Origin: Polymorphobacter multimanifer
Lineage (GTDB): Bacteria; Pseudomonadota; Alphaproteobacteria; Sphingomonadales; Sphingomonadaceae
Direction: 5' to 3'
DNA: 64,000 nucleotides
NCBI RefSeq assembly: GCF_014205635.1
Contig: NZ_JACIIV010000022.1
Location: 1-64,000, forward strand
Part shown: one piece after another, positions 1-64,000 of the stretch
How the letters are laid out: the number at the start of each line of letters is the position of its first letter
Position numbering within the stretch: the first letter of the stretch is position 1
Notes under the pieces: model-generated
The model's input: the letters and a program-made list of their open reading frames with translations, nothing else
The model's database searches: none
What the model was told of the DNA's origin: nothing
Translations under genes and position numbers: made by a program

Positions 1-98
1 TCGCTCACCCATCATGAGACCGTCTCCGCTCGCCTCAAGCAGAGTGAATCACGCCATCAACCATCGATCAAGCAGGGTTTTTCAACAGAATCGGGTGG

Positions 99-356
99 TT
101 AGCGGACTTTCCGTTTTGGCTCTTTCCCTGCTGGTTTCCAGAGCAATGCCACGAACATTGTCATCATGGCCACGGCAGCACCGCTGAGCCAAAGCAGGTG
201 TTCTGGCGTGTCTAATCGAAGCGAGGCGAACATTAGCATGCCGCTCAAGACCGACAGCATGCCAGACAATCTATGCCGATAGGTCGTCAAGAACGGTGAG
301 GTGAAGGCCAAATTAAACCAAAGGAAAGATGGCGCAAGAAAGGCGATCCATTCCAA
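99..356 (-). CDS. small membrane protein, unknown function
   Basis: This 85-residue protein is not one I recognise. Three hydrophobic stretches are visible: residues about 3-20, about 32-45 around a repeated LSGM, and about 55-73. The C-terminus is short and strongly basic (KRKVR). This suggests a small inner-membrane protein with a cytoplasmic tail. It stands alone, 112 bases from the next gene, with no obvious operon partner; whatever lies to its left is mostly outside the window. The stop is TAA. It could be a spurious frame, but the regular hydrophobic pattern favours a real gene. No function is proposed. Confidence 0.5.
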   Translation of the reverse strand: MEWIAFLAPSFLWFNLAFTSPFLTTYRHRLSGMLSVLSGMLMFASLRLDTPEHLLWLSGAAVAMMTMFVALLWKPAGKEPKRKVR

Positions 357-468
357 GTCAATATACTCCGATCAGTGAAGAGCGTAGCACCTCGACCACG
401 GTCCGCAAGCGGGCGAAAGCGGTCGTCGCCATTTTATGGGCTCACGACCGAAGATCGGGAAGTAACCT

Positions 469-2094
469 TCAACCAAGCTTGCGGACGTGCTCCCACACCT
501 TGGAAATCACCACTGACCCTTCGCCCACGGCCGAGGCCACGCGCTTCACCGATCCGGCGCGCACATCGCCCACGGCAAAGATGCCGGGGCAGGAGGTGGC
601 ATAGGGGGAGGCGTCCTGTCCGCACTGCGCGCCCGTCAGCACAAAGCCATTGGCATCAAGGTCCACCAGCCCGGCAAGCCAGCCGGTGTTGGGAGCCGCC
701 CCCACCATCACGAACAGCGCGCGCGAGTCGATGTCGGTCGTCCTGCCGGTGCTGCGGTCTATGAGCGACACGCCCTCAAGCCGCTCTCCCCCCCGCAGCG
801 CGCCGACTTCGCTGGTATAATGAATGGTGATCGCCGGATCGGCCTCGAGCCGGCTCAGCAGATAGTCGGACATGCTTGCCGCCAGCGATGGCCCGCGCAC
901 GACCACGTGCACACAGGCCGCCGAACGGCAGAGATACATCGCCGCCTGGCCCGCACTGTTGCCGCCGCCGATGATCACCGCCTGCGTCCCCCGGCAGCGC
1001 CGCGCCTCGATCTCAGTGGCAGCATAATAGACACCCAGCCCCTCGAAATCCTCCAGCCGGTCGATCGGCAGCCGCCGATATTGCACCCCCGTCGCCACCA
1101 CCACCGCACAGGCTGAAACCTTCTGGCCATTGTCGAAGGTGGCGCAAAAGCTGCCGTCCTCCTGTCGCAGCAGCGATGCCACACGGTGGGGCATCGAAAA
1201 GCGCGTGCCGAACTTCATCGCCTGGATTTCGCCGCGCCACACCAGGTCCGCACCCGAAATGCCGGTGGGAAAGCCCATGTAATTCTCGATCCGGCTCGAT
1301 GTGCCCGCCTGGCCGCCGATGGCGATATCCTCGACCACCAGCGCCCGCAGCCCTTCCGCACCGGCATAGACCGCGGCGGCCACGCCCGCCGGCCCGCCAC
1401 CGACAATCAGCACGTCCACCCGCTCCTGCGCGTCGAAATCGAGGTTCAGCCCGAGCAGCCGCGCCACGGCATGGGGGGAGGGGTCCGTCACCACCATGTC
1501 GCGCCCGAAAATCACCGCCGGCGCATGCGCATCGATGTTGCACGAAATCGCCGTGGCATGGGCTTCCGGGCTGCCGGGCTCGAGGCTGCGATAGGGAATG
1601 CGGTTGCGGCTGGCGAAGGCCGCCACCCGCGCCACCGCCGGGCTGATGTCCTCGCCGATCAGCCGCAGGCTGCCATCCCCGGCTTCGAGCTGCCGGCGGC
1701 GACGTGCCGCGAACACCCCGATGATGATGTCCGACATCTCCGGAATTTGCGCCATCAGCGTCAGCATCGCCGTCCGCTCGACTTCGATGACCCGGCAATC
1801 GACCGCGGCGCGCATCGGCAGCGTCCAGGCGCCACCACTCAGGAACGCGATTTCGCCCATATATTGCCCCGGCCCCAGCGTGCTCGGCAGCGCCCGCTCG
1901 CCGGTAAAGGCATCGACGACTTCGATCTCGCCTTCTTCCAGATAGACAAAGCGGTCCATCGCCTCGCCCTGCCGCGCGATCACCGTGCCCTGTGGGTAAA
2001 GCCGGCTCTGTCCGGCGCTGCGCAGCGCCTCGATATGGGAAGCTGCCAGCGGTGTCCGCTGCATCTGGCGAAGGTCGAAGCCGATGGTTTCCAT
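469..2094 (-). CDS. cyclic nucleotide-binding domain / thioredoxin reductase-like flavoprotein
   Basis: The 541-residue protein has three parts. Residues about 10-130 form a cNMP-binding (Crp-like) domain with the PQGTVIARQGE start and a GEIAFLSGG phosphate-binding-cassette-like segment. Residues about 140-215 resemble a thioredoxin-fold linker without a CxxC pair. Residues about 225-541 are a thioredoxin reductase-like FAD/NADPH module with the FAD-binding GGGPAG (232-237), the NADPH-binding GGGNSAG (376-382) and the second FAD motif GIFAVGD (504-510). The redox CxxC that normally precedes the NADPH loop is absent; the equivalent stretch reads YYAATEIE. It is therefore unlikely to reduce thioredoxin in the classical way and may be a cyclic-nucleotide-regulated NADPH oxidoreductase. 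The gene stands alone on its strand, followed after 112 bases by a small membrane protein. The domain assignment is strong; substrate and ligand are unknown. Confidence 0.9.
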   Translation of the reverse strand: METIGFDLRQMQRTPLAASHIEALRSAGQSRLYPQGTVIARQGEAMDRFVYLEEGEIEVVDAFTGERALPSTLGPGQYMGEIAFLSGGAWTLPMRAAVDCRVIEVERTAMLTLMAQIPEMSDIIIGVFAARRRRQLEAGDGSLRLIGEDISPAVARVAAFASRNRIPYRSLEPGSPEAHATAISCNIDAHAPAVIFGRDMVVTDPSPHAVARLLGLNLDFDAQERVDVLIVGGGPAGVAAAVYAGAEGLRALVVEDIAIGGQAGTSSRIENYMGFPTGISGADLVWRGEIQAMKFGTRFSMPHRVASLLRQEDGSFCATFDNGQKVSACAVVVATGVQYRRLPIDRLEDFEGLGVYYAATEIEARRCRGTQAVIIGGGNSAGQAAMYLCRSAACVHVVVRGPSLAASMSDYLLSRLEADPAITIHYTSEVGALRGGERLEGVSLIDRSTGRTTDIDSRALFVMVGAAPNTGWLAGLVDLDANGFVLTGAQCGQDASPYATSCPGIFAVGDVRAGSVKRVASAVGEGSVVISKVWEHVRKLG

Positions 2095-2147
2095 CGCGTC
2101 AGATTATGGCATATCCTGATACCGCTGCCAGCCCCGCTTTCGCCAGC

Positions 2148-3224
2148 TCAGGCACCGATCTTGCGCGCTTGTGCCAGCGCCAGGTCGGCCAGGTTTTCCA
2201 CACCCTCGGCCATCTTCCGCGCATGCGCCGAGGTGGCCGTCCCGCGCACCACGCGGCCGCGGATGCCGTGCACGATCCCCGCCAACCGGAACAGATTATA
2301 GGCGACATAGAAATCGAGATTGTCGATTCCGGCCCGCCCGGTGCGCGCGCAATAGGCCGCCACATATTCGGCCTCCGTCGGCACCCCCAGCGCATCGAGG
2401 TCGCGCCCGAGCAGCCCGGTCGTCGTCTCGGGCGGCATCCGGTAGATCATCAGATGATAGGCGAAATCGGCGAGCGGATGGCCCAGCGTGGAAAGCTCCC
2501 AGTCGAGCACCGCCAGCACTTTCGGCTCGGTCTTGTGGAAGATCATGTTGTCACAGCGATAATCGCCGTGCACCACGCTCACCTCCTCGCCCGGCGGAAT
2601 ATTCGCCGGCAGCCATTCGACCAGCCGGTCCATCGCCGCCACCCGGCCCGCATCGGCGTCCTCCATATATTGCCGGCTCCAGCGCCCGATCTGGCGGCTG
2701 AAATAATTGCCCGGCTTGCCATAGTCGGCGAGCCCGGCCTTCTCGACATCGATCATGTGGAGCTGCGCCAGCGTCGCGTTCATCGCGTCGAAATAGGCCG
2801 CCCGCTGCTCGCGCGGCACATCGGGAAAGCTCGTATCCCAGAAGATGCGCCCGTCGACACAGTCCATCACATAGAACCAGGTGCCGATCACGCTCTCGTC
2901 GGTGCAAAGCCCGAACGTCCGCGCCACCGGAAAACCTTGCGCATGAAGTGCTGTGATCACCCGATATTCGCGGTCCACGGCATGCGCCGAGGCGAGCAGC
3001 TGCCCCGGCGGCTTGCGGCGCAGAACATAATTCTGTCCCGGCGTCAGCAGCTTGTAGGTGGGGTTGGACTGGCCGCCCTTGAACTGCTCCACCGTCAGCG
3101 GCCCGGCAAAACCTTCCACATTGGCCGTCATCCAGCCATGCAACCGGGCAAGGTCGATCTCCTGTCCCGCGCGCACTGCAGAGGTGCCGGAAAATTGCGT
3201 CTGGCGGTCAACGGTCTCGGTCAT
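2148..3224 (-). CDS. APH-like phosphotransferase family protein (acyl-CoA dehydrogenase-associated type)
   Basis: The 358-residue protein has an aminoglycoside phosphotransferase/choline kinase fold. Visible landmarks are the nucleotide-loop region GQNYVLRRKPPGQLL, the catalytic loop VVHGDYRCDN and the metal-binding LDWE segment followed by LGHPLADFAYH. This sequence style matches the family linked to acyl-CoA dehydrogenases (ACAD10/ACAD11-like), which phosphorylate small hydroxylated substrates such as 4-hydroxyacyl-CoA rather than antibiotics. No acyl-CoA dehydrogenase lies beside it here, so the substrate is inferred only from family membership. The start is the ATG of MTETVDRQTQF. The next gene, purD, is on the same strand and only 40 bases from its stop. 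Confidence 0.88.
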   Translation of the reverse strand: MTETVDRQTQFSGTSAVRAGQEIDLARLHGWMTANVEGFAGPLTVEQFKGGQSNPTYKLLTPGQNYVLRRKPPGQLLASAHAVDREYRVITALHAQGFPVARTFGLCTDESVIGTWFYVMDCVDGRIFWDTSFPDVPREQRAAYFDAMNATLAQLHMIDVEKAGLADYGKPGNYFSRQIGRWSRQYMEDADAGRVAAMDRLVEWLPANIPPGEEVSVVHGDYRCDNMIFHKTEPKVLAVLDWELSTLGHPLADFAYHLMIYRMPPETTTGLLGRDLDALGVPTEAEYVAAYCARTGRAGIDNLDFYVAYNLFRLAGIVHGIRGRVVRGTATSAHARKMAEGVENLADLALAQARKIGA

Positions 3225-3264
3225 GCCGCAACCCTAGAGCGCAGATCCCGCGCTGTCGCCTATG

Positions 3265-4509
3265 CTATTTGCCGATATCGGTGCGGAAGAAGCCGCCCGG
3301 CCAGTCGATCTTCGCCACTGCGGCATAGGCGCGCTCGCGCGCGGTGTTGGCGTCGCCGCCCTTGGCGCTTACGGCCAGCACCCGGCCGCCGGTGGCGATC
3401 AGAGTGCCATCGGCGCCCAGCCGCGTGCCGGCATGGAACACCACCGCCCCGGTTGCTTCCGCCGCCTCCACGCCCTCGATCGGTGTGCCGGTGCGCGGCG
3501 CCTCGGGATAGCCCTTGCTCGCCAGCACCACCGTTACCGCCGTATCGGCAGACCAGCGCGCCGGCACCTCGGCCAGCCGCCCTTGCGCGCACGCCAGCAG
3601 CAGCTCGCCCAGGTCGCAATCGAGCCGCAGCATCATCGCCTGCGTTTCAGGATCGCCGAAGCGGACATTGTATTCGATGAGCATCGGCCCGGCGCGCGTC
3701 AGCATCAGCCCGGCATAAAGCATCCCCTCGAACGGCGTGCCCGCCTCGCGCATCGCCGCCAGCGTCGGCTCGATGATCGCCTTCACCGCCCGGTCGCGCA
3801 GCGCATCGGGCAGGTCAGGGGCAGGGGTGATCGCGCCCATGCCGCCGGTATTGCCGCCCTCGTCGCCATCGAACGCCCGCTTGTGGTCGCGCGCCGTGGC
3901 CCAAACCTGCATCGATTTGCCATCGGAAAGCACGAACAGGCTCGCCTCGGTGCCCTCCATGAACTGCTCGACAACCACCGGCCCCTGGATCAGCGCCAGC
4001 GCCGCCAGCCCCTCCTCGTTCGAATCGGCAACGGTCACCCCCTTGCCCATCGCCAGCCCATCGGCCTTCACGACCACCGGAAGCGGATGCACCGCCACAT
4101 AATGATGCGCCTCGGTCGCCGACGCGAACCGCCGATACGCCGCCGTCGGTATCCCGGCGCGCGTGCACAGATCCTTGGTGAAGCCCTTCGAGCCCTCCAG
4201 CCGCGCTGCCGCCTGGCTCGGCCCCACCACCGGAATTCCGGCGGCGCGCAGCGCATCGGAAACGCCGTGCACCAGCGGCCCCTCAGGCCCGATCACCACC
4301 AGCCCGAAGCCGCCCTCACGCGCGAACGCCACCACATCGGCCGGCTCCTCGATCGCCAGCTCCTCGGCACGCTCGGCCACCTGTCCGATCCCTGCATTGC
4401 CCGGCGCACACACGAGGCGCCGCACCCGCGCACTCTGCTTCAGCTTCCAGCACAGCGCATGCTCGCGCCCACCACTGCCCAACACCAGAACATCAAGATC
4501 ACCAGCCAT
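3265..4509 (-). CDS. purD: phosphoribosylamine--glycine ligase
   Basis: PurD catalyses the ATP-dependent joining of glycine to 5-phosphoribosylamine, the second step of purine synthesis in the cytoplasm. The 414-residue product begins MAGDLDVLVLGSGGREHAL, the typical N-terminal nucleotide-fold motif. It continues with the ATP-grasp region (VVVKADGLAMGKGV, then NTGGMGAITPAP) and the closing FGDPETQAMM and VLASKGYPE motifs. An in-frame ATG lies 28 codons further upstream, but family alignment puts the start at MAGDL, leaving 104 bases to the divergent xseA gene. Length fits the family. The gene lies 40 bases beyond the stop-to-start junction of the phosphotransferase gene on the same strand. 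Confidence 0.97.
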   Translation of the reverse strand: MAGDLDVLVLGSGGREHALCWKLKQSARVRRLVCAPGNAGIGQVAERAEELAIEEPADVVAFAREGGFGLVVIGPEGPLVHGVSDALRAAGIPVVGPSQAAARLEGSKGFTKDLCTRAGIPTAAYRRFASATEAHHYVAVHPLPVVVKADGLAMGKGVTVADSNEEGLAALALIQGPVVVEQFMEGTEASLFVLSDGKSMQVWATARDHKRAFDGDEGGNTGGMGAITPAPDLPDALRDRAVKAIIEPTLAAMREAGTPFEGMLYAGLMLTRAGPMLIEYNVRFGDPETQAMMLRLDCDLGELLLACAQGRLAEVPARWSADTAVTVVLASKGYPEAPRTGTPIEGVEAAEATGAVVFHAGTRLGADGTLIATGGRVLAVSAKGGDANTARERAYAAVAKIDWPGGFFRTDIGK

Positions 4510-4613
4510 GCCCGACCCTACCGCGCCGTGTTGCAACACGAAAGGGTGCAAAGCCCCCGCCCCGGCATACCCGGGCCTTTTTCTTGCGCGCAAACTCCCC
4601 TATTCAGACGCAA

Positions 4614-5963
4614 ATGGAGAACACCCCCGAATATTCGGTCAGCGAGCTTGCCGGCGCCCTCAAGCGCACCGTGGAGACGACCTTCGGCCTCGTCCGCGTC
4701 CGCGGCGAGCTCTCGGGCTTCAAGCGCGTCGGCTCCGGCCATTGCTACGGCGCCCTCAAGGATGCCGATGCGCTGGTCGATCTCGTCATGTTCCGCGGTG
4801 CCGCCGCCACGCTGAGTTTCCGCCCCGAAGACGGGCTGGAAGTCATCGTCACCGGCAAGCTCACCACCTATCCCGGCCGCTCCAAATACCAGATCATCGT
4901 CGATCGCATGGCCCCCGCCGGCGTCGGCGCGCTGCTCGCGCAGATCGAGGCCCGCCGCGTGAAGCTGGCGGCCGAAGGGCTTTTCGATCCAGCGCGCAAG
5001 CGCCCGCTCCCCCACATCCCGCGCGTCATCGGCATCATCACCTCGCCCACCGGTGCGGTCATCCGCGATATCCTCCACCGCCTTGCCGATCGCTTCCCCC
5101 GCCACGTCCTCGTCTGGCCCGTCGCCGTGCAGGGTGAAGCCGCCGCGTCCCAGGTCGCCGCCGCCATCCGCGGCTTCAACGCGCTCGCCCCCGGCGGTCT
5201 CATTCCCCGCCCCGATCTCATCATCGTCGCCCGCGGCGGCGGCTCGATCGAAGATCTCGGCGCGTTCAACGAAGAGATCGTCGTCCGCGCCGCAGCCGCC
5301 AGCGCCATCCCGCTCATCAGCGCCGTCGGCCACGAAACCGACACCACCCTCATCGATTACGCCTCCGATTGGCGCGCCCCCACCCCCACCGCTGCCGCCG
5401 AGCGCGCCGTCCCCGTCCGCGCCGATCTCGTCGCCCAGGTCGCCACCCTCGCCGCCCGGCTGGAGCAGGCCATGGCACGCGGCCTCGCCCAGCGCAGCGA
5501 ACGCGCCCGCGCCATCGCCGCACGCCTCCCCGTCCCCCGCCGCCTCATGGAACTCCCCGCCCAGCGCCTCGACGATCTCGCCGGCCGCCTGCCGCGCGGC
5601 CTCGCCATCGCCCGCAGCCGCGCCGCCGCCCGCCTCGCCACCAGTGCCGGCGCGCTCCGCCCCGCCCTGCTCGCCAGCCGCACCCGCCGCAGCGCCGACG
5701 CGCTCGCCCGCACCAATCTCCGGCCCCGCCTCCTCACCGCGCGCGCCGAAACCGCCGCCCAGCGTCTCGCCGCCGCCGGCCGCCTCCTCGTTTCGCTCGG
5801 CCCCGAGTCGGTCCTGTCGCGCGGCTATGCGCTGGTCCTCGACAACAACGGCCAGCTCATCGGCCGGGTCGCCGCTGCCCGCAGCCAGCCCGCCCTCACC
5901 CTCCGCTTCGCCGACGGGGACCTGCCCGTACAACCCGCCTCATCACAACCAAGGCTCCTGTAG
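4614..5963 (+). CDS. xseA: exodeoxyribonuclease VII large subunit
   Basis: XseA is the large subunit of exonuclease VII, which degrades single-stranded DNA together with several copies of XseB. The 449-residue product shows the N-terminal OB-fold (EYSVSELAGALKRTVE, then GELSGFKRVGSGHCYGALKD), the catalytic core with GVITSPTGA-like IGIITSPTGAVIRD, the IVARGGGSIEDL and SAVGHETDTTLIDYASD motifs, and a long alanine/arginine-rich coiled-coil region at about 260-390. The chosen ATG gives MENTPEYSVSEL; an in-frame start ten codons upstream lacks family support. The stop TAG is followed with no gap by the next ATG. No xseB is present in the window. Confidence 0.97.
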   Translation: MENTPEYSVSELAGALKRTVETTFGLVRVRGELSGFKRVGSGHCYGALKDADALVDLVMFRGAAATLSFRPEDGLEVIVTGKLTTYPGRSKYQIIVDRMAPAGVGALLAQIEARRVKLAAEGLFDPARKRPLPHIPRVIGIITSPTGAVIRDILHRLADRFPRHVLVWPVAVQGEAAASQVAAAIRGFNALAPGGLIPRPDLIIVARGGGSIEDLGAFNEEIVVRAAAASAIPLISAVGHETDTTLIDYASDWRAPTPTAAAERAVPVRADLVAQVATLAARLEQAMARGLAQRSERARAIAARLPVPRRLMELPAQRLDDLAGRLPRGLAIARSRAAARLATSAGALRPALLASRTRRSADALARTNLRPRLLTARAETAAQRLAAAGRLLVSLGPESVLSRGYALVLDNNGQLIGRVAAARSQPALTLRFADGDLPVQPASSQPRLL

Positions 5964-6179
5964 ATGCTCTTCTCCTCCGGCCGCCTCGCCAAACTCAAAT
6001 ATCTCTCCGGCTCCTACGAAGTCGTCACCCGCGGTGATCATGTCGTCTGCGCCGTCACCGGCCAGCCCATCCCGCTCGACCGGCTCCGCTACTGGAGTTC
6101 CGAGCTGCAGGAGGCCTATCTGAGCGCCGACATCGCCTCCAACCGCTACGCCGCCGTCCGCGCCGAAGGCCGCATCTAG
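5964..6179 (+). CDS. DUF2093 domain-containing protein
   Basis: This 71-residue protein matches the small alphaproteobacterial DUF2093 family. Diagnostic segments are AKLKYLSGSYEVVTRGDHV, the CAVTGQPIPLDRLRYWS block and YLSADIASNRY. Family members are often encoded next to xseA, as here, but their biochemical role is unknown. The single cysteine in VCAVTG is the only obvious candidate functional residue. The ATG directly abuts the xseA stop, and its own TAG directly abuts the GTG of the following oxygenase gene. Translation must therefore be coupled to the upstream cistron, because there is no room for a separate leader. Confidence 0.93.
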   Translation: MLFSSGRLAKLKYLSGSYEVVTRGDHVVCAVTGQPIPLDRLRYWSSELQEAYLSADIASNRYAAVRAEGRI

Positions 6180-6908
6180 GTGACCCGCACGCTCTTCGCG
6201 CTCAACCCCGGCCTCGATCGCCCCGCCATCGCCGCCGCACTCCGCGCCCACGGTCGCGTCCAGGTCCGCCAGTTCCTCCACCCCGATGCCGCCGAATCGA
6301 TCCACGAGGTCCTCTCGCGCGGCACCGATTGGGGCCTCGCCTGGGCCGCGACCGGCAAGAGCGGCGCCCACATCCGCGGCCCGGAGCTCCGCGCCATGAC
6401 GCCCGACGCCCGCGCCCGCTTCGGCCTCGAAGCCGGCCAGTCGGCATCGAAGGGCGATTTCGGCTTTCTCTACGCGCAATATCCCATGGTCGAAGCCTAT
6501 GTGCAGGGCTGGAACCCCGGCCACCCGCTCGATCTGCTCCTCGAGCACCTCAACGCCGAACCCATGCTCGGCTTCGCCCGCGACGTGTCCGGCATCGCCG
6601 AAATCATCAAGGCCGATGCCCAGGCCACCCTCTATGCCCCCGGCCATTTCCTCACCGTCCACGACGATACCGTCGTCGAGGAGGGCCGCCGCCTCGCCTA
6701 TGTCCTCAGCCTCGCCAGGGATTGGCGGCCCGATTGGGGCGGCCACCTCAACTTCATCGATGACGATGGGGACACGATCGAAGGCTTCATCCCCCGCTTC
6801 AACGCGCTCAACCTGTTCACCGTGCCGATGCGCCACAATGTCGGCGCTGTGCCCCCCTTCGCCCCCGTCGGCCGCTTCAGCATCACCGGCTGGTTCCGCG
6901 ACAAGTGA
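6180..6908 (+). CDS. 2OG-Fe(II) oxygenase, prolyl-hydroxylase-like (paralogue 1)
   Basis: The 242-residue protein is a 2-oxoglutarate and Fe(II)-dependent oxygenase of the double-stranded beta-helix fold. The iron triad is readable as H161-x-D163 in FLTVHDD and H219 in VPMRHNV; R232 in GRFSITGW is the expected 2-oxoglutarate-binding arginine. GTG is used as start immediately after the DUF2093 stop. The C-terminal half is closest in style to prolyl-4-hydroxylase-like proteins (YAPGHFLTVHDD...RRLAYVLSL...WGGHLNF). It overlaps the downstream paralogue by four bases (GTGA). The substrate is unknown; a protein or peptide side chain is plausible for this family but is inference. Confidence 0.9.
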   Translation: MTRTLFALNPGLDRPAIAAALRAHGRVQVRQFLHPDAAESIHEVLSRGTDWGLAWAATGKSGAHIRGPELRAMTPDARARFGLEAGQSASKGDFGFLYAQYPMVEAYVQGWNPGHPLDLLLEHLNAEPMLGFARDVSGIAEIIKADAQATLYAPGHFLTVHDDTVVEEGRRLAYVLSLARDWRPDWGGHLNFIDDDGDTIEGFIPRFNALNLFTVPMRHNVGAVPPFAPVGRFSITGWFRDK

Positions 6909-7621
6909 GTCCCCTTGCCTTCCATCCCGGCCTCGATGTCGAGGCCGCCGCACGCATGTTCGCCGCCACCGGCCATGTCCGGCTGCGCCCCGTCCTCACC
7001 GAAGCCGCCGCCCAGTCGCTCCACCTCGAAGCCCGTGGCCGGCATGATTGGAAGCAGGTTCTCAACAGCGGCAGCAAGGTCTTCGAACTCGATCGCCCCA
7101 CCCGCGCATCGATGACCCCCGAGCAGGTGGCCGCCCTCGATACCGCCGTCATCGCCGGGGCCCGCGCCGGCTTCCAGTATCGCTACGAGACGCTGCGCCT
7201 CCCCGATGGCAACGCGCCCTCACCCGCCACCGACAGCCTGCTCGCCCGCCTGCCGCACTGGCTCAGCGCCCCCGAACAGCGCGCCATCCTGCAAACCATC
7301 ACCGGCCACCCCGATATCGCCTTCGCCGATGGCCAGGCCACCGCCTATTCGCCGGGAGATTTCCTCACCGGCCATGATGATGCTGTCGCCGGCAAAAACC
7401 GCCGCGCGGCGTATGTCCTCGGCCTCACCCCCGTCTGGCGCGTCGAATGGGGCGGCCTGCTGCTCTTCCACGATGGTGCAGCGTTGCGCGGTGTGTCACC
7501 CGAATACAACAGTCTCGACCTGTTCGCCGTGCCCCAGCTCCACAGCGTCAGCCAGGTCACCGCCGCCGCCGCCTATCGCCGCTATGCCATCACCGGGTGG
7601 TTGCGCGCCGGAGGCGGCTGA
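6905..7621 (+). CDS. 2OG-Fe(II) oxygenase, prolyl-hydroxylase-like (paralogue 2)
   Basis: This 238-residue protein is a tandem paralogue of the preceding gene. It shares the opening FHPGLDVEAAARMFAATGHV and the layout YSPGDFLTGHDDA...RRAAYVLGL...WGGLLLF. The iron ligands appear intact: H157-x-D159 and H213 in PQLHSVS, with R226 in RRYAITGW as the likely 2-oxoglutarate ligand. The GTG start overlaps the TGA stop of paralogue 1, so the two are translationally coupled. Sequence outside the active-site motifs has diverged strongly, which suggests two different substrates or a heterodimer rather than a recent duplication. It ends the xseA-DUF2093-oxygenase cluster, 137 bases before the stop of a convergent gene. 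Confidence 0.9.
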   Translation: MSPLAFHPGLDVEAAARMFAATGHVRLRPVLTEAAAQSLHLEARGRHDWKQVLNSGSKVFELDRPTRASMTPEQVAALDTAVIAGARAGFQYRYETLRLPDGNAPSPATDSLLARLPHWLSAPEQRAILQTITGHPDIAFADGQATAYSPGDFLTGHDDAVAGKNRRAAYVLGLTPVWRVEWGGLLLFHDGAALRGVSPEYNSLDLFAVPQLHSVSQVTAAAAYRRYAITGWLRAGGG

Positions 7622-7758
7622 GAGCAAGCACAGCTTGCGATCAGACTCGCCACATGCACGGCCGGGCGGGCAGCGCGTGCCCTGGCGCCCCCAAACCGCT
7701 TCGACGACAAGGACGCTGCTTTGCCGCGGCCCACTATCATCAGCCTGGCTTCAGCCCC

Positions 7759-8319
7759 TCAATTCACCCGCCGCACGCGCACCGCCACCTGCCCGTCCAC
7801 ATTGCCGAAATAGCTCCCTCCGGCGGCCTTGCGAATGGCGATCGCCATCCCCGGCTTCGGCTCGCGCACGATCATCCGCGCGTCGGTCTGCGTCCAGCGG
7901 CTGCCATCCTCCAACGAAAACCGCCAGTTGCGGTCCGGTCCCTTGCGCGCTTCGGTGATCTTCGCCTCGATCGCGTCCACCCGCACCTTCTCGTCATCGT
8001 CGCGCCCGAACAGGCTCAGGCTCGGCAGCGTCAGCCCGAAAAGCCCGCGCCGCGCCTCCTTCACCGCCTCGCGGTCCGCCACCACCACATTGCGTTCGCG
8101 CACCGCCACATCGAAGGCCGCCGCCTCGCGGTCGAAGCACGCCAGCCGCGCCGCAGCCTCGGTCAGGCTGCGGCATTGCAGCAGGCCGCGGATCGCCCGC
8201 GGCGGCGCTTCGGTGCTGCTTTCGGTGGCAGTCTGCTGGCCGGCCTGCACCGGCGCCGCCGCCAGCACGCCCAGCAGCACAAGGCTCGAAAGGCTCCACA
8301 AGCTCTTCGAATGACGCAT
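7759..8319 (-). CDS. secreted protein of unknown function
   Basis: The 186-residue protein carries a clear Sec signal peptide (SLVLLGVLAAAPVQA, cleavage after about residue 26). After it comes CRSLTEAAARLACFDREA, a two-cysteine pattern seen in many small exported proteobacterial proteins, where the pair probably forms a disulfide. The C-terminal half (WRFSLEDGSRWTQTDAR, then GMAIAIRKAAGGSYFGNV) looks like a small beta-rich domain ending in basic RVRRVN. I cannot name a function. It is convergent with the oxygenase cluster and divergent from the TonB receptor, from which it is separated by 224 bases, so the two may share a control region. Confidence 0.75.
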   Translation of the reverse strand: MRHSKSLWSLSSLVLLGVLAAAPVQAGQQTATESSTEAPPRAIRGLLQCRSLTEAAARLACFDREAAAFDVAVRERNVVVADREAVKEARRGLFGLTLPSLSLFGRDDDEKVRVDAIEAKITEARKGPDRNWRFSLEDGSRWTQTDARMIVREPKPGMAIAIRKAAGGSYFGNVDGQVAVRVRRVN

Positions 8320-8504
8320 GACTCAGTCCTTTTTCAACAGTCTTGCAACGCCAATACACTGTGGCATTTCGGTTACAACTCCGATTTAAAGCCACGCTGT
8401 GCTCTTTCAGTTGCTTTACAGCAGCCATGGCTTTCCTGCATTCCGCATTCACGCTGGAGAAAGGTAGCTGTCAGGGCTGCTGAAGATCCGGGGGAAACCT
8501 TGCC

Positions 8505-8523
8505 AGGCGATGTCCTATCGCCT
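8505..8523 (+). promoter_or_regulatory. leader hairpin just upstream of the TonB receptor start
   Basis: A perfect 7-bp inverted repeat (AGGCGAT / ATCGCCT, 5-base loop) ends about 20 bases before the GTG start of the TonB receptor gene and just ahead of its TTGGGGAA ribosome-binding region. It could modulate initiation or be incidental. The rest of the 224-base divergent intergenic region holds no promoter or operator that I can assign. Confidence 0.3.
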
Positions 8524-8543
8524 CTTCAGATTGGGGAACAATA

Positions 8544-11500
8544 GTGACCAGGACCAACATCCTCGCGCAGACCGGCCGGGCTTCGCTCGCGCTCGCGCTC
8601 ATCATGTCCGCCGCTCCGGCGTTCTCGCAGACCACCACTGCCGGCGGCGCCGCCGCCGACGACGAGGCCATCGTCGTCACCGGCTCGCGCATCGCGCGCC
8701 GTGATCTCGAGTCCGCTGCGCCCTTCGCCGTCATCGGCCAGGAAGAATTCCGCCTCACCGGCACCATCAACGTGGAAAATGTCATCAACGCCCTCCCGCA
8801 GGTCGTTCCCGGCATCACCGCCTTCTCCAACAACCCCGGCGGCGGCGTCGCCACCCTCAACCTGCGCGGCCTCGGCGCGGCGCGCACCATGGTGCTCGTC
8901 AACGGCCGCCGCTGGATGTTCTACTCGACCAACCAGGTCGTCGATCTGAACACCATCCCGACCTTCCTCATCGAATCGACCGACGTCGTCACTGGCGGCG
9001 CCTCGGCCGTTTACGGTTCGGATGCCATCTCGGGCGTCGTCAACTTCCGCCTCAAGAACGTCGAAGGCTTCGAGGGCAACGTCACCAACGCGATCACCGA
9101 AGCCGGTGACGGCAACCGTTTCGATGCCAACCTGGCCTTCGGTGGTTCGTTCGGCGATGGCCGCGGCAAGGCGACCGTGTTCGCCAGCTTCTCGCGCCGC
9201 AACGCCATCTTCGCCGGTGACCGTGCCTTCTCGGAGACCGCGCTCGCCGACAGCAACCCCCCGGGCGGCTTCGTGTCGGGCGGTTCCGGCGCCACCCCGC
9301 AGGGCGGTATCACCGTGCCCGGCACCAACGTCTTCCGCGATCCGAGCTTCCCCGCGCTTCCGACCGGCACGACCTGCACCACAGTGCCGACCCCGGCCGG
9401 TTGCAACGTCCTGCCGCTCGGCGTCGGCTCGTTCGGCACTGCCCTCGGTGGCACATTCCCCAATGCTGCGGGCTCGTCGCGCCCCTTCACCGCGGCCGAC
9501 CTCTACAACTACGCGCCGGTCAACTATCTGATGGTGCCGCAGGAGCGTTATCTGTTCGGTGGCTATGCCGAATATGAGATCACCCCCGGCGTGACCGCCT
9601 ACACCGAGCTGTCCTACGTCAACAACCGCGTCAAGGCGCAGCTCGCCGCCACCCCCGTCACCGGCACCTTCAACATTCGCCTCGCCACCGTGGCGCCGTT
9701 CCTCTCCGCGCAGGACAATGCCCTGCTCGCGCAGATCGACGCCAACGAGACGGCGATCAATGCGCGCCGTCAGGAAATCAACGCCGCCAACGCCGCGGCC
9801 GGCAGCACCGCAACCCCGCTGCCGCTCCTCTATGGCCCGACCGGCATTGCCAACGGTGCTGGCGTCATCTCGACCACGCTGCAGCGCCGCGTGACCGACA
9901 TCAACGCGCGTATCAACAACGATGATTCGCAGTCCTTCCGCACCCTGTTCGGTCTGCGTGGCGACATCGGCGAGACCGGCCTCAACTACGACGCCTATTA
10001 CAGCTACTCGCGCAACCGCAACTCCAACATCCAGCTCGGCAACGTCTCGCGCAGCGCCTTCCAGCGCGGCCTCGACGGTTCCGGCACCGCCATCGACATC
10101 TTCGGTGAAAACACCCTCACCCCCGCGATGGCCTCCGCGATCAGCATCACCGCGCAGAACACCACCATTTCCACCCTCGAAGTGGCTTCGGGCTCGGTTT
10201 CGGGCACGCTGTTCAACCTCGGCTTCGGTGGTGATGACATCGGCTTCGCCGTCGGCACCGAATGGCGCCGCATGGGTTCGGAGTTCATCCCCGATACGGC
10301 CCTGTCCTCGGGTGACGTCATCGGCTTCAACGCCACCAACCCCACCTCGGGCCAGTACAGCGTCAAGGAAGTCTTCGGCGAAGTTCGTCTGCCCATCGCG
10401 GCCGATCGTCCCTTCTTCTACAACCTCGAGCTGACCGGCGCCGGCCGTTACTCCGACTATTCGCTGCCGACCGTCGGTGGCGTCTGGACCTTCGCAGTCG
10501 GCGGCCAGTGGGCACCGATCCAGGACCTGATGTTCCGCGGCCAGTTCTCGCGCGCCATCCGGGCTCCCAACGTCGGTGAGCTCTTCGGCGGCGGCGGCAT
10601 CGGCTTCCCTGCAGCAACCGATCCCTGCTCCACCCCGGCGGCTGCGGCTGCTGGTGCGCTCCGCAACACCTGCATCGCCACGGGCGCTCCGGCCGGCAAC
10701 CTCGGCCTCGGCATCCCGTCGCAGCTGCAGCTCAACCAGCAGATCCAGAACCAGACCGGTGGCAACCCCAACCTGAACGCGGAAGAAGCCGACACCTACA
10801 CCTTCGGTGCAGTGATCCGTCCCAGCTTCGTGCCGCGCTTCTCGGTCACCGTCGACTATTTCAACGTCAAGATCGGCAATGCCATCGCCACTGCCGGTGG
10901 TGGTGCCGCCAACATCCTCAACCTCTGCTACAACGTGTTCCAGGATGCCAACAACGGCTTCTGCCAGCTGGTTAGCCGCAATCCCTCGACCGGTGCACTC
11001 GATGGCAGCACCAACCCCGATGGTTCGCGCAACGTCGTGTTCGCCGGTGTGGCCAACCTGTCGTCGCTCAACACCTCGGGCATCGATCTCGGCGTCAACT
11101 ATGACTTCCCGCTCAGCTTCGGCCTGGTGGGTGCGGAATCGAACATCGCCTTCTCGTTCCTCGGGACCTGGACCGAAACCAACAGCTTCACCCCGGTCAT
11201 CGGACGTCCTGAGCTCGTGGAATGCGCCGGCCGCTTCGGCACCCGTTGCACCCCGCAGAGCAAGTGGAAGCACAACGCTCGCCTGAGCTGGAACGATGGT
11301 GGCCTCACCACCTCGCTGCGCTGGCGCTACCTCGGCCCGGTGGTCGAAGACAACGACACCCTGCTGCGGACTGTCGAGCGGATCGGTGCCTACAACCTGT
11401 TCGATCTGTCCTTCTCCTACCAGATGACCGACAACGTCGGCTTCAACCTCGGCGTCAACAACCTGCTCAACCGCCAGCCGCCGATCGTCGGCACCGGCCA

Positions 11501-11579
11501 GGAGCAGTCGAACACCTTCCCGGGTGTGTATGACGTGCTAGGTCGCGACTTCTTCATCTCGGCCAACTTCCGCTTCTAA
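8544..11579 (+). CDS. TonB-dependent outer membrane receptor
   Basis: The 1011-residue protein is a TonB-dependent receptor. It has a signal peptide ending APAFSQ. A TonB-box-like EAIVVTGSRI follows at about residue 50, then a plug domain (NLRGLGAARTMVLVNGRR, VVTGGASAVYGSDAISGVV) and a long 22-strand-type barrel ending in aromatic SANFRF. It imports an unknown ligand across the outer membrane using TonB-ExbBD energy; those genes are not in the window. The start is GTG with GGGGAA upstream. The barrel is rich in Asn, Gly and Thr, as in the large sphingomonad receptors for plant-derived or peptide substrates, but the ligand cannot be read from sequence. A strong terminator follows. Three 2OG-Fe(II) oxygenase genes lie within 4 kb on either side. 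Confidence 0.96.
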   Translation: MTRTNILAQTGRASLALALIMSAAPAFSQTTTAGGAAADDEAIVVTGSRIARRDLESAAPFAVIGQEEFRLTGTINVENVINALPQVVPGITAFSNNPGGGVATLNLRGLGAARTMVLVNGRRWMFYSTNQVVDLNTIPTFLIESTDVVTGGASAVYGSDAISGVVNFRLKNVEGFEGNVTNAITEAGDGNRFDANLAFGGSFGDGRGKATVFASFSRRNAIFAGDRAFSETALADSNPPGGFVSGGSGATPQGGITVPGTNVFRDPSFPALPTGTTCTTVPTPAGCNVLPLGVGSFGTALGGTFPNAAGSSRPFTAADLYNYAPVNYLMVPQERYLFGGYAEYEITPGVTAYTELSYVNNRVKAQLAATPVTGTFNIRLATVAPFLSAQDNALLAQIDANETAINARRQEINAANAAAGSTATPLPLLYGPTGIANGAGVISTTLQRRVTDINARINNDDSQSFRTLFGLRGDIGETGLNYDAYYSYSRNRNSNIQLGNVSRSAFQRGLDGSGTAIDIFGENTLTPAMASAISITAQNTTISTLEVASGSVSGTLFNLGFGGDDIGFAVGTEWRRMGSEFIPDTALSSGDVIGFNATNPTSGQYSVKEVFGEVRLPIAADRPFFYNLELTGAGRYSDYSLPTVGGVWTFAVGGQWAPIQDLMFRGQFSRAIRAPNVGELFGGGGIGFPAATDPCSTPAAAAAGALRNTCIATGAPAGNLGLGIPSQLQLNQQIQNQTGGNPNLNAEEADTYTFGAVIRPSFVPRFSVTVDYFNVKIGNAIATAGGGAANILNLCYNVFQDANNGFCQLVSRNPSTGALDGSTNPDGSRNVVFAGVANLSSLNTSGIDLGVNYDFPLSFGLVGAESNIAFSFLGTWTETNSFTPVIGRPELVECAGRFGTRCTPQSKWKHNARLSWNDGGLTTSLRWRYLGPVVEDNDTLLRTVERIGAYNLFDLSFSYQMTDNVGFNLGVNNLLNRQPPIVGTGQEQSNTFPGVYDVLGRDFFISANFRF

Positions 11580-11599
11580 GCGAAAGCGCCAAAGGAAAA

Positions 11600-11634
11600 G
11601 GGCGGTCAGCGCAAGCTGGCCGCCCTCTTCTTTT
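11600..11634 (+). terminator. intrinsic terminator after the TonB receptor
   Basis: An 11-bp stem (GGGCGGTCAGC / GCTGGCCGCCC, one G-U pair) with a GCAA tetraloop is followed by TCTTCTTTT. It lies between the TonB receptor and the convergent methyltransferase gene. It can end transcription from the left; the lack of a strong T-run on the other strand makes it mainly unidirectional. Confidence 0.85.
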
Positions 11635-11643
11635 GTCCGCCGT

Positions 11644-12486
11644 TCAGCCCTTGCTGCCGGCAATGTCCCAGGCAAACGGCGCCCCATCCGGCCCCGCAAT
11701 CACCGCCGCCTCGGCCGTCACCCCGGCCGCCGCCAGCCAGCCCAGCCGCTCCGCCAGAGCCTCGGCATCGAGCGCTGCCGCATCCATCGCCGCCAGCCGC
11801 GCCATCTCGCCCCGCGCCTGCCGCTCGATCGCTGCCACCAGCACCCCCCGATCCGGCCGGCCCAGCGCCTGCCCGATCGCCGCCGGCAGTTCCATCACGA
11901 TCGATTGCTGGGCATGCGCCTGCCGCGCTGCCAGCACCGCCGCGCCCCGCACCGGGTCGTCGGCACCCCCCGCCGCCATCTCCCGCGCCAGCCCGAACAT
12001 GCCTGCGGCATCCATCGCCACCATCGCCGCCAACCGCGCCCGGTTGTGCACCAGCGCCGCACTCAAAGCATGATGGCACACCAGCCGCAACACGCCGCCG
12101 CCGCGCAAAATCCGCGCCGCCTCCCGCCAGGCCGCGGCCGCGCAATATTCCAGCCCGAATTGTGCCGTCACCGCTCCGAAATGCGCTTGAGCAAACGGCA
12201 GCGCCTCCGCCGGCACCCCTCCCTGCACCCGAAATGCCCCTTCGGTGTCCCGAACCTGCGCCGAATCCACCCCCGTCAGGTCCAGGTCACTCCGCACCCG
12301 CGCCATCACCCGCAGCACCGCGCCATTGCCTGTCGCAATATCGAGCACCCGCGCCCCCGCCGGCAATCCGGCGGCAAATGCTGTCCAGCCCCCCTCGATC
12401 CGCCCCGCCAGCACCGCCGGCATCCCCGGCAGGCACGCCTGGCCATCCGCCTGTGCCCAATAAAGGCTCCAGGCCCCCTCACTCAT
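11644..12486 (-). CDS. class I SAM-dependent methyltransferase
   Basis: The 280-residue protein starts MSEGAWSLYWAQADGQAC and has the Rossmann methyltransferase motif I VLDIATGNGAVLRVMA at about residues 45-60, followed by the acidic LTGVDSA segment and an FGAVTAQFGLEY motif IV-like region. This N-terminal layout (SLYWAQ...CLPGMP...W) resembles the UbiE-like small-molecule methyltransferases. The ATG overlaps the TGA of the upstream TPR-oxygenase gene by four bases (ATGA), so the two are very likely co-translated and act on the same process. The C-terminal 120 residues are alanine-rich and helical without a recognisable domain. The substrate is unknown. Confidence 0.85.
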   Translation of the reverse strand: MSEGAWSLYWAQADGQACLPGMPAVLAGRIEGGWTAFAAGLPAGARVLDIATGNGAVLRVMARVRSDLDLTGVDSAQVRDTEGAFRVQGGVPAEALPFAQAHFGAVTAQFGLEYCAAAAWREAARILRGGGVLRLVCHHALSAALVHNRARLAAMVAMDAAGMFGLAREMAAGGADDPVRGAAVLAARQAHAQQSIVMELPAAIGQALGRPDRGVLVAAIERQARGEMARLAAMDAAALDAEALAERLGWLAAAGVTAEAAVIAGPDGAPFAWDIAGSKG

Positions 12487-14234
12487 GCGCGAGCATCGAA
12501 AGCGATCGTCATTCGCTCGCCGGACGCGAACGGCCGGGTGCCATGGAACATCGTCGAAGGGAACAGCGCCAGCTGCCCCGGCCTCGGCTCGATCAGGTGC
12601 AGCGGTGGCAATCCCAGCCCAAGTTCGGGCGGCGGCGCCCCCACCTCGAGCCACCCCTCGGTCCCGCGCGCCTCGGGCACCACCACATAAAAGGCCGAGC
12701 TCAGCACGCCTTCCGGATGCACATGCGCCACATGAAAGCCGCCATCCGCCAGCCGCACCGACCAGCTCCCTGAAAACTCCAGCGGCGCATCCCGAAACCG
12801 AAGCAGGGGATGCCGCGCATCCACCCCCGGCATACCCCTTTGATGCCCCTCGATGCCCCTGCGAATACCCTTTTCGACCTCTTTCAGGATCGGAATGTCC
12901 CTTCCGAACAGCCGCGTCCGCGTCTGCGTCCCCCCGCGCAGCGATTGCCCCACCGGATGCGCCCGGCTTCGGTGCAGCCCCCGCAGCACCTCCGCCAGCG
13001 CTGCCAGATCGATTTCGATCGCCTGCGTCCCCACCAGCCCCGGCTGCAGCGCCAGCCATTCATGCCGTGGACCATCCAACATCCGCCAGGCAATAGCCAA
13101 ATAAGCCCAATGGTTTACAGCCCCAAGGTCGGCCAGCGCCAGCGGCTCCAGCAGCGCCGCCGCCGCCATCGGATCGCGCTTGCGCAGCAGATGCCGGGCA
13201 TGCGCAGGCGCCAGCGCCGGATCATCCCCGACCCGCCCAAAAGCCGCATCCGCCCGCTGCAAGTCCCCCACTTCGCTCGCCAGCATCGCCTCGAAACGAT
13301 CCGCCTCCGGACTTCGTCCTGCACGCGCAACCCATTGATCCAGCGTTATAATCGCATCGGCATACCGCTCCGCCCGCATCAGGCACGCCACATGCCCCGA
13401 TGCCAATGGCGCATCATCCGGCATCTTCGTCCTCGCCCTCCGATACCCCGCATCGAAGTCCGCCAATTCCCCCGCTTCCGAGCGCATCCGCGCTAGCGCA
13501 TCCTGCCCCGCCAACCAGCCGGGATGCGCCTCCACCGCTGCCGCCAGCAGCGGCAGCCCGCTATCTTCTCCCATCGCTTCAAGGGCTTCCGCCAATCCCA
13601 GCATCACCTCGGGGTCCGTCGGCGACACCGAAAATGCCTTGCGATAAAGCCGGAGCGCCAAGGCATCGTCCCCCGCCTGCGCCGACACCCGCGCCCGACC
13701 CTGCAACGCCTTGGCGTCCTCGGGCCGCTGCGCCAGCACCGCATCGAAGTCCGCCGCCGCCGCATCGAGCTGCCCCAGCGCGAGCATTGCCGCCCCCCCC
13801 GTCAACCGCAGCCCGGGATCGTCAGGGGACACCCGCCGCAGAGCATCGATATCCGGCAGTGCTTCGGCTGCGCGTCCTTGCTGCACCAGCAGCCCGGCCC
13901 TGTTGAGCCGGGCTGCATGAAGCGCCGGATTTGCCGCCAGTGCAGCCGTGTAATGCGCCAGTGCTCCCTCGGAATCACCGACATTTTTCAGCAGGTTGGC
14001 GAAATTATTGTTGATCTGCGCATCCCGCGGCGCAGCATTCAATGCCCGTCGAAACGCCGCCTCTGCCGCCTGCCGCTGCCCCAGTCGCGCTTCCGAAAGC
14101 GCCAGCAAATGGAGCACTGCCACATGCTCGCCCACCATCGGCAGCAGCTGCAGCAAGTCGGCGCGAGCAGCCGCATGGGCGCCGGCGCGAAACTGCGCTT
14201 CAGCCCGCGAAAACAAGGCGTTCACATCGGCCAC
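12483..14234 (-). CDS. TPR-repeat protein with C-terminal 2OG-Fe(II) oxygenase domain
   Basis: The 583-residue protein has about ten tetratricopeptide-type helical repeats over residues 1-370, for example NNFANLLKNVGDSEGALAHY. A C-terminal domain of about 200 residues matches the putative 2OG-Fe(II) oxygenase family (PF13759-like). It reads GGFHVAHVHPEGVLSSAFYV near residues 498-517, then FPSTMFHGTRPF around H564, with R574 in GERMTIAF as the candidate 2-oxoglutarate ligand; H504/H506 and H564 are candidate iron ligands. The repeats probably present a protein partner to the oxygenase. It is translationally coupled to the downstream methyltransferase. It begins 8 bases after the stop of the GNAT gene, so GNAT, TPR-oxygenase and methyltransferase may form one transcription unit. 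Confidence 0.88.
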   Translation of the reverse strand: MADVNALFSRAEAQFRAGAHAAARADLLQLLPMVGEHVAVLHLLALSEARLGQRQAAEAAFRRALNAAPRDAQINNNFANLLKNVGDSEGALAHYTAALAANPALHAARLNRAGLLVQQGRAAEALPDIDALRRVSPDDPGLRLTGGAAMLALGQLDAAAADFDAVLAQRPEDAKALQGRARVSAQAGDDALALRLYRKAFSVSPTDPEVMLGLAEALEAMGEDSGLPLLAAAVEAHPGWLAGQDALARMRSEAGELADFDAGYRRARTKMPDDAPLASGHVACLMRAERYADAIITLDQWVARAGRSPEADRFEAMLASEVGDLQRADAAFGRVGDDPALAPAHARHLLRKRDPMAAAALLEPLALADLGAVNHWAYLAIAWRMLDGPRHEWLALQPGLVGTQAIEIDLAALAEVLRGLHRSRAHPVGQSLRGGTQTRTRLFGRDIPILKEVEKGIRRGIEGHQRGMPGVDARHPLLRFRDAPLEFSGSWSVRLADGGFHVAHVHPEGVLSSAFYVVVPEARGTEGWLEVGAPPPELGLGLPPLHLIEPRPGQLALFPSTMFHGTRPFASGERMTIAFDARA

Positions 14235-14242
14235 GCCGCTTT

Positions 14243-14737
14243 CTACAGGCTCCGCTGCAGATAGGCCACATCAAGTGACTTGCCGAACTTGGTCCCCACA
14301 TCCCGAAGCCGACCCACATCCTTGAAGCCCGCCCGGCGGTGCAGTGCCTGGCTGGCAATATTGCCTTCGGCATCACCCACCACGGCGATCATCTGCCTGA
14401 ACCCCGCCTCGCGTGCTGCAGCGATCAGCGCTTGCAGAAGCATCAGCCCCAACCCGCGACCGCGCGCCGAGGCCGCCATGTATATGCTGTTCTCGCAGGT
14501 GACGGCATATGCGGGTCGGTCCCGAAACTGGCTGGCATAGGCGTAGCCCAGGATCTGCTCGTCGAGTTCCATCACCAGCCATGGCCAACCGCGCGCCTGC
14601 ACACGCGCGAGCCGTGCTGCCATCTCGATATCGTCGGGAGGCTCGGTCTCGAAACTTGCTGTGCCATGAAGCACTTCAGGCGCGTAGATGGCGGAAATCG
14701 ATTCCACATCCTCGCGCCGGGCGGGGCGAATGCGCAT
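14243..14737 (-). CDS. GNAT family N-acetyltransferase (phosphinothricin acetyltransferase-like)
   Basis: The 164-residue protein is a GNAT acetyltransferase. It opens MRIRPARREDVESISAIYAP, has the ASFETEPP segment typical of the Pat/Bar/MnaT group, the acetyl-CoA-binding loop ARGRGLGLMLLQAL and the late GNIASQALHRRAGF motif. Family members N-acetylate phosphinothricin, methionine sulfone or amino-acid derivatives using acetyl-CoA in the cytoplasm. It sits three bases after the stop of arsC on the same strand and eight bases before the TPR-oxygenase gene, suggesting one operon. Strict substrate specificity cannot be inferred. Confidence 0.92.
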   Translation of the reverse strand: MRIRPARREDVESISAIYAPEVLHGTASFETEPPDDIEMAARLARVQARGWPWLVMELDEQILGYAYASQFRDRPAYAVTCENSIYMAASARGRGLGLMLLQALIAAAREAGFRQMIAVVGDAEGNIASQALHRRAGFKDVGRLRDVGTKFGKSLDVAYLQRSL

Positions 14738-14740
14738 TGC

Positions 14741-15133
14741 TCAACCTGCGACCGCAGCGCCGTCTTCCTTCCGGAAGTCCGACGGCGGCCGCGCCTCGAG
14801 CACTTCGAGAACCCTCTCCGAAGGACGTGCAAGCACGATGCCCCTCGGTGTGATCACCACAGGCCGATTGATCAGGATCGGGTGCTCCACCATCGCGGCA
14901 AGAATGGTGGCATCATCGGCATTGTCGAGCCCCATCTCGTCCGCCGGCGTGCCCTTGGTGCGCAGGAGCGCACGGGCGCCACCCACGGCTTGAGCTGCGG
15001 CGGCCAGCGCCGCGGAGTCCGGCGGTGTGTCGAGATAATGCAGGACCTCGGGCTCGACGCCAGTTGCGCGGATCATCGCCAGCGCGTTGCGCGACGTGCC
15101 GCATTTAGGGTTGTGCCAGATCACCACACTCAT
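14741..15133 (-). CDS. arsC: arsenate reductase ArsC family protein (glutaredoxin-linked)
   Basis: The protein begins SVVIWHNPKCGTSRNALAMI, the catalytic HNPxCxTSR motif of the thioredoxin-fold ArsC family. LLRTKGTPADEMGL and the LINRPVVITPRGIVLARPSE segment, with the conserved arginines that bind arsenate, follow. It would reduce arsenate to arsenite with glutathione and glutaredoxin. No arsB, arsR or acr3 lies nearby, so this may be a housekeeping ArsC/YfgD-type protein rather than part of an ars operon. The chosen ATG gives about 130 residues; an alternative in-frame ATG lies six codons upstream. Plus-strand G/C composition changes sign across this gene. Confidence 0.9.
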   Translation of the reverse strand: MSVVIWHNPKCGTSRNALAMIRATGVEPEVLHYLDTPPDSAALAAAAQAVGGARALLRTKGTPADEMGLDNADDATILAAMVEHPILINRPVVITPRGIVLARPSERVLEVLEARPPSDFRKEDGAAVAG

Positions 15134-15280
15134 CGTTTCGGCCCCGCTCATTCCGTTGCCGGCAATCTATCGGAAGGTGCGATGGCGGCAAGCGGCCTGA
15201 CGTTGACTGGGCTGGCAAAAGCGCAGGATTGCGCCGCTGGACCTGGCAGCGCACAAGCGCTTCGTCAGAAGGAGACGCAC

Positions 15281-16354
15281 ATGGCCGGGCCACTTTCCGG
15301 GATCAGGATCATCGAGCTGGCGGGCATCGGACCAGCTCCCTTTGCCGGAATGATGCTTGCGGACCATGGTGCCGAGGTGATCCGCATCGAGCGGCCTGGG
15401 GCGCGGCTGGACGCGAAGGATCCGTTGCTGCGCTCGCGGCGGGTTGTTGCGCTGGATCTGAAGTCGGCCGAAGGCAAGGCGGCGGTGCTCGACCTTGCAA
15501 AGACCGCGCATGGGCTGATCGAAGGATTTCGCCCCGGCGTGATCGAGCGAATGGGGCTGGGGCCCGACGTGCTTCACGCGGCCAATCCGGCGCTGGTGGT
15601 TGGCCGGATGACCGGTTGGGGGCAGTTCGGCCCCTATTCCCAGGCGGCCGGGCACGACATCAACTATATCGCGCTTGCCGGCGCGCTTCATGGCTATGGC
15701 CGGGCGGGCGAGAAGCCGACCCCTCCGATCAACATGGTGGGGGACTTCGGCGGCGGCGGCATGATGCTGGCGTTCGGCATGGTGTCCGCGCTGCTGCATG
15801 CGCAGAAGACCGGTGAAGGTCAGGTGATCGATTGCGCAATGACCGATGGTGCCGCGACGCTGATGAGCATGATCTGGGGCTTTCGCGCCAATGGCATCTG
15901 GCGCAACGAACGCGGAGTCAATTTGCTCGATACCGGCGCGCACATGTACGACACCTATGAGACCAGCGACGGCAAATGGATCAGCATCGGCAGCCTCGAG
16001 CCCCAATTCTATGCCGAACTGCGGGTGCGGGCCGGGCTGAAGGATGATCCCGATTTCGATGCGCAGATGGACAGTCGGCAGTGGCCGGTGTTGAAGGCGA
16101 AGCTGACGGCGCTGTTCCTCACGAAGACCCGCGATGAATGGTGCGCGCTGATGGAGATGACCGATGTGTGCTTTGCCCCGGTGCTGAGCATGGCGGAGGC
16201 GCCCCGGCATCCGCACAATGCAGCGCGGCAGACCTTCATCGAGGTTGATGGCGTGATGCAACCGGCGCCCGCCCCCCGCTATTCCAGAACCGTCACCGAT
16301 TTGCCGTTCATGACGACGAAGTGGGACGATCAACTCAAGGGGTCGGGGGGCTGA
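15281..16354 (+). CDS. alpha-methylacyl-CoA racemase (CoA-transferase family III fold)
   Basis: The 357-residue protein belongs to the CaiB/BaiF fold and opens GPLSGIRIIELAGIGPAPF. Both catalytic residues of alpha-methylacyl-CoA racemase are present at the expected spacing: H125 in AGHDINYIALAGAL and D155 in VGDFGGGGM (H126 and D156 in the mycobacterial enzyme MCR). This supports epimerisation of 2-methylacyl-CoA esters, needed to degrade branched-chain fatty acids, rather than CoA transfer. The ATG at 15281 has an AAGGAG ribosome-binding site six bases upstream; the open frame extends further but without family similarity. Its last 16 bases fall inside a 41-base hairpin repeat shared with position 56.6 kb. 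Confidence 0.94.
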   Translation: MAGPLSGIRIIELAGIGPAPFAGMMLADHGAEVIRIERPGARLDAKDPLLRSRRVVALDLKSAEGKAAVLDLAKTAHGLIEGFRPGVIERMGLGPDVLHAANPALVVGRMTGWGQFGPYSQAAGHDINYIALAGALHGYGRAGEKPTPPINMVGDFGGGGMMLAFGMVSALLHAQKTGEGQVIDCAMTDGAATLMSMIWGFRANGIWRNERGVNLLDTGAHMYDTYETSDGKWISIGSLEPQFYAELRVRAGLKDDPDFDAQMDSRQWPVLKAKLTALFLTKTRDEWCALMEMTDVCFAPVLSMAEAPRHPHNAARQTFIEVDGVMQPAPAPRYSRTVTDLPFMTTKWDDQLKGSGG

Positions 16355-16379
16355 GCCCCCAGCCGCCGGAGGCCTGCTT
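16339..16379. repeat. 41-base hairpin repeat, copy 1
   Basis: This copy begins GGGGTC, has a GC-rich hairpin (GGGGGC-TGA-GCCCCC) and ends in the conserved tail AGCCGCCGGAGGCCTGCTT. A second copy of equal length lies at 56608-56648. The first 6 and last 19 bases are identical between copies, while the central 16 bases differ but still fold. This copy spans the racemase stop codon and contains the GGAGG and part of the TTG start of the dGTPase gene. Confidence 0.8.
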
Positions 16380-17535
16380 GCTCGCACCCTACGCCACCCG
16401 CCCCGAACGCGGCCGTCGCCATGACGAGCCCGGCAGTGCCACGCGTGGACCGTTCCAGCGCGACCGGGACCGGATCATCCACAGCACGGCGTTCCGGCGG
16501 TTGCGCTACAAGACGCAGGTGTTCGTGGCGCCCGATGGCGACCATTTCCGAGTGCGGCTGACGCACAGCCTTGAAGTGGCACAGATCGCGCGGACGCTGG
16601 CGCGGGCGCTTAGGCTCGACGAGGATCTGACCGAGGCACTGGCGCTGGCGCATGACCTGGGGCATCCGCCTTTCGGACACAGCGGCGAGGACGCGCTTGA
16701 GGCGGTGATGGCTCCCTGGGGCGGGTTCGACCACAATGCGCAGACAGTCAGAATCGTGACCCGGCTCGAGTGCCGTTACCCCGGCTGGGATGGCCTCAAC
16801 CTGTGCTGGGAAACGCTGGAGGGGCTGGCGAAGCACAATGGCCCGATTTATCTGCCCGGCTGGGCGATGGCGGCGGCGGATGCGGATTGGCCGCTCGATC
16901 TTTCGAGCCATGCCGGGCTGGAAGCGCAAGTGGCGGCGATCGCCGACGACATTGCCTATGACAATCACGATCTCGACGATGGTATCCGCGCCGGGTTGTT
17001 CAGTGTCGACGAGGTGGCCGAGGCGGTTCCGTTCACGGCGGACACGCTGGCGGCGGTGCGGACGCGCTGGCCGGGGGTGGCGGCGCGGCGGCGGCTGGTG
17101 CCCGAAGTGGTGCGCGCGCAGATCGGCCGGATGACCGACGATCTGCTGGAGGAGACACGGCGGCGGCTCACGGATCTGGCGCCGGCAAATGCCTCGGATG
17201 TGCGCGCTGCTGGGCGCACGCTGGTGGGTCTGACGCCGAACATGGCAGCGCAGACACGGGTGTTGAAGGATTTTCTGCGGTCGCGAATGTACCGGCACCC
17301 GCGGGTGGTGGCACTGCGTGATCCGTCGCAGGAAGTGGTGGCCGATGTCTTCCGGGCGCTGCACGCCAACCCCGAAGCACTTCCGCAGGACTGGCAGGCA
17401 GCGATGCCTGCCGATGAGCCGGCACGGGCGCGGCATGTCGGCGATTTCGTGGCGGGGATGACCGACCGTTTCGCCCTGCGCGTCTATGAGCGACTGGTGG
17501 GACCATCGCCGTTGCCCGAGGATGTGTTATTGTAG
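16378..17535 (+). CDS. dgt: deoxyguanosinetriphosphate triphosphohydrolase-like protein
   Basis: The product of about 385 residues is an HD-domain dNTP triphosphohydrolase. It shows the RDRDRIIHSTAFRRLRYKTQ signature, the metal-binding RLTHSLEVAQIARTLAR and ALAHDLGHPPFGHSGE (HD pair), and IADDIAYDNHDLDDG. It hydrolyses dGTP or other dNTPs to nucleoside and triphosphate. I chose the TTG at 16378 because GGAGG lies five bases upstream and the protein then starts LAPYATRPERGR, as relatives do; an upstream ATG-type start would overlap the racemase by 34 bases. The start lies at the edge of a repeated hairpin element. It is followed four bases later by phenylalanine hydroxylase. Confidence 0.93.
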   Translation: MLAPYATRPERGRRHDEPGSATRGPFQRDRDRIIHSTAFRRLRYKTQVFVAPDGDHFRVRLTHSLEVAQIARTLARALRLDEDLTEALALAHDLGHPPFGHSGEDALEAVMAPWGGFDHNAQTVRIVTRLECRYPGWDGLNLCWETLEGLAKHNGPIYLPGWAMAAADADWPLDLSSHAGLEAQVAAIADDIAYDNHDLDDGIRAGLFSVDEVAEAVPFTADTLAAVRTRWPGVAARRRLVPEVVRAQIGRMTDDLLEETRRRLTDLAPANASDVRAAGRTLVGLTPNMAAQTRVLKDFLRSRMYRHPRVVALRDPSQEVVADVFRALHANPEALPQDWQAAMPADEPARARHVGDFVAGMTDRFALRVYERLVGPSPLPEDVLL

Positions 17536-17539
17536 CGCC

Positions 17540-18376
17540 ATGGAAAACTGGATCATCCCGCAAGACTGGGCGCATTTCACCCCGCAAGATCATATTGTGT
17601 GGGACACGCTCTACGCCCGGCAATCGGCGCTTCTGCCCGGCCGTGCGGCAGCGGCCTTCATCGACGGTTTGGAGCGGCTGGAACTGAGCCGCGGCGGCAT
17701 TCCCGAATTCGGCGCCCTTTCGGAGCGGCTGCATGCGCAGACCGGATGGCGGGTGGTGGCGGTGCCTGGGCTGGTGCCCGACGATGTTTTCTTCCGGATG
17801 CTGGCGGCCCGGATATTTCCGGCGGGCAACTTCATCCGCCGGCCCGACCAGCTCGATTATCTCGAAGCGCCCGATGTGTTCCATGATGTGTTCGGCCATG
17901 TGCCGCTGCTGTCGGACCCGGTCTTTGCCGATTACATGCAGGCGTATGGCGAGGGCGGGCTAAGGGCGCTGGAACTCGGTGCGCTGCCCGCATTGGCGCG
18001 GCTCTACTGGTATACGGTGGAGTTCGGTCTGGTCCGCGAGGCCGGTGGCCTGCGCATCTATGGTGCCGGCATCGTCTCTTCGGCAGGCGAAAGCCGGTTC
18101 GCGCTTGAGAGCGAGAGCCCCAACCGGATCGGCTTCGATCTCGAGCGTCTGCTGCGCACACGCTACAAGATCGATGAGTTCCAGGCCGTATATTTCGTCA
18201 TCGAAAGCTTCGAGCAGCTCCTGCGTGCGACGCTCGATACCGACTTTGCGCCGCTCTATGCTCGGGTCGGCACGCTGGCTGAACTTGCGCCGGCCGATGT
18301 GCTGGCGAGTGACCGGCTTTTCACCCGCGGCGCTCAGGCGAGTGCCAGCAAGTCCCTGGCGGAAAGCCCGAGCTGA
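17540..18376 (+). CDS. phhA: phenylalanine 4-monooxygenase
   Basis: The 278-residue protein is a bacterial aromatic amino acid hydroxylase that converts phenylalanine to tyrosine with tetrahydropterin and O2. Iron ligands are visible as H115 and H120 in FHDVFGHVPLL and E161 in YTVEFGL, with the same 46-residue spacing as in the Chromobacterium enzyme. The N-terminus ENWIIPQDWAHFTPQDHIVW is typical of the alphaproteobacterial branch. The ATG at 17540 follows the dGTPase stop by four bases. No pterin dehydratase (phhB) is adjacent. The 3' end overlaps the convergent GntR gene by 43 bases. Confidence 0.97.
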   Translation: MENWIIPQDWAHFTPQDHIVWDTLYARQSALLPGRAAAAFIDGLERLELSRGGIPEFGALSERLHAQTGWRVVAVPGLVPDDVFFRMLAARIFPAGNFIRRPDQLDYLEAPDVFHDVFGHVPLLSDPVFADYMQAYGEGGLRALELGALPALARLYWYTVEFGLVREAGGLRIYGAGIVSSAGESRFALESESPNRIGFDLERLLRTRYKIDEFQAVYFVIESFEQLLRATLDTDFAPLYARVGTLAELAPADVLASDRLFTRGAQASASKSLAESPS

Positions 18377-18669
18377 TCGATCCGCGCCTGCACCCGCGGC
18401 CATTCCTGCTGCAGGAAGTGCTCGCGTTCGCTGGCGAGAAGCTTGTCGGCCGCACCTGCGGCGGCAAACAGGCCGACCCCCTTTTTGGCGACGACAAGCC
18501 CGGCGGACTGAAGCTCCTGATAGGCCTTGGCGACGGTGAGCGGATTGACCTTGGCGCTGGCCGCCAACGCGCGCACCGATGGCAGCAGCGCGCCGTCGCC
18601 GTCGGCAAGAATCCGGCCGACGATCCGGTCCCTTATCTGGAGATAGATGGGTTTGTCACCGGTCAGCAT
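18334..18669 (-). CDS. GntR family transcriptional regulator, short YtrA type
   Basis: The 111-residue protein has an N-terminal winged helix (IYLQIRDRIVGRILADG, LLPSVRALAASAKVNPLT, YQELQSAGLVVAKKG) and only a short helical tail, the layout of YtrA-subfamily GntR regulators. Those normally control a linked ABC transporter operon. Here an ABC ATPase gene starts 92 bases away on the opposite strand, which fits a regulator-target pair sharing the intergenic region. The start is the ATG of MLTGDKP; an in-frame extension of 18 codons lacks the fold. It overlaps the tail of phhA by 43 bases. Confidence 0.9.
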   Translation of the reverse strand: MLTGDKPIYLQIRDRIVGRILADGDGALLPSVRALAASAKVNPLTVAKAYQELQSAGLVVAKKGVGLFAAAGAADKLLASEREHFLQQEWPRVQARIDQLGLSARDLLALA

Positions 18670-18761
18670 CGCTGTTGTATCCGCCTCCCACACTCGTCCG
18701 TCAACTCTGCAATGTCGCCGCATGGCTTGTGCGCTTCATGCAGCAGCGTTAACCGACGAGG

Positions 18762-19679
18762 ATGAGCGAAGCGGCGATCGAGATCAGCGGGCTGGAAAAG
18801 ACCTATGCCGGCGGCAAGGTGGCGCTGCATGGCATCGACCTGACTATTCCGCGCGGCAGCATCTTCGGGCTGCTCGGGCCGAACGGTGCCGGCAAATCGA
18901 CGACGATCAACATCCTGGCCGGGCTGGTGAACAAGACCGGGGGCAAGGCGCGCATCTGGGGCTTCGACATCGATGAGCACGGTCGCAATGCCAAGCGGTC
19001 GATCGGGGTGGTGCCGCAGGAGATCATCTTCGACGCCTTCTTCACGCCTTTCGAGACGCTCGAACTGCAGGCCGGCCTGTTCGGCATCGCCAAGGCACAG
19101 CGGCGCACAATGGAGCTGCTTCGCGCGGTGCGGCTGGAGGACAAGGCGCACGCTTATTCGCGCACGCTTTCCGGCGGCATGAAGCGGCGGCTGCTGGTGG
19201 CCAAGGCGCTGGTGCACAATCCGCCAGTGCTGGTGCTCGATGAGCCGACGGCCGGGGTTGATATCGAGCTGCGTGCGCTGCTGTGGGAGTATGTTCGCGA
19301 GTTGAACGCCGGCGGCACCACGGTGGTGCTGACCACCCATTATCTCGAAGAGGCCGAGGCGTTGTGTGATCGCATCGCCATCATCAACCATGGCCGGGTG
19401 GTCGCCAATGCCGACACACGGTCGTTGCTGGCCGATGCCGGGGACAAGGTGCTTGTCGTCACACTGGCAGACGAGCTTGCGGCCGTGCCGGTGGGGGTGC
19501 CGTGCAAGGCCGCGATCGACAGCAGTGGGCGCGTTCTCACCCTCACCTACGACAAGCGCAGCCAGAACGCCGGGCAGATACTGGCGCACATCACCGCCGC
19601 CGGTCTGCAGGTGGTCGATGTGTCGACGCAGGATGCCGACCTCGAGGATGTATTCCTCAAGCTGACAGCGAGTGCCTGA
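18762..19679 (+). CDS. ABC transporter ATP-binding protein
   Basis: The 305-residue protein is an ABC ATPase of the drug/polysaccharide exporter (DRA/CcmA-like) class. The Walker A is GPNGAGKS at 39-46, the Q-loop lies in GVVPQEIIFD, the signature is LSGGMKRR and Walker B is VLVLDEPTAGVD, followed by the H-loop LTTHYLEEAEALCDR. A C-terminal domain of about 80 residues follows. No permease gene is adjacent: nadB begins three bases after its stop. The transported substrate is unknown, and the partner must be encoded elsewhere unless the protein has another role. The divergent GntR gene is its likely regulator. Confidence 0.93.
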   Translation: MSEAAIEISGLEKTYAGGKVALHGIDLTIPRGSIFGLLGPNGAGKSTTINILAGLVNKTGGKARIWGFDIDEHGRNAKRSIGVVPQEIIFDAFFTPFETLELQAGLFGIAKAQRRTMELLRAVRLEDKAHAYSRTLSGGMKRRLLVAKALVHNPPVLVLDEPTAGVDIELRALLWEYVRELNAGGTTVVLTTHYLEEAEALCDRIAIINHGRVVANADTRSLLADAGDKVLVVTLADELAAVPVGVPCKAAIDSSGRVLTLTYDKRSQNAGQILAHITAAGLQVVDVSTQDADLEDVFLKLTASA

Positions 19680-19682
19680 GAC

Positions 19683-21308
19683 ATGACCCGCCGGGCGCCG
19701 CATGATCCCCATGCCCATGATGTCATCGTCATCGGTTCGGGTGCGGCCGGGCTGACGGCGGCGCTTAACCTGGCGCAGCACTTGAAGGTAGCGGTGCTGG
19801 CCAAGGGCGATCTCGATGCCGGCAGCACGGCATGGGCGCAGGGCGGCATTGCCGCGGTGCTCGAAGCCGGGGACACGTATGAAAGCCATATCGAGGATAC
19901 GATGGTGGCCGGCGCCGGGCTCAACCACCGTGCCACGGTGGAATATGTGGTGGAGAAGGCGGCCGCCGCCATCGATCGGCTGGCGGACCTTGGCGTGCCC
20001 TTCAACGAAGGCGGCGATGGCACCAACCGCTGGCACCTGACCCGCGAGGGCGGGCACAGCCACCGGCGGATCGTGCATGTCGATGATGCCACCGGCTGGG
20101 CAGTGCAGCAGGCGCTGCACCATGCAGCGGCCCATCACCCCAACATCACGCTGGTGCCGGGCATGGTGGCACTCGACCTGATCACCGAGCGGCATGTCGA
20201 GGGGGAGCGCTTCGCCGCGCGCCGCTGCCACGGCGTTTATGCCTTCGACACCGAAGCCCGGCAGGTGCGGCGCTTTGTTGCGCGTGCGGTGGTGATGGCG
20301 ACGGGGGGGGCAAGCCGGGTCTACCAGTACAGCACCAACCCCGATGGCTCGACGGGCGATGGCATCGCCATGGCTTGGCGCGCCGGTTGCCGGGTTTCGA
20401 ACATGGAATTCAACCAGTTCCACCCGACGTGCCTTTACCATCCGCAGGTCAAGAACTTCCTGGTGTCCGAAGCATTGCGCGGCGAGGGCGGCCGGCTGAT
20501 GCTTCCGAGCGGCGAGCGCTTCATGGAGCGGCATGACAAGCGGCTCGAGCTCGCACCCCGCGATGTGGTGGCGCGTGCCATCGATGCCGAGATGAAACGG
20601 CTGGGGCTGAGCCATGTGCTTCTCGACATGAGCCACCTCGATCCGGATTTCGTGCGCGGCCATTTTCCGATGATTCATGGTCGGCTGCTCGACCTGGGAA
20701 TCGATTGCACCATCCAGCCGATCCCGGTGGTGCCGGCGGCGCATTACAGTTGTGGCGGCGTGCTCGTCGATCTTGCGGGGCGCACCGACCTGCCGGGGCT
20801 TTGGGCCGCTGGTGAGGTGACGCAATCGGGGTTGCACGGCGCCAACCGGTTGGCGTCTAACTCGTTGCTCGAATGCCTGGTGTTCGGCCAGGCGGCCGCG
20901 GACGACATCATTGCCGGCTGGCAAGACCGTGCGCCGCAGCCGGAGATCAGGCCTTGGGATGAGAGCCGGGTTACCTCGTCGGACGAGGAAGTGGTGGTGG
21001 CGCACAACTGGGCCGAGCTTCGGCGCTTCATGTGGGATTATGTCGGCATCGTGCGCACCGACAAGCGGCTCGAGCGGGCCAGCCACCGGGTAAAGCTGCT
21101 TCGCAAGGAAGTGCAGGATTATTATGGACATTTCCGGGTGACGCCCGACCTTATCGAGCTGCGCAACCTGGTGACGGTGGCGGATCTCATCGTCCGCTCG
21201 GCGCGGCAGCGGCGGGAAAGCCGCGGGCTGCACTTCACCACTGATTATCCGGCAACGCTGAACGAAGCGCGGGATACAGTGCTCGACCCGGTGCTGGTGC
21301 GCAGCTGA
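19683..21308 (+). CDS. nadB: L-aspartate oxidase
   Basis: NadB oxidises L-aspartate to iminoaspartate, the first step of de novo NAD synthesis. The 541-residue flavoprotein has the FAD-binding [15 protein letters not shown], the ASTAWAQGGIAAV-like STAWAQGGIAAVLE, the catalytic NRWHLTREGGHSHRRIVHV region, the HPTCLYHP segment and PVVPAAHYSCGGV. The ALRGEGGRLM and C-terminal helical domain are typical. Length fits the family. nadA and nadC are not in the window, so the pathway genes are split. It lies in a compact run with the ABC ATPase upstream (3-base gap) and the AsmA-like gene downstream (8-base gap). Confidence 0.97.
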   Translation: MTRRAPHDPHAHDVIVIGSGAAGLTAALNLAQHLKVAVLAKGDLDAGSTAWAQGGIAAVLEAGDTYESHIEDTMVAGAGLNHRATVEYVVEKAAAAIDRLADLGVPFNEGGDGTNRWHLTREGGHSHRRIVHVDDATGWAVQQALHHAAAHHPNITLVPGMVALDLITERHVEGERFAARRCHGVYAFDTEARQVRRFVARAVVMATGGASRVYQYSTNPDGSTGDGIAMAWRAGCRVSNMEFNQFHPTCLYHPQVKNFLVSEALRGEGGRLMLPSGERFMERHDKRLELAPRDVVARAIDAEMKRLGLSHVLLDMSHLDPDFVRGHFPMIHGRLLDLGIDCTIQPIPVVPAAHYSCGGVLVDLAGRTDLPGLWAAGEVTQSGLHGANRLASNSLLECLVFGQAAADDIIAGWQDRAPQPEIRPWDESRVTSSDEEVVVAHNWAELRRFMWDYVGIVRTDKRLERASHRVKLLRKEVQDYYGHFRVTPDLIELRNLVTVADLIVRSARQRRESRGLHFTTDYPATLNEARDTVLDPVLVRS

Positions 21309-21316
21309 GGCCGGGG

Positions 21317-23170
21317 ATGACCCGCCGGCTTGCCATCCGCATCCTGGCCGGGTTCGGCGGCGTGGCGCTGCTGCTGCTTGTCATTCTGGCAGCGTTTCCC
21401 TGGGATCGATTGCGCGGTCCATTGGAACGGCAGCTGTCCGAAGATTTTGCGCGGCCGGTTCGTATCGGCAGCATGGAGCGGGTGGACAGCTTCTCCCTTT
21501 CGCCGAGGTTGCTGGTGCGGGATGTTCGCGTACCGCAGGCGGATTGGGCCGGCCCGGGCGATCTCGCCCGCATTCGCGAGCTCGAGATCGGATTTCGGTT
21601 GCTGCCGATGCTTCTTGGTCGCTTGCAGGCCACGAGTGTGAGCATAGCCGGGGCCCGGCTCGACTTTGTCCGCGATGCCGAGGGGCGCGAGAGCTGGTCG
21701 ACTGGCGAGGGTGGCGATGGCACCGACCTGTCGTTCATCGAGCGGCTGGAAGTTTCCGACTCCTTGATCCGCTACCGCGACGCCAAGCAGGACCGGGCAT
21801 TCACGGCCACATTGACCGCAACCAGCGAGCGCGGGATCGACCTTGCCGGCAGCGGCACTATCCGCGGTGCCCCCGTCCGGATCGTGGCGCATGGTGATCC
21901 GCTGCCGATGGGTGGCGCTGTCGCTCCCTGGCCGTTCCACGCCGAGATCGAGGGCGAGGCGATCGACATGCGGCTGGTCGGCACCATGGACCGACCGCTC
22001 GATGTCGACCATTTCTCCGCCACCATGACGGGCCGCGGGGACGACCTGAAGCGGCTCGACGCGATCATCGAGGCCGGGCTGCCCGGCACCCAGGAGGTCA
22101 GGATGAAAGCCGATGTGCGACGTGACTTTCCGGACTGGACGATCATGGGGCTGGTCGGCAGCATCGGGAGATCGGAACTGGCCGGCGAGGCGGTGATCCG
22201 CAAGCGGGGCGAGCGCTCGATCATCGAGGGGCGGATCGAGGCGGCGCAGCTCGATTTCGATGACCTGGCGTCGGATGAGGGACTGCGGCGGGCAGCGGAA
22301 AAGCGCGAGCGCGTCGGCCCGCGGTTGATCCCCGACACTGCCATAGACCTCAAACGGTTGGCGCGAACCGACATCATGCTGGATTTCTCGGTGAAGCGCC
22401 TGCTTTGGCCCGGGCCGTCGCCGCTGCAGACGATGCAGGGGCGGTTCGTGCTCGACCGCAGCCGAATCGTGGTGAAGCCGCTGACGATCGGGCTTGCGGA
22501 GGGTCGCATGAACGGTGAAGCGGTGATCGACCAGCGGGGGCCAAGTGGGCTGGCGCCGGAGCCGATGCTCACGCTTGCCATCGATCTCGATCGTGCCAGC
22601 CTTTTCGAGTTCGCGCCCGATGCGGGGGTGGATGGCCGGTTGGCGGCGCGGCTTCGTCTCGCCGGGCCGGGCGGGACGGTGCGCGAGGCCATTGGCCGCT
22701 CGACGGGGACGGTGACCATCTTCGCCCGGGATGGCGAGCTGCCCGACCGGACGGCGTCGTTGCTCGGGCAGGACATCGGACGTGGGATCACCGGAAGCAG
22801 GGAGAAGCAGGCAGTGCTCAACTGCATGATTTTGCACATGGATGTGACCGATGGCGACGGGAGGATGCGCCCGATGGTGATCGACACCTCGCGGGCGGTC
22901 AGCCGCTTCAGCGGACGTGTGGGCCTTGCGGATGAGCGGCTTGGCCTGACGATGATGGGGGCGCCCAAGCAGAACAGCGTGCTTCGGCTCGATGCGCCGG
23001 TCCGCATATCCGGAACGATCAAGGATCCGGATGTGCAGCTTCCCGAGAAAGCACGGTCGGCGGGCAATGTGCTGCGGATGCTCGGCAGGGCGATCACCGG
23101 GGACCAGGCGCCGCTGGCCACCTCGATCGATTGCGCGAACGAGATGGCCAGTCGGGGCTTCGATTTCTAG
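21317..23170 (+). CDS. AsmA family protein
   Basis: The 617-residue protein has one N-terminal membrane segment (ILAGFGGVALLLLVILAAF). A large periplasmic region of the AsmA type follows, with the opening RPVRIGSMERVDSF...RLLVRDVRVPQ and the C-terminal AsmA-like half (RFVLDRSRIVVKPLTIGLAEG, GTVTIFARDGELPD, FSGRVGLADERLGL). AsmA-like proteins are inner-membrane-anchored, bridge-like proteins implicated in lipid transport to the outer membrane. It follows nadB by eight bases but has no functional tie to it. Its stop region overlaps the convergent PEP-CTERM gene by four bases. Confidence 0.9.
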   Translation: MTRRLAIRILAGFGGVALLLLVILAAFPWDRLRGPLERQLSEDFARPVRIGSMERVDSFSLSPRLLVRDVRVPQADWAGPGDLARIRELEIGFRLLPMLLGRLQATSVSIAGARLDFVRDAEGRESWSTGEGGDGTDLSFIERLEVSDSLIRYRDAKQDRAFTATLTATSERGIDLAGSGTIRGAPVRIVAHGDPLPMGGAVAPWPFHAEIEGEAIDMRLVGTMDRPLDVDHFSATMTGRGDDLKRLDAIIEAGLPGTQEVRMKADVRRDFPDWTIMGLVGSIGRSELAGEAVIRKRGERSIIEGRIEAAQLDFDDLASDEGLRRAAEKRERVGPRLIPDTAIDLKRLARTDIMLDFSVKRLLWPGPSPLQTMQGRFVLDRSRIVVKPLTIGLAEGRMNGEAVIDQRGPSGLAPEPMLTLAIDLDRASLFEFAPDAGVDGRLAARLRLAGPGGTVREAIGRSTGTVTIFARDGELPDRTASLLGQDIGRGITGSREKQAVLNCMILHMDVTDGDGRMRPMVIDTSRAVSRFSGRVGLADERLGLTMMGAPKQNSVLRLDAPVRISGTIKDPDVQLPEKARSAGNVLRMLGRAITGDQAPLATSIDCANEMASRGFDF

Positions 23171-24090
23171 GAGCGGACAGCGACCATCGTCGGGCGGCGG
23201 CGGCGCATCGCGGCCCCCACCAGGCCGAAACCGCCGATCAGCATGGCCCAACTGGCGGGCTCGGGCACGGCGCCGGCGGTGATGCCGGTAAGGCCGGTTA
23301 TGCCGACATTGCCGATGAAGCTGCCGGTGCCGGTCGTCTGGCTCACCTGGTAAAAGCCGTCGTTGACCGAGAAGAAGCCGTTGCCGCTCACCCCCGAGAT
23401 GTCGAAGGCGACCCGGTCCTGCACCCCGAAGCTGACGCCGAGCGGGCCGAAGGCTTCGCCGGCGAGATTGGTATTGGTGTAAGTGCCGGCATTGGCGTTG
23501 GTCGAGCGCACCAGGCCGCCGCTGAAGGCGTCGAGGCCGTAGAGCGTGGTGGTCGTGGCGCCGACGACGTTGTTGGTATAGGCGGCGGCGACGAGATCGA
23601 AGGCGGAACTGCCGTTGAGGGTGAGCGCGCCATCCACGATCGTGCCGGCCGGCGGGCCGACGAGGGTCGGATCATTGGGGTTGATGCGCAGGTTCTGGTT
23701 GGCGTCGCTGACGAAGCGCAGCCGATCGACGGTCGGGTTGAAATCGGTTCCGAAGTTGGTGCCCGAAAGCGGCACGGTGAGGGTGCCGACCGAAGTTGCG
23801 GTGTAGTTGCCGCCGCTTGGATCACGAGTGATGGCGTAGAGGCTGCCGCTGGTGCCAACGCTGTAGAGGGTGCGGTTGGTTGCGCGCAGATCCAGGCCGG
23901 TCAGCCTGTCACCATCGGTAACGCCGGAAATCGAGCCGGACGAGAGAATGGTGTCGGGCGCTGCAGAATTGAAGGTGACGATGTTGTTGTCGGTCGTCAG
24001 GCCGAAAAAGCGTTCTGCCTGGGCCTGTGATGTCGCGAAGGTCGCCGCGAGCACAAAAGCTCCCATTTTCAAGTGATTACGCATGTCCAT
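23167..24090 (-). CDS. DUF4394 protein with PEPxxWA-CTERM sorting signal
   Basis: The 307-residue protein has a signal peptide (GAFVLAATFATSQAQA). A DUF4394-like repetitive beta domain follows, with ERFFGLTTDNNIVTFNS, GLDLRATNRTLYSVG and FNPTVDRLRFVSDANQNLR. The C-terminal sorting signal is VPEPASWAMLIGGFGLVG followed by AMRRRR. This PEPxxWAM variant is typical of sphingomonads. The protein should be exported, processed by an exosortase (not in the window) and displayed or released with exopolysaccharide. Small, polar residues dominate. Upstream, 83 bases separate it from the leuC stop; the two need not be co-transcribed. Confidence 0.92.
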   Translation of the reverse strand: MDMRNHLKMGAFVLAATFATSQAQAERFFGLTTDNNIVTFNSAAPDTILSSGSISGVTDGDRLTGLDLRATNRTLYSVGTSGSLYAITRDPSGGNYTATSVGTLTVPLSGTNFGTDFNPTVDRLRFVSDANQNLRINPNDPTLVGPPAGTIVDGALTLNGSSAFDLVAAAYTNNVVGATTTTLYGLDAFSGGLVRSTNANAGTYTNTNLAGEAFGPLGVSFGVQDRVAFDISGVSGNGFFSVNDGFYQVSQTTGTGSFIGNVGITGLTGITAGAVPEPASWAMLIGGFGLVGAAMRRRRPTMVAVRS

Positions 24091-24173
24091 CTCCCATTAT
24101 GGTTAACATGCCCCCACTCAGGAACGGTTCAGAGACCAATAGGGATGCACCCCTCCTGAAATTAATCAGGTAT

Positions 24174-25595
24174 TTACCGCACAGCTCCCAGTTCGCGCAC
24201 ATCGGTGAGCCGGCCGGTGATGGCAGCTGCGGCGGCCATGGCAGGGGAGACGAGATGGGTGCGGGCGCCCACACCCTGGCGTCCGACGAAATTGCGGTTG
24301 CTGGTGGAGGCGCAGCGCTCGCCGGCTGGAACCTGGTCGGGGTTCATGCCGAGGCACATCGAGCAGCCGGGCTCGCGCCATTCGAAGCCGGCTTCGATGA
24401 AAACCCGGTCGAGCCCCTCGGCCTCGGCCTGGCGCTTGACCAGCCCCGAGCCGGGCACCACCAGCGCCTGGCGGACGCCTGCGGCGACCTTGCGGCCGCG
24501 CGCCACTTCGGCCGCCACGCGCAGATCCTCGATGCGGCTGTTGGTGCAGCTGCCGATGAAGATGTTCTCCACCGCGACATCTTCCATGCGGGTGCCGGCG
24601 GTGAGCCCCATGTAATCGAGCGCCTTCGCGGCGGCGGCGCGCTTGCCGGGGTCGGCGAAGCTGTCGGGGGCGGGAACGCTGCCGGTGATCGGCACCACAT
24701 CCTCGGGGCTGGTGCCCCAGGTGACGAGCGGGGCGATGGCGCTGCCGTCGATCTCTATGACGCGGTCGTAGGTGGCGCCTTCGTCGGTGCGCAGCGTCTG
24801 CCAATAGGCGATGGCGGCTTCGAGTTCCGCTCCTTCGGGAGCGCGGGGGCGGCCGCGGACATAGTCGAAGGTCTTGGCGTCGGGTGCCACCAGCCCGGCG
24901 CGGGCACCGGCTTCGATCGCCATGTTGCAGACGGTCATCCTGCCTTCCATGCTCAGGGCTTCGATGACGGGACCCGTGTATTCAAGAACATAGCCGGTGC
25001 CGCCGCCGGTGCCGAGCGCGCCGATGACGGCCATCGCCACATCCTTGGCGGAGATGGAGAAGCCCAGCGTGCCGGTGACGCGGACTTCCATCGCTTTCGA
25101 GCGGCGCAGGAGCAGCGTTTGCGTGGCGAAGACATGCTCGACTTCGGAGGTGCCGATGCCGAAGGCGAGGGCTCCGAAGGCGCCGTGCGTGGCGGTATGG
25201 CTGTCGCCGCAGACGATCGTCAGGCCGGGCAGGGTGAAACCCTGCTCGGGGCCGATGACATGGACGATGCCCTGTTCGGGGGCATTGATGCCGATGAGTT
25301 CGACGCCGAAATCGGCGCAGTTGGTGGTGAGGGCATCGAGCTGGGCGCGCGACATCGGATCGAGGATCGGCTCGGCGCGACTGGTTGTGGGGACATTGTG
25401 ATCGGGCACCGCGAGGGTGAGATCGGGACGCCGCAGGCGCCGGCCGGCCATGCGCAAGCCCTCGAAGGCCTGGGGGGTGGTGACCTCGTGGATGAGGTGG
25501 CGATCGATGTAGATCAGCGCGGTGCCATCATCGAGGGTGGCGACGACATGATCGTCCCAGATTTTTGCGTAGAGGGTGCGGGGGGCGGTGCTCAT
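24174..25595 (-). CDS. leuC: 3-isopropylmalate dehydratase large subunit
   Basis: LeuC with LeuD isomerises 2- to 3-isopropylmalate in leucine synthesis. The 473-residue aconitase-family protein shows [19 protein letters not shown], the [16 protein letters not shown] block, the 4Fe-4S ligands in [13 protein letters not shown] and in GCSMCLGMN, and [13 protein letters not shown]. Length is normal. The small subunit gene leuD, commonly directly downstream, is absent: the next gene on that strand encodes a PEP-CTERM protein. The large subunit is inactive without LeuD, so leuD should be elsewhere in the genome. The 369 bases upstream hold the likely promoter region. Confidence 0.97.
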
Positions 25596-25964
25596 GCTGT
25601 GGCGCTTGCCGCATTGGCGCAGCGGAATCCAGCCCTGCTTTGGCCGGGTCTCCGCTGCGCGGAAACAGTGTCAGGCAAACTGGACGAAGTTGACAAGATT
25701 GACTCGAAACGCGGTTTTTTTGGCAAACACGGGGGAGGAGGGCAGTTTGCGGGGGTTGGTTTCGTGTGGATTGAGGCGACGGGCATCGGAACATGATGAC
25801 CGATTTCGTCTGTGTAGGACAGGGGCGGTTGGGCTGTTGGTCCTTGGGCCCCGGGCCCCCGGCCTTCGCCGGGGCAGGCAAGCCCTGGGCGGCGGAGGTG
25901 GCTGGATTTGGGCGCGCGGCGGGACGTGCGCGGGACGTTGCCGGTTGTTTCGGGGTGAATCGGG
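25596..25964. other. intergenic region upstream of leuC with a GC-rich hairpin
   Basis: No convincing gene is present in these 369 bases. They contain a short hairpin at 25857-25874 (CCCCGGC / GCCGGGG, CTTC loop) inside a GC-rich block that resembles dispersed alphaproteobacterial intergenic repeats. A T-run of seven lies at 25715-25721. A leucine-rich leader peptide for leuC attenuation was looked for on the minus strand and not found. It probably holds the leuC promoter at one end and the 3' end of the redoxin transcript at the other. Confidence 0.5.
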
Positions 25965-26492
25965 TCAGTTTGCGGCGGCGAGCACGGCTTCGACGCTGGG
26001 GCGGACGCGGCTGTCCTCTTCCATCAGCCGCGCCTTGATGATGCCGTCGCGGCCGATGACGAAGATCGCGGGGCGGGCGACGCCGACGGCGCGGCTGCCG
26101 GCGGTGAATTGCGGATCACGCAACTGCCAAGCGTCGATGACGCGCGAACGGATGTCGGAGAGCAGCGGCCATTTGATGTTGCGCTCCTCGGCCAGCTTGT
26201 TGAGGAACGCCGGGGGATCGTAGCTCAGTGCCACAAGATTATATCCCCTGGCGGCCAGTGGTGCTGCGGCTTGTGCGTTGAGCTCGCCGAGCTGGGCCTT
26301 GGAATAGGGGCTCCAGCTGGCCGACTGGAAGAATACCAGCACGGTGCCGGCGCTGCCCTGCAGGCTTTGCAGCGTTTGCGGCCGGCCACGCGAATCATGG
26401 ACATCAAGCGGCGGGGCTTTTTCGCCGACCGCCGGGATGGCGGCGGCGGGGGCCGTGATGAGCGCGGCGGCGATGGCGAGTGTGCGGAGCAT
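25965..26492 (-). CDS. secreted redoxin-fold protein lacking both active-site cysteines
   Basis: The 175-residue protein has a signal peptide (LAIAAALITAPAAA) and a peroxiredoxin/TlpA-like thioredoxin fold (GEKAPPLDVHDSRGRPQTL, VLVFFQSASWSPYSKAQ, LVALSYDPP, RPAIFVIGRDGIIKARL). The position where redoxins carry WCPYC reads W60-S61-P62-Y63-S64, with codons AGC and TCC. No cysteine is present anywhere in the protein. It cannot perform thiol-disulfide or peroxide chemistry and may be a chaperone-like or binding domain. It reads as an intact frame with normal composition, so decay or a sequencing error is less likely than adaptive loss. It lies 29 bases downstream of ruvB on the same strand. Confidence 0.85.
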   Translation of the reverse strand: MLRTLAIAAALITAPAAAIPAVGEKAPPLDVHDSRGRPQTLQSLQGSAGTVLVFFQSASWSPYSKAQLGELNAQAAAPLAARGYNLVALSYDPPAFLNKLAEERNIKWPLLSDIRSRVIDAWQLRDPQFTAGSRAVGVARPAIFVIGRDGIIKARLMEEDSRVRPSVEAVLAAAN

Positions 26493-26521
26493 TCAGTTTT
26501 CCTGGGCCAGGCGCGTGCCGG

Positions 26522-27553
26522 CTATGTCTCATCAATATCGAGCAAAGGCAGTTGCTGCGCCACCCCTGGCGGGGGTTTGATGCCGAGGTGCGACCATGCG
26601 GGGCCATTGAGGACGCGGCCGCGCGCGGTGCGGGCGACGAGCCCCTGCTGGATAAGGAAAGGCTCGACGACCTCTTCGAGCGTGTCGCGGGCTTCGCTGA
26701 GACCTGCTGCGAGCGTCTCGATGCCGACCGGCCCGCCGCGATAGAGATCGGCGATCATGATGAGATAGCGCCGGTCCATCGAATCGAGGCCGAGTGCATC
26801 GACTTCGAGGCGGTTGAGCGCGCGGTCGGCAGCGCGGGCATCGACGGTGACGGTGCCATCGGCGTGGACGAAATCGCGGACCCGGCGGAGCAGCCGGCCG
26901 GCGATGCGCGGGGTGCCGCGGGCGCGGCCGGCGATTTCGCGTGCCCCTTCGGGGGTGAGATTGAGGGCGAGGAGCGTGGCGGCGCGGGCGATGACGCGCT
27001 CGAGTTCGGCGACGGTGTAGAAGTTGAGGCGCAGCGGAATGCCGAAGCGATCGCGCAAGGGGGTGGTGAGCAGCCCGGCGCGCGTGGTGGCGCCGACGAG
27101 GGTGAAGGCCGGCAGGTCGATGCGCACCGAGCGCGCCGAGGGGCCTTCGCCGATCATGATGTCGAGCACCCGGTCTTCCATCGCCGGATAGAGGATCTCC
27201 TCGACGGCGGGTGCAAGGCGGTGGATCTCGTCGATGAACAGCACGTCGTGATTGTCGAGATTGGTGAGGATGGCGGCGAGATCGCCGGCCTTGGCGATGA
27301 CCGGGCCCGAGGTGGCGCGAAAACCCACGCCGAGCTCGCGCGCGACGATCTGGGCGAGGGTGGTCTTGCCGAGGCCGGGGGGGCCGTGAAGGAGGACATG
27401 GTCCATCGGCTCGCCGCGGGCGCGGGCGGCGGCGACGAAGACACCGAGATTGGCGCGCAGCTGCTCCTGGCCGACGAATTCGGCGAGGGTTTTGGGGCGA
27501 AGTGCTGCGTCGATATCGTCGGGCTTGCGGATGGGATCGAGCGGGCTGTTCAT
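26522..27553 (-). CDS. ruvB: Holliday junction branch migration DNA helicase RuvB
   Basis: RuvB is the hexameric AAA+ motor that drives branch migration with RuvA. The 343-residue protein starts with the family's [19 protein letters not shown] and has Walker [14 protein letters not shown], Walker [11 protein letters not shown], sensor and arginine-finger regions ([20 protein letters not shown]) and the C-terminal winged helix ([31 protein letters not shown]). The ATG overlaps the ruvA stop by four bases, so ruvA and ruvB are translationally coupled. It is the last gene of the yebC-NTF2-ruvC-ruvA-ruvB operon. Confidence 0.98.
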
Positions 27554-28143
27554 TTGGCGGTCTTGCGCAGGGCGAGGCGGAGGAGGGCGCTGACGTCGGC
27601 GGCGTCACCGAGTTCGGCCTGGGCTTCGGCGACGGCGCGGCTGGCTTCCATCGGGCGGAAGCCGAGGCCGGCGAGGGCGGTGAGGGCATCGGCGACGGCG
27701 CTGTTGCCGGCGACGATGATGGGGGCCGCACCGCCGAGTGCGACGGCGCCGAACTTGCCCTTCAGTTCGTTGGCGATGCGGCTGGCGAGTTTGGGGCCGA
27801 CGCCATTGGCGCGGGCAATGCTGGCGGTATCGGCACTGGCGATGGCGTGGGCGAGTTCGCTCGGGCCGAGCACGCCGAGGATGGCGAGGGCGACGCGGCC
27901 GCCGACGCCCTGCACGCCGGTGAGCAGGCGGAAACTGTCGCGTTCGGCGAGGCTGAGGAAGCCGAAGAGCTGGATGGCATCTTCGCGGACCTGGGTTTCG
28001 ATGTGGAGGGTGACGGAGGTGCCGGGGGTGAGGCCGCCCAGCGTTTTGGCACTGGCGCTGACGAGGTAGCCCACACCGTTCACATCGATGACCGCGGCTT
28101 CGGCGGCGACCGAATCGAGCAGGCCCTTGAGCTTTGCGATCAT
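27550..28143 (-). CDS. ruvA: Holliday junction branch migration protein RuvA
   Basis: RuvA binds four-way junctions and loads RuvB. The 197-residue product shows domain [22 protein letters not shown] with GVGYLV and [12 protein letters not shown], the two helix-hairpin-helix motifs of domain II ([17 protein letters not shown] and [19 protein letters not shown]), and domain III at the end ([20 protein letters not shown]), which contacts RuvB. The ATG at 28143 matches the family start; the open frame continues upstream over ruvC without similarity. It starts ten bases after the ruvC stop. Confidence 0.97.
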
Positions 28144-28153
28144 GGCTTCTGGC

Positions 28154-28633
28154 TCATTGGGGCCGGCCGCGCAGATGGGCGTGGGCGATGGCGACGGCCA
28201 GCGCATCGGCGGCGTCGGCACCCGTGACCTTGATGCCGGGGAGGAGGCGCTCGACCATCGCCTGGACCTGCGCCTTTTCGGCCGCACCCGTGCCGGTGAG
28301 CGCCTTTTTGACGAGCCGGGTGGAATATTCATGGACCGGCAGGCCGGCGCGGCCGGCGGCGAGCAGCACGACCCCGCGTGCCTGGCCGAGCTTGAGGGTG
28401 GATTGCGGATTGGCGTTGACGAAGACTTCTTCCACGGCTGCCTCTGTTGCCCCATGCGCGGCGATGACGGCCACCAGGCCATCGTAGAGGGCGACGAGGC
28501 GTTCTGCCAGCGGGGCTGCAGCGGCGGTTTTCACCGTGCCATGGGCGATGTGGCGGAGGCGGTTGCCGCTGGCCTCGATGATGCCCCAGCCGGTGGCGGC
28601 GAGGCCGGGGTCGAGGCCGATGATCAGCCTCAT
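28154..28633 (-). CDS. ruvC: Holliday junction resolvase RuvC
   Basis: RuvC is the dimeric endonuclease that cuts Holliday junctions. In this 159-residue protein the four catalytic acidic residues are recognisable: D8 in [15 protein letters not shown]68 in [12 protein letters not shown], and the aspartates of [17 protein letters not shown]. The loops TVKT and [13 protein letters not shown] are also typical. It overlaps the end of the upstream NTF2-like gene by four bases and precedes ruvA, giving the classical ruvC-ruvA-ruvB order. Confidence 0.97.
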
Positions 28634-29100
28634 GGGTTGGGAGAGACGGGGACCTCGCGGCGTGCCAGCGTGACGAAGCTTTCGCTGCGCAGCTTCCAGC
28701 CCGTCGGCGTGGGCACCCAGACGGCGAGATATTCGCCGACCAGCTGGTCTTCATCGCCATCGGGGGTGAGACTGCGGCCGAGCCAGGTGCCGCGCTCCAT
28801 GGCGCGTTCGCGGCGCTCGGCGATGGTGATGACCTCGGGGGTGCGCTCGAAGGTGATGAAGGCGGGGTTCTTGAAGGCGCGCACGAAATAGGCGGTCATC
28901 GCGGGGCCGCTGTCGATCAGTTCGCCGCCGCTGCCGGCCAGCCCCTTGTAGCCGGGGCCGAACAACGCGCTGATGGTGGCGGCGTCCCGGTTCAGGATGG
29001 CGGCGTTGTAGCTGGCGCGGGCGGTGCGGATTTCGGCGACGTCATCGGCCGTGGCGGGGGTTGCTGCCAGCAGCGTGAGTGCAGTGAGCAGCGACCTCAC
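28630..29100 (-). CDS. secreted SnoaL/NTF2-like (DUF4440) protein
   Basis: The 156-residue protein has a signal peptide ([15 protein letters not shown]) and an NTF2-like fold of the DUF4440/SnoaL type: [47 protein letters not shown] and [20 protein letters not shown]. Such proteins bind small molecules or act as ketosteroid-isomerase-like enzymes; here it would act in the periplasm and its ligand is unknown. It is inserted between yebC and ruvC with four-base overlaps on both sides, which is unusual because the neighbours are cytoplasmic DNA or translation proteins. Co-expression with them is certain from the spacing; functional linkage is not. Confidence 0.85.
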
Positions 29101-29837
29101 AGTGCCTCGAGAACATCGTCGGGGACGTCGTAATTGCCCCAGACGGTCTGCACGTCATCGTCTTCCTCGAGCGCGTCGATGAGCTTGAGGAGCTGGCCGG
29201 CGTCGTCGGCACCCACGGTGACCATGGTGCCGGGCTTCCAGGCGAGCTTGATGCCTTCGGCGTCCCCGAGCACGGCTTCGAGCGCCTTGGCGACTTCGTG
29301 CATGCCATCGATCGCGGTCCAGATTTCGTGGCCGTCCTCGCTCGACTGCACATCCTCGGCACCGGCTTCGAGGGCGGCTTCGAAGACCTTTTCGGCGCCG
29401 CCGGTTGTGGCGGGGTAGGAGATGAGGCCAAGCCGCTCGAAGCCATGGCTCACCGAGCCCGAGGCGCCGAGGTTGCCGCCGCCCCGCGACACGATGGTGC
29501 GGACGTTGGTGGCGGTGCGGTTGCGATTGTCGGTGAGGGTTTCGATGATGAGGCTGACGCCGCCGGGGCCGAAGCCTTCGTAGCGGATTTCCTCATAGGA
29601 TTCGCCCTCGGTGCCTTCGGCCTTCTTGATGGCGCGCTCGATATTGTCCTTGGGCATGCCGCCGGCGCGCGCGGCGAGCACGGCGGCGCGCAGCCGGGCG
29701 TTCATCGCCGGATCGGGAAGCCCCATCTTGGCGGCGACGGTGATCTCGCGGCTGAGCTTGGAGAAGAGAGCGGAGCGCTTCTTGTCCTGCGCACCCTTGC
29801 GATGCATGATGTTCTTGAATTTGGAATGGCCTGCCAT
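29097..29837 (-). CDS. yebC: YebC/PmpR family regulator / translation factor
   Basis: The 246-residue protein starts [19 protein letters not shown], the family signature with Phe for the usual Trp. It continues with [20 protein letters not shown], the [18 protein letters not shown] block and [20 protein letters not shown]. YebC proteins act as DNA-binding regulators and, in recent work on relatives, help ribosomes through proline-rich stretches. Its conserved place upstream of ruvC is shared across proteobacteria. The frame extends 35 codons upstream, but the MAGHSK start is decisive. It leads the operon ending in ruvB. Confidence 0.97.
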
Positions 29838-29905
29838 GGTATCCGTGCTGGTTGTTGCGTTTCCCAGCCGCCTCCTACGCCAAGCCTGCCGGTTGGGGAA
29901 GCATT

Positions 29906-30334
29906 GTGGAACCCGAGATCGATCCTGCTCCTGATGCAGCACCCGGGCACGACCAGTATGTGACGCTCGAATATGACTTTCTGAAGCATCTCACGTCGCT
30001 GAGCTTGATCGCCATTGGAGGGGCGTTGACCTTCGCCGGCTCGATCTTTGCAGAGGCTCCCGACAAGACCCGGCTCTGGCTTGCGATTGCCGTTTTCATT
30101 GCCTCGGGCACACTTGGCTTCACAGGCCAGCACACTTTGCTCAAGCAGCAGCGATTGCGGCGACCGTTGGGGCGCAGCGTATCCTTCTGTCGGGAAGTCG
30201 GCATGGGGCTGTTCGGGCTCGGTGCCGGCACTTTGGTGGCCTTTGCCTATGGCGCTTTGGGCGCGCCGACGCTGCTTCCCGATTTTGGCGCGGCTACTCC
30301 AGCCGCACTGCCGTCCCCGACAGGGCGACCATGA
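29906..30334 (+). CDS. small membrane protein of unknown function
   Basis: The product of about 142 residues, starting at a GTG preceded by TTGGGGAAG, has an acidic proline-rich N-terminus. Three to four hydrophobic segments follow: [38 protein letters not shown] and [21 protein letters not shown] recognise no family. It is likely an inner-membrane protein. It is divergent from yebC (68 bases apart), and its 3' end overlaps the convergent YbjQ gene by 41 bases. An ATG 18 codons upstream is possible but would remove most of the intergenic space. Confidence 0.6.
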
Positions 30335-30614
30335 TCATCGATTCATTGGCACCGAGCGTGGTGTAATCGAGATCGACGCCGACGATGGCATTGGCGCCGC
30401 GGGATTCGGCTTCGGCGACCATTTCGGCAGTGGCCTGATCGCGGCCCGTGCGGAGGGCCTGCTCATAGCTGCCGGCGCGGCCGCCGACGATGTCGCGGAT
30501 GCCGGCAAAGAAATCGCGGAAGATGTTGGCGCCCATGATCGCCTCCCCGGCGACGACGCCGAGATGCTCGACGATGCGGCGGCCTTCGATGGTGTGGGTG
30601 GTGCTGATGATCAT
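30294..30614 (-). CDS. YbjQ family (heavy-metal-binding domain) protein
   Basis: The 106-residue protein belongs to the YbjQ/UPF0145 family. It opens [21 protein letters not shown] and has [29 protein letters not shown]-like [16 protein letters not shown], and the conserved [16 protein letters not shown]. Members form pentameric rings of unknown function. It lies one base downstream of the FAD-binding molybdenum-hydroxylase subunit on the same strand, so it is probably the last gene of that operon. It overlaps the convergent membrane protein gene by 41 bases. Confidence 0.93.
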
Positions 30615-30615
30615 C

Positions 30616-31402
30616 TCATGCCTCTCCTACAGCATTGGCAAGCATGACGCCGCAGAGATGGGCGCGATACTCGGGACCGGCATGGATGTCGGTGTTGAGA
30701 TCGGCGGAATCAAGGACCAGGCCTTTGATAGCGGCGGGTGAGAAGTCGTTTTTCAGCGCGGCTTCGGCTTGTGGCCAGCGGAACACGCCCGGGCCGGCGC
30801 CGATGATGCCGACGCGGACCTCGCCATCGGCGAAGCGGGCGACGAACACGCCGACGATGGCATAGCGCGAGGCGGGGTGGCGGAACTTGGCGTATGCCGC
30901 GCGCTCGGGGATGCGGAAGCCGATGCGGGTGATGATCTCGCCGTCTTCAAGGGCAGTGGCGAACATGCCCTGGAAGTAATCGTCGGCGCTGTGGGAGGCG
31001 CGGTCGGTTTCGATGACTGCGTCCATGGCGACGGCCATGGCGGGATAATCGGCGGCGGGATCGTTGTTGGCCAGCACGCCGCCGATGGTGCCGCGGTTGC
31101 GGACCATGGGATCCCCGATGAGGAGGGCGGCGCGGGCGAGGCCGGGGATGGTGGACTGGACAGTTGCATCATCGGCGACGGCGGCGTGGGTGGTGAGGGC
31201 GCCGATCCAGAGGCGATCGGCCTCGTGGTGCACGCCGGTGATGCCGGGCAGGGCGCTCAAGTCGATGAGGGTGTCGGGCATGCGCAGCCGGCTCTTCATG
31301 GCGGGCAGCAGGGTGTGGCCGCCGGCGAGATAGGCGGCTTCGCCGCCGCTCGCGAAAGCCGCGGCGGCTTCGGCGAGCGTTGTCGGGCGGGAGAGGGCGA
31401 AA

Positions 31403-31410
<8 letters not shown>
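30616..31410 (-). CDS. molybdenum hydroxylase FAD-binding (medium) subunit
   Basis: The 264-residue protein is the CoxM/XdhB-type FAD subunit of the xanthine dehydrogenase/CO dehydrogenase family. The FAD-binding motifs [17 protein letters not shown] and [20 protein letters not shown] are present, as is the C-terminal FAD-binding 5/CO-dehydrogenase flavoprotein domain ([14 protein letters not shown]). It passes electrons from the 2Fe-2S subunit to the acceptor. It overlaps the CoxS-like gene by eight bases. The large molybdopterin subunit, normally in the same operon, is missing, so the partner must be encoded elsewhere or the complex is incomplete. Confidence 0.94.
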
Positions 31411-31882
<472 letters not shown>

Positions 31883-31892
31883 GGCGTCTCTC

Positions 31893-32543
31893 CTATCCGC
31901 GTGCGGCGAACATCGCTTTCATGCCTGCCGTCTGTTCTGCCACGGCGCGGGCGCCGATGTCGCTGGCCTTGGCGCGTGTCCACCATGCCGCCAAGCCGGG
32001 GGTGGCGTCGAGCAGCTTTGCGGTGCCGAGCCCGGCATCGAGCGCATCGAGGAAGTAGAACAGCGGGATGAGGGCGGCATCGGCCTGACTGAAGCTGTCT
32101 CCGATCGCGAATTCATCGTCATTGCCACGGAAATGCTCGATATAGCCGAGCGCTCCCGCAACGCCGGCCATGGCGGCGGGGACGCCTTCGGGCTTGTCCC
32201 GCGCGGTGAACAGGCCGCCGAGATGGGGGACCATATAGACATCGGCGAGGCGCACGAGCAGCCGGGTGCGGGCCTGCGCCTGGGGGTCGGCGGGGAGGAG
32301 GGCGGGGCCGGGGAGGACAGCATCGAGATAGTCGGTGATCGGCTGGCTTTCGGGCAGCGCGAAATGGCCATGGACGAGGAGCGGCATCTTGCCCGTGGGG
32401 GTGAGCGCCAGATACTCCTCGCATTTGATGCCGCCGGGAAACTGGTCGACCGCGATATCATGGCCCTTGGCGCGCGCCGCCAGTACCGGGCGCATGACGA
32501 AGGGCGACAGCAGGCCGCCGTAGAGCTTGAGATCGTCGACCAA
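31893..32543 (-). CDS. glutathione S-transferase family protein
   Basis: The 216-residue protein has a GST thioredoxin-fold N-terminus (LKLYGGLLSPFVMRPVLAA, with the Ser of LLSP as probable glutathione-activating residue, then TPTGKMPLLVHGHFALPES, the cis-Pro and SQ motif) and an all-helical C-terminal domain (IGDSFSQADAALIPLFYFL). It conjugates glutathione to electrophiles or acts in degradation pathways; the substrate is unknown. It precedes the molybdenum hydroxylase subunits by ten bases and follows GapR by 12 bases on the same strand, so it may lie in one transcript with either. Confidence 0.9.
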   Translation of the reverse strand: MVDDLKLYGGLLSPFVMRPVLAARAKGHDIAVDQFPGGIKCEEYLALTPTGKMPLLVHGHFALPESQPITDYLDAVLPGPALLPADPQAQARTRLLVRLADVYMVPHLGGLFTARDKPEGVPAAMAGVAGALGYIEHFRGNDDEFAIGDSFSQADAALIPLFYFLDALDAGLGTAKLLDATPGLAAWWTRAKASDIGARAVAEQTAGMKAMFAARG

Positions 32544-32555
32544 TTTCCGTCCGCC

Positions 32556-32813
32556 TCAGTCCGCAAGGCCGAGTGCGGCCTTGTATGTTTCCAGCAAGGC
32601 TTCCGCCTCGGCGCGAGCGTTGGCATCCATCGCGCGCAGCCGGACGATGGACTTCATCGTCTTGGTGTCGAAGCCGGTGCCCTTGGCTTCAGCATAGACA
32701 TCCTTGATCTGATCGGCGACTGCCTTCTTCTCTTCCTCGAGGGTTTCCACCCGCTCGATGAATTGCCGCAACTGCGCTGCCGACACGTTTTTGTTCACGC
32801 CCATTCCTTCCAC
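32556..32813 (-). CDS. gapR: DUF2312/UPF0335 family nucleoid protein (GapR)
   Basis: The protein of about 85 residues matches GapR of Caulobacter: a coiled-coil N-terminal half ([19 protein letters not shown]) then [20 protein letters not shown] and [20 protein letters not shown]. GapR dimers or tetramers clamp overtwisted DNA ahead of replication and transcription and stimulate type II topoisomerases. Three candidate starts (MEGM, MGVN and the VNKN GTG) lie within six codons. GGAAGG is best spaced for the GTG, so the true N-terminus may be about five residues shorter. It is upstream of the GST gene by 12 bases. Confidence 0.93.
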
Positions 32814-32870
32814 GGATTCGGATAAGCGCCTGTGCTAGCCTGCCGCCGCATAAAGGCAAGGGTGCCGGGG

Positions 32871-33188
32871 TCAGTGCGCGTTCTTCGCCACGCTCTCCGC
32901 CATGCGGGACAGCTGATCGGGGGTGGCTTCGCCCTGGTGATGGGCCTTCCACTCGGCCTGGCTCATGCCGTAGACGGCTTCGCGGGCGGCGGCCTTTTCC
33001 AGCTCATGGCCCTGCTCGGTGGCGGCTTCGTGGAGCCAATCGCCGAGGCAATTGCGGCAGAAGCCGCCGATGCCCATCAGATCGACATTCTGGACATCGG
33101 TGCGGTGGCGGAGATGCGCCACCAGCCGGCGGAAAGCGGCGGCCTGCAGCCGGTCGCGGGTTGGTTCGTCGTCGAAAATTGCCGTCAT
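32871..33188 (-). CDS. DUF1244 domain-containing protein
   Basis: The 105-residue protein matches the DUF1244 family common in proteobacteria: AAFRRLVAHLRHRTDVQNVDLM, the invariant GIGGFCRNCLGDWLHEAA with a CxxC pair, and the VYGMSQAEWKAHHQ block. The CxxC could bind a metal or be redox-active; function is unknown. I chose the ATG giving MTAIFDDEP because GGGAG lies eight bases upstream; an ATG five codons earlier is also possible. It is divergent from pyruvate kinase (49 bases). Confidence 0.92.
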   Translation of the reverse strand: MTAIFDDEPTRDRLQAAAFRRLVAHLRHRTDVQNVDLMGIGGFCRNCLGDWLHEAATEQGHELEKAAAREAVYGMSQAEWKAHHQGEATPDQLSRMAESVAKNAH

Positions 33189-33237
33189 GATCGTGTCTCC
33201 CATGGTCAGCCGCGGCGCATCGCCTTAGGCTGGATGC

Positions 33238-34689
33238 ATGACAGCACATCTCCAGCCAAGAGCCCGCCGGGTCAAGATTCTCGCCACCCTCGGGCCGGCG
33301 TCGAACAGCCTCGAGGTCATCATGGCGCTGATCGCGGCGGGTGCCGATGCGTTTCGGGTCAACATGAGCCATGGCGCGCACGCCGACCATGCGGCGCGGA
33401 TCGCCACGGTACGCGAGGCGGAAAAGGCATCGGGCCGGCCGGTGGCGATCCTTGCCGATCTGCAGGGGCCCAAGCTCAGGGTGGGACGCTTTGCCGGCGG
33501 CAGCGCACAGCTCGAGGCGGGGCAGGCGTTCCGGCTCGATGCGGATGCAACGCCCGGCGACGCGACGCGGGTGCAGCTTCCGCACAAGGAGCTGTTTGCG
33601 GCGCTGAAGCCCGGTGCGCGGCTGCTGGTGGACGATGGCCGGCTGGTGCTGCGGGTGATGGCGGTGGCGCCCGAGACGATCGACACGCGGGTAGAAGTGG
33701 CGGGGCGCATCTCCGACATGAAAGGGGTGAATGTGCCCGATGTGGTGGTGCCGCTGCCCGCCCTGACGGCCAAGGACCGGGCCGACCTGGGCTTTGCGCT
33801 CGACCAGAATGTCGACTGGATCGGCCTCAGCTTCGTGCAGCGGCCCGAGGATGTGGCGGAGGCGCGGGCGCTGATCGGCGGGCGGGCGGCGCTTCTCGCC
33901 AAGATCGAGAAGCCGGCTGCACTCGAGCGGCTGGCGGAGATTCTCGAGCTGGCCGATGCGGTGATGGTGGCGCGCGGGGACCTGGGCGTGGAGCTGCCGC
34001 CCGAGCGGGTGCCGCCGGCGCAGAAGGCGATCGTGGCGGCGGCGCGCCAGTGCGGGAAGCCGGTGGTGGTGGCGACGCAGATGCTCGAATCGATGATCGA
34101 TGCGCCCACGCCGACGCGTGCCGAAGTCTCGGATGTGGCGACCGCCATTTATGACGGAGCGGATGCGGTGATGCTGTCGGCCGAATCGGCGGTGGGGAAA
34201 TATCCACTGGCGGCGGTGGCGATGATGGACGCGATCGCGCGGTCGGTGGAGGGCGATGCGAGCTACCAGGCGCGGGTGAACTTCACCGAGATCAGCGCCG
34301 GCAGCAGCACGGCCTCGGCGATCAGCCATGCCGCAGCGACCATCGCGGTCGATATCGGGGCGGCGGCGATCGTGTGCTTCACCATCACCGGCAGCACCGC
34401 ACTTCGGGCGGCGCGCGAGCGGGCGCCGGTGCCGATCCTGTGCCTGACGCCGCGGGCCAGCACGGCGCGGCGGATGGCGCTCGCCTGGGGTGTGCACAGC
34501 GTGACGACGCGCGATGTGGCGAGCTTCGAGGAGATGGTGGCGAAATCCCGCCGGATGGCGTTGCGCACGCATCTGGCGCGCGCCGGCCAGCCGCTGGTGC
34601 TGATTGCGGGCGTGCCGTTCAGCACGCCGGGCAGCACCAATGTGGTGCATGTGGTGCGGCTGACGGGGGATGAGCTGAAGGACCGCTGA
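33238..34689 (+). CDS. pyk: pyruvate kinase
   Basis: Pyruvate kinase makes pyruvate and ATP from phosphoenolpyruvate and ADP. The 483-residue protein shows RRVKILATLGPASNS, DAFRVNMSHG, LADLQGPKLRVGRF, the active-site KIEKPAALERL, VMVARGDLGVELPPERVP, the catalytic TQMLESMIDAPTPTRAEVSDVA and GADAVMLSAESAVGKYP. The C-terminal domain is normal length. It is transcribed divergently from DUF1244 and stands alone. The T of DAPTPTRAE and the ARGDLG loop are intact, so the enzyme should be active. Confidence 0.98.
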   Translation: MTAHLQPRARRVKILATLGPASNSLEVIMALIAAGADAFRVNMSHGAHADHAARIATVREAEKASGRPVAILADLQGPKLRVGRFAGGSAQLEAGQAFRLDADATPGDATRVQLPHKELFAALKPGARLLVDDGRLVLRVMAVAPETIDTRVEVAGRISDMKGVNVPDVVVPLPALTAKDRADLGFALDQNVDWIGLSFVQRPEDVAEARALIGGRAALLAKIEKPAALERLAEILELADAVMVARGDLGVELPPERVPPAQKAIVAAARQCGKPVVVATQMLESMIDAPTPTRAEVSDVATAIYDGADAVMLSAESAVGKYPLAAVAMMDAIARSVEGDASYQARVNFTEISAGSSTASAISHAAATIAVDIGAAAIVCFTITGSTALRAARERAPVPILCLTPRASTARRMALAWGVHSVTTRDVASFEEMVAKSRRMALRTHLARAGQPLVLIAGVPFSTPGSTNVVHVVRLTGDELKDR

Positions 34690-34764
34690 GGGGGTTCTCG
34701 AACCGGGAACCGGACGGGGTCAAAGCTGGTTGGCCGGGCAATACAGGTCGATCGGGATTGGTTT

Positions 34765-35109
34765 ATGCAGCCTGACAAGGTGTTCATTTCGGCTCATGCG
34801 CGAGATTTCCACCGATTGTCGCAATGGTGGACCCAGCTGCTGGGCCGCCGTTGGGATCGTGAACCGATGCCGAACTGCCATGAGTGGGACTTGACCCGGA
34901 ATGTCTTGTTCCAGGTGCTGGACGGCGGGGACAGGGCGCCGGCCGTAGTGACGATGCACGTGCTCGACATCGACGCCGAGATCGCTCGTCTGGCGGCTCT
35001 GGGGTTCCAGATCCCCGACCCGGTCGCGGTCGAGGGCTTTGCCACCCTCCGTTACTGTCGCTTCGAAGATATCGAAGGCAATGAGGTCGGCTTGCTCGAC
35101 GGCGAGTGA
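34765..35109 (+). CDS. VOC superfamily (glyoxalase-like) protein
   Basis: The 114-residue protein has the glyoxalase/bleomycin-resistance fold: VFISAHARDFHRLSQWWTQLLG, LFQVLDGGDR, VVTMHVLDIDAEIARLAALGF and the closing FEDIEGNEVGLLDGE with the typical DxEGNExxL. It matches the glyoxalase-like domain family used by small metalloenzymes and binding proteins. Metal ligands are not obvious beyond the histidines near the N-terminus and the last Glu. It stands alone, 75 bases after pyk, and is convergent with the HAD gene. Confidence 0.82.
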   Translation: MQPDKVFISAHARDFHRLSQWWTQLLGRRWDREPMPNCHEWDLTRNVLFQVLDGGDRAPAVVTMHVLDIDAEIARLAALGFQIPDPVAVEGFATLRYCRFEDIEGNEVGLLDGE

Positions 35110-35145
35110 GCCACCGTCGATCCCGCTGCAGTGGACGCTCGGACG

Positions 35146-35796
35146 CTATGCGGCTTGACGTGCCAGCAGGCCCTCGGCTTCGAGTCGGGCCCGCAGGCGG
35201 GCGGCGCCGGTGAAGTGGTGGCCGGGGAAGCCGGCGGCGGTGCCGGCGCGGACGTTTTCGATGCGATCATCGACGAAGAGGCCTTCGCCGGGTGCCAGGC
35301 CGAAGCGGCGCAGTGCCAGCGCGTAGATCTCGGGCTCGGGCTTGAAGAGCTGCTCGGCGCCCGAGACGACGATATCGCGGAAGCGGTCGAAGATCGGCGC
35401 GGTGGGGCGGAACATGGCCCAGAATTCGGCCGAGAAGTTAGTGATGGCAAAAAGCGGCACGCCTGCGGCGTCGAGCTCGGCGACGAGTTCGTGCATGCCC
35501 TGCACTGGCCCGGTGATGGTTTCGAGCCAGCGCGGGCCATAGGCGGCGATGTTGGCGGCTTCTCCGGGGAACTTCGCCTGCAGCTCGGGGATGGTTTCGG
35601 CGACCGGGCGGCCGCGATCATGCTGGAAGTGCCAGTCCGGGGTGACGACATGGGCGAGGAACCAGTCGCGGTGCGCGCGGTCCGGAATCAGCTTTGCGTA
35701 GAGAGCGCCGATGTCCCAGCCATAAAGGACGTGGCCGACATCGAACACGACAGCGCGGACCGAAGCTGCGTGGCTTCGATCCGCTTGATCCTGCAT
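35146..35796 (-). CDS. HAD family hydrolase
   Basis: The 216-residue protein is a haloacid dehalogenase-superfamily phosphatase (subfamily IA). Motif I is VVFDVGHVLYGWD (nucleophilic Asp), motif II FAITNFSAEFW, motif III the Lys of LFKPEPEIYALAL, and motif IV LFVDDRIENV. The Asp two residues after the nucleophile is replaced by Gly, as in the FDxGGVL group that includes YihX-like sugar phosphatases. The helical cap occupies residues about 35-110. The substrate is not predictable. No operon partner is evident; rpmJ lies 33 bases upstream on the same strand. Confidence 0.92.
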   Translation of the reverse strand: MQDQADRSHAASVRAVVFDVGHVLYGWDIGALYAKLIPDRAHRDWFLAHVVTPDWHFQHDRGRPVAETIPELQAKFPGEAANIAAYGPRWLETITGPVQGMHELVAELDAAGVPLFAITNFSAEFWAMFRPTAPIFDRFRDIVVSGAEQLFKPEPEIYALALRRFGLAPGEGLFVDDRIENVRAGTAAGFPGHHFTGAARLRARLEAEGLLARQAA

Positions 35797-35829
35797 GACG
35801 GTGTTCAGTGGCTGCGATGAGCCCCGAAT

Positions 35830-35955
35830 TCAGCCCTGGCGGGCCTTGAAGCGGCGATTGGTCTTGTTGATCACATAGGTACGCCCGTGCCGACGCACCA
35901 CCTGGCAATCGCGGTGGCGGTTCTTGAGCGACTTAAGAGAGTTCCGGACTTTCAT
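35830..35955 (-). CDS. rpmJ: 50S ribosomal protein L36, type B (YkgO-like)
   Basis: This 41-residue protein begins [20 protein letters not shown] and continues [21 protein letters not shown]. It is the C-minus, type B form of bacterial L36: it has a single cysteine, so the zinc ribbon of the classical protein is absent. This form is normal for alphaproteobacteria. It is a component of the large ribosomal subunit near the peptidyl transferase centre. It is followed at a distance by the HAD gene and is divergent from the DUF4136 lipoprotein (92 bases). Confidence 0.96.
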
Positions 35956-36047
35956 GACATCTCTTCTTTGCAGGCAAATTCGGTTGGCGTGATGCGAGCG
36001 AGGCGCGTAGACAATGGGGCCAGCAGAGTCAACCGAAACGAGTTCCC

Positions 36048-36632
36048 ATGCGTCATGTACCGCTTGTCCTCACCGCCGCCCTGTTCGCACTTGCGGGCTG
36101 CGCCACCCGCGCGCCGGTGGCCGATGTCACGCGCTTTCACCTTGGCCAGCCAATTCCCGGCGACAGCGTCGCGGTGGTAAGCGCCGAGACCGGGCTTGAG
36201 GCCGATGCGACGCGCGATGCGATTGCCGGCGAGCTGGCGCGGCTGGGCTTCCGGCCGACGACAGGCAATACCACCGCCTATGTGGCGACGTGGAAGGCCG
36301 AGCAGTCGGCGGTGGAAGGGCCGCCCAAGCCGCCGCGCTTCAGCATCGGGCTGGGCGGCGGCGGTTTCAGCGGCGGGCGCGGTGGCGGCGGCATCGGGGT
36401 CGGTGGCGGCGTCAACCTGCCGGTGGGCAGCAGCCGGCCGGGGGACACGCAGCTCAACACGCTGTTGCAGGTGGAGATGAAGCGCCGGTCCGACAATTCG
36501 GTGGTGTGGGAGGGGCGGGCATCGCGCGCCTCGCTCGCCAAGGACGGTAACCCGGTGCCGGGGCTGGTGCGGGCGATGTTCGCCAATTTCCCCGGGCCTT
36601 CGGGGCAAATGGTGCAGGCGCCTGCCAAATGA
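36048..36632 (+). CDS. DUF4136-type lipoprotein
   Basis: The 194-residue protein has a lipoprotein signal ([11 protein letters not shown], lipidated Cys at about residue 18). Its body resembles DUF4136 proteins: [33 protein letters not shown], a glycine-rich loop at about 100-125 and [13 protein letters not shown]. It is probably anchored to the inner leaflet of the outer membrane; function is unknown. Its TGA overlaps the ATG of the carboxypeptidase gene by four bases, so the two are co-translated, although one is exported and the other looks cytoplasmic. Confidence 0.85.
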
Positions 36633-37762
36633 TCGCCGTTTCGGCGGCGTTCGATTCGGGCAATATCGAGGTCGTTCGCTGCGAAGCGCCGGATGACATC
36701 GTGCTGCGCATCGCCAGGGACGCGCATTCGGACTTTTTCCAGTGGTTCCACTTCCGGCTTTCGGGCGCGCGGGGCGAGGCGTGCACGGTGCGGATCATCG
36801 GGCTGGAGGCGAGCGCCTATCCGGGGGGCTGGCCGGGGTATGAAGCCGTCACCAGCCATGACCGTGCGACCTGGGTGCGCAGCCCGAGCCGCTATGATGC
36901 GGCGGCGGACGGGGGCACGCTGACGATCGAAGTGACGCCGCTGCACGACCATGTGTGGCTGGCGTATTTCGCGCCCTACAGCATGGAGCGGCACCATGAG
37001 CTGGTGGCGCGGATGATGGTGCTGCCCGGCGTGCAGGCGCGGGTGCTCGGGGCGAGCCTGGAGGGGCAGCCGATCGATTGCCTGACGATCGGCGAGGGGC
37101 CGCGGCAGGTATGGCTTTATGCGCGGCAGCACCCCGGCGAGAGCATGGCGGAATGGTGGATGGAGGGTGCGCTGGAGATGCTCACCGACCCGGCCGATGA
37201 GGTGGCGGCGGCGCTGCGGGCGGGGGCGACGATCCACTGCATTCCCAACATGAACCCCGATGGCAGCTGCCGTGGGCACCTTCGCACCAATGCGGCCGGG
37301 GTGAACCTCAACCGCGAATGGGCCGGGCCGACGGCGGAGCGCAGCCCGGAAGTGCTGGCGGCGCTGGCGGCGATGACGGCGACGGGGGTGGATTTCGCAA
37401 TTGACGTGCATGGCGACGAGGCGATCCCGCAGGTGTTCATCGCTGGATTCGAGGGAATCCCTGGCATCACCGAGCGGCAGCTGGGGCTGCTGGGGCGCTA
37501 CAAGGAGACGCTGGCGCGGGCGACGCCCGATTTCCAGACGCGGATCGGCTATCCGCCGGCGGCGGCCGGGCGCGCCAATCTGACGATGAGCACCAACCAG
37601 CTTGCCGAGCGCTTCGGCTGCCTGGCGATGACGCTGGAGATGCCGTTCAAGGACCACGACGACAATGCGGACAGCCGCGCCGGCTGGTCGCCGGAGCGGA
37701 GCAAGGGGCTGGCGCGGTCGTGCCTGGCGGTGCTGGCGGAGATGCTGCCCGATCTGCGCTGA
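36629..37762 (+). CDS. M14 family zinc carboxypeptidase (cytosolic carboxypeptidase-like)
   Basis: The 377-residue protein has an N-terminal beta domain (about 1-125: FFQWFHFRLSGARGEACTVRI) and a C-terminal M14 peptidase domain. This two-domain layout is that of bacterial relatives of eukaryotic cytosolic carboxypeptidases (M14D). Zinc ligands are H168 and E171 in ARQHPGESM and H261 in DVHGDE. E337 in TLEMPFKD is the catalytic glutamate, and NPDGSCRGHLRTNAAGVNLNR holds the substrate-binding Asn-Arg. No signal peptide is seen. It probably trims C-terminal residues from a cytoplasmic protein or peptide; the substrate is unknown. It is coupled to the upstream lipoprotein gene. Confidence 0.93.
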   Translation: MIAVSAAFDSGNIEVVRCEAPDDIVLRIARDAHSDFFQWFHFRLSGARGEACTVRIIGLEASAYPGGWPGYEAVTSHDRATWVRSPSRYDAAADGGTLTIEVTPLHDHVWLAYFAPYSMERHHELVARMMVLPGVQARVLGASLEGQPIDCLTIGEGPRQVWLYARQHPGESMAEWWMEGALEMLTDPADEVAAALRAGATIHCIPNMNPDGSCRGHLRTNAAGVNLNREWAGPTAERSPEVLAALAAMTATGVDFAIDVHGDEAIPQVFIAGFEGIPGITERQLGLLGRYKETLARATPDFQTRIGYPPAAAGRANLTMSTNQLAERFGCLAMTLEMPFKDHDDNADSRAGWSPERSKGLARSCLAVLAEMLPDLR

Positions 37763-37765
37763 GGG

Positions 37766-38239
37766 TCAGCCAGTCTTGCGGGCGTGGGTGAGCGAAACGG
37801 TGGTTTCCGCTTCGCCGCGGGCGATCATGACCATCAGCGACCTGGCCTCGTCGGCGCTGGTGCCGGCCAGCGTCATGCCGTCCGGCGTGGCCGCCTCGGT
37901 CTTGAAGTCGATGCCGTTGCGTTTGGCCGATGCGCGGTGGAAGGCGACGACCTCGGTGATGGGGGCGGTGGTGGTGTAGCTGAGCAGGCCGCCTGCGGCG
38001 CCGGAGTCGTTGGTCTTCATGTTCATGATCGGGGTGGCGCCCTGATACATTTCGACGAAATCGGGGAGGTCGCTGATATCGACAAGGCCGGTGGCGGAGC
38101 CGGCCATGGCGCTGGCGACGTTGCCGGCATTGCGGGCATCGCGTGCTGCTTCAGCGCTGGCTTCGGGGGCGGCGCCGCTGTCCGAACAGGCGGCGAGGAG
38201 CATGGCGAGGGTGAGCAGGGGGGCGGTGATGGGGCGCAT
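37766..38239 (-). CDS. lipoprotein of unknown function
   Basis: The 157-residue protein has a lipobox (LLTLAMLLAAC) and an alanine-rich linker before a small C-terminal domain (LLSYTTTAPITEVVAFHRASAKRNGI, TPDGMTLAGTSADEARSLMVMI). The domain pattern, a helical segment followed by a beta-alpha unit, resembles small periplasmic lipid-anchored proteins, but I cannot assign a family. It is convergent with the carboxypeptidase gene (3 bases apart) and lies 38 bases downstream of the SDR gene on the same strand. Confidence 0.75.
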   Translation of the reverse strand: MRPITAPLLTLAMLLAACSDSGAAPEASAEAARDARNAGNVASAMAGSATGLVDISDLPDFVEMYQGATPIMNMKTNDSGAAGGLLSYTTTAPITEVVAFHRASAKRNGIDFKTEAATPDGMTLAGTSADEARSLMVMIARGEAETTVSLTHARKTG

Positions 38240-38277
38240 GCGGGCGGTCTCCGGTGGATGGGTGGAGCAGATACGGA

Positions 38278-39060
38278 CTATTGTGCCGTCCAGCCGCCAT
38301 CGATGACAAGGCCGCTGCCGACCATGTAGCGGGCATCGTCGCTGGCGAGGAACGCAATGGCGGCGGCGATGTCTTCCGGGGTGCCGGGGTGGCCGACAGG
38401 GGCCATCTGGCCGACGGCCTGGCCGCTGATGCCGTTGCCATCGGCGCCGGCGCCCAATTTGGGCCAGAAGGCCGAATCGATGATGCCGGGGTGGACGCTG
38501 TTGACGCGCACGCCGTCGCGAGCGGCGGCGCATTCGAGGGCGACCGACTTGGTGAGCAGGGTGACGGCCCCCTTGGTGGCGCTGTAGGCGGCCATGTTGC
38601 CGGCACCGACATGGCCGACGATCGAGGACAGGTTGATGATGCTGCCGCCCGAGGGGGTGTTGGCGCGCAGCACCGGCAAGCAGTGCTTGATCCCGAGGAA
38701 CACGCCGGTGACGTTGATCGCGAGCTGGCGGTTCCAGTCTTCGAGGGTCATTTCGGTGATGGAGCCGCGCAGGCCGATGCCGGCGTTGTTGACGAGGATA
38801 TCGAGGCGGCCGAACAGGGTGACGACCTTGGTGGCGAGCTCGGCCCAGCGATCTTCCTCGGTGACGTCCTGGCCGCGGAACTGGACCGTGCCGCCGGCGG
38901 CTTCGATCAGGTCGGCGGTGGCGCGGCCGCCGGGGGCGTCGACATCGGTGATGAACAGCGAGGCCCCCTCGGCGGCGAGGCGAAGGGCGGTGGCGCGGCC
39001 GATGCCGCTGCCTGCTCCCGTGACCCAGGCGACTTTTCCGGCAAGTCGTTGGTCGGACAT
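38278..39060 (-). CDS. short-chain dehydrogenase/reductase (SDR)
   Basis: The 260-residue protein is a classical SDR oxidoreductase. The cofactor motif TGAGSGIGRA lies at about 14-23, with D in FITDVDAPG suggesting NAD(H). NNAGIGLRG, the catalytic Ser in NLSSIVGHVG and the YSATKG Tyr/Lys pair are intact, and it ends with YMVGSGLVIDGGWTAQ. It probably oxidises an alcohol or reduces a ketone; the substrate is unknown. It is followed by a lipoprotein gene and preceded by DUF427 on the same strand, with a small duplicated sequence in between. Confidence 0.94.
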   Translation of the reverse strand: MSDQRLAGKVAWVTGAGSGIGRATALRLAAEGASLFITDVDAPGGRATADLIEAAGGTVQFRGQDVTEEDRWAELATKVVTLFGRLDILVNNAGIGLRGSITEMTLEDWNRQLAINVTGVFLGIKHCLPVLRANTPSGGSIINLSSIVGHVGAGNMAAYSATKGAVTLLTKSVALECAAARDGVRVNSVHPGIIDSAFWPKLGAGADGNGISGQAVGQMAPVGHPGTPEDIAAAIAFLASDDARYMVGSGLVIDGGWTAQ

Positions 39061-39073
39061 GTGGTTTCTCCCC

Positions 39074-39113
39074 TTACCAGCCTTCGCTGCGTTTTTTTAC
39101 CAGCCTTCGCTGC
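39074..39113. repeat. 17-base tandem direct repeat at the DUF427 3' end
   Basis: The 17 bases TTACCAGCCTTCGCTGC occur twice, at 39074-39090 and 39097-39113, with a period of 23 bases. The second copy encodes the last codons and TAA stop of DUF427; the first lies just beyond the stop. It looks like a short local duplication, possibly slippage, and leaves the frame of the gene intact. Confidence 0.85.
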
Positions 39114-39597
39114 CGGGAATTCCCTTGAAGGGGCCGGCGACATGGCTTGTTATCCAGCCACCATAAAAGCCGCCGGGCTGCGGCACCACCCTCTCGCCAT
39201 CGACAGTACATTCGGTGAAGGGCGCTGCGTAGAAGGCGACATGGCCGAGGATGCCGGCGAAGGCCGGGGTGGGCTTGTCGTAGCACCAGGCGACGAGGGG
39301 GAAGCGATCGCCGGCTACAGCCACGTCGAAATAGCGCGCCTGACCTTTCCATTCGCAGATCGACCGACGCTGGGCGGGGCGGAGCGCCTGCGGGGCGATG
39401 GAGTGGACGGGGAAATAATAGCTCGGCGGGTGGCTGGTTTCGAGCGTCTCCAGCCCCTCGGTGGTTTCCGCGAGCAGCTTGCCCTTGTGGACGATGCGCA
39501 GGTGCCGCCGGCTGGGGCGCATGATCGCGGGGCGGGGATAATCCCAGACACTTTCCTGTGTCCCCGTGGCGGCATCGGGCAACGGCCACCCGCTCAT
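39097..39597 (-). CDS. DUF427 domain-containing protein
   Basis: The 166-residue protein matches DUF427: [43 protein letters not shown], the [12 protein letters not shown] block and [20 protein letters not shown]. Family members are small beta-rich proteins of unknown function, often linked to nucleotide or tRNA chemistry by genomic context, but nothing here supports a specific role. The ATG giving [10 protein letters not shown] is used; it overlaps the MAPEG stop by four bases. The frame extends nine codons upstream without support. The stop region carries a small tandem duplication. Confidence 0.92.
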
Positions 39598-39989
39598 GCG
39601 ATGAGTACCGTGACGGCACCCCATGCGGCGGCGATGAGCAGGAAGAGGGTGGGGAAGAAGCTGAGGCCGAAGCCGGGACCGCGCTTGGCGGGATCGGCGT
39701 AGTAGAGTTTTGCGTAGAGGATGCGGCCCAGCGACCAGGTGAAGCCCAGCAGTGCCGTGATGAGATCGCCGAGCACCGGGGCTGCGAGGATGATGGCGGG
39801 GAGGAACATGATGAGCTGCTCGAGCGTGTTCATCTGCACGCGGAAGCGCTTGTCGAATTCAGGGTGGCCGGTGCTCATGGGTGCTGGAACGTTCCAGGTC
39901 GCGCGGGCGCGGCCGACGTTGATGGCGAGGCCGAAGAAGACGAACAGGGCGACGACGATAGCGAGCGTGGTGAGCGGAAAGGCAGTCAT
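39594..39989 (-). CDS. MAPEG family membrane protein
   Basis: The 131-residue protein has four hydrophobic segments: [57 protein letters not shown] and [19 protein letters not shown]. It carries the MAPEG hallmarks [16 protein letters not shown] and [25 protein letters not shown] proteins are trimeric membrane glutathione transferases or peroxidases; bacterial ones are mostly uncharacterised. Its stop overlaps the DUF427 start by four bases. It is divergent from the serine dehydratase gene (75 bases). Confidence 0.93.
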
Positions 39990-40064
39990 GAATATCCCCC
40001 GGTGAGTGCAGCGAAGGTTTGCGCGTTTGGCGGCGGCCCGGCAAGGTGGCATGCAAGGAAAGCA

Positions 40065-41441
40065 ATGACGATGGTCCATGGAGTTTTCGAGCTGTTCAAG
40101 ATCGGGGTGGGGCCGAGTTCGAGCCACACCATGGGGCCGATGCTGGCGGCGAGCCGGTTCGTGGGCTCGCTTGGGGACCTGGCGGGGGTGCGAGCGGTGC
40201 GCGCCGAGCTGTTCGGATCGCTGGCGCTGACCGGCAAGGGGCATGCGACCGACTCCGCAGTGATGCTGGGGCTGGAGGGTTGCACGCCGGCGACGATCGA
40301 CCCCGATGACGCGGCGGCGCGGCTGGTGCGGGTGCGTGCGGACGGCATGCTGCGGCTGGGGGATGTGCAGCCGGTGGCATTCGACGAAGCGGCCGACCTG
40401 CGGTTTTTGCAGAAGGAGCGGCTGCCGTTCCATTCGAACGGGATGCGCTTTTCGGCGTTCGGGGCGGATGGTGAAGCGTTGGCGACGTCGGTGTTCTATT
40501 CGGTTGGCGGCGGGGCGATCGTGGCCGAGGACGAGGTGGCGGGGAATGCGCCGCCGGAAAGCCTTGGCGATGTGCCCTTCCCGTTCCATTCGGGCGCCGA
40601 CCTGCTGGCGCGGGGCCGCGCGAGCGGATTGAGCATAGCGGCGATGATGCGCGCCAATGAGCTGGCGGCGGCCGATGAAACGACGCTGGGCGACGGGCTG
40701 GCGGCGATAAGGGCGGCGATGAGTGCGTGCATCGACCGTGGCATCGGGCAGGGCGGCATATTGCCGGGCGGGTTGAATGTGCGGCGCCGGGCACCCGGCA
40801 TCCATGCGCAGCTGGTGGCGCGTGCCGAGCGGGCGCATTCGGACCCGCTGGGGGTGATCGACTGGATAAACCTCTGGGCGCTGGCGGTGAACGAGGAGAA
40901 TGCCGCCGGCGGGCGCGTGGTGACCGCGCCGACCAATGGGGCCGCGGGAATCGTGCCGGCGGTGCTGCGCTATTACGAGCGGTGCGTGCCCGGTGCCACG
41001 CAAGCGGGCGAGGAGGATTTTCTGCTCACCGCTGCCGCGATCGGCAGCCTGTTCAAGGCGAATGCCTCGATTTCGGGTGCGGAGGTCGGGTGCCAGGGCG
41101 AGGTGGGGGTCGCGTGCTCGATGGCGGCGGCGGGGCTGACGGCGGCCCTTGGCGGCACCAACATGCAGATCGAGAATGCCGCCGAGATCGGCATGGAGCA
41201 TAATCTGGGGCTGACCTGCGATCCGGTGGGCGGGCTGGTGCAGGTGCCGTGCATCGAGCGCAATGCGGTGGGGGCGATCAAGGCCATCGAAGCAGCGCGA
41301 CTGGCGCTGCTCGGGGACGGCGAGCACCGGGTGAGCCTCGACGAAGTGATCGAGACGATGCGGCGCACGGGTGCGGACATGAGCCACAAATACAAGGAGA
41401 CGGCACTCGGCGGCCTTGCGGTGAATGTGGTGGCGTGCTGA
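40065..41441 (+). CDS. sdaA: L-serine ammonia-lyase (iron-sulfur dependent)
   Basis: L-serine dehydratase deaminates serine to pyruvate using a [4Fe-4S] cluster. The 458-residue protein is the single-chain type: a beta domain opening [18 protein letters not shown] with [13 protein letters not shown], then a catalytic alpha domain with [20 protein letters not shown]. The cluster cysteines probably lie in [18 protein letters not shown] and [13 protein letters not shown]. It ends [17 protein letters not shown]. The ATG at 40065 with GGAA upstream begins [10 protein letters not shown]. The open frame runs far upstream, but only this start fits the family. Confidence 0.97.
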
Positions 41442-41497
41442 TATTGCAGTGCAAAAATCGGGACATCATGCGGGGAGCATGATTTGGGGGATTTTCG

Positions 41498-43957
41498 ATG
41501 ATCAGGACTGTTTTGCTCGCCGGTGTGGCGCTGTTTGCAACGGCTGCGAGCGCGCAGGAGGCGCCGTTGCTGCCGGTGAAGGCCGATGTGGCGGGGGGCA
41601 AGATCCTAGTCACGCTGCCGGCGCCGGGGCCGGATGGCACGATGGGGCGGTTCATCCATGCGACGATGCTGCGATCGGGGATGGGCACCGCCGATATCCG
41701 CGTCGACCGCGGGATGCAGGGCTCGGACGAACTGCTGGCGTTCCGCCGCGTGGGGCGCAAGATTGCGGTGGTTTACGAGAACCCGCGCTTCCGCGCCGGG
41801 GGCGGCACCGCAGCCGAGACGGCAGGGGTGAGCAACAGCTTTGCGGTTTCGACGCTGGCGCTGCTCGATCCGGTCGAGACGCTCGCCGATGGGAGGGTGA
41901 CGGTGGACCTGGCTGGGCTGCTGGCGAAGGACACGGCCAATCTGGCGGCACGGCTCAATGCCAGCACCGCCGAGGGTCGCGGCGACGGGGTGGCGGTTTC
42001 GCGGCGGGGGTTCAAGCTCGTGGAGGCGCTGTCGACCGCCGATCCGGCGTCGGTGAAGGTGTTTCCGACCAATATCGAAGTGGACAGCTGGCTGACCTTC
42101 TCGCCGGAGAATCCCGGCCGGGAAGTGATGCAGACTGTGCCCGATCCGCGCAGCGTGACGGTGCAGGTGCACCACAGCATCATCAAGCTGCCCGAGCCGG
42201 GTTTCGTGACGCGCAGCTTCGACATTCGCTCGGCGGCGAACGGCATGCAGGTGTTCGACTTCAACCAGCCGCTGGGGCGCGATGTGGTGATGGGGCTGGC
42301 GGTGCGCTTCCGGCTGGAAAAGACCGACCCGACCGCGGCGCGCAGCCCGGTGAAGAAGCCGATCATCTTCTATATCGACAGTGCCGCCCCCGAGCCGGTG
42401 CGCTCGGCGCTTCGTGATGGCGTGGGCTGGTGGTCCCAGGCGTTCGATGCCGCCGGCTTCATCGGTGGGTTTCGGGCCGAGATTCTTCCGCAAGGCATCG
42501 ATCCGCTCGATGCGCGCTACAATATCGTGACCTGGGGGAGCCGGCTGACGCGCAGCTGGTCCTATGGCCAGACCATCAGCGATCCGCGCACCGGCGAGAT
42601 CATCAAGGGCTCGGTGGTGCTGGGAGCACTGCGGGTGCGGCAGGATGTGAACATCTTCGAATCGATGGTGGGGGCCGCCGCGACGGGGAAGGGCCGGCCG
42701 AACGATCCGGCCGCGGCCGCACTTTCGCGCATCCGCCAGCTCGGCGCGCATGAAGTGGGCCATGCGATCGGCTTCATGCACAATTTCGCCGGATCGACGC
42801 AGGGCGACACGTCGGTGATGGACTATCCGATGCCCTATATCGCGCTGAAGGACGGGAAGATCGACATCAGCCGGCCCTATGGGGTGGGCATTGGAAGCTG
42901 GGACAAGTTCACGGTCGACTGGCTTTATGGCGATCCCGCGCCCGGGCAGGACCCCGATGCCCATGCCGCGACCAAGATGGCGGCGAGCGTGAAGGCGGGG
43001 GCGCGCTTTTTGACCGATATCGATGGCCGGGCGGGGGATTCGCCCACGCCATGGTCCAACATGTGGGACAATGGGCCCGAGCCGGCGGCGGAGCTGCGGC
43101 GGTTGCTCGAGGTGCGCAAGGTGGGGCTGGCGAATTTCGGCGAGGCGGCGATCCTGCCGGGCGTGCCGATGGCCGAGCTGCGGCGGCGCTTCGTGCTGGT
43201 GTGGCTGCTGCACCGCTACCAGGTGGAGGCTGCAGGCAAGCTGGTGGGCGGCGTGGACTATAAATATACCGTGGCGGGTGATGGCGAGCCGCTGCCCGCA
43301 CCCGTGCCGGCGGCGATGCAGGCGGCGGCCCTCGATGCGCTTTTCGCGAGCCTCGATCCGGCGGCGCTGACGGTGCCGGACCGGCTGGTGATGCTGCTTT
43401 CGGCCGGGGTGAACGGGCGCGGGAATCCGCAGTTCAGCCAGGAAGTGTTCCAGAATGCCGGGGGGGCGGTGTTCGACCCGCTGGTGGCGGCCGATGTGGG
43501 GGCGCAGGCGGTGCTGGAAAGCCTGTTGGCGCCGACACGGCTGACACGGCTCAATGAGCAGAACCGCCGCGATTCCGGCTTGCCGGGGGCGGGTGTGGTG
43601 ATCGACCGGCTGATAGCCGGACCGGTGGAGGGCTCGCGTGATGCAGTGGCGCGGCGCGTAGGCTATCGGACGATCGTGACGCTGGCGCGGACGATGCGCG
43701 ACCCGTCGACCTCGCCCGATGTGGCGGCGCTGATCGAGGACCGGCTGGCGTTGCTCGGGGGGCGGCTGGCCAGGGCTGGTGGCAGCGGCGAGGGGCCAGC
43801 CTGGTCCCGCTCGATGGCGCGGCTGCTGTCCGACCCCGAGCGGCTGGAGCGCGACATCGCCAAGCTGCTGCGCGCACCAGATGTGCCGCCGGGTATGCCG
43901 ATCGGCGGGATGTCCACCGATGGGGCGTATGAGCGCGACTTCATGGACGATCTTTGA
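41498..43957 (+). CDS. secreted zinc metalloprotease (DUF5117/DUF5118-type)
   Basis: The 819-residue protein has a signal peptide (LLAGVALFATAASA) and a central metzincin-like zinc site HEVGHAIGFMHNF (H418, E419, H422, H428). The order of domains, with an N-terminal beta region (DUF5118/5117 layout, VDRGMQGSDELLAFRRVG, FDFNQPLGRDVVMG) and the SPYDKFT-like RPYGVGIGSWDKFTVDWLYG after the zinc site, matches large exported zinc-dependent metalloproteases of proteobacteria and Bacteroidetes. It should act in the periplasm or outside the cell; substrates are unknown. It starts 56 bases after sdaA and is convergent with putP (6 bases). Confidence 0.92.
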   Translation: MIRTVLLAGVALFATAASAQEAPLLPVKADVAGGKILVTLPAPGPDGTMGRFIHATMLRSGMGTADIRVDRGMQGSDELLAFRRVGRKIAVVYENPRFRAGGGTAAETAGVSNSFAVSTLALLDPVETLADGRVTVDLAGLLAKDTANLAARLNASTAEGRGDGVAVSRRGFKLVEALSTADPASVKVFPTNIEVDSWLTFSPENPGREVMQTVPDPRSVTVQVHHSIIKLPEPGFVTRSFDIRSAANGMQVFDFNQPLGRDVVMGLAVRFRLEKTDPTAARSPVKKPIIFYIDSAAPEPVRSALRDGVGWWSQAFDAAGFIGGFRAEILPQGIDPLDARYNIVTWGSRLTRSWSYGQTISDPRTGEIIKGSVVLGALRVRQDVNIFESMVGAAATGKGRPNDPAAAALSRIRQLGAHEVGHAIGFMHNFAGSTQGDTSVMDYPMPYIALKDGKIDISRPYGVGIGSWDKFTVDWLYGDPAPGQDPDAHAATKMAASVKAGARFLTDIDGRAGDSPTPWSNMWDNGPEPAAELRRLLEVRKVGLANFGEAAILPGVPMAELRRRFVLVWLLHRYQVEAAGKLVGGVDYKYTVAGDGEPLPAPVPAAMQAAALDALFASLDPAALTVPDRLVMLLSAGVNGRGNPQFSQEVFQNAGGAVFDPLVAADVGAQAVLESLLAPTRLTRLNEQNRRDSGLPGAGVVIDRLIAGPVEGSRDAVARRVGYRTIVTLARTMRDPSTSPDVAALIEDRLALLGGRLARAGGSGEGPAWSRSMARLLSDPERLERDIAKLLRAPDVPPGMPIGGMSTDGAYERDFMDDL

Positions 43958-43963
43958 GGGGCC

Positions 43964-45451
43964 TCAGCCGAGTGATCTTTCCATGCGGTCGAAGCCGGCG
44001 AGGACCTTGGGGCTGACGCCGGCGCTGACCTTGCTGCCGATGATGGCAGCGGCGAAGCCGGCGATGACGCCGGGGACGATCTCGTAGAGGAAGGCCGAGG
44101 GGGCCTGGCCCTGGATGGTGAAGGGCAGATAGAGCCAGCCGAGCACGGTGGCGGCACCGGCGACCATGCCGGCCAGCGCACCGCTGCGGGTGAGGCCCTT
44201 CCAGTGCAGGCTGAGCAGAACCACCGGGCCGAAGGCAGCGCCGAAGCCGGCCCAGGCATTGCCGACGAGGCCGAGGATGGTGGACGAGCGGTCGAGTGCC
44301 AGGATGCCGGCGACCATGGCGACCGCCAGCGTGGCAAGACGGCCGACAAGCACGAGCTCGGACTGGCTCGCGGCGGGGCGGAGGAATGTCTTGTAGAGAT
44401 CTTCGGTGAGCGAGCTCGACGAGACGAGGAGCTGGCTGGAGATCGTGCTCATGATCGCGGCGAGGATGGCAGCGAGGAGGAAGCCGGCGAGATAGGGATT
44501 GAACAGCGCCTGGGCGAGGACAATGAAGATCGTCTCCGGGTCGGCGAGGGTGCGGCCCTGGGCGGAGATCCAGCCGGTGCCGGCGAGGCCGATGAAGACG
44601 GCGCCGATGACGCTGAGGATCATCCAGCCCATGCCGATGCGGCGCACGGTCGGCATGTCCTTGACCGAACGCACCGCCATGAAGCGGACGATGATGTGCG
44701 GCTGGCCGAAATAGCCGAGGCCCCAGGCAAGGCTGGAGATGATTCCCAGCGTGGTGGCGCCGGAGAGCCAGCTGAAATGTTCGGGCTGGACCGCGGTGAT
44801 GGCGGCGGATGTGGGGGTCCAGCCGCCGAGGACCCAGACGGTCATCGCCGGGACGGCGAGCAGCGCCACGAACATGATCATGCCCTGCACGAAATCGGTG
44901 AGACTGACGGCGAGGAAGCCGCCGAACAGCGTGTAGGCGAGGACGACGCCGGCGGTGATGACCAGCCCCAGCCGGTAATCATAGCCGAAGCTGGCTTCGA
45001 AGAGCTTGCCGCCCGCGACCATGCCGGCCGAGGTGTAGAGGGTGAAGAACACGACGATGACGAGGGCGGAGACGACGCGGAGCGCGCGGCTGCGATCCTC
45101 GAAGCGCTTTTCGAGAAAATCCGGGATGGTGAGGGCGTCGTCCGCCTGTTCGGTGTAGACGCGAAGGCGTGGTGCCACGAGGCGATAATTGGCCCATGCG
45201 CCGATGACGAGGCCGACGATGATCCAGGCGGCGTCGAGGCCGGCGAGATAGACCGCACCGGGGACGCCGAGGAGCAGCCATCCCGACATGTCGGAAGCGC
45301 CGGCGGACAGGGCAGCGACCGCGGGGCTGAGCTGGCGGCCGCCGAGCATGAACTCGGAGACGTTGCTGGTGGACGTGCGCCACGCATAGACGCCGATGCC
45401 GAGCATGAGCAGGAGATAGCCGGCAAGGGCGATGGCGGTTTCGACGGTCAT
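43964..45451 (-). CDS. putP: sodium/proline symporter
   Basis: The 495-residue protein is a solute:sodium symporter with about 13 membrane helices. It opens AIALAGYLLLMLGIGVYAWR and has GGRQLSPAVAALSAGASDMSGWLLLG, the PutP-characteristic ASDMSGW, an LVAPRLRVYTEQADDALTIP loop, FQGQPH-like YFGQPHIIVRFMAVRS and QLLVSSSSLTEDLYK. It takes up proline with Na+. putA is not in the window. The ATG of MTVETAIAL is the family start; a frame of 78 codons upstream is non-homologous. The 308-base upstream region is shared with the second TonB receptor. Confidence 0.94.
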   Translation of the reverse strand: MTVETAIALAGYLLLMLGIGVYAWRTSTSNVSEFMLGGRQLSPAVAALSAGASDMSGWLLLGVPGAVYLAGLDAAWIIVGLVIGAWANYRLVAPRLRVYTEQADDALTIPDFLEKRFEDRSRALRVVSALVIVVFFTLYTSAGMVAGGKLFEASFGYDYRLGLVITAGVVLAYTLFGGFLAVSLTDFVQGMIMFVALLAVPAMTVWVLGGWTPTSAAITAVQPEHFSWLSGATTLGIISSLAWGLGYFGQPHIIVRFMAVRSVKDMPTVRRIGMGWMILSVIGAVFIGLAGTGWISAQGRTLADPETIFIVLAQALFNPYLAGFLLAAILAAIMSTISSQLLVSSSSLTEDLYKTFLRPAASQSELVLVGRLATLAVAMVAGILALDRSSTILGLVGNAWAGFGAAFGPVVLLSLHWKGLTRSGALAGMVAGAATVLGWLYLPFTIQGQAPSAFLYEIVPGVIAGFAAAIIGSKVSAGVSPKVLAGFDRMERSLG

Positions 45452-45759
45452 GCTTGGCCCTGGCTGGAGAGTGCGGCCGCATTTCAGGCTGCGGGACCTG
45501 CCGTGGTGATGTGCGGTGCGTGAAGGCTTATTCAGGCGGCGGTGGTGATCGTCAAGGACTGGTGCGCGAACCGGTGTGCGCCCTGCGCGCGCAGGGGGCT
45601 CGAAGTGTGACTGTTTTGCCATAGCAGACGGTATTTCGTTGCGCCGCATCATAACATTGCCGCGCGAATGTTGCTCACCGCACAAAAATGCCTAGGCTGA
45701 TGGTACTATCCTAGCTTGCTAGTACACTTTTCATTTGTTTCTACATCAGGGGGTTTGCC
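45452..45759. other. divergent intergenic region between putP and the TonB receptor
   Basis: No gene is visible in these 308 bases. They contain the promoters of two divergent genes. The half near the TonB gene is AT-richer than its surroundings and carries several short inverted repeats, including the one listed at 45703-45725. A GGGGG ribosome-binding run lies about ten bases before the TonB start. I could not assign -10 or -35 elements with confidence. Confidence 0.5.
45703..45725. promoter_or_regulatory. inverted repeat, possible operator for the TonB receptor
   Basis: The arms GTACTA and TAGTAC are separated by 11 bases, and the spacer contains CTAGC, itself part of a CCTAG/CTAG-rich stretch. 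It lies 35 bases before the receptor ATG and could bind a dimeric regulator or overlap the promoter. It is a pattern observation only. Confidence 0.35.
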
Positions 45760-48700
45760 ATGGTTATCAGCTCGCGCGCGGCGTTTCGATCGGCAGTTTC
45801 TGCCTTTGCGCTGCTTTCCGTGCCAGGGTTGCTGCCGACCGCGGCGCAGGCGCAGGAAGTGGCGGCTGCTGTCGATGTCGATGACGAGACCGCGATCGTG
45901 GTGACTGGTTCGCGGTTGCGGCGTGATCCGAATGCGACGGCGCCGCTGCCGATCAGCACGCTGACCAGCGATGACTTCCGCAATGCCGGCAACACCGACG
46001 TGACGGCAACGCTGCGTCAGATCCCGGCGCTGCTGTCTTCGTCCACAGTTGCTGATTCGATCGAGCGGGGGCCCGTCAATGGAGGCGCTGGACAAGCGAC
46101 GCTGAACCTTCGGCAGCTCGGCGCCAACCGCACGCTCGTGGTTGTCGACGGCTGGCGGCATGTCTCGGGTGTGCAGGGTACGCAGACGGTCGACGTTTCG
46201 ACGATTCCCAATGCACTGATCGAGCGGGTGGAAGTGCTGACGGGTGGCGCGTCGGCAATCTATGGGGCCGATGCGGTGACGGGCGTGGTCAACTATGTGC
46301 TGAAGAGGGATTTCGAGGGGCTGGCGATCGATGCGCAGTCGGGAATTTCTTCGCGTGGCGATGGCCAGAGCTATCGGATCGAGGGCACGCTCGGCAAGAA
46401 TTTCGCCGGCGGTCGCGGCAATGTCACGCTGTCGCTTGGATATACCAACGACGCCGAGGTGTTGTTCAGCGACCGCGAGTTCACGCGTGACAATGGCCGG
46501 GGCAACAACTCGACCACCTATGGCAATCCGCTCAAGCGGTTCCAGCGGGGTGAGATCAATCCTTCGACGATGCCCAACTTTGCGGCGCGCTTTCGGCTCG
46601 GTGGCCCTGGCGGGGCGGCTACCCGCTTCCCCTTCGGCGCGGTCATCCCGACCGCCGAGCAGGTCGCGACGCTGTTTCCGGGCGGCATCACTGCCGCCGA
46701 GAGGGCCCTGGTCGACCGCGCGGAAGCAGCGCCGCTGTTCGCGATCGGTGCCGATCCGCGCTTCGCCATCTCGTCGGGCGCGGGCCTGATCTTCCGCGGT
46801 GACTTCGGCTTCTTCAATGCCGATGTGAACGGGAACGGCATTTCGGATTGCAACGAGAGCTATATCGGCCGCACCGGCTTCGGCGGTGGCGGCTGCTACA
46901 TCTCGCAGGCCGATGGCAGCGTGAAGGTCTTCGAGGACGGGATCATCTCGACCGGCTCGAACCAGTTCGGCGGCGATGGCGCGGTCGAGCGCACCAATAC
47001 CAGCTCGCTGACGCCGGGTTCCGAGCGCATCAACGGCAATCTGCGCGCCAGCTTCGAGGCAGCGCCCGAAGCACGGTTGTGGTTCGATGCCAAATATGCG
47101 CGCAACAACTCGACCATCCGCAACAACTACAACACCTTCTATGACAGCCTGCTGATCTTTCCCGACAATCCCTTCATTCCGGCTGCGCTTCAGAGCCAGG
47201 CGAATGTGGGCGGCGGGCTGCGCATCAGTCGCGATTTTCTCGATCTAGGGCCGGGCATCACCACTGCCAACCGCGATACCTACCGCATCGTCGGCGGGGT
47301 GGACGGCGATCTGACGCCGCATCTGCGCTACGAGTTCGTCGCGAACTATGGCCGCACCGACAACAGCACCACCTTCTCCAACTCGGTGCGCTATGACCGG
47401 CTGTTCGCCGCGATCGACGTGATCCGTCACCCGGTCACCGGCCAGCCGGTCTGCCGGTCCGACTTCGATCCGACGCCGCACCCCGGCTCGGAGATCTTTC
47501 CGGTGATCGCGCCGGGCTTCTTCACCTTCCGTCCCGGGGACGGTTCATGCCGCCCGGGGAACATCCTGCGCGGCGAGCAATCGCTCAGCCAGGCGGCGGT
47601 GGACTTCATCACCACGCCGACGACGACGCGGGCGCGGCTCGAGCAGACGGTGATCACCGGCCTGCTGTCGGGTGACACGGGCGGCTTCTTCAACCTGCCC
47701 GGTGGGGCTGTCGGCTTCGTGGCCGGCTTCGAATATCGCAAGGAGAAGTCGCAGACGACCTTCGACGACCTGCGTCTCGGCCTTCTGCCGGCAGGCTCGC
47801 CAGCCGGGGCGCAAGGGACGTTCATCGGTGACATCGAGCCGCAGAATCAGGCGCTGATCTTCGATCCTTCAAACCGGACGCGCAATGCCGGCGGGTCGTT
47901 CGACGTCAAGGAAGTGTTCGGCGAGATCAACCTGCCGCTCCTGCGGGATACGCCGTTCTTCCACGAACTGACGGTGGGTGGCGCCGGGCGCTATGCCAAT
48001 TACTCGACGGTGGGTGACACCTTCACCTGGAACGTCAACGGCACCTGGGCGCCGATCCGCGATATCCGCTTCCGCGGCACCTATGCCCGTGCAATCCGGG
48101 CGCCGAACATCGCCGAGCTGTTCGATCCGGAGCAGGGTGCAACCTTCCGGCCGTCCGACCCCTGCAATCAGACGCAGCTTGATTCGCTGGTCCGCGGCAA
48201 CAGCCCGGTGGCCGCCAACCGTGTTGCCAACTGCCGCGCCGATGGCATTCCCGTGGGCTATGAGGACCCGCTGACGGCGCGCTTCGGCGGGGTGTCGGGC
48301 GGCAACGTCAACCTGACCGAGGAGCGGGCGACGACCTGGACGGTGGGTGCCGTGGTGCAGCCGCGCTTCCTGCCGGGGCTGACGCTGAGCGGCGATTACT
48401 ACTCGATCCGCATCGACGATGCGATCCAGGCGGTGACCGCGCAAAACATCGTCAACACCTGCTACGACCTTGCCACCTTCCCGAACAGCTTCTGCCAGCT
48501 GTTCACGCGCAACCGCACTCCGGCATCGGCGACGTTCCTCGGCTTCAACTTCCTGCGGCAGACGCAGATCAACTTTGCGCGGCTCGATACTTCGGGCGTC
48601 GATTTCTCGGCCGATTACCGCTTTGCTGTCGGTCAGAACAATATCGCGCTGCGGGTTGCGGGCAACTGGACCGAGAAGCTCGACCGGTTCTTCGATCCGG

Positions 48701-49062
48701 TCGACCAGGATCTGGTGAACCCCGGCTTGCGTGAACTGGGTGTGCCGGAATGGTCGGGCTTCGGCTCGGTCAGCTACAACCGTGGTCCGTTCTCGATGAC
48801 CTATGGCGTGCAGTTCGTGCAATCGACGGCTGCGGCATCGGTGATCGAGATCGAGCGCATCGATGAAGAATTCGGGCCGGCGGGCTTTGCGCCGGATTAC
48901 TGGATCCACACCGTCAGCTTCAACTTCGACGCCACGCGGGAGCTGTCGTTCTACGGCGGTGTCAACAACCTGACCAACGCGGTCCCGTACATTTCGAGCT
49001 CGGCCTATCCGGTATCGGGTGTGGGGCGGTTCTTCTTCCTGGGTGCGCGCGTGCGGCTCTGA
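45760..49062 (+). CDS. TonB-dependent outer membrane receptor (second)
   Basis: The 1100-residue protein has a signal peptide (VSAFALLSVPGLLPTAAQA), a TonB box-like TAIVVTGSRLRR, a plug domain (NLRQLGANRTLVVVDG, VEVLTGGASAIYGADAVTGVV) and a long barrel ending GARVRL. At several points the barrel follows the first receptor in the window (FDVKEVFGEINLP, NVNGTWAPIRDIRFRG, AIRAPNIAELFDPEQG). This shows that the two are distant members of the same subfamily. It imports an unknown ligand. It ends at a hairpin terminator shared with the convergent cydC. Nothing around it suggests the substrate; putP is the divergent neighbour. Confidence 0.96.
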   Translation: MVISSRAAFRSAVSAFALLSVPGLLPTAAQAQEVAAAVDVDDETAIVVTGSRLRRDPNATAPLPISTLTSDDFRNAGNTDVTATLRQIPALLSSSTVADSIERGPVNGGAGQATLNLRQLGANRTLVVVDGWRHVSGVQGTQTVDVSTIPNALIERVEVLTGGASAIYGADAVTGVVNYVLKRDFEGLAIDAQSGISSRGDGQSYRIEGTLGKNFAGGRGNVTLSLGYTNDAEVLFSDREFTRDNGRGNNSTTYGNPLKRFQRGEINPSTMPNFAARFRLGGPGGAATRFPFGAVIPTAEQVATLFPGGITAAERALVDRAEAAPLFAIGADPRFAISSGAGLIFRGDFGFFNADVNGNGISDCNESYIGRTGFGGGGCYISQADGSVKVFEDGIISTGSNQFGGDGAVERTNTSSLTPGSERINGNLRASFEAAPEARLWFDAKYARNNSTIRNNYNTFYDSLLIFPDNPFIPAALQSQANVGGGLRISRDFLDLGPGITTANRDTYRIVGGVDGDLTPHLRYEFVANYGRTDNSTTFSNSVRYDRLFAAIDVIRHPVTGQPVCRSDFDPTPHPGSEIFPVIAPGFFTFRPGDGSCRPGNILRGEQSLSQAAVDFITTPTTTRARLEQTVITGLLSGDTGGFFNLPGGAVGFVAGFEYRKEKSQTTFDDLRLGLLPAGSPAGAQGTFIGDIEPQNQALIFDPSNRTRNAGGSFDVKEVFGEINLPLLRDTPFFHELTVGGAGRYANYSTVGDTFTWNVNGTWAPIRDIRFRGTYARAIRAPNIAELFDPEQGATFRPSDPCNQTQLDSLVRGNSPVAANRVANCRADGIPVGYEDPLTARFGGVSGGNVNLTEERATTWTVGAVVQPRFLPGLTLSGDYYSIRIDDAIQAVTAQNIVNTCYDLATFPNSFCQLFTRNRTPASATFLGFNFLRQTQINFARLDTSGVDFSADYRFAVGQNNIALRVAGNWTEKLDRFFDPVDQDLVNPGLRELGVPEWSGFGSVSYNRGPFSMTYGVQFVQSTAAASVIEIERIDEEFGPAGFAPDYWIHTVSFNFDATRELSFYGGVNNLTNAVPYISSSAYPVSGVGRFFFLGARVRL

Positions 49063-49085
49063 CGCACCCTGTTGGCTGACAAGAT

Positions 49086-49119
49086 GGGCGGCTCCTGCAA
49101 AGGGGCCGCCCTTCCTGCT
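49086..49119. terminator. hairpin terminator between TonB receptor and cydC
   Basis: A 10-bp GC-rich stem (GGGCGGCTCC / GGGGCCGCCC, one G-U pair, loop TGCAAA) lies in the 57 bases between two convergent genes. TTCCTGCTT follows it. It probably ends transcription of the TonB receptor and may act on the cydDC transcript coming the other way. Confidence 0.7.
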
Positions 49120-50709
49120 TCAGAGATGGATGCGCTGCCCGGTGAGGGCCAGCGGGGCGGGGCGGTGGCTGGTGAGGATGAGGCCGGTGCCGGTGGCATC
49201 GAGCCACATCCCGAGGCGGCGGACCAACTCGGCCTCGCTGGTGGCGTCCAGGCCCTCGGTGGGCTCGTCGAGGAGGAGCCAGGGGCGGCGGGCGAGGAGG
49301 GCGCGGGCCAGCGACAGGCGCTTGCGCTGGCCGCCGGAGAATTGCCCTGCACCTTCGCCGAGCCAGTGATCGAGGCCGCCTGTGAGAGCGCGGACATCGT
49401 CGGCGAGGCAGGCGGTCTCAAGCGCGTCCCACAGGGCGGCATCATCGAGACCGGGGGCGGCGAGGCGAAGATTGTCGGCGACCGAGCCGGCGATGAGCAC
49501 CGGCGACTGGGGGGCGCAGGCGAAGCGGGCACCGAGCGTGGCAAAGGCGATTTCCGCCACTGGCACGCCGCCGAGCTGCAGCGATTGCGGGGCATCGGCG
49601 CGCCAGCCGGCAAGCGATTCCAGAATGCGGGTCTTGCCGCTCCCCGAGGCGCCGGTGAGGGCGAGGCGGCCGCCGGGGAGGAGCTGGTGGCCGGCGATGG
49701 TGAGGGCCTCCCCGACTGGCGCCGGGGCGGGGAGGACGGTATCGGCGCCGAGACCGGTGAGCCGGTCCCTGGCGGCTGCAAGGGCTGCATCCTTGCCGCG
49801 GGCGCGGATGAAGGCGCCCTGGACTTCGGCACCGCCGGCGGCAGCAAGGGCTGCGAGCGCTGCGAGGGGGGCGCTGGCACCGCCAAGGGCTGCGGCGGCG
49901 GCGACGAGGGCGGCGAGCACCGGCCCGGCGGCGACGAGGACGCCGGCGAGCCAGGCCTCGCCGCGGACCATGCGCGCACGGGCTGCGTCCATGGCGGCGG
50001 CTTCGGCGATGACGGCGCTGCTGACAGGGTCGGCGAGGCCATAGACGGCGATTTCGGCGCCCGCAGCGAGCTGGTCGGTGACGAGCGCTTTCAGCGCCGA
50101 GGCGCGTGCCTGGGCTTCTGCAGCCGGGCCGTCGACCATGCGGGTGGCGACGCGGCCGGCGAGGCGGGGCAGGGCGAGGAGGCCGGTGGCGAGGAGGAGG
50201 GCGGGGGCAGGGCCGGCGAGCAGGGCGAGCAGCACGGCGAGGACACCGCCGGCGATGGCGGCGGGGCGTGCGGGGCTGCGGATGATGGCGTCTTCGAGCG
50301 CATCGACATCTTGCGTGAGGCGAGCGACGCCATCGCCGAGCATCAGGTCCCGCGTGGCACGCGGATCGCGGCTGGCAAGCTGGCCGAAGAGCTGCACCCG
50401 GACGGTGGCGAGGGCCCCCAGGGCGGCTTCGTGGCTCCAGAGGCGCTCGAAATAGCGGCCGCCGGTGCGGACCACCGCGGCGAGGCGGATGGTGGCGGAG
50501 GGGAGGAGGTAGTTGAAGGCGGCGACGCTGCCGAGGAGCCCGGCGAGGGCGGCGCCGGTGAGGAACCAGCCGGCGACGCCGAGCAGCGCCACGCCGGCGA
50601 GGGCGGCAGCGGCGGCGACAAGGCCGGCGCGGCGGAGTGCGGGCGTGTGCGCGGCGGCATCGAGCACCTGCTGCATCGCGTCGGCGGGGCGGGGAGTGAG
50701 GGCGGTCAT
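49120..50709 (-). CDS. cydC: thiol reductant ABC exporter subunit CydC
   Basis: CydC with CydD exports glutathione and cysteine to the periplasm and is needed to assemble cytochrome bd. The 529-residue protein has an N-terminal six-helix ABC membrane domain (GVALLGVAGWFLTGAALAGL, FNYLLPSATIRLAAVVRTG, GRYFERLWSHEA) and a C-terminal ATPase with Walker A LTGASGSGKT, signature FSGGQRKRLSLARALL and Walker B LLLDEPTEGLD. GRYFERLxSHEA is diagnostic for CydC. Its ATG overlaps the cydD TGA by four bases. The helices are unusually alanine-rich. Confidence 0.95.
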   Translation of the reverse strand: MTALTPRPADAMQQVLDAAAHTPALRRAGLVAAAAALAGVALLGVAGWFLTGAALAGLLGSVAAFNYLLPSATIRLAAVVRTGGRYFERLWSHEAALGALATVRVQLFGQLASRDPRATRDLMLGDGVARLTQDVDALEDAIIRSPARPAAIAGGVLAVLLALLAGPAPALLLATGLLALPRLAGRVATRMVDGPAAEAQARASALKALVTDQLAAGAEIAVYGLADPVSSAVIAEAAAMDAARARMVRGEAWLAGVLVAAGPVLAALVAAAAALGGASAPLAALAALAAAGGAEVQGAFIRARGKDAALAAARDRLTGLGADTVLPAPAPVGEALTIAGHQLLPGGRLALTGASGSGKTRILESLAGWRADAPQSLQLGGVPVAEIAFATLGARFACAPQSPVLIAGSVADNLRLAAPGLDDAALWDALETACLADDVRALTGGLDHWLGEGAGQFSGGQRKRLSLARALLARRPWLLLDEPTEGLDATSEAELVRRLGMWLDATGTGLILTSHRPAPLALTGQRIHL

Positions 50710-52289
50710 GCGAGATCGAGCCGGGAATCGGCGGCGGCGGCAAGTGCTGGATCATGGGTGGCGACAACGACGGCGTGGGTGGAGGCGAGGCGGCGCAGCG
50801 TGGCGATGATGGCGTCGGCGGTGGTTGCATCGAGATCGGCGGTGGGCTCGTCGAGCAGCAGCAGCGGGCGGCCGCTCGCCAGCGCACGGGCGAGGCCGAG
50901 GCGGCGGCGCTCGCCGCCCGACAGGCCCGAGCCGGCGGCATCGAGCGGAGCTTCGTCGCCGCCGCGGGCGGCGAGCAGCGGGGCAAGGCCCGAGGCTTCG
51001 AGGGCGTGTGCGATGGTGGCGGGGTTTCCGCCGCCGAGCGCCACATTGTCGGCGATGCTGCCGGCCATGACGAGCGGGCGCTGGCCGGCCCAGGCGGCAG
51101 CGGTGGCAGTGCCGGCGGTCCAGTCGAGGGTGCCGGCGTGGAGGGGTTGCAGCCCGGCCAGCGCGGCGAGCAGGCTGGACTTGCCGCAGCCGCTGGGGCC
51201 GGTGATGGCGATGAGGCCGGTGGCGGGGACGGCGAGGCTGACCGGGCCGACCGCGACCTTGCCATCATAGGCGACCGCGACGCCGGCAAGGGTGACGCCG
51301 GTGAACACGGTGCTGCGCGGCGGGGACGCTGCGGGAGCTGGCAGCTCGATATCGAGGGCGAGCGAAGCAGCTTCGCCGGTCTGGCGGTCGTGATAGGCGG
51401 CGGCGAGGCGGCGCATGGGAAGGTAGAATTCGGGGGCGAGGGCGAGGGCGAAGAAGGCGGCGGTGAGGCCGAGATTTTCGGGGGCGGGGAAGGGCAGCAG
51501 GCCGAGGAGGCTGAAGCCGCAATAAAGGGCGACGATGGCGACCGACAGGGCGGCAAGGAATTCGAGGATGCCGCTCGAAATGAAGGCGATGCGGAGCAGC
51601 GCCAGTGTGCGATCCGCGACTTCGGTGCTCGCCTGGCCGAGGTGGCTGGCGATGCGGGCCTCGGCGCCGAAGCTGCGGATTTCGGCAAGCGCACGCAGCC
51701 GGTCCGCGAACAGGCCGCCGAGCCGGCCGATGGCGGTGAGCTGGCGATCGGCGGCGGCGCGAGCGGCTCCGCCGGCGATGATCATGCCGATGGTGAAGGG
51801 GATGAGGGTGAGCAGCAGGATGCCGGCCGCGACCGGGCTGGCGATGGCGACCGCACCTGCAACGAGCAGTGGTGCGATGCGCGCAGCGCGGGCGAGCGGC
51901 TGGTAGCGGGCGGCGAGGCCCTCGATGGCCTCGATCTGGTCGACGGCGCGTGCCGCATCCTCGCCGGCCATGCGGGCACGGGCATGGGCGGTGGCGAAGA
52001 GCAGCGGCAGGTGGCGCGCGCGCAGCCGTGCCTTGAGATCGATGGCGGCGGCCATGCCGGCTTCCGCCGCGCGCGCCTGGGCCGCGGCGCGCACGAGGCC
52101 GGAGACGAGCATTGCTGCAAGGCCGCCGAGCACCGGCACGAGGCCGCCCCAGCAGCCTATGGTGAAAGCCAGCCCGGCGGCGAATAGGAAGGCGCCGGCG
52201 AGATCGGCGAGCCACCAGAGCGAGGCGCGGCGCAACGCCGCAGAACGCGGTGCGAAGGAACCGGAGGGGGTTGTGGCAGCGGCGGTCAC
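50706..52289 (-). CDS. cydD: thiol reductant ABC exporter subunit CydD
   Basis: The 527-residue half-transporter pairs with CydC. The membrane domain spans about residues 20-300 (LADLAGAFLFAAGLAFTIG, AAGILLLTLIPFTIGMIIAG, ILEFLAALSVAIVALYCGF with the YCGFSLLG typical of CydD). The ATPase has Walker A ITGPSGCGKSSLL, signature LSGGERRRLGLARAL and Walker B LLLDEPTADLD. The start is a GTG preceded by GGAG six bases away; upstream open frame without similarity was ignored. It is divergent from cydA across 99 bases, so the exporter and the oxidase may be co-regulated. I found no clear FNR box there. Confidence 0.94.
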   Translation of the reverse strand: MTAAATTPSGSFAPRSAALRRASLWWLADLAGAFLFAAGLAFTIGCWGGLVPVLGGLAAMLVSGLVRAAAQARAAEAGMAAAIDLKARLRARHLPLLFATAHARARMAGEDAARAVDQIEAIEGLAARYQPLARAARIAPLLVAGAVAIASPVAAGILLLTLIPFTIGMIIAGGAARAAADRQLTAIGRLGGLFADRLRALAEIRSFGAEARIASHLGQASTEVADRTLALLRIAFISSGILEFLAALSVAIVALYCGFSLLGLLPFPAPENLGLTAAFFALALAPEFYLPMRRLAAAYHDRQTGEAASLALDIELPAPAASPPRSTVFTGVTLAGVAVAYDGKVAVGPVSLAVPATGLIAITGPSGCGKSSLLAALAGLQPLHAGTLDWTAGTATAAAWAGQRPLVMAGSIADNVALGGGNPATIAHALEASGLAPLLAARGGDEAPLDAAGSGLSGGERRRLGLARALASGRPLLLLDEPTADLDATTADAIIATLRRLASTHAVVVATHDPALAAAADSRLDLA

Positions 52290-52388
52290 TTGGCGCTCCG
52301 CAGGATTGGGTGTACTCGGGAGGCCACTAGAGCAGATGGCCGGGCTTCCTCTTGACGAGGCCCTTTCGCATCTGACCCGGGGGCCTTG

Positions 52389-53987
52389 ATGATCGACTTC
52401 GCCGTTGTGGACATGTCGCGGCTGCAGTTTGCGCTCACCGCAATGTACCATTTCCTGTTCGTGCCGCTCACGCTCGGCTTGTCGTTCATGCTGGTCATCA
52501 TGGAAAGCATTTATGTGATGACCGACAAGGCCGTGTGGCGCGATGCCACGCGGTTCTGGGGCAAGCTGTTCGGCATCAACTTCGTGGTCGGCGTGGCGAC
52601 CGGCATCACGATGGAATTCCAGTTCGGCACCAACTGGGCGTATTTCAGCCATGCGGTGGGCGATGTGTTCGGAGCACCACTGGCGATCGAGGGGCTGATG
52701 GCGTTCTTCCTCGAGGCGACCTTCGTGGGGCTGATGTTCTTCGGCTGGGACAAGCTTTCTAAGCTCGGACACCTGGGGGTGACCTTCATGGTTGCGATCG
52801 GCACCAACTTCTCCGCGCTGTGGATCCTGATCGCCAATGGCTGGATGCAGAATCCGGTGGGCAGCCGCTTCAACCCCGAGACGATGCGGATGGAGATTAC
52901 CTCCATCGCCGATGTGCTTCTCAACCCCGTGGCCCAGGCCAAGTTCGTTCATACCGTTTCTGCCGGCTATGTCACGGGGGCGGTGTTCGTGCTGGCGATT
53001 TCGGCCTGGTATCTGCTGAAGGGCAGGCATGTGGCGGTGGCGCGGCGCAGCTTCACCGTGGCGGCGTCGTTCGGGCTGGCGGCCGCACTTTCGGTCGTCG
53101 TGCTGGGGGATGAGTCGGGCTATGCGCTGACCGACAACCAGCGGATGAAGCTCGCGAGCCTCGAGGCGATGTGGGACACGCAGCCGGCGCCGGCGAGCCT
53201 GACGCTGTTCGGCATTCCCGATGTGGAGGCGCGCGAGACGCATTTCGAGGTGAGCGTGCCGTGGGTGCTGGGGATCATCGCCACCCACAGCTTCGACAAG
53301 CCGGTGCGCGGGATCAACGACATGGTGGCGACCGCTGCCGAGCGGATCAGGAGCGGCATCTTTGCCTATGATGCGGTTGAGCGGCTGAAGATCGACCGCA
53401 ACGACATGGCGGCGCGCGAACGCTTCGAGCTTCACAAGGCCGATTATGGCTATGCGCTGCTCTTGAAGCGCTTCATCCCCGACCCGCGACTGGCGACGGG
53501 GGAGGACATCTACAAGGCGGCGATGAGCACGGTGCCCAATGTGCCGGCGATGTTCTGGTTCTTCCGGATCATGGCGGGGCTGGGGTTCTTCTTCATCGGC
53601 TTCTTCGCCCTCGCCTTCTGGCGGGCCTCGCGCCACAATTTCGAGACCGGGCCGTTCATGAAGGCGGCGGTGCTGATTTTGCCATTGCCGTTCATCGCGA
53701 TCCAGACCGGCTGGCTGCTTGCCGAGATCGGCCGCCAGCCCTGGGTTGTGGAGGGATCGCTGCCGACCTTCCTCGCCGCCTCCAGCCTGACGATCGGGCA
53801 GATCTGGACGACGATCATCGGCTTCACGCTTCTTTATGGCACGCTGGCGGTGATCATGGTGCGGCTGATGCTGAGCACCATCGCGCATGGGCCGGAACGG
53901 TCGGCGCCGCAGCGCGGCGATCTGCCCGAACTGGTGCCGGTGGGTGGCCGGAGTGCCGGCGGCATCATTCCCTTGCCGGCGGAGTAG
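52389..53987 (+). CDS. cydA: cytochrome bd ubiquinol oxidase subunit I
   Basis: CydA carries the haems of the quinol:O2 oxidoreductase. The 532-residue protein begins MIDFAVVDMSRLQFALTAMY with H21 (E. coli H19) as a haem ligand. A second histidine ligand lies in AKFVHTVSAGYVTG and the methionine ligand in WFFRIMAGLGF. The Q-loop region (AERIRSGIFAYDAVERLK) is of the long type, as in E. coli. About nine helices are visible. The ATG at 52389 is preceded by GGGGG. It opens the cydA-cydB-cydX cluster; cydB follows five bases after the stop. Bd oxidase supports respiration at low oxygen and resists nitric oxide and sulfide. Confidence 0.98.
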   Translation: MIDFAVVDMSRLQFALTAMYHFLFVPLTLGLSFMLVIMESIYVMTDKAVWRDATRFWGKLFGINFVVGVATGITMEFQFGTNWAYFSHAVGDVFGAPLAIEGLMAFFLEATFVGLMFFGWDKLSKLGHLGVTFMVAIGTNFSALWILIANGWMQNPVGSRFNPETMRMEITSIADVLLNPVAQAKFVHTVSAGYVTGAVFVLAISAWYLLKGRHVAVARRSFTVAASFGLAAALSVVVLGDESGYALTDNQRMKLASLEAMWDTQPAPASLTLFGIPDVEARETHFEVSVPWVLGIIATHSFDKPVRGINDMVATAAERIRSGIFAYDAVERLKIDRNDMAARERFELHKADYGYALLLKRFIPDPRLATGEDIYKAAMSTVPNVPAMFWFFRIMAGLGFFFIGFFALAFWRASRHNFETGPFMKAAVLILPLPFIAIQTGWLLAEIGRQPWVVEGSLPTFLAASSLTIGQIWTTIIGFTLLYGTLAVIMVRLMLSTIAHGPERSAPQRGDLPELVPVGGRSAGGIIPLPAE

Positions 53988-53992
53988 CACCG

Positions 53993-55144
53993 ATGTTGCC
54001 GATGTTCTTCGAATACGAGACGCTGCGGCTCATCTGGTGGCTGCTGATCGGCGTGCTGCTGATCGGCTTTGCGCTCACCGACGGCTTCGACCTGGGGGTG
54101 GGGGCGCTGCTGCCGTTCATCGCGCGCACCGACGAGGAGCGGCGGCTGGTGATCAATTCGATCGGCGCGACCTGGGAGGGCAACCAGGTGTGGTTCATCC
54201 TCGGCGGCGGGGCGATCTTCGCGGCCTGGCCGTTTGTGTATGCGATCAGCTTTTCCGGGCTGTATCTGGCGATGTTCGTGGTGCTGTGTGCCCTGATCCT
54301 GCGGCCGGTGGGGTTCAAGTACCGCTCGAAGCACAAGGACCCGAAATGGCGCGCGCGCTGGGATTGGGCGCTGTTCATCGGTGGCTTTGTGCCGGCCCTG
54401 GTGTTCGGGGTGGCGGTGGGGAATGTGCTTGCCGGGGTGCCGTTCACGCTCGACAGCGATCTGCGGTCGCGCTGGGAGGGGGGCTTGCTGGACCTGTTCA
54501 CGCCGCTGCCGCTGGTGGCGGGGCTGCTTTCGGTGGCGATGCTGGTGCTGCACGGGGCGGGATGGCTGAGCATCAAGATCGAGCAGGGGCCGGTGCTGGT
54601 GCGGGCGCGGCGCTGGGGGCAGGGGGCGGCGATTGCGGCGATCGCACTGTTTGCAGTGGGCGGGCTGATGCTGGCCTATGGCGATTATGGCTTCCGGCTG
54701 GTCGGCACGCCCGACACCAACGGGCCATCGAATCCGCTCTTTACCGGGGCGGAGGCGGCACCGGGGGCGTGGCTGGAGAATTACGGGCGCTATCCCTGGA
54801 TGCTGGCGGCGCCGGTGATGGGCTTTGCCGGGCCGCTGGTGGCGCTTCTCGGCATCGTGCGGCGGGCCGACCTGCCGGTGTTCCTGGGGTCGTCGCTGGC
54901 GGTGATCGGCACGATCGGCACAGCGGGGCTTTCGATGTTTCCGTTCATGCTGCCGAGCTCGGTGCAGCCGGCGGCGAGCCTGACGGTGTGGAATGCCTCG
55001 TCGAGTGCCATGACGCTGTGGATCATGCTGATCGTGACCGCGATCTTCCTGCCGCTGGTGCTGCTCTATACCGCCTGGGTTTTCCGCGTCCTGTTCGGGC
55101 GGATCACCACCGAGCAGGTGCGCAACAACCCCGATTTTTATTGA
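53993..55144 (+). CDS. cydB: cytochrome bd ubiquinol oxidase subunit II
   Basis: CydB is the second core subunit. The 383-residue protein shows LIWWLLIGVLLIGFALTDGFDLGVGALLPF, quoted here in parts as LIWWLLIGVLLIGF and ALTDGFDLGVGALLPF, then NSIGATWEGNQVWFILGGGA and the C-terminal FPFMLPSSVQPAASLTVWNA. Length and helix pattern (nine helices) fit the family. It starts five bases after cydA and is followed nine bases later by cydX. Confidence 0.97.
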   Translation: MLPMFFEYETLRLIWWLLIGVLLIGFALTDGFDLGVGALLPFIARTDEERRLVINSIGATWEGNQVWFILGGGAIFAAWPFVYAISFSGLYLAMFVVLCALILRPVGFKYRSKHKDPKWRARWDWALFIGGFVPALVFGVAVGNVLAGVPFTLDSDLRSRWEGGLLDLFTPLPLVAGLLSVAMLVLHGAGWLSIKIEQGPVLVRARRWGQGAAIAAIALFAVGGLMLAYGDYGFRLVGTPDTNGPSNPLFTGAEAAPGAWLENYGRYPWMLAAPVMGFAGPLVALLGIVRRADLPVFLGSSLAVIGTIGTAGLSMFPFMLPSSVQPAASLTVWNASSSAMTLWIMLIVTAIFLPLVLLYTAWVFRVLFGRITTEQVRNNPDFY

Positions 55145-55153
55145 GGTCAGCCC

Positions 55154-55276
55154 ATGTGGTATTTCACCTGGATTCTCGGCCTCGGGCTTGCAGTGGTGTT
55201 CGGCATCGTCAACGGGCTTTGGCATGAATATCATGCCGACGATGAGCTGGATGAGGATCTGCCCGGGCAGGACTGA
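55154..55276 (+). CDS. cydX: cytochrome bd-I oxidase subunit CydX
   Basis: This 40-residue single-helix protein reads MWYFTWILGLGLAVVFGIVN with GLWHEYHADDELDEDLPGQD after it. The MWYFxWxLG start is diagnostic of CydX, the small subunit that stabilises the haems of bd oxidase. It sits nine bases downstream of cydB. The C-terminal half is more acidic than in E. coli. It is easily missed because of its size. Confidence 0.95.
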   Translation: MWYFTWILGLGLAVVFGIVNGLWHEYHADDELDEDLPGQD

Positions 55277-55334
55277 TTGACTCGGCCATGCGCCCGGCCC
55301 CAGTGGAGCGAAAAATCCGGGGGTGGGACACGAT

Positions 55335-56576
55335 ATGGCCGAGGTTAGTGCGAGTGCAGCGCCCACCGACAAGGGAGCGCGCTGGCTGCTGATTGCGCTG
55401 CTGTTTGCCGGCACCGCGCTCAATTATGTCGACCGGCAGGTGCTGGCGCTGCTGAAGCCCACATTGGAGGCCGAATTCGGCTGGTCCGACACCGATTTCG
55501 CGCATCTTGGGAGCGTGTTCCAGCTTTCGGCGGCAGGGGCGCTGCTGTTCGTCGGCTGGTTTGTCGACAAGTTCGGCGTGCGTTTTGCCTATGGGCTGGC
55601 GGTGGCGGTGTGGAGCCTCGCCGGCATCTGCCATGCTGCGGCGCGCACGGTGAGCCAGTTCGTGATCGCGCGCGCCGTGCTGGCGGTGGCGGAGAGCGTG
55701 AACACGCCGGCCGCGGTGAAGGCGGCGGCGACCTATCTGCCGCTGAAGGAGCGGTCGCTCGGGCTGGGGCTGGTCAACACCGCGCCCAACATCGGAGCCA
55801 TTCTCACGCCGCTGCTGATTCCGCCGCTGGCGCTGGCGTTCGGCTGGCAGAGCGCCTTCATCATCACCGGCGCGCTGGGGTTCATCTGGCTGGGGTTCTG
55901 GATTGCCGGCACGCGGCGGCTGAAGCCGCTGATCGCCGTTGTGCCGGGCAAGCCGGTGGCGACGATCAAATGGTCCGAACTGCTCAGCGATCGGCGCAGC
56001 TGGGCGGTGATCGGCGCCAAGGCGCTCACCGATTGCGTGTGGTGGTTTTTGCTGTTCTGGACGCCCGACCTGTTTGCGCGCGTGTTCCGGATGAGCCAGG
56101 CCGAGCTGGGGGGGCCGATTGCGCTCATCTACACGATGGCCGCACTCGGCGCGCTTTCCAGCGGGCTGCTGTTTCCGCGGCTGATCGAGCGCGGGATGAG
56201 CGTCAATGCGGCGCGAAAGTCTTCGATGCTGTTCTATGCGGTGCTGATCCTGCCGATCTCGCTGGCGCTGACGGCATCGAGCCCATGGACGGCGGCGCTG
56301 CTGATCGGGCTGGCGCTTTTTGCGCACCAGGGCTTTTCCACCAACATCTTCGGGATGACCGCCGATATCGTGCCGGCGGCGCGGGTGGGGAGCGTGATGG
56401 CAGCGGGTGCGGTGGCGGGCAATCTGACCGGGCTGGGGATCATCGAGCTGACGGGGTGGAGCCTGACGAACGGGATCGGCTATTGGCCGATGTTCGCGAT
56501 TGCGTCGGGAGCGTATCTGGCGGCGCTGGCGCTGATCCAGCTGATTTTGCCGCGGCTGGTGGCGGAGCAGGAATAG
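55335..56576 (+). CDS. MFS transporter (ACS family-like)
   Basis: The 413-residue protein is a 12-helix major facilitator. Signature positions are WLLIALLFAGTALNYVDRQV with the NYxDR of the anion:cation symporter (hexuronate/phthalate) group, the GWFVDKFGVRFAYGLAVAVW A-motif region, and the second-half FPRLIERGMSVNAARK. It probably imports an organic acid with protons. The ATG of MAEVSASA was chosen; a GTG four codons earlier is possible. It starts 58 bases after cydX without a functional link, and ends 31 bases before copy 2 of the hairpin repeat. Confidence 0.9.
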   Translation: MAEVSASAAPTDKGARWLLIALLFAGTALNYVDRQVLALLKPTLEAEFGWSDTDFAHLGSVFQLSAAGALLFVGWFVDKFGVRFAYGLAVAVWSLAGICHAAARTVSQFVIARAVLAVAESVNTPAAVKAAATYLPLKERSLGLGLVNTAPNIGAILTPLLIPPLALAFGWQSAFIITGALGFIWLGFWIAGTRRLKPLIAVVPGKPVATIKWSELLSDRRSWAVIGAKALTDCVWWFLLFWTPDLFARVFRMSQAELGGPIALIYTMAALGALSSGLLFPRLIERGMSVNAARKSSMLFYAVLILPISLALTASSPWTAALLIGLALFAHQGFSTNIFGMTADIVPAARVGSVMAAGAVAGNLTGLGIIELTGWSLTNGIGYWPMFAIASGAYLAALALIQLILPRLVAEQE

Positions 56577-56607
56577 GCGCCGACTGTAGAGATTATGCGC
56601 CACCAAC

Positions 56608-56648
56608 GGGGTCTGGGGCCCGAGGCCCCAGCCGCCGGAGGCCTGCTT
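56608..56648. repeat. 41-base hairpin repeat, copy 2
   Basis: Copy 2 begins GGGGTC, has a perfect hairpin (TGGGGCC-CGA-GGCCCCA) and ends in the same 19-base tail as copy 1 at 16339-16379. The central stem differs from copy 1 but remains complementary. Here it lies between the MFS gene and the sirtuin gene and its last two bases form part of the sirtuin stop codon. It may act as a terminator on either strand. Confidence 0.8.
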
Positions 56649-57336
56649 ACTTCAGCACTTCCTCCACCCAGGCCGGCACGAGCACGCCGGCCGGGCCGCG
56701 ACGGCTTTCGTTGAAGGCGGGGCTGCCTGCGCTGTCGTCGAGGTTGAGTTCGAGGGTGCGGGCGCCGGCCCCTGCCGCGGTGGCGACGAAGCCGGCGGCG
56801 GGGTAGACGGCGCCCGAGGTGCCGATCGAGACGAAGAGCTGGCAGCGGGCGAGGGCGGGGAGGATGAGCTCCATGTCGTAGGGCATCTCGCCGAACCAGA
56901 CGATGTCGGGGCGCAGCCGGCCGGGGATGTGGCAGCGCGGGCAGCTGTGGGGGACGCCGAGGGGCCCGTCCCATTCGGGGGCGGCGCGGCAGATTGTGCA
57001 CAGCGCCCGCTTCAATTCGCCGTGCATGTGGACGAGGCGCTGCGAGCCGGCGCGCTCGTGGAGATCGTCGACATTCTGGGTGACGAGGAGGAAATCTTCG
57101 CCCAGCGCTGCTTCGAGGCGGGCGAGGGCGAAATGGGCGGGGTTGGGGTGGACGTGCGCGAGGAAGGCGCGGCGTTCGTCGTAGAAGCGCTGGACGAGGG
57201 CGGGGTTGCGGCGGAAGCCGGCGGGGGTGGCGACGTCTTCGATCGCATGGCCTTCCCACAGGCCGTCGCTGCCGCGGAAGGTGGGAACGCCGCTTTCCGC
57301 CGAGATGCCCGCCCCTGTCAGAACCACGATCCGCAT
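56647..57336 (-). CDS. cobB: NAD-dependent protein deacylase (sirtuin)
   Basis: The protein of about 229 residues is a class III sirtuin that removes acetyl or succinyl groups from lysine using NAD. Visible are the NAD-binding VVLTGAGISAESGVPTFRG, LVTQNVDDLHERAGS, the catalytic His in LVHMHGELKRA, four zinc-binding cysteines (CTIC and CPRC), and PDIVWFGEMPYDM with the Tyr/Arg-type acyl pocket of the SirT5-like group only partly discernible. A start three codons earlier (MGGMRIV) is possible. It is divergent from dapB (51 bases) and ends inside the hairpin repeat. Confidence 0.95.
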   Translation of the reverse strand: MRIVVLTGAGISAESGVPTFRGSDGLWEGHAIEDVATPAGFRRNPALVQRFYDERRAFLAHVHPNPAHFALARLEAALGEDFLLVTQNVDDLHERAGSQRLVHMHGELKRALCTICRAAPEWDGPLGVPHSCPRCHIPGRLRPDIVWFGEMPYDMELILPALARCQLFVSIGTSGAVYPAAGFVATAAGAGARTLELNLDDSAGSPAFNESRRGPAGVLVPAWVEEVLK

Positions 57337-57387
57337 GCCGCCCATATGCCGCTTGCAAGCGCGGTTGCGAACCCCCATCACGTTTTC

Positions 57388-58188
57388 ATGACAATTAGCT
57401 TGGGCATATTGGGCGCAGGCGGGCGCATGGGGGCCGCCCTTCTGGCGGAGATTGCCGGGATGCCGGGCGTGACGCTGGCCGGGGCCATCGAGCGCGCGGA
57501 GCATGCGGGCATCGGCAAGCCGGTGGGGGCGGCGTATCCGCCGAGCCTGACGCTGGGGAGCAACCCGGGGCCGCTGGCGCGGGCGGCGGATGTGCTGATC
57601 GATTTCAGCTCGCCGGCGGCACTTGAGGCAACGCTCGATTCGGCGTGCGAGGGGCGGGCGGCGGTGGTGATCGGCACCACCGGGCTGCAGGCGGAGCATC
57701 ATGCGCTGATCGACCGGGCGGCGCGCAACATCGCTGTGCTGCAATCGGCCAATACGTCACTGGGGGTGACGCTGCTGGCGCGGCTGGTGGCGCAGGCGGC
57801 GGCGGCACTGGGCGAGGATTGGGACATCGAGATTGCCGAGCTGCACCACCGATACAAGCTCGATGCGCCTTCGGGCACGGCGCTGGCGCTGGGGCAGGCG
57901 GCGGCGGAGGGGCGCGGGATCGACCTGGCCGCGCACAGCGAGCGGGGGCGTGATGGCGATGCGAAGCGGGAGCCTGGCAGCATCGGCTTTGCCAGCCTGC
58001 GCGGCGGCTCGGCTGCCGGGGACCACATGGTGCTGTTCGCCGGCGATGGCGAGCGGCTGGAGCTGGTGCACCGGGCAGAAAGCCGGATCATCTTTGCGCG
58101 CGGGGCGCTGCGGGCGGCGACGTGGCTCGCGGGCAAGCCGGCGGGGCGTTATACGATGGATGATGTGCTGGGATTGCCGGCACGGTAG
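57388..58188 (+). CDS. dapB: 4-hydroxy-tetrahydrodipicolinate reductase
   Basis: DapB reduces hydroxy-tetrahydrodipicolinate in the lysine and diaminopimelate pathway. The 266-residue protein has the cofactor motif GILGAGGRMGAALL, VLIDFSSPAALEATL, VIGTTGL, the catalytic ELHHRYKLDAPSGTALAL, and PGSIGFASLRGG. The ATG at 57388 gives the family start MTISLGIL; the frame runs upstream over the sirtuin gene without similarity. No other dap gene is in the window. Its 3' end overlaps the convergent DUF2244 gene by 40 bases. Confidence 0.97.
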   Translation: MTISLGILGAGGRMGAALLAEIAGMPGVTLAGAIERAEHAGIGKPVGAAYPPSLTLGSNPGPLARAADVLIDFSSPAALEATLDSACEGRAAVVIGTTGLQAEHHALIDRAARNIAVLQSANTSLGVTLLARLVAQAAAALGEDWDIEIAELHHRYKLDAPSGTALALGQAAAEGRGIDLAAHSERGRDGDAKREPGSIGFASLRGGSAAGDHMVLFAGDGERLELVHRAESRIIFARGALRAATWLAGKPAGRYTMDDVLGLPAR

Positions 58189-58634
58189 TCGGCGAGCACC
58201 GCAGTGATGAGCGCGCCGACTTCGCGGCGCTCGCGTGGGGAGAGGAAGCGGCCGACGCTGACGCGGCGTTCGCGGGCGGCGAGCCAGAGCTTGACGTCGC
58301 CGAGCGCAGTTTCCTCGAGGTGGACGCGGGTCCAATAGGGTTCGAAGCCGAAGCGGCGTTCGGCGCCTTGCGCGCTGACGCGGAGCAGCTCGAGGTGATC
58401 ATCGGCGAGCAGCAGGCGTTCATGTCCTTTGCCCGAGGCATAGGAGGCGCGGAACGCCCACCAGAGCAGGCCGACATCGAGCGCCATGAAGGGCAGGATG
58501 GGCCAGGCACCCAGCGCCAGAAAGCGGAGGCCGCCGAGGAAGAAGAGGAGGCCGACACCGCCGACGACCCAAGGCATGTGGCGCCGGTCGAACGACCGGT
58601 TGGGAGTGAGGGTGAGATCGAGCACCGGCGGCAT
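58149..58634 (-). CDS. DUF2244 domain-containing membrane protein
   Basis: The 161-residue protein has DUF2244 features. LDLTLTPNRSFDRRHMPWVV is followed by two hydrophobic helices (GGVGLLFFLGGLRFLALG and PILPFMALDVGLLWWAF) and then a cytoplasmic domain (LELLRVSAQGAERRFGFEPY, VSVGRFLSPRERREVGALI). Family members are often encoded near cytochrome oxidase genes; here cydABX is 3 kb away, separated by other genes. Function is unknown. It overlaps the dapB 3' end by 40 bases and is divergent from nth (29 bases). Confidence 0.9.
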   Translation of the reverse strand: MPPVLDLTLTPNRSFDRRHMPWVVGGVGLLFFLGGLRFLALGAWPILPFMALDVGLLWWAFRASYASGKGHERLLLADDHLELLRVSAQGAERRFGFEPYWTRVHLEETALGDVKLWLAARERRVSVGRFLSPRERREVGALITAVLADYRAGNPSTSSIV

Positions 58635-58663
58635 GATGGCATTCTAGCGCGGGGACTCTGGAC

Positions 58664-59389
58664 ATGCATCCGTCACGCCGTCACACCCGGGACATGCAGT
58701 CGAAAAAGATGTCCCGCACCAAGGTGGAGGCGTTCTACGCGACGCTCGCCGGCCTGCACGCCGAGCCGCGGACCGAGCTTGAGTATGTGAATGCCTATAC
58801 GCTGCTGGTGGCGGTGGTGCTCTCGGCGCAATCGACCGATGTGGGGGTAAACAAGGCGACGCGCGGGCTGTTTGCGGAAGCCGATACGCCAGAGAAGATG
58901 CTGGCGCTCGGCGAGGAACGGGTGCGCGAGCACGTCAGGACGATCGGGCTGTTCAACACCAAGGCAAAGAATGTGATCGCCCTGTCGCAGCTGCTGGTGG
59001 AGCGGCACGGCGGCGCGGTGCCGGCGGACCGCGAGGCCCTGGAGGCGCTGCCGGGCGTCGGGCGCAAGACGGCCAATGTGGTGCTCAACGAGGCGTTCGG
59101 GCACGAGACCTGTGCAGTGGATACGCACATCTTCCGGGTGGCGAACCGGACCGGGCTCGGGCCGGGCAGGACGCCACTGGCGGTGGAGCTGGCGGTGATG
59201 GCGGCAACGCCGAAGCGCTTCCGGCGGCATGCACATCATTGGCTGATCTTGCACGGCCGCTACGTGTGCGTGGCGCGAAAGCCGAAATGTGGTGAGTGCC
59301 CGGTATATGCGAGCTGCAACTGGCCTGAAAAGCCGAAAGGAAATTCAGTTGCTGTTCAGACCGCCGATGATATCCCGGTCCAACAGTGA
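58664..59389 (+). CDS. nth: endonuclease III
   Basis: Nth is a DNA glycosylase/AP lyase that removes oxidised pyrimidines. The protein of up to 241 residues has the helix-hairpin-helix EALPGVGRKTANVVL with the catalytic Lys, the catalytic Asp in CAVDTHIFRVANR, and a [4Fe-4S] site C-x6-C-x2-C-x5-C in CVARKPKCGECPVYASC. The N-terminus is uncertain: ATGs at codons 11 and 16 would give proteins nearer the normal length of about 215. A hairpin terminator follows. Confidence 0.97.
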   Translation: MHPSRRHTRDMQSKKMSRTKVEAFYATLAGLHAEPRTELEYVNAYTLLVAVVLSAQSTDVGVNKATRGLFAEADTPEKMLALGEERVREHVRTIGLFNTKAKNVIALSQLLVERHGGAVPADREALEALPGVGRKTANVVLNEAFGHETCAVDTHIFRVANRTGLGPGRTPLAVELAVMAATPKRFRRHAHHWLILHGRYVCVARKPKCGECPVYASCNWPEKPKGNSVAVQTADDIPVQQ

Positions 59390-59408
59390 TGGTAGCGTAG
59401 CGTAGACA

Positions 59409-59435
59409 GGGGCGGCCAGCGTATCGGGCCGCCCC
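59409..59435 (+). terminator. hairpin terminator after nth
   Basis: A perfect 9-bp stem (GGGGCGGCC / GGCCGCCCC) with a 9-base loop lies 20 bases after the nth stop. The following GTATTTC is only weakly T-rich, so termination may be partial. Confidence 0.65.
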
Positions 59436-59468
59436 GTATTTCAGACCTTCCGCATTGGGGATATTGCT

Positions 59469-59846
59469 ATGGTCCGCGCCTTTCTTGTTTCTATGGTGGC
59501 CGTTCTGGCAGTTGGCGGTTGCACAACTCGGCCCCCCGAGGCGGTGGCCGCGCTAACGCCGACCGGTGAGGCGGTGAACTGCCTGCTGGTGCAGAATATC
59601 CGCGAGACGCGAGTGATCGACGATCAGACGATCGACTTTTACACGCGCAACGGCGATGTGTATCGCAACCGGCTACCGAATGGCTGCCCACAGCTCGGTT
59701 TCGAACGGGCTTTCTCCTATCAGACGAGCGTCAACCAGCTCTGCAATGTGGACATCATCACGGTTCTGATGACGACCAGCCCCCTGCAACGCGGCGCCAG
59801 TTGCGGGTTGGGCAAGTTCACGCCGATCGCGAAGCCGGCGCCATAG
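59469..59846 (+). CDS. small lipoprotein (DUF6491-like)
   Basis: The 125-residue protein has a lipobox ([12 protein letters not shown]). Its body reads [41 protein letters not shown] and ends near [12 protein letters not shown]. Four further cysteines suggest two disulfides. This pattern (NIRxTxVxDDQTI...G..YRNxLxxxCPxL) resembles the DUF6491 family of small exported proteins in sphingomonads. It has no functional assignment. It is the last chromosomal gene before the tRNA and the island. Confidence 0.82.
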
Positions 59847-59889
59847 GGTCTGGCAAAAGCCGGGAGCGGCTGCTAACAGGCGTTTTCAA

Positions 59890-59966
59890 GCATCCGTAGC
59901 TCAGCTGGATAGAGTACTGCCCTCCGAAGGCAGGGGTCACAGGTTCGAATCCTGTCGGGTGCACCA
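59890..59966 (+). tRNA. tRNA-Arg (anticodon CCG)
   Basis: The 77-base cloverleaf has acceptor GCATCCG/CGGGTGC (one G-U pair) and an encoded CCA end. The D-arm is GCTCAGCTGGATAGAGT, the anticodon stem CTGCC/GGCAG with loop CTCCGAA (anticodon CCG, reading CGG), and the T-arm ACAGG-TTCGAAT-CCTGT. tRNA-Arg genes are common attachment sites for integrative elements, and the DNA to its right changes character. No integrase gene is seen in the adjacent kilobases. Confidence 0.97.
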
Positions 59967-60279
59967 TAAAATCAAAGAGTTACCGAAACCCCGATTGCAG
60001 CGTACGGAATTTGTACGGAAAAATGGGGTAGTCATGTCGCGATTGTCTTTTTCAGCGGGGTTCAGGTTCAAACCCTGATGCGCCCAAAGTTTTCTCAACG
60101 GTCGAGACGCCACAGCGTCAACAAATCCGTCCCTTATAGGTGCCACCCGGAGCCGTTGAAAATGGCCAGCCGCACTTGGAGATGGCTTGCTAAGGCCTAA
60201 CGGGCGGGGGCCAAAGTGCATTTTATTGGGCGTTGGATAGTGATATTCTCCCAGCCCATGAATCCCTGCCGAAACCCGA
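59967..60279. other. tRNA-proximal island boundary, non-coding
   Basis: These 313 bases hold no credible gene. They contain the direct repeat GTACGGAA (60002-60009 and 60013-60020), a T-arm-like tRNA remnant at 60062-60086 and AT-richer sequence than the chromosome to the left. This is what an element end next to a tRNA often looks like after rearrangement. A frame running back over the tRNA is spurious. Confidence 0.5.
60062..60086 (+). other. tRNA 3' end-like fragment (possible att remnant)
   Basis: TCAGG-TTCAAAC-CCTGA forms a perfect 5-bp T-arm with a 7-base loop, followed by TGCGCCCA, which looks like the 3' half of an acceptor stem. No D-arm or anticodon arm precedes it. It may be a relic of another integration event at a tRNA gene or of a displaced tRNA end. 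Confidence 0.5.
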
Positions 60280-61506
60280 ATGAAATTTTCGCGGCTTGCC
60301 ACCGCCAAAGAAGCCATTGCTGACATCATGCTAGCGCCAGACCGCAGATGGAGCATCTTCGAAGATCTGGCGAATCAGCACTGTCCCGACGACATTCGGC
60401 GTGGCCGCGCGCAAATTCGCGATGAACTTGCCGTTTGCGAGGCCTGGATCGAACGTTGGACCACGCGGCTGAATCGTATCCGGCGGATTGCGATTGCCGT
60501 CGTCGCCACTTCTATCGCCGTCATGGTCGCAAACGCGTTCGGTCTTTGGCCATCAGGGCCATGGCTCACTGTTGCCGCTGGTTCCGTACTGGTGTGGGGG
60601 ATTTGCGTAGCGGCACCGGTATGGTTGCAAATGCCATTCCTGGGTTGGTCGAAGCGGTTTCCGTTGAACGATGAGCGGCTGGACGCCCTGAAGGCATACC
60701 TCTCGGCAGCAGCGGCCAGTACGGAACCCTTGCATGACCACGATGGCAATGCGGTTGCCTCGGATTTTTTGATGAACCCATGGGCTGTTTTGCTATTCTC
60801 GGAACGCGAAGAAATCCGGCAGCTGCCGACGTTCGGCTCGAAAGGGCTTCGCCGCGTCCGCTACGCCAAGTGGCTCACTACAGACAGGCCGTTCGCGAAC
60901 GAATTGCCTCAGGTCATGGGCACCGCCGCGCCCCCCGTCACGATTCTCCTCGATCGCAGTGTTACGAACATCGATCGACGAACCCAGCATCTGACAGTGG
61001 AGCAGCGAAGCACCACGATCCAGACCAACAACCATTTCCAATTCATTACCCAGATTAGCGCTCAGGCCGACGCTATGGCGCGAAGGGCGCCAGAAGACGG
61101 GCGGACTGAACACGACGCTAGCCCTGCTAAAGTCCGCTGGCCTTGCACGTTCGAGGATGCCGATTTCCTTATCCGACTTCAGATATTTGAAACCACCGCA
61201 CTTTGCGAAGCGAAGCAAAGGGTCGAGCCACACCAGATCAAGAAGTATGTCATTGCCGTATTGACAGCGCGGCGTCTCTGGCTCGCCAACCCAACCAAGG
61301 ATATCGCCTCGGTCGCAGAGGAGATTGGCGAGCTGGTCAAATCAAACACGGATGGCTGGGCTGGATTGCGAAAATCTGATTCGATCGATTGGATAAAGCC
61401 GGTGATCAGCGGCACCGGCAACTACGCTTTCGTCAAGGAAGTGTTCAGCGCGATATCCTATGATACAGCCGAATACGACAACGCACAGTATCGTCTATTA
61501 TTGTAA
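60280..61506 (+). CDS. two-helix membrane protein of unknown function (island)
   Basis: The 408-residue protein belongs to no family I recognise. Residues 1-66 are cytoplasmic and charged (WSIFEDLANQHCPDDIRRGR). Two helices follow at about 68-90 and 94-116. A region of about 290 residues is probably cytoplasmic: an aspartate/proline linker, a beta-rich segment with VTILLDRSVTNIDRRTQHL and QTNNHFQFITQISAQADAM, and a C-terminal helical part. Composition is lower in GC and less alanine-rich than the chromosomal genes. It is the first gene after the tRNA and could be a cargo or defence gene. Nothing in the sequence identifies a catalytic site. Confidence 0.75.
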   Translation: MKFSRLATAKEAIADIMLAPDRRWSIFEDLANQHCPDDIRRGRAQIRDELAVCEAWIERWTTRLNRIRRIAIAVVATSIAVMVANAFGLWPSGPWLTVAAGSVLVWGICVAAPVWLQMPFLGWSKRFPLNDERLDALKAYLSAAAASTEPLHDHDGNAVASDFLMNPWAVLLFSEREEIRQLPTFGSKGLRRVRYAKWLTTDRPFANELPQVMGTAAPPVTILLDRSVTNIDRRTQHLTVEQRSTTIQTNNHFQFITQISAQADAMARRAPEDGRTEHDASPAKVRWPCTFEDADFLIRLQIFETTALCEAKQRVEPHQIKKYVIAVLTARRLWLANPTKDIASVAEEIGELVKSNTDGWAGLRKSDSIDWIKPVISGTGNYAFVKEVFSAISYDTAEYDNAQYRLLL

Positions 61507-61580
61507 TAATGCGCGATAAGCACCTGTTCCCATAGACTTGCTGGACCCAAATTGACCTTTCGCAATTGTGCGAGAGGAGA

Positions 61581-61814
61581 ATGGACGTGCACCCATCAGA
61601 ACCAGACGGATTGGTCTCGATAAGGGCATTGATGTCGCTCATTTCGGTCACCAGCCGGGCTACGGTCTACAAGTATATCAACGAGGTTCCCGACTTTCCG
61701 CAGCCTTGCCAATTCGGCGTTCGCCGGGGCCGGGTCCGGTTCAAGGCATCCGACGTCAGCCGCTACATCGAATCCCTGCCATCAAAGCCCAAGCGGAACG
61801 AACGACGGGATTGA
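61581..61814 (+). CDS. AlpA-like / MerR-fold transcriptional regulator
   Basis: The 77-residue protein resembles the AlpA/excisionase family: GLVSIRALMSLISVTSRATVYKYI (helix-turn-helix), VPDFPQPCQFGVRRGRVRFKA and SDVSRYIESL. In integrative elements such proteins regulate excision or the integrase gene. The ATG has an excellent GAGAGGAGA ribosome-binding site. Its presence supports the element being a mobile island rather than chromosomal DNA. Confidence 0.88.
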   Translation: MDVHPSEPDGLVSIRALMSLISVTSRATVYKYINEVPDFPQPCQFGVRRGRVRFKASDVSRYIESLPSKPKRNERRD

Positions 61815-61918
61815 ACTGCAGTCGATTGCTTCCCTGTCGGCGCCTCGCCGCGCGAGGTCAAATCGTCAGCGCGCTTTGGCCATCGCCTATTCTCACAATC
61901 TCAACCTGAGGATTTGTC

Positions 61919-62416
61919 ATGAAACACGCCCCCAACCTTATCCTTGAAATCTTCGCCTCAGACGATTTTCAGCACAAGCTGATCGCTCCAATGATTGATG
62001 CATTTGTGAGCCGTCTCAGCCGGCCGGGAGACGACGGCAAAACCTACCGCTCGTTCATCCTGGATTGGTTGTATTTGGAACGCCCGATGCTCGACCGCTT
62101 CATTGGCGAGCGGTTCAATGTCCAGTTCGAAGGCCCGGCACTCAACGTTGACGGGATCGACTACCCCCTCGGCGGTTACATTGAACGTCAAATTGAATGG
62201 GTCAAGATCGACCCGGTTGAGGCAATTGCCTTGCGCACCAGACTGCGTGCGGCAGTCGATGCCGTGGTCACGGAGTGGATGGGCGGAAAGCCCATGAAAT
62301 TCCTTCCTGCGGTCGTGGTGAAAACCATGCTTGATCGTGCGGCAGCGGATGCCAAAGACGCGCAGACCATCCGCGACTTCCTGGGCTCCACCGCAAAGCC
62401 CGAGGGAGACCGCTGA
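61919..62416 (+). CDS. island protein of unknown function
   Basis: The 165-residue protein is mainly helical with acidic and basic patches: LILEIFASDDFQHKLIAPMI, SFILDWLYLERPMLDRFIGE, VDGIDYPLGGYIERQIEWV and FLPAVVVKTMLDRAAADAK. I recognise no domain. It lies 104 bases after the regulator gene, and its TGA shares a base with the next ATG (TGATG). Its position upstream of a coupling protein suggests a role in DNA transfer or its control, but this is inference. Confidence 0.7.
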   Translation: MKHAPNLILEIFASDDFQHKLIAPMIDAFVSRLSRPGDDGKTYRSFILDWLYLERPMLDRFIGERFNVQFEGPALNVDGIDYPLGGYIERQIEWVKIDPVEAIALRTRLRAAVDAVVTEWMGGKPMKFLPAVVVKTMLDRAAADAKDAQTIRDFLGSTAKPEGDR

Positions 62417-62634
62417 TGCTCATCACGATCGACATTCTGGATTGCGAAACCGGCTGCGATGCTACGCATCGAGCCAGTATTTCAGATACACACCCTACTC
62501 TCGTGCCGAGAGCGCGTTTCATGCAGCGTTTAAGGAAGCGCCGCGCTTGCTCGAAATCCGGGCCGCCAGAACGGCATTGCATTTCAGTGTCTTCGTTGGA
62601 AGCGCCGAGCAAGCGCCAGGACGGCAGGTCATGA
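62416..62634 (+). CDS. small island ORF, possibly frameshifted
   Basis: The 72-residue frame is bracketed by coupled starts and stops (TGATG at its start, ATGA at its end), which argues for a real gene. Its first 18 residues (MLITIDILDCETGCDATH) look protein-like. The rest (RLRKRRACSKSGPPERH) looks poor, whereas another frame over the same bases reads RYTPYSRAESAFHAAFKEA and LLEIRAARTALHFSVFVG, in phase with the downstream gene. Either a frameshift has occurred near 62470 or a different gene structure exists. Treat the product as uncertain. Confidence 0.4.
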   Translation: MLITIDILDCETGCDATHRASISDTHPTLVPRARFMQRLRKRRACSKSGPPERHCISVSSLEAPSKRQDGRS

Positions 62635-63002
62635 CGTGGGTCAAGCACAACATCCGATTGTCTCCGGCGCAGAACCGGGCGCTTGTCGGCTATGCCGCGC
62701 AGCGCGGCGTGACCCGATACAAGATGCTTGGCCGCGTCGTTGATCACGGTTTGGCGGCTATCGAAAGCGGCGTCACCGCCCCTTCGGACATGCAGGACAT
62801 TACCAATGAGCTTGCGGCAATCAGCATCCGTTTTGCCGAGCTTGAGCGCGTTCTGGACCGTGCTTTGTTCACCGCTTGCGCCGGCTACAGCTATGCCCGC
62901 CAGGCGGCGCTTGGCGGACGGCGCAGCGACGAGGCCATCACTGCCGAGGCGATTGCCGCCTATGAGCGCCAGCGCAGCTTGGCCAGCGAGGTGTCATCAT
63001 GA
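62631..63002 (+). CDS. ribbon-helix-helix-like island protein, possible relaxosome or regulator component
   Basis: The 123-residue protein begins MTWVKHNIRLSPAQNRALVG and continues YAAQRGVTRYKMLGRVVDHG, which has the beta-helix-helix look of ribbon-helix-helix DNA-binding proteins, followed by a helical C-terminal half (ERVLDRALFTACAGYSYARQ). It overlaps the coupling protein gene by four bases (ATGA), so the two are co-translated. A role as a relaxosome accessory (MobC/TraY-like) is plausible but not shown by any catalytic motif. Confidence 0.6.
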   Translation: MTWVKHNIRLSPAQNRALVGYAAQRGVTRYKMLGRVVDHGLAAIESGVTAPSDMQDITNELAAISIRFAELERVLDRALFTACAGYSYARQAALGGRRSDEAITAEAIAAYERQRSLASEVSS

Positions 63003-64000
63003 ACCGCATCGACGATCGCCACAGCCATGCTCAGGCGCTTTGGGGTTTGCGGATCAGGAACCAGACCAAGCGCATCGGCTTTGCCATGCAGCTCTTGCTG
63101 GTATCGACCGCCTCAGGCGCTTTCCTGTTGCCGTCGCAGACGCTCGACAAGGGCGAGTTCACCCAGGCGTCCAACTATGGGATGGCGAAGACGTTCGCAT
63201 GGTTTGCACGTGACGCCGCGAGAACGCCCAAACTCAGGGTCACGCGACTTGGGCAGCGTATCAAAATGCCGGTTGATGAAGTTGTCGCCGACAGCGTCTT
63301 CGCAGCCAGCGCAGATTTGGTCGTCAGCAAAACGCTGTTGGGCGCCGGGCTTGGTTTCATTATCGGCAGCGGGCTGGTCTATTTCCTCATCCGCAACATC
63401 CGCAAAAGTGGTGACCAGGCTTTCAAGGACCGGGTAATTGGCGGGACACAGATTGTCAGCGAGGCGGCGCTTGCCGCATTGACCCAGCCAATGGCTGGCA
63501 AGCAGCCTATCACAATCGGGCGCATCGCTGTCCCGACCTCCATCGAAACCCGCCACTTCGCAATGATCGGCACCACCGGCAGCGGCAAGACCACCGTCTT
63601 GCGCCAAACGCTCGATTGCGTCGAAGCACGAGGTGAAGCGGCCATCGTTTACGACACCAGCGGCGAGTTCATTGCCCACTACTATCGGCCCGAGCGCGGC
63701 GACATCATCCTCAACCCGTTCGATGACCGTTGCGCCTTCTGGTCGCCGTTTGACGAAATCGCCCATCCCGCCGACGCCGACCGCATCGCCCACCAGCTGA
63801 TTTCCGAGACAGGCAGCCATGACGACGATGTCTGGCTGGAAACCAGCCGCATCCTCGTTGCGAACATGCTTCGCGCCCTCTGGTCCGAGGGTAATTGCAG
63901 CCTTGAGGCGTTGCTCGATGCCCTGCAAACCAAAGACACCGACGAGCTAAAACGCTGGCTTGGCCAGACATCGAGCGCGCGCACCTTTGCCGAAGGTGCC
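62999..64000 (+). CDS. traD: type IV secretion coupling protein TraD/VirD4-like (partial)
   Basis: The first 334 residues are present; the gene runs off the window. The N-terminus has two hydrophobic segments (IGFAMQLLLVSTASGAFLLP at about 26-45, then LLGAGLGFIIGSGLVYFLI at about 113-131), as in T4CPs of the TrwB/TraD group. The nucleotide-binding domain starts with PTSIETRHFAMIGTTGSGKT; the Walker A GTTGSGKT is at 191-198. IVYDTSGEFIAHYY and RGDIILNPFDDRC follow in the style of TrwB. It would couple a relaxase-DNA complex to a mating-pore apparatus. This is the strongest evidence that the island is conjugative. Confidence 0.9.
   Translation, partial: MNRIDDRHSHAQALWGLRIRNQTKRIGFAMQLLLVSTASGAFLLPSQTLDKGEFTQASNYGMAKTFAWFARDAARTPKLRVTRLGQRIKMPVDEVVADSVFAASADLVVSKTLLGAGLGFIIGSGLVYFLIRNIRKSGDQAFKDRVIGGTQIVSEAALAALTQPMAGKQPITIGRIAVPTSIETRHFAMIGTTGSGKTTVLRQTLDCVEARGEAAIVYDTSGEFIAHYYRPERGDIILNPFDDRCAFWSPFDEIAHPADADRIAHQLISETGSHDDDVWLETSRILVANMLRALWSEGNCSLEALLDALQTKDTDELKRWLGQTSSARTFAEGA

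Follow-up and report, generated by a model that had tools for sequence, protein, structure and literature searches.

Relaxase-encoding integrative mobilisable elements (IMEs), termed iMOB elements, are described in PMC11389934 as chromosomal elements that carry an oriT and a relaxase gene without a mating-pair formation system. A 2017 review (PMC5704250) places a MobF relaxase in no known canonical IME and reports an IME's own VirD4 coupling protein only alongside MobC. Mesorhizobium IMEs have been called MOBF, and one of 40 kb with a lone MOBF gene adjoins tRNA-Thr; those without traACD have a virD4-like gene and 25 use, unlike the locus described here, a Ti-like traACD locus (PMC8627217). 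Plasmid pPDL2 of Sphingobium fuliginis is described as an IME with an att site matching a tRNA 3' end; unlike our locus it is a plasmid with a RepB-type protein, and no tra genes were detected in that account (PMC3516476).

The window analysed here is a 64-kb stretch forming part of contig C22 of the host genome, the host being probably a sphingomonad. Its right-hand region is very probably the left end of an IME inserted in tRNA-Arg(CCG), and the island is a sphingomonad variant of an already known kind of element. In the open-licence literature searched, we recognised no description of this sphingomonad module or family.

Left end, transfer genes and cargo

The tRNA-Arg(CCG) gene is the sole tRNA detected within the window. 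An earlier note on this DNA had proposed a conjugative island beginning at this gene, marked by a fall in GC content and a change of gene type. The fall is real (from 67% to 58%; 0.672 at 1-59889 versus 0.580 at 60001-64000, where 4-kb sliding windows left of the tRNA have a mean of 0.673, SD 0.015 and minimum 0.642), and the AlpA-like protein, ribbon-helix-helix (RHH)-like protein and TrwB/TraD-type coupling protein that it named are all present, together with a membrane gene. The features at the left end are:

59890-59966, plus strand: tRNA-Arg(CCG), the target gene, kept whole
59917-59966, plus strand: left attachment core, of which 49 of 50 bases recur at C63:1207-1256
60002-60020, plus strand: a pair of GTACGGAA repeats in direct orientation, 11 bp apart, probably arm sites of the integrase
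60280-61506, plus strand: 408-aa protein, hydrophobic in two segments that begin at residues 66 and 93
61566-61814, plus strand: AlpA/HTH_17-like protein (PF05930 at E 5e-4; its 20.3 bits fall just short of the cut-off, 21)
61919-62416, plus strand: P165, a 165-aa protein found in 71 of 80 related loci

As the note had claimed, no integrase lies beside the tRNA. The first gene (60280-61506) was rejected as a candidate integrase, its product being without a Pfam or NCBIfam match and resembling a membrane protein; it shares 46% identity with a protein of locus L108 that adjoins tRNA-Lys. The AlpA/HTH_17-like product is 79% identical to its L108 counterpart and is likely to be an excision or regulatory factor. 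P165 is missing from loci and plasmids where a transglycosylase gene takes its position, and its predicted structure (pLDDT 86.5) has no relative in the PDB with E under 0.001.

The suggestion that the tRNA 3' end serves as attachment site, with an integrase at the far end, holds up on contig C63, outside the window. The second copy of the tRNA 3' end lies there, identical to the left core over its final 45 bases (from 59922 onward), next to an inward-facing integrase gene, int1, at C63:42-1076. The GTACGGAA pair also stands beside the right core, at C63:1094/1105; further single copies occur in the window only at 60719 (plus) and 60582 (minus), with none in C48. In the arrangement that we propose, the far-end tyrosine integrase would have recombined a core identical to the 3' half of the tRNA, so that the tRNA stayed whole and the core came to stand once more at the right end of an island of about 24 kb, insertion sequences excluded.

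Downstream of P165 the island carries a putative transfer module:

62452-62512, plus strand: oriT-like site comprising an inverted repeat, a ATACACACC block and a hairpin
62457-62471, plus strand: inverted repeat CGATGC-TAC-GCATCG within that site
62486-62494, plus strand: ATACACACC block within that site
62498-62512, plus strand: hairpin CTCTCG-TGC-CGAGAG within that site
62631-63002, plus strand: RHH-like protein, 123 aa, start most likely at 62631
62999-64000 and on to C22:64819, plus strand: TrwB/TraD-type coupling protein (PF10412 TrwB_AAD_bind, E 5e-128)
C22:64756-67575: MobF relaxase (NF041492, 282.8 bits against a cut-off of 100)

The relaxase, which the earlier note had advised looking for, lies beyond the window and also matches PF08751 (297.3, cut-off 25) and, as a C-terminal helicase, PF13604 (152.8, cut-off 27). 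The RHH-like protein has no Pfam match, and a longer ORF in its frame crosses the oriT-like site. Its predicted structure (pLDDT 83.9, pTM 0.48) matches PDB entries only weakly, never at E under 0.001; those at the top are mostly TacA2, MatP, PutA, NikA and CopG, which we take to be RHH proteins, and the protein is likely to be part of the relaxosome.

With up to two mismatches allowed, the oriT pattern occurs in 33 of the 51 genomes searched, at 47 sites in all, and a reversed control at none. The island's putative oriT has the repeat and the hairpin and is a variant that differs from the common form to the right of the ACACACC block. Eight copies in four genomes have no adjoining MobF gene; these were considered as relaxase-free satellites, a reading set aside because deletion appears to have left L197 and L196 as relics and because L198 and L200 are placed at, or close to, the ends of contigs. 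Three of the copies adjoin another relaxase-helicase gene in S. cavernae.

The island's cargo (MmeI, Gabija, ArdC and Fic) consists of anti-phage and anti-restriction genes. By sequence match, the Gabija system is an adjacent gene pair on C48:

C48:4994-6703: GajA (E 1.4e-185)
C48:6700-8619: GajB (E 4.8e-268)

The MmeI gene retains its domains, but an insertion breaks its frame, with one part on C22 and the other on C48.

Relatives and the distribution of the module

Across the genome collection, 142 stretches encoding the relaxase were identified, and of 149 genomes sampled from the family 15 (our own included) have the coupling protein, so the module is common in the family. Fourteen stretches were examined, 13 of them with a plus-strand tRNA. 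In five of the 13, an exact 22-nt repeat from the 3' end of the tRNA marks each boundary of a relative of 21-44 kb; no exact repeat was found in the other eight. All five bounded relatives have an inward-facing PF00589 gene at the far end and none has VirB4, the same plan as in our island. All 14 genomes have VirB4, but over the reach of the contigs it never lies less than 150 kb from the module on the latter's contig. Among 33 further genomes, for some of which contig names were unmatched in this count, VirB4 lies near a related relaxase in two (L055 and L095) and probably also in L109, judged by coordinates only. These cases indicate that the wider relaxase family also occurs in conjugative elements.

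No fixed core gene that might mark the empty site in the genus was found to the right of the tRNA: in 20 stretches from 19 genomes, no gene there is common to more than a few. In this comparison L122 and L123 share one element, and L134 and L138 have the same flank. A second tRNA 3' copy was found downstream in four of the 20 stretches (L121-L124), with a copy for L138 on another contig, on which grounds the tRNA site looks like a hotspot. In the 80 relaxase loci, tblastn at 1e-4 found no int1 homologue. Matches to int1 occur in seven of 20 genomes, two of them clear (68% and 51%) and on other contigs than the relaxase, and five weak, including the far-end integrases of L064 and L077.

Present mobility and the integrity of the island

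Two genes of the island, MmeI and int1, are interrupted by separate insertion sequences, and from these split genes we infer the contig order C22-C48-C63. C48 carries the missing C-termini of both, that of MmeI at one end and that of int1 at the other, and the junctions show 9-bp and 6-bp target duplications plus terminal inverted repeats. Both joins lie within split genes with target duplications, and therefore leave room for insertion sequences only.

Whether the island is now a dead relic, a former IME that persists as a fixed defence island, is a question of present activity compatible with its identity as an IME, and we regard the two answers as evenly balanced. The insertion severs int1 ahead of the final ~60 of its ~420 residues, which makes self-excision unlikely; with MmeI interrupted as well, the island is probably fixed in this strain unless an integrase acts in trans. 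A deletion relic of the same kind of element exists in L197. In some relatives, among them Erythrobacter oryzae COR-2 and Sphingomonas cavernae K2R01-6, the frame of the far-end integrase is unbroken. Against such decay in our island, its oriT hairpin is intact, as are its reading frames for RHH, TraD and MobF, and supply of an integrase in trans is possible.

A full integrative conjugative element (ICE), its channel genes missed through fragmented assembly, is very improbable. VirB4 or trb genes do lie downstream of the same relaxase module in L055 and L095, probably in L109, and on plasmids pMC4 and pBSY18_2. However, the contig joins fall inside split genes, and the sole VirB4 found in the host genome is on C37, in a VirB-type cluster outside the island, with no TrbE-like second match seen. 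Queries with VirB4, 6, 8, 9, 10, TrbI and transglycosylase gave no match in L009, L010 or C48. Furthermore, loci and plasmids with transglycosylase or trb genes beside the module are without P165, which the island has. We rejected the full ICE on finding VirB4 neither in the island nor in its five bounded relatives; the complete mating-pair formation gene set of an ICE was not found, as in an IME. Of the original description, the start at the tRNA stands, whereas 'conjugative' is not supported: the island has a relaxase, a coupling protein and an oriT-like site but no VirB4, and the mating-pair formation genes that the earlier note proposed to look for were not found in the island.

It is very improbable that the C63 core copy and integrase belong to an unrelated element, as the different integrase int2 (DUF6538 plus PF00589; no homologue among the compared loci besides itself) that starts immediately to the right of that core, past the right-hand attachment copy, might suggest, given that the missing ends of int1 and MmeI are both on C48 and the GTACGGAA pair is common to both island ends.

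A candidate helper and comparison with known systems

As an IME, the island has genes for nicking and hand-over and no transfer channel, and so would have to borrow that of another element. Nicking of the oriT-like site, which lies between the genes for P165 and the RHH protein, would fall to MobF; the relaxosome would pass to the element's own TrwB/TraD coupling protein and exit through a mating channel supplied by another element. That element would most likely be a conjugative plasmid or ICE of Trb type with an oriT/RHH/TraD/MobF module of a similar kind. Plasmids pMC4 (Sphingopyxis indica) and pBSY18_2 (Blastomonas sp. RAC04) have oriT, RHH, TraD and MobF in the same order as the island, with identities of 41-42% (RHH), 55-58% (TraD) and 63-65% (MobF); against an L040 query, their oriT sequences match at 95.7% over 92% (pMC4) and 92.0% over 99% (pBSY18_2). 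Unlike the island, they have a row of genes from trbB to TrbI and lack P165; upstream they carry genes for DUF2840, a signal peptidase and a lytic transglycosylase. PLSDB types pMC4 as conjugative (MOBP/MPF_T) and pBSY18_2 as mobilizable only. Trb plasmids of this type are the likely helpers, and the same oriT on trb-bearing plasmids opens the helper question to direct test. We can be less confident that our own island fits a Trb helper than that its relatives do, because its oriT is a variant and its MobF sits on a long branch (0.5).

P165 was seen only where oriT has no DUF2840, signal peptidase or transglycosylase genes beside it. Tentatively, and less likely than not, sphingomonad IMEs and Trb-type conjugative plasmids may swap one oriT-RHH-TraD-MobF module, with several switches between forms. 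The IME form would have a left end with AlpA and P165 in place of the plasmid's three genes upstream of oriT, and defence or metal-resistance cargo in place of trb, and P165 might be a factor for take-over or regulation of the helper channel.

What began as a guess at a conjugative island is now an element with defined bounds: its attachment site is located, its oriT predicted and a type of helper named. The CACACCCCACGCA sequence, which in the F plasmid lies upstream of traM, is common to F and many of the relatives; our site shares only CACACCC, and a hairpin follows in F, the relatives and our site alike. The island's succession of oriT, RHH gene, coupling protein and relaxase resembles the trwABC order of R388, although, in contrast to the F and R388 transfer regions, it has no pilus or channel genes. 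Its plan is that of the iMOB elements, to which it adds a coupling protein of its own.

The island at tRNA-Arg(CCG) and its far end

The sole tRNA that ARAGORN finds in the window, tRNA-Arg(CCG) (59890-59966), marks the left end of a real island, as the earlier note had proposed: GC content falls from 0.672 left of the tRNA to 0.580 in 60001-64000, and the second copy of the tRNA 3' end sought by that note lies on another contig, C63:1207-1256 (49/50 bases, the last 45 identical). The remaining matches to the tRNA region in the genome, besides the tRNA itself, are weaker (75-83% or 26 bp). The AlpA-like, ribbon-helix-helix-like and coupling proteins that the earlier note had read right of the tRNA are all present on C22 (69,911 bases, in a 3.92-Mb genome of 72 contigs), the contig whose bases 1-64000 make up the window, and a relaxase follows beyond the window.

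Island genes on C22, in order
60280-61506, plus: 408-aa protein with two hydrophobic segments
after the 408-aa gene, plus: AlpA-like protein
61919-62416, plus, after the AlpA-like gene: 165-aa protein (P165)
after P165, plus: ribbon-helix-helix-like protein (RHH)
after RHH, plus: TrwB/TraD coupling protein (TraD; PF10412, E 5e-128)
64756-67575, plus: MobF relaxase (NF041492, above cut-off)
after MobF, plus: MmeI-type gene, broken off near the contig end

Every gene listed is on the plus strand. The left-end gene (60280-61506) and its counterparts in related loci, about 280-410 aa long, fall into several sequence families; a simple hydropathy scan places one or two hydrophobic segments near the N-terminal third in most of the members listed. 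Left of the island, GC skew changes near 15000 from about -0.2 to about +0.1, which could reflect the origin or terminus of replication, or a gene-strand switch, and GC reaches 0.73-0.76 across three kilobases at 49001-52000.

The integrase that the earlier note had placed at the far end, or thought lost or beyond the window, is on C63, where a minus-strand tyrosine integrase gene (int1, C63:42-1076) lacking its C-terminus lies left of the tRNA copy (the core). Its relative in locus L140 (420 aa, 68% identical), used as query, matches C63 with residues 34-360 and a third contig, C48, with residues 354-420, the part that int1 lacks on C63; the L086 MmeI likewise locates the missing MmeI C-terminus at the opposite end of C48 from the int1 end. 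At the C22/C48 junction the terminal inverted repeats match and 9 bp are duplicated; the C48/C63 junction also has inverted repeats, with 6 bp duplicated; judging by their ends, we take the insertions to be IS66-like and IS21-like. Beside each core is a pair of GTACGGAA repeats with 11 bp spacing, and no further pair occurs in the window, C48 or C63. From the two split genes, the two duplications and the shared arm sites we infer the contig order C22-C48-C63, in which the island parts without insertions sum to about 24 kb. Just right of the C63 core, in C63:1257-3481 (GC 0.53), begins a different integrase (DUF6538 + PF00589), as if another element followed in tandem; no far end of this putative element was found.

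Island cargo on C48, in order
within 835-4997: 285-aa orphan
within 835-4997: helicase (PF00270/PF04851)
within 835-4997: T5orf172 protein
C48: Gabija GajA (E 1.4e-185)
C48: Gabija GajB (E 4.8e-268)
C48: Fic/DUF4172 protein
C48: ArdC-like protein
C48: mobile mystery proteins A and B
after the mobile mystery proteins: end of int1

The first three genes form a consecutive row upstream of Gabija (C48:835-4997), possibly a further defence system.

Related elements and the oriT-like site

Scanning the genome collection with the relaxase turned up 142 encoding stretches. The 80 best of them, mostly from Sphingomonadales, carry TraD in 80/80, RHH in 78/80 and P165 in 71/80; judging by these relatives of the island, its host is probably a sphingomonad. 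The upstream tRNA differs among loci (Gly, Cys, Pro, Met, Ser, Lys); tRNA-Arg(CCG) itself precedes L085 and L102, and in many loci no upstream tRNA is visible. Fourteen longer stretches of relatives were examined, 13 with a plus-strand tRNA, whose last 22 nt recur exactly in five, bounding elements of 44.1, 37.1, 27.2, 21.3 and 22.4 kb; eight have no exact repeat, some of them stopping early at a contig end. All five bounded elements have an inward-facing PF00589 gene at the far end, the arrangement seen on C63 (a 265-aa ORF in L085, 418-439 aa in the other four). In loci with tRNA-Gly(CCC) or Ser an integrase adjoins the tRNA instead. Ten selected cargo proteins, from three of the five, were scanned: one element has PtuA together with the methyltransferase and specificity subunits of a type I system, another a type IIG enzyme, the candidate system PDC-S18 and one protein without a match, and the remaining one a type I system with PrrC.

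The words most often shared upstream of TraD, from which the oriT-like site was recognised, fall between the P165 and RHH genes, some 545-490 bp ahead of TraD. A pattern built from them, allowing up to 2 mismatches, matches 47 sites in 33/51 genomes (31/34 reached via relaxase loci, our own, and 1/16 genus or family relatives) and its reversed control none; the own genome has one site, 62457-62494. The arms of the inverted repeat vary together, giving two compensated forms, CGATGC/GCATCG and CGATAC/GTATCG. The 24 nt that follow the CACC block give 31 distinct sequences (from 69/81 loci), of which 30 have a hairpin of at least 4 bp, L114 having none. Over 500 letter-shuffle runs the mean was 8.8 and the maximum 17 of 31, a control that flatters the result since the sequences are related. 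The own hairpin, CTCTCG-TGC-CGAGAG, is distinct in sequence and lies near the same place as those of relatives. Upstream of traM the F plasmid carries CACACCCCACGCA and a hairpin, and it is nicked beside this block; the own site has only CACACCC in common with the block, L058 all 13 bases.

Elsewhere, Sphingomonas cavernae has three copies (L199, L201, L202) of an oriT resembling that of integrative mobilisable elements (IMEs) near a gene for a 967-aa relaxase-helicase, which we take to be TraA-type, not MobF. Of two loci in Sphingopyxis sp. H073 (L197 and L196), one has an oriT with truncated RHH near tRNA-Pro, the other an oriT, RHH and truncated TraD adjoining a gene labelled TrbI-like by eye; both are likely deletion relics.

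Channel genes, plasmids and known mobilisable elements

The earlier note called the island conjugative; it is most probably mobilisable instead. Queries with mating-channel genes had no match on C48, and the one VirB4 found in the genome is on a further contig, C37, clustered with VirB6/TrbL, VirB8, VirB9/CagX and VirB10/TrbI domains. The island is probably immobile in the present strain. Each of the 14 genomes first searched has a VirB4 (PF03135), and over the length that the contigs cover no copy falls within 150 kb of the module on the same contig. VirB4 is also present in 28 of 33 further genomes, near the relaxase in L055 and L095 and, by coordinates, probably in L109; for a few others, contig names could not be matched to records. 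Four of the nine loci lacking P165 (L051, L062, L097, L115) start inside or directly beside the module; in the other five (L046, L055, L071, L095, L109) a lytic transglycosylase gene stands in its place upstream of oriT. Six P165-bearing loci have one as well, about 5 kb further upstream. The own genome also has a second relaxase-helicase-like frame (C21:30208-33033), 37% and 32% identical piecewise to the island's MobF.

With the common oriT (L040) as query, five records of the plasmid collection matched. The two best matches are pMC4 of Sphingopyxis indica and pBSY18_2 of Blastomonas. Both have RHH, TraD and MobF (64.5% and 62.9% identical to the own relaxase), a transglycosylase gene upstream of oriT, and a row of trbB, TrbC, VirB3, trbE, trbJ, trbK-alt, trbL, trbF, trbG and TrbI, and plasmids of this type are the likely helpers whose channel the island would use. 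PLSDB types pMC4 as conjugative (MOBP, MPF_T) and pBSY18_2, despite its trb row, as mobilizable. On a quick tree of 83 relaxases, where the own relaxase has a long branch, seven rows labelled trb (L046 and L071 by transglycosylase only) need five changes, of which starred branches force at least three. The module thus seems to have moved between forms more than once.

In the literature searched we recognised no published account of a sphingomonad family with the oriT-RHH-TraD-MobF module. Canonical IMEs known at the time lacked MobF according to a 2017 review (PMC5704250). MobF IMEs are nevertheless not new in kind, because MOBF IMEs, one with a lone MOBF gene, are reported for Mesorhizobium in a 2021 study (PMC8627217).
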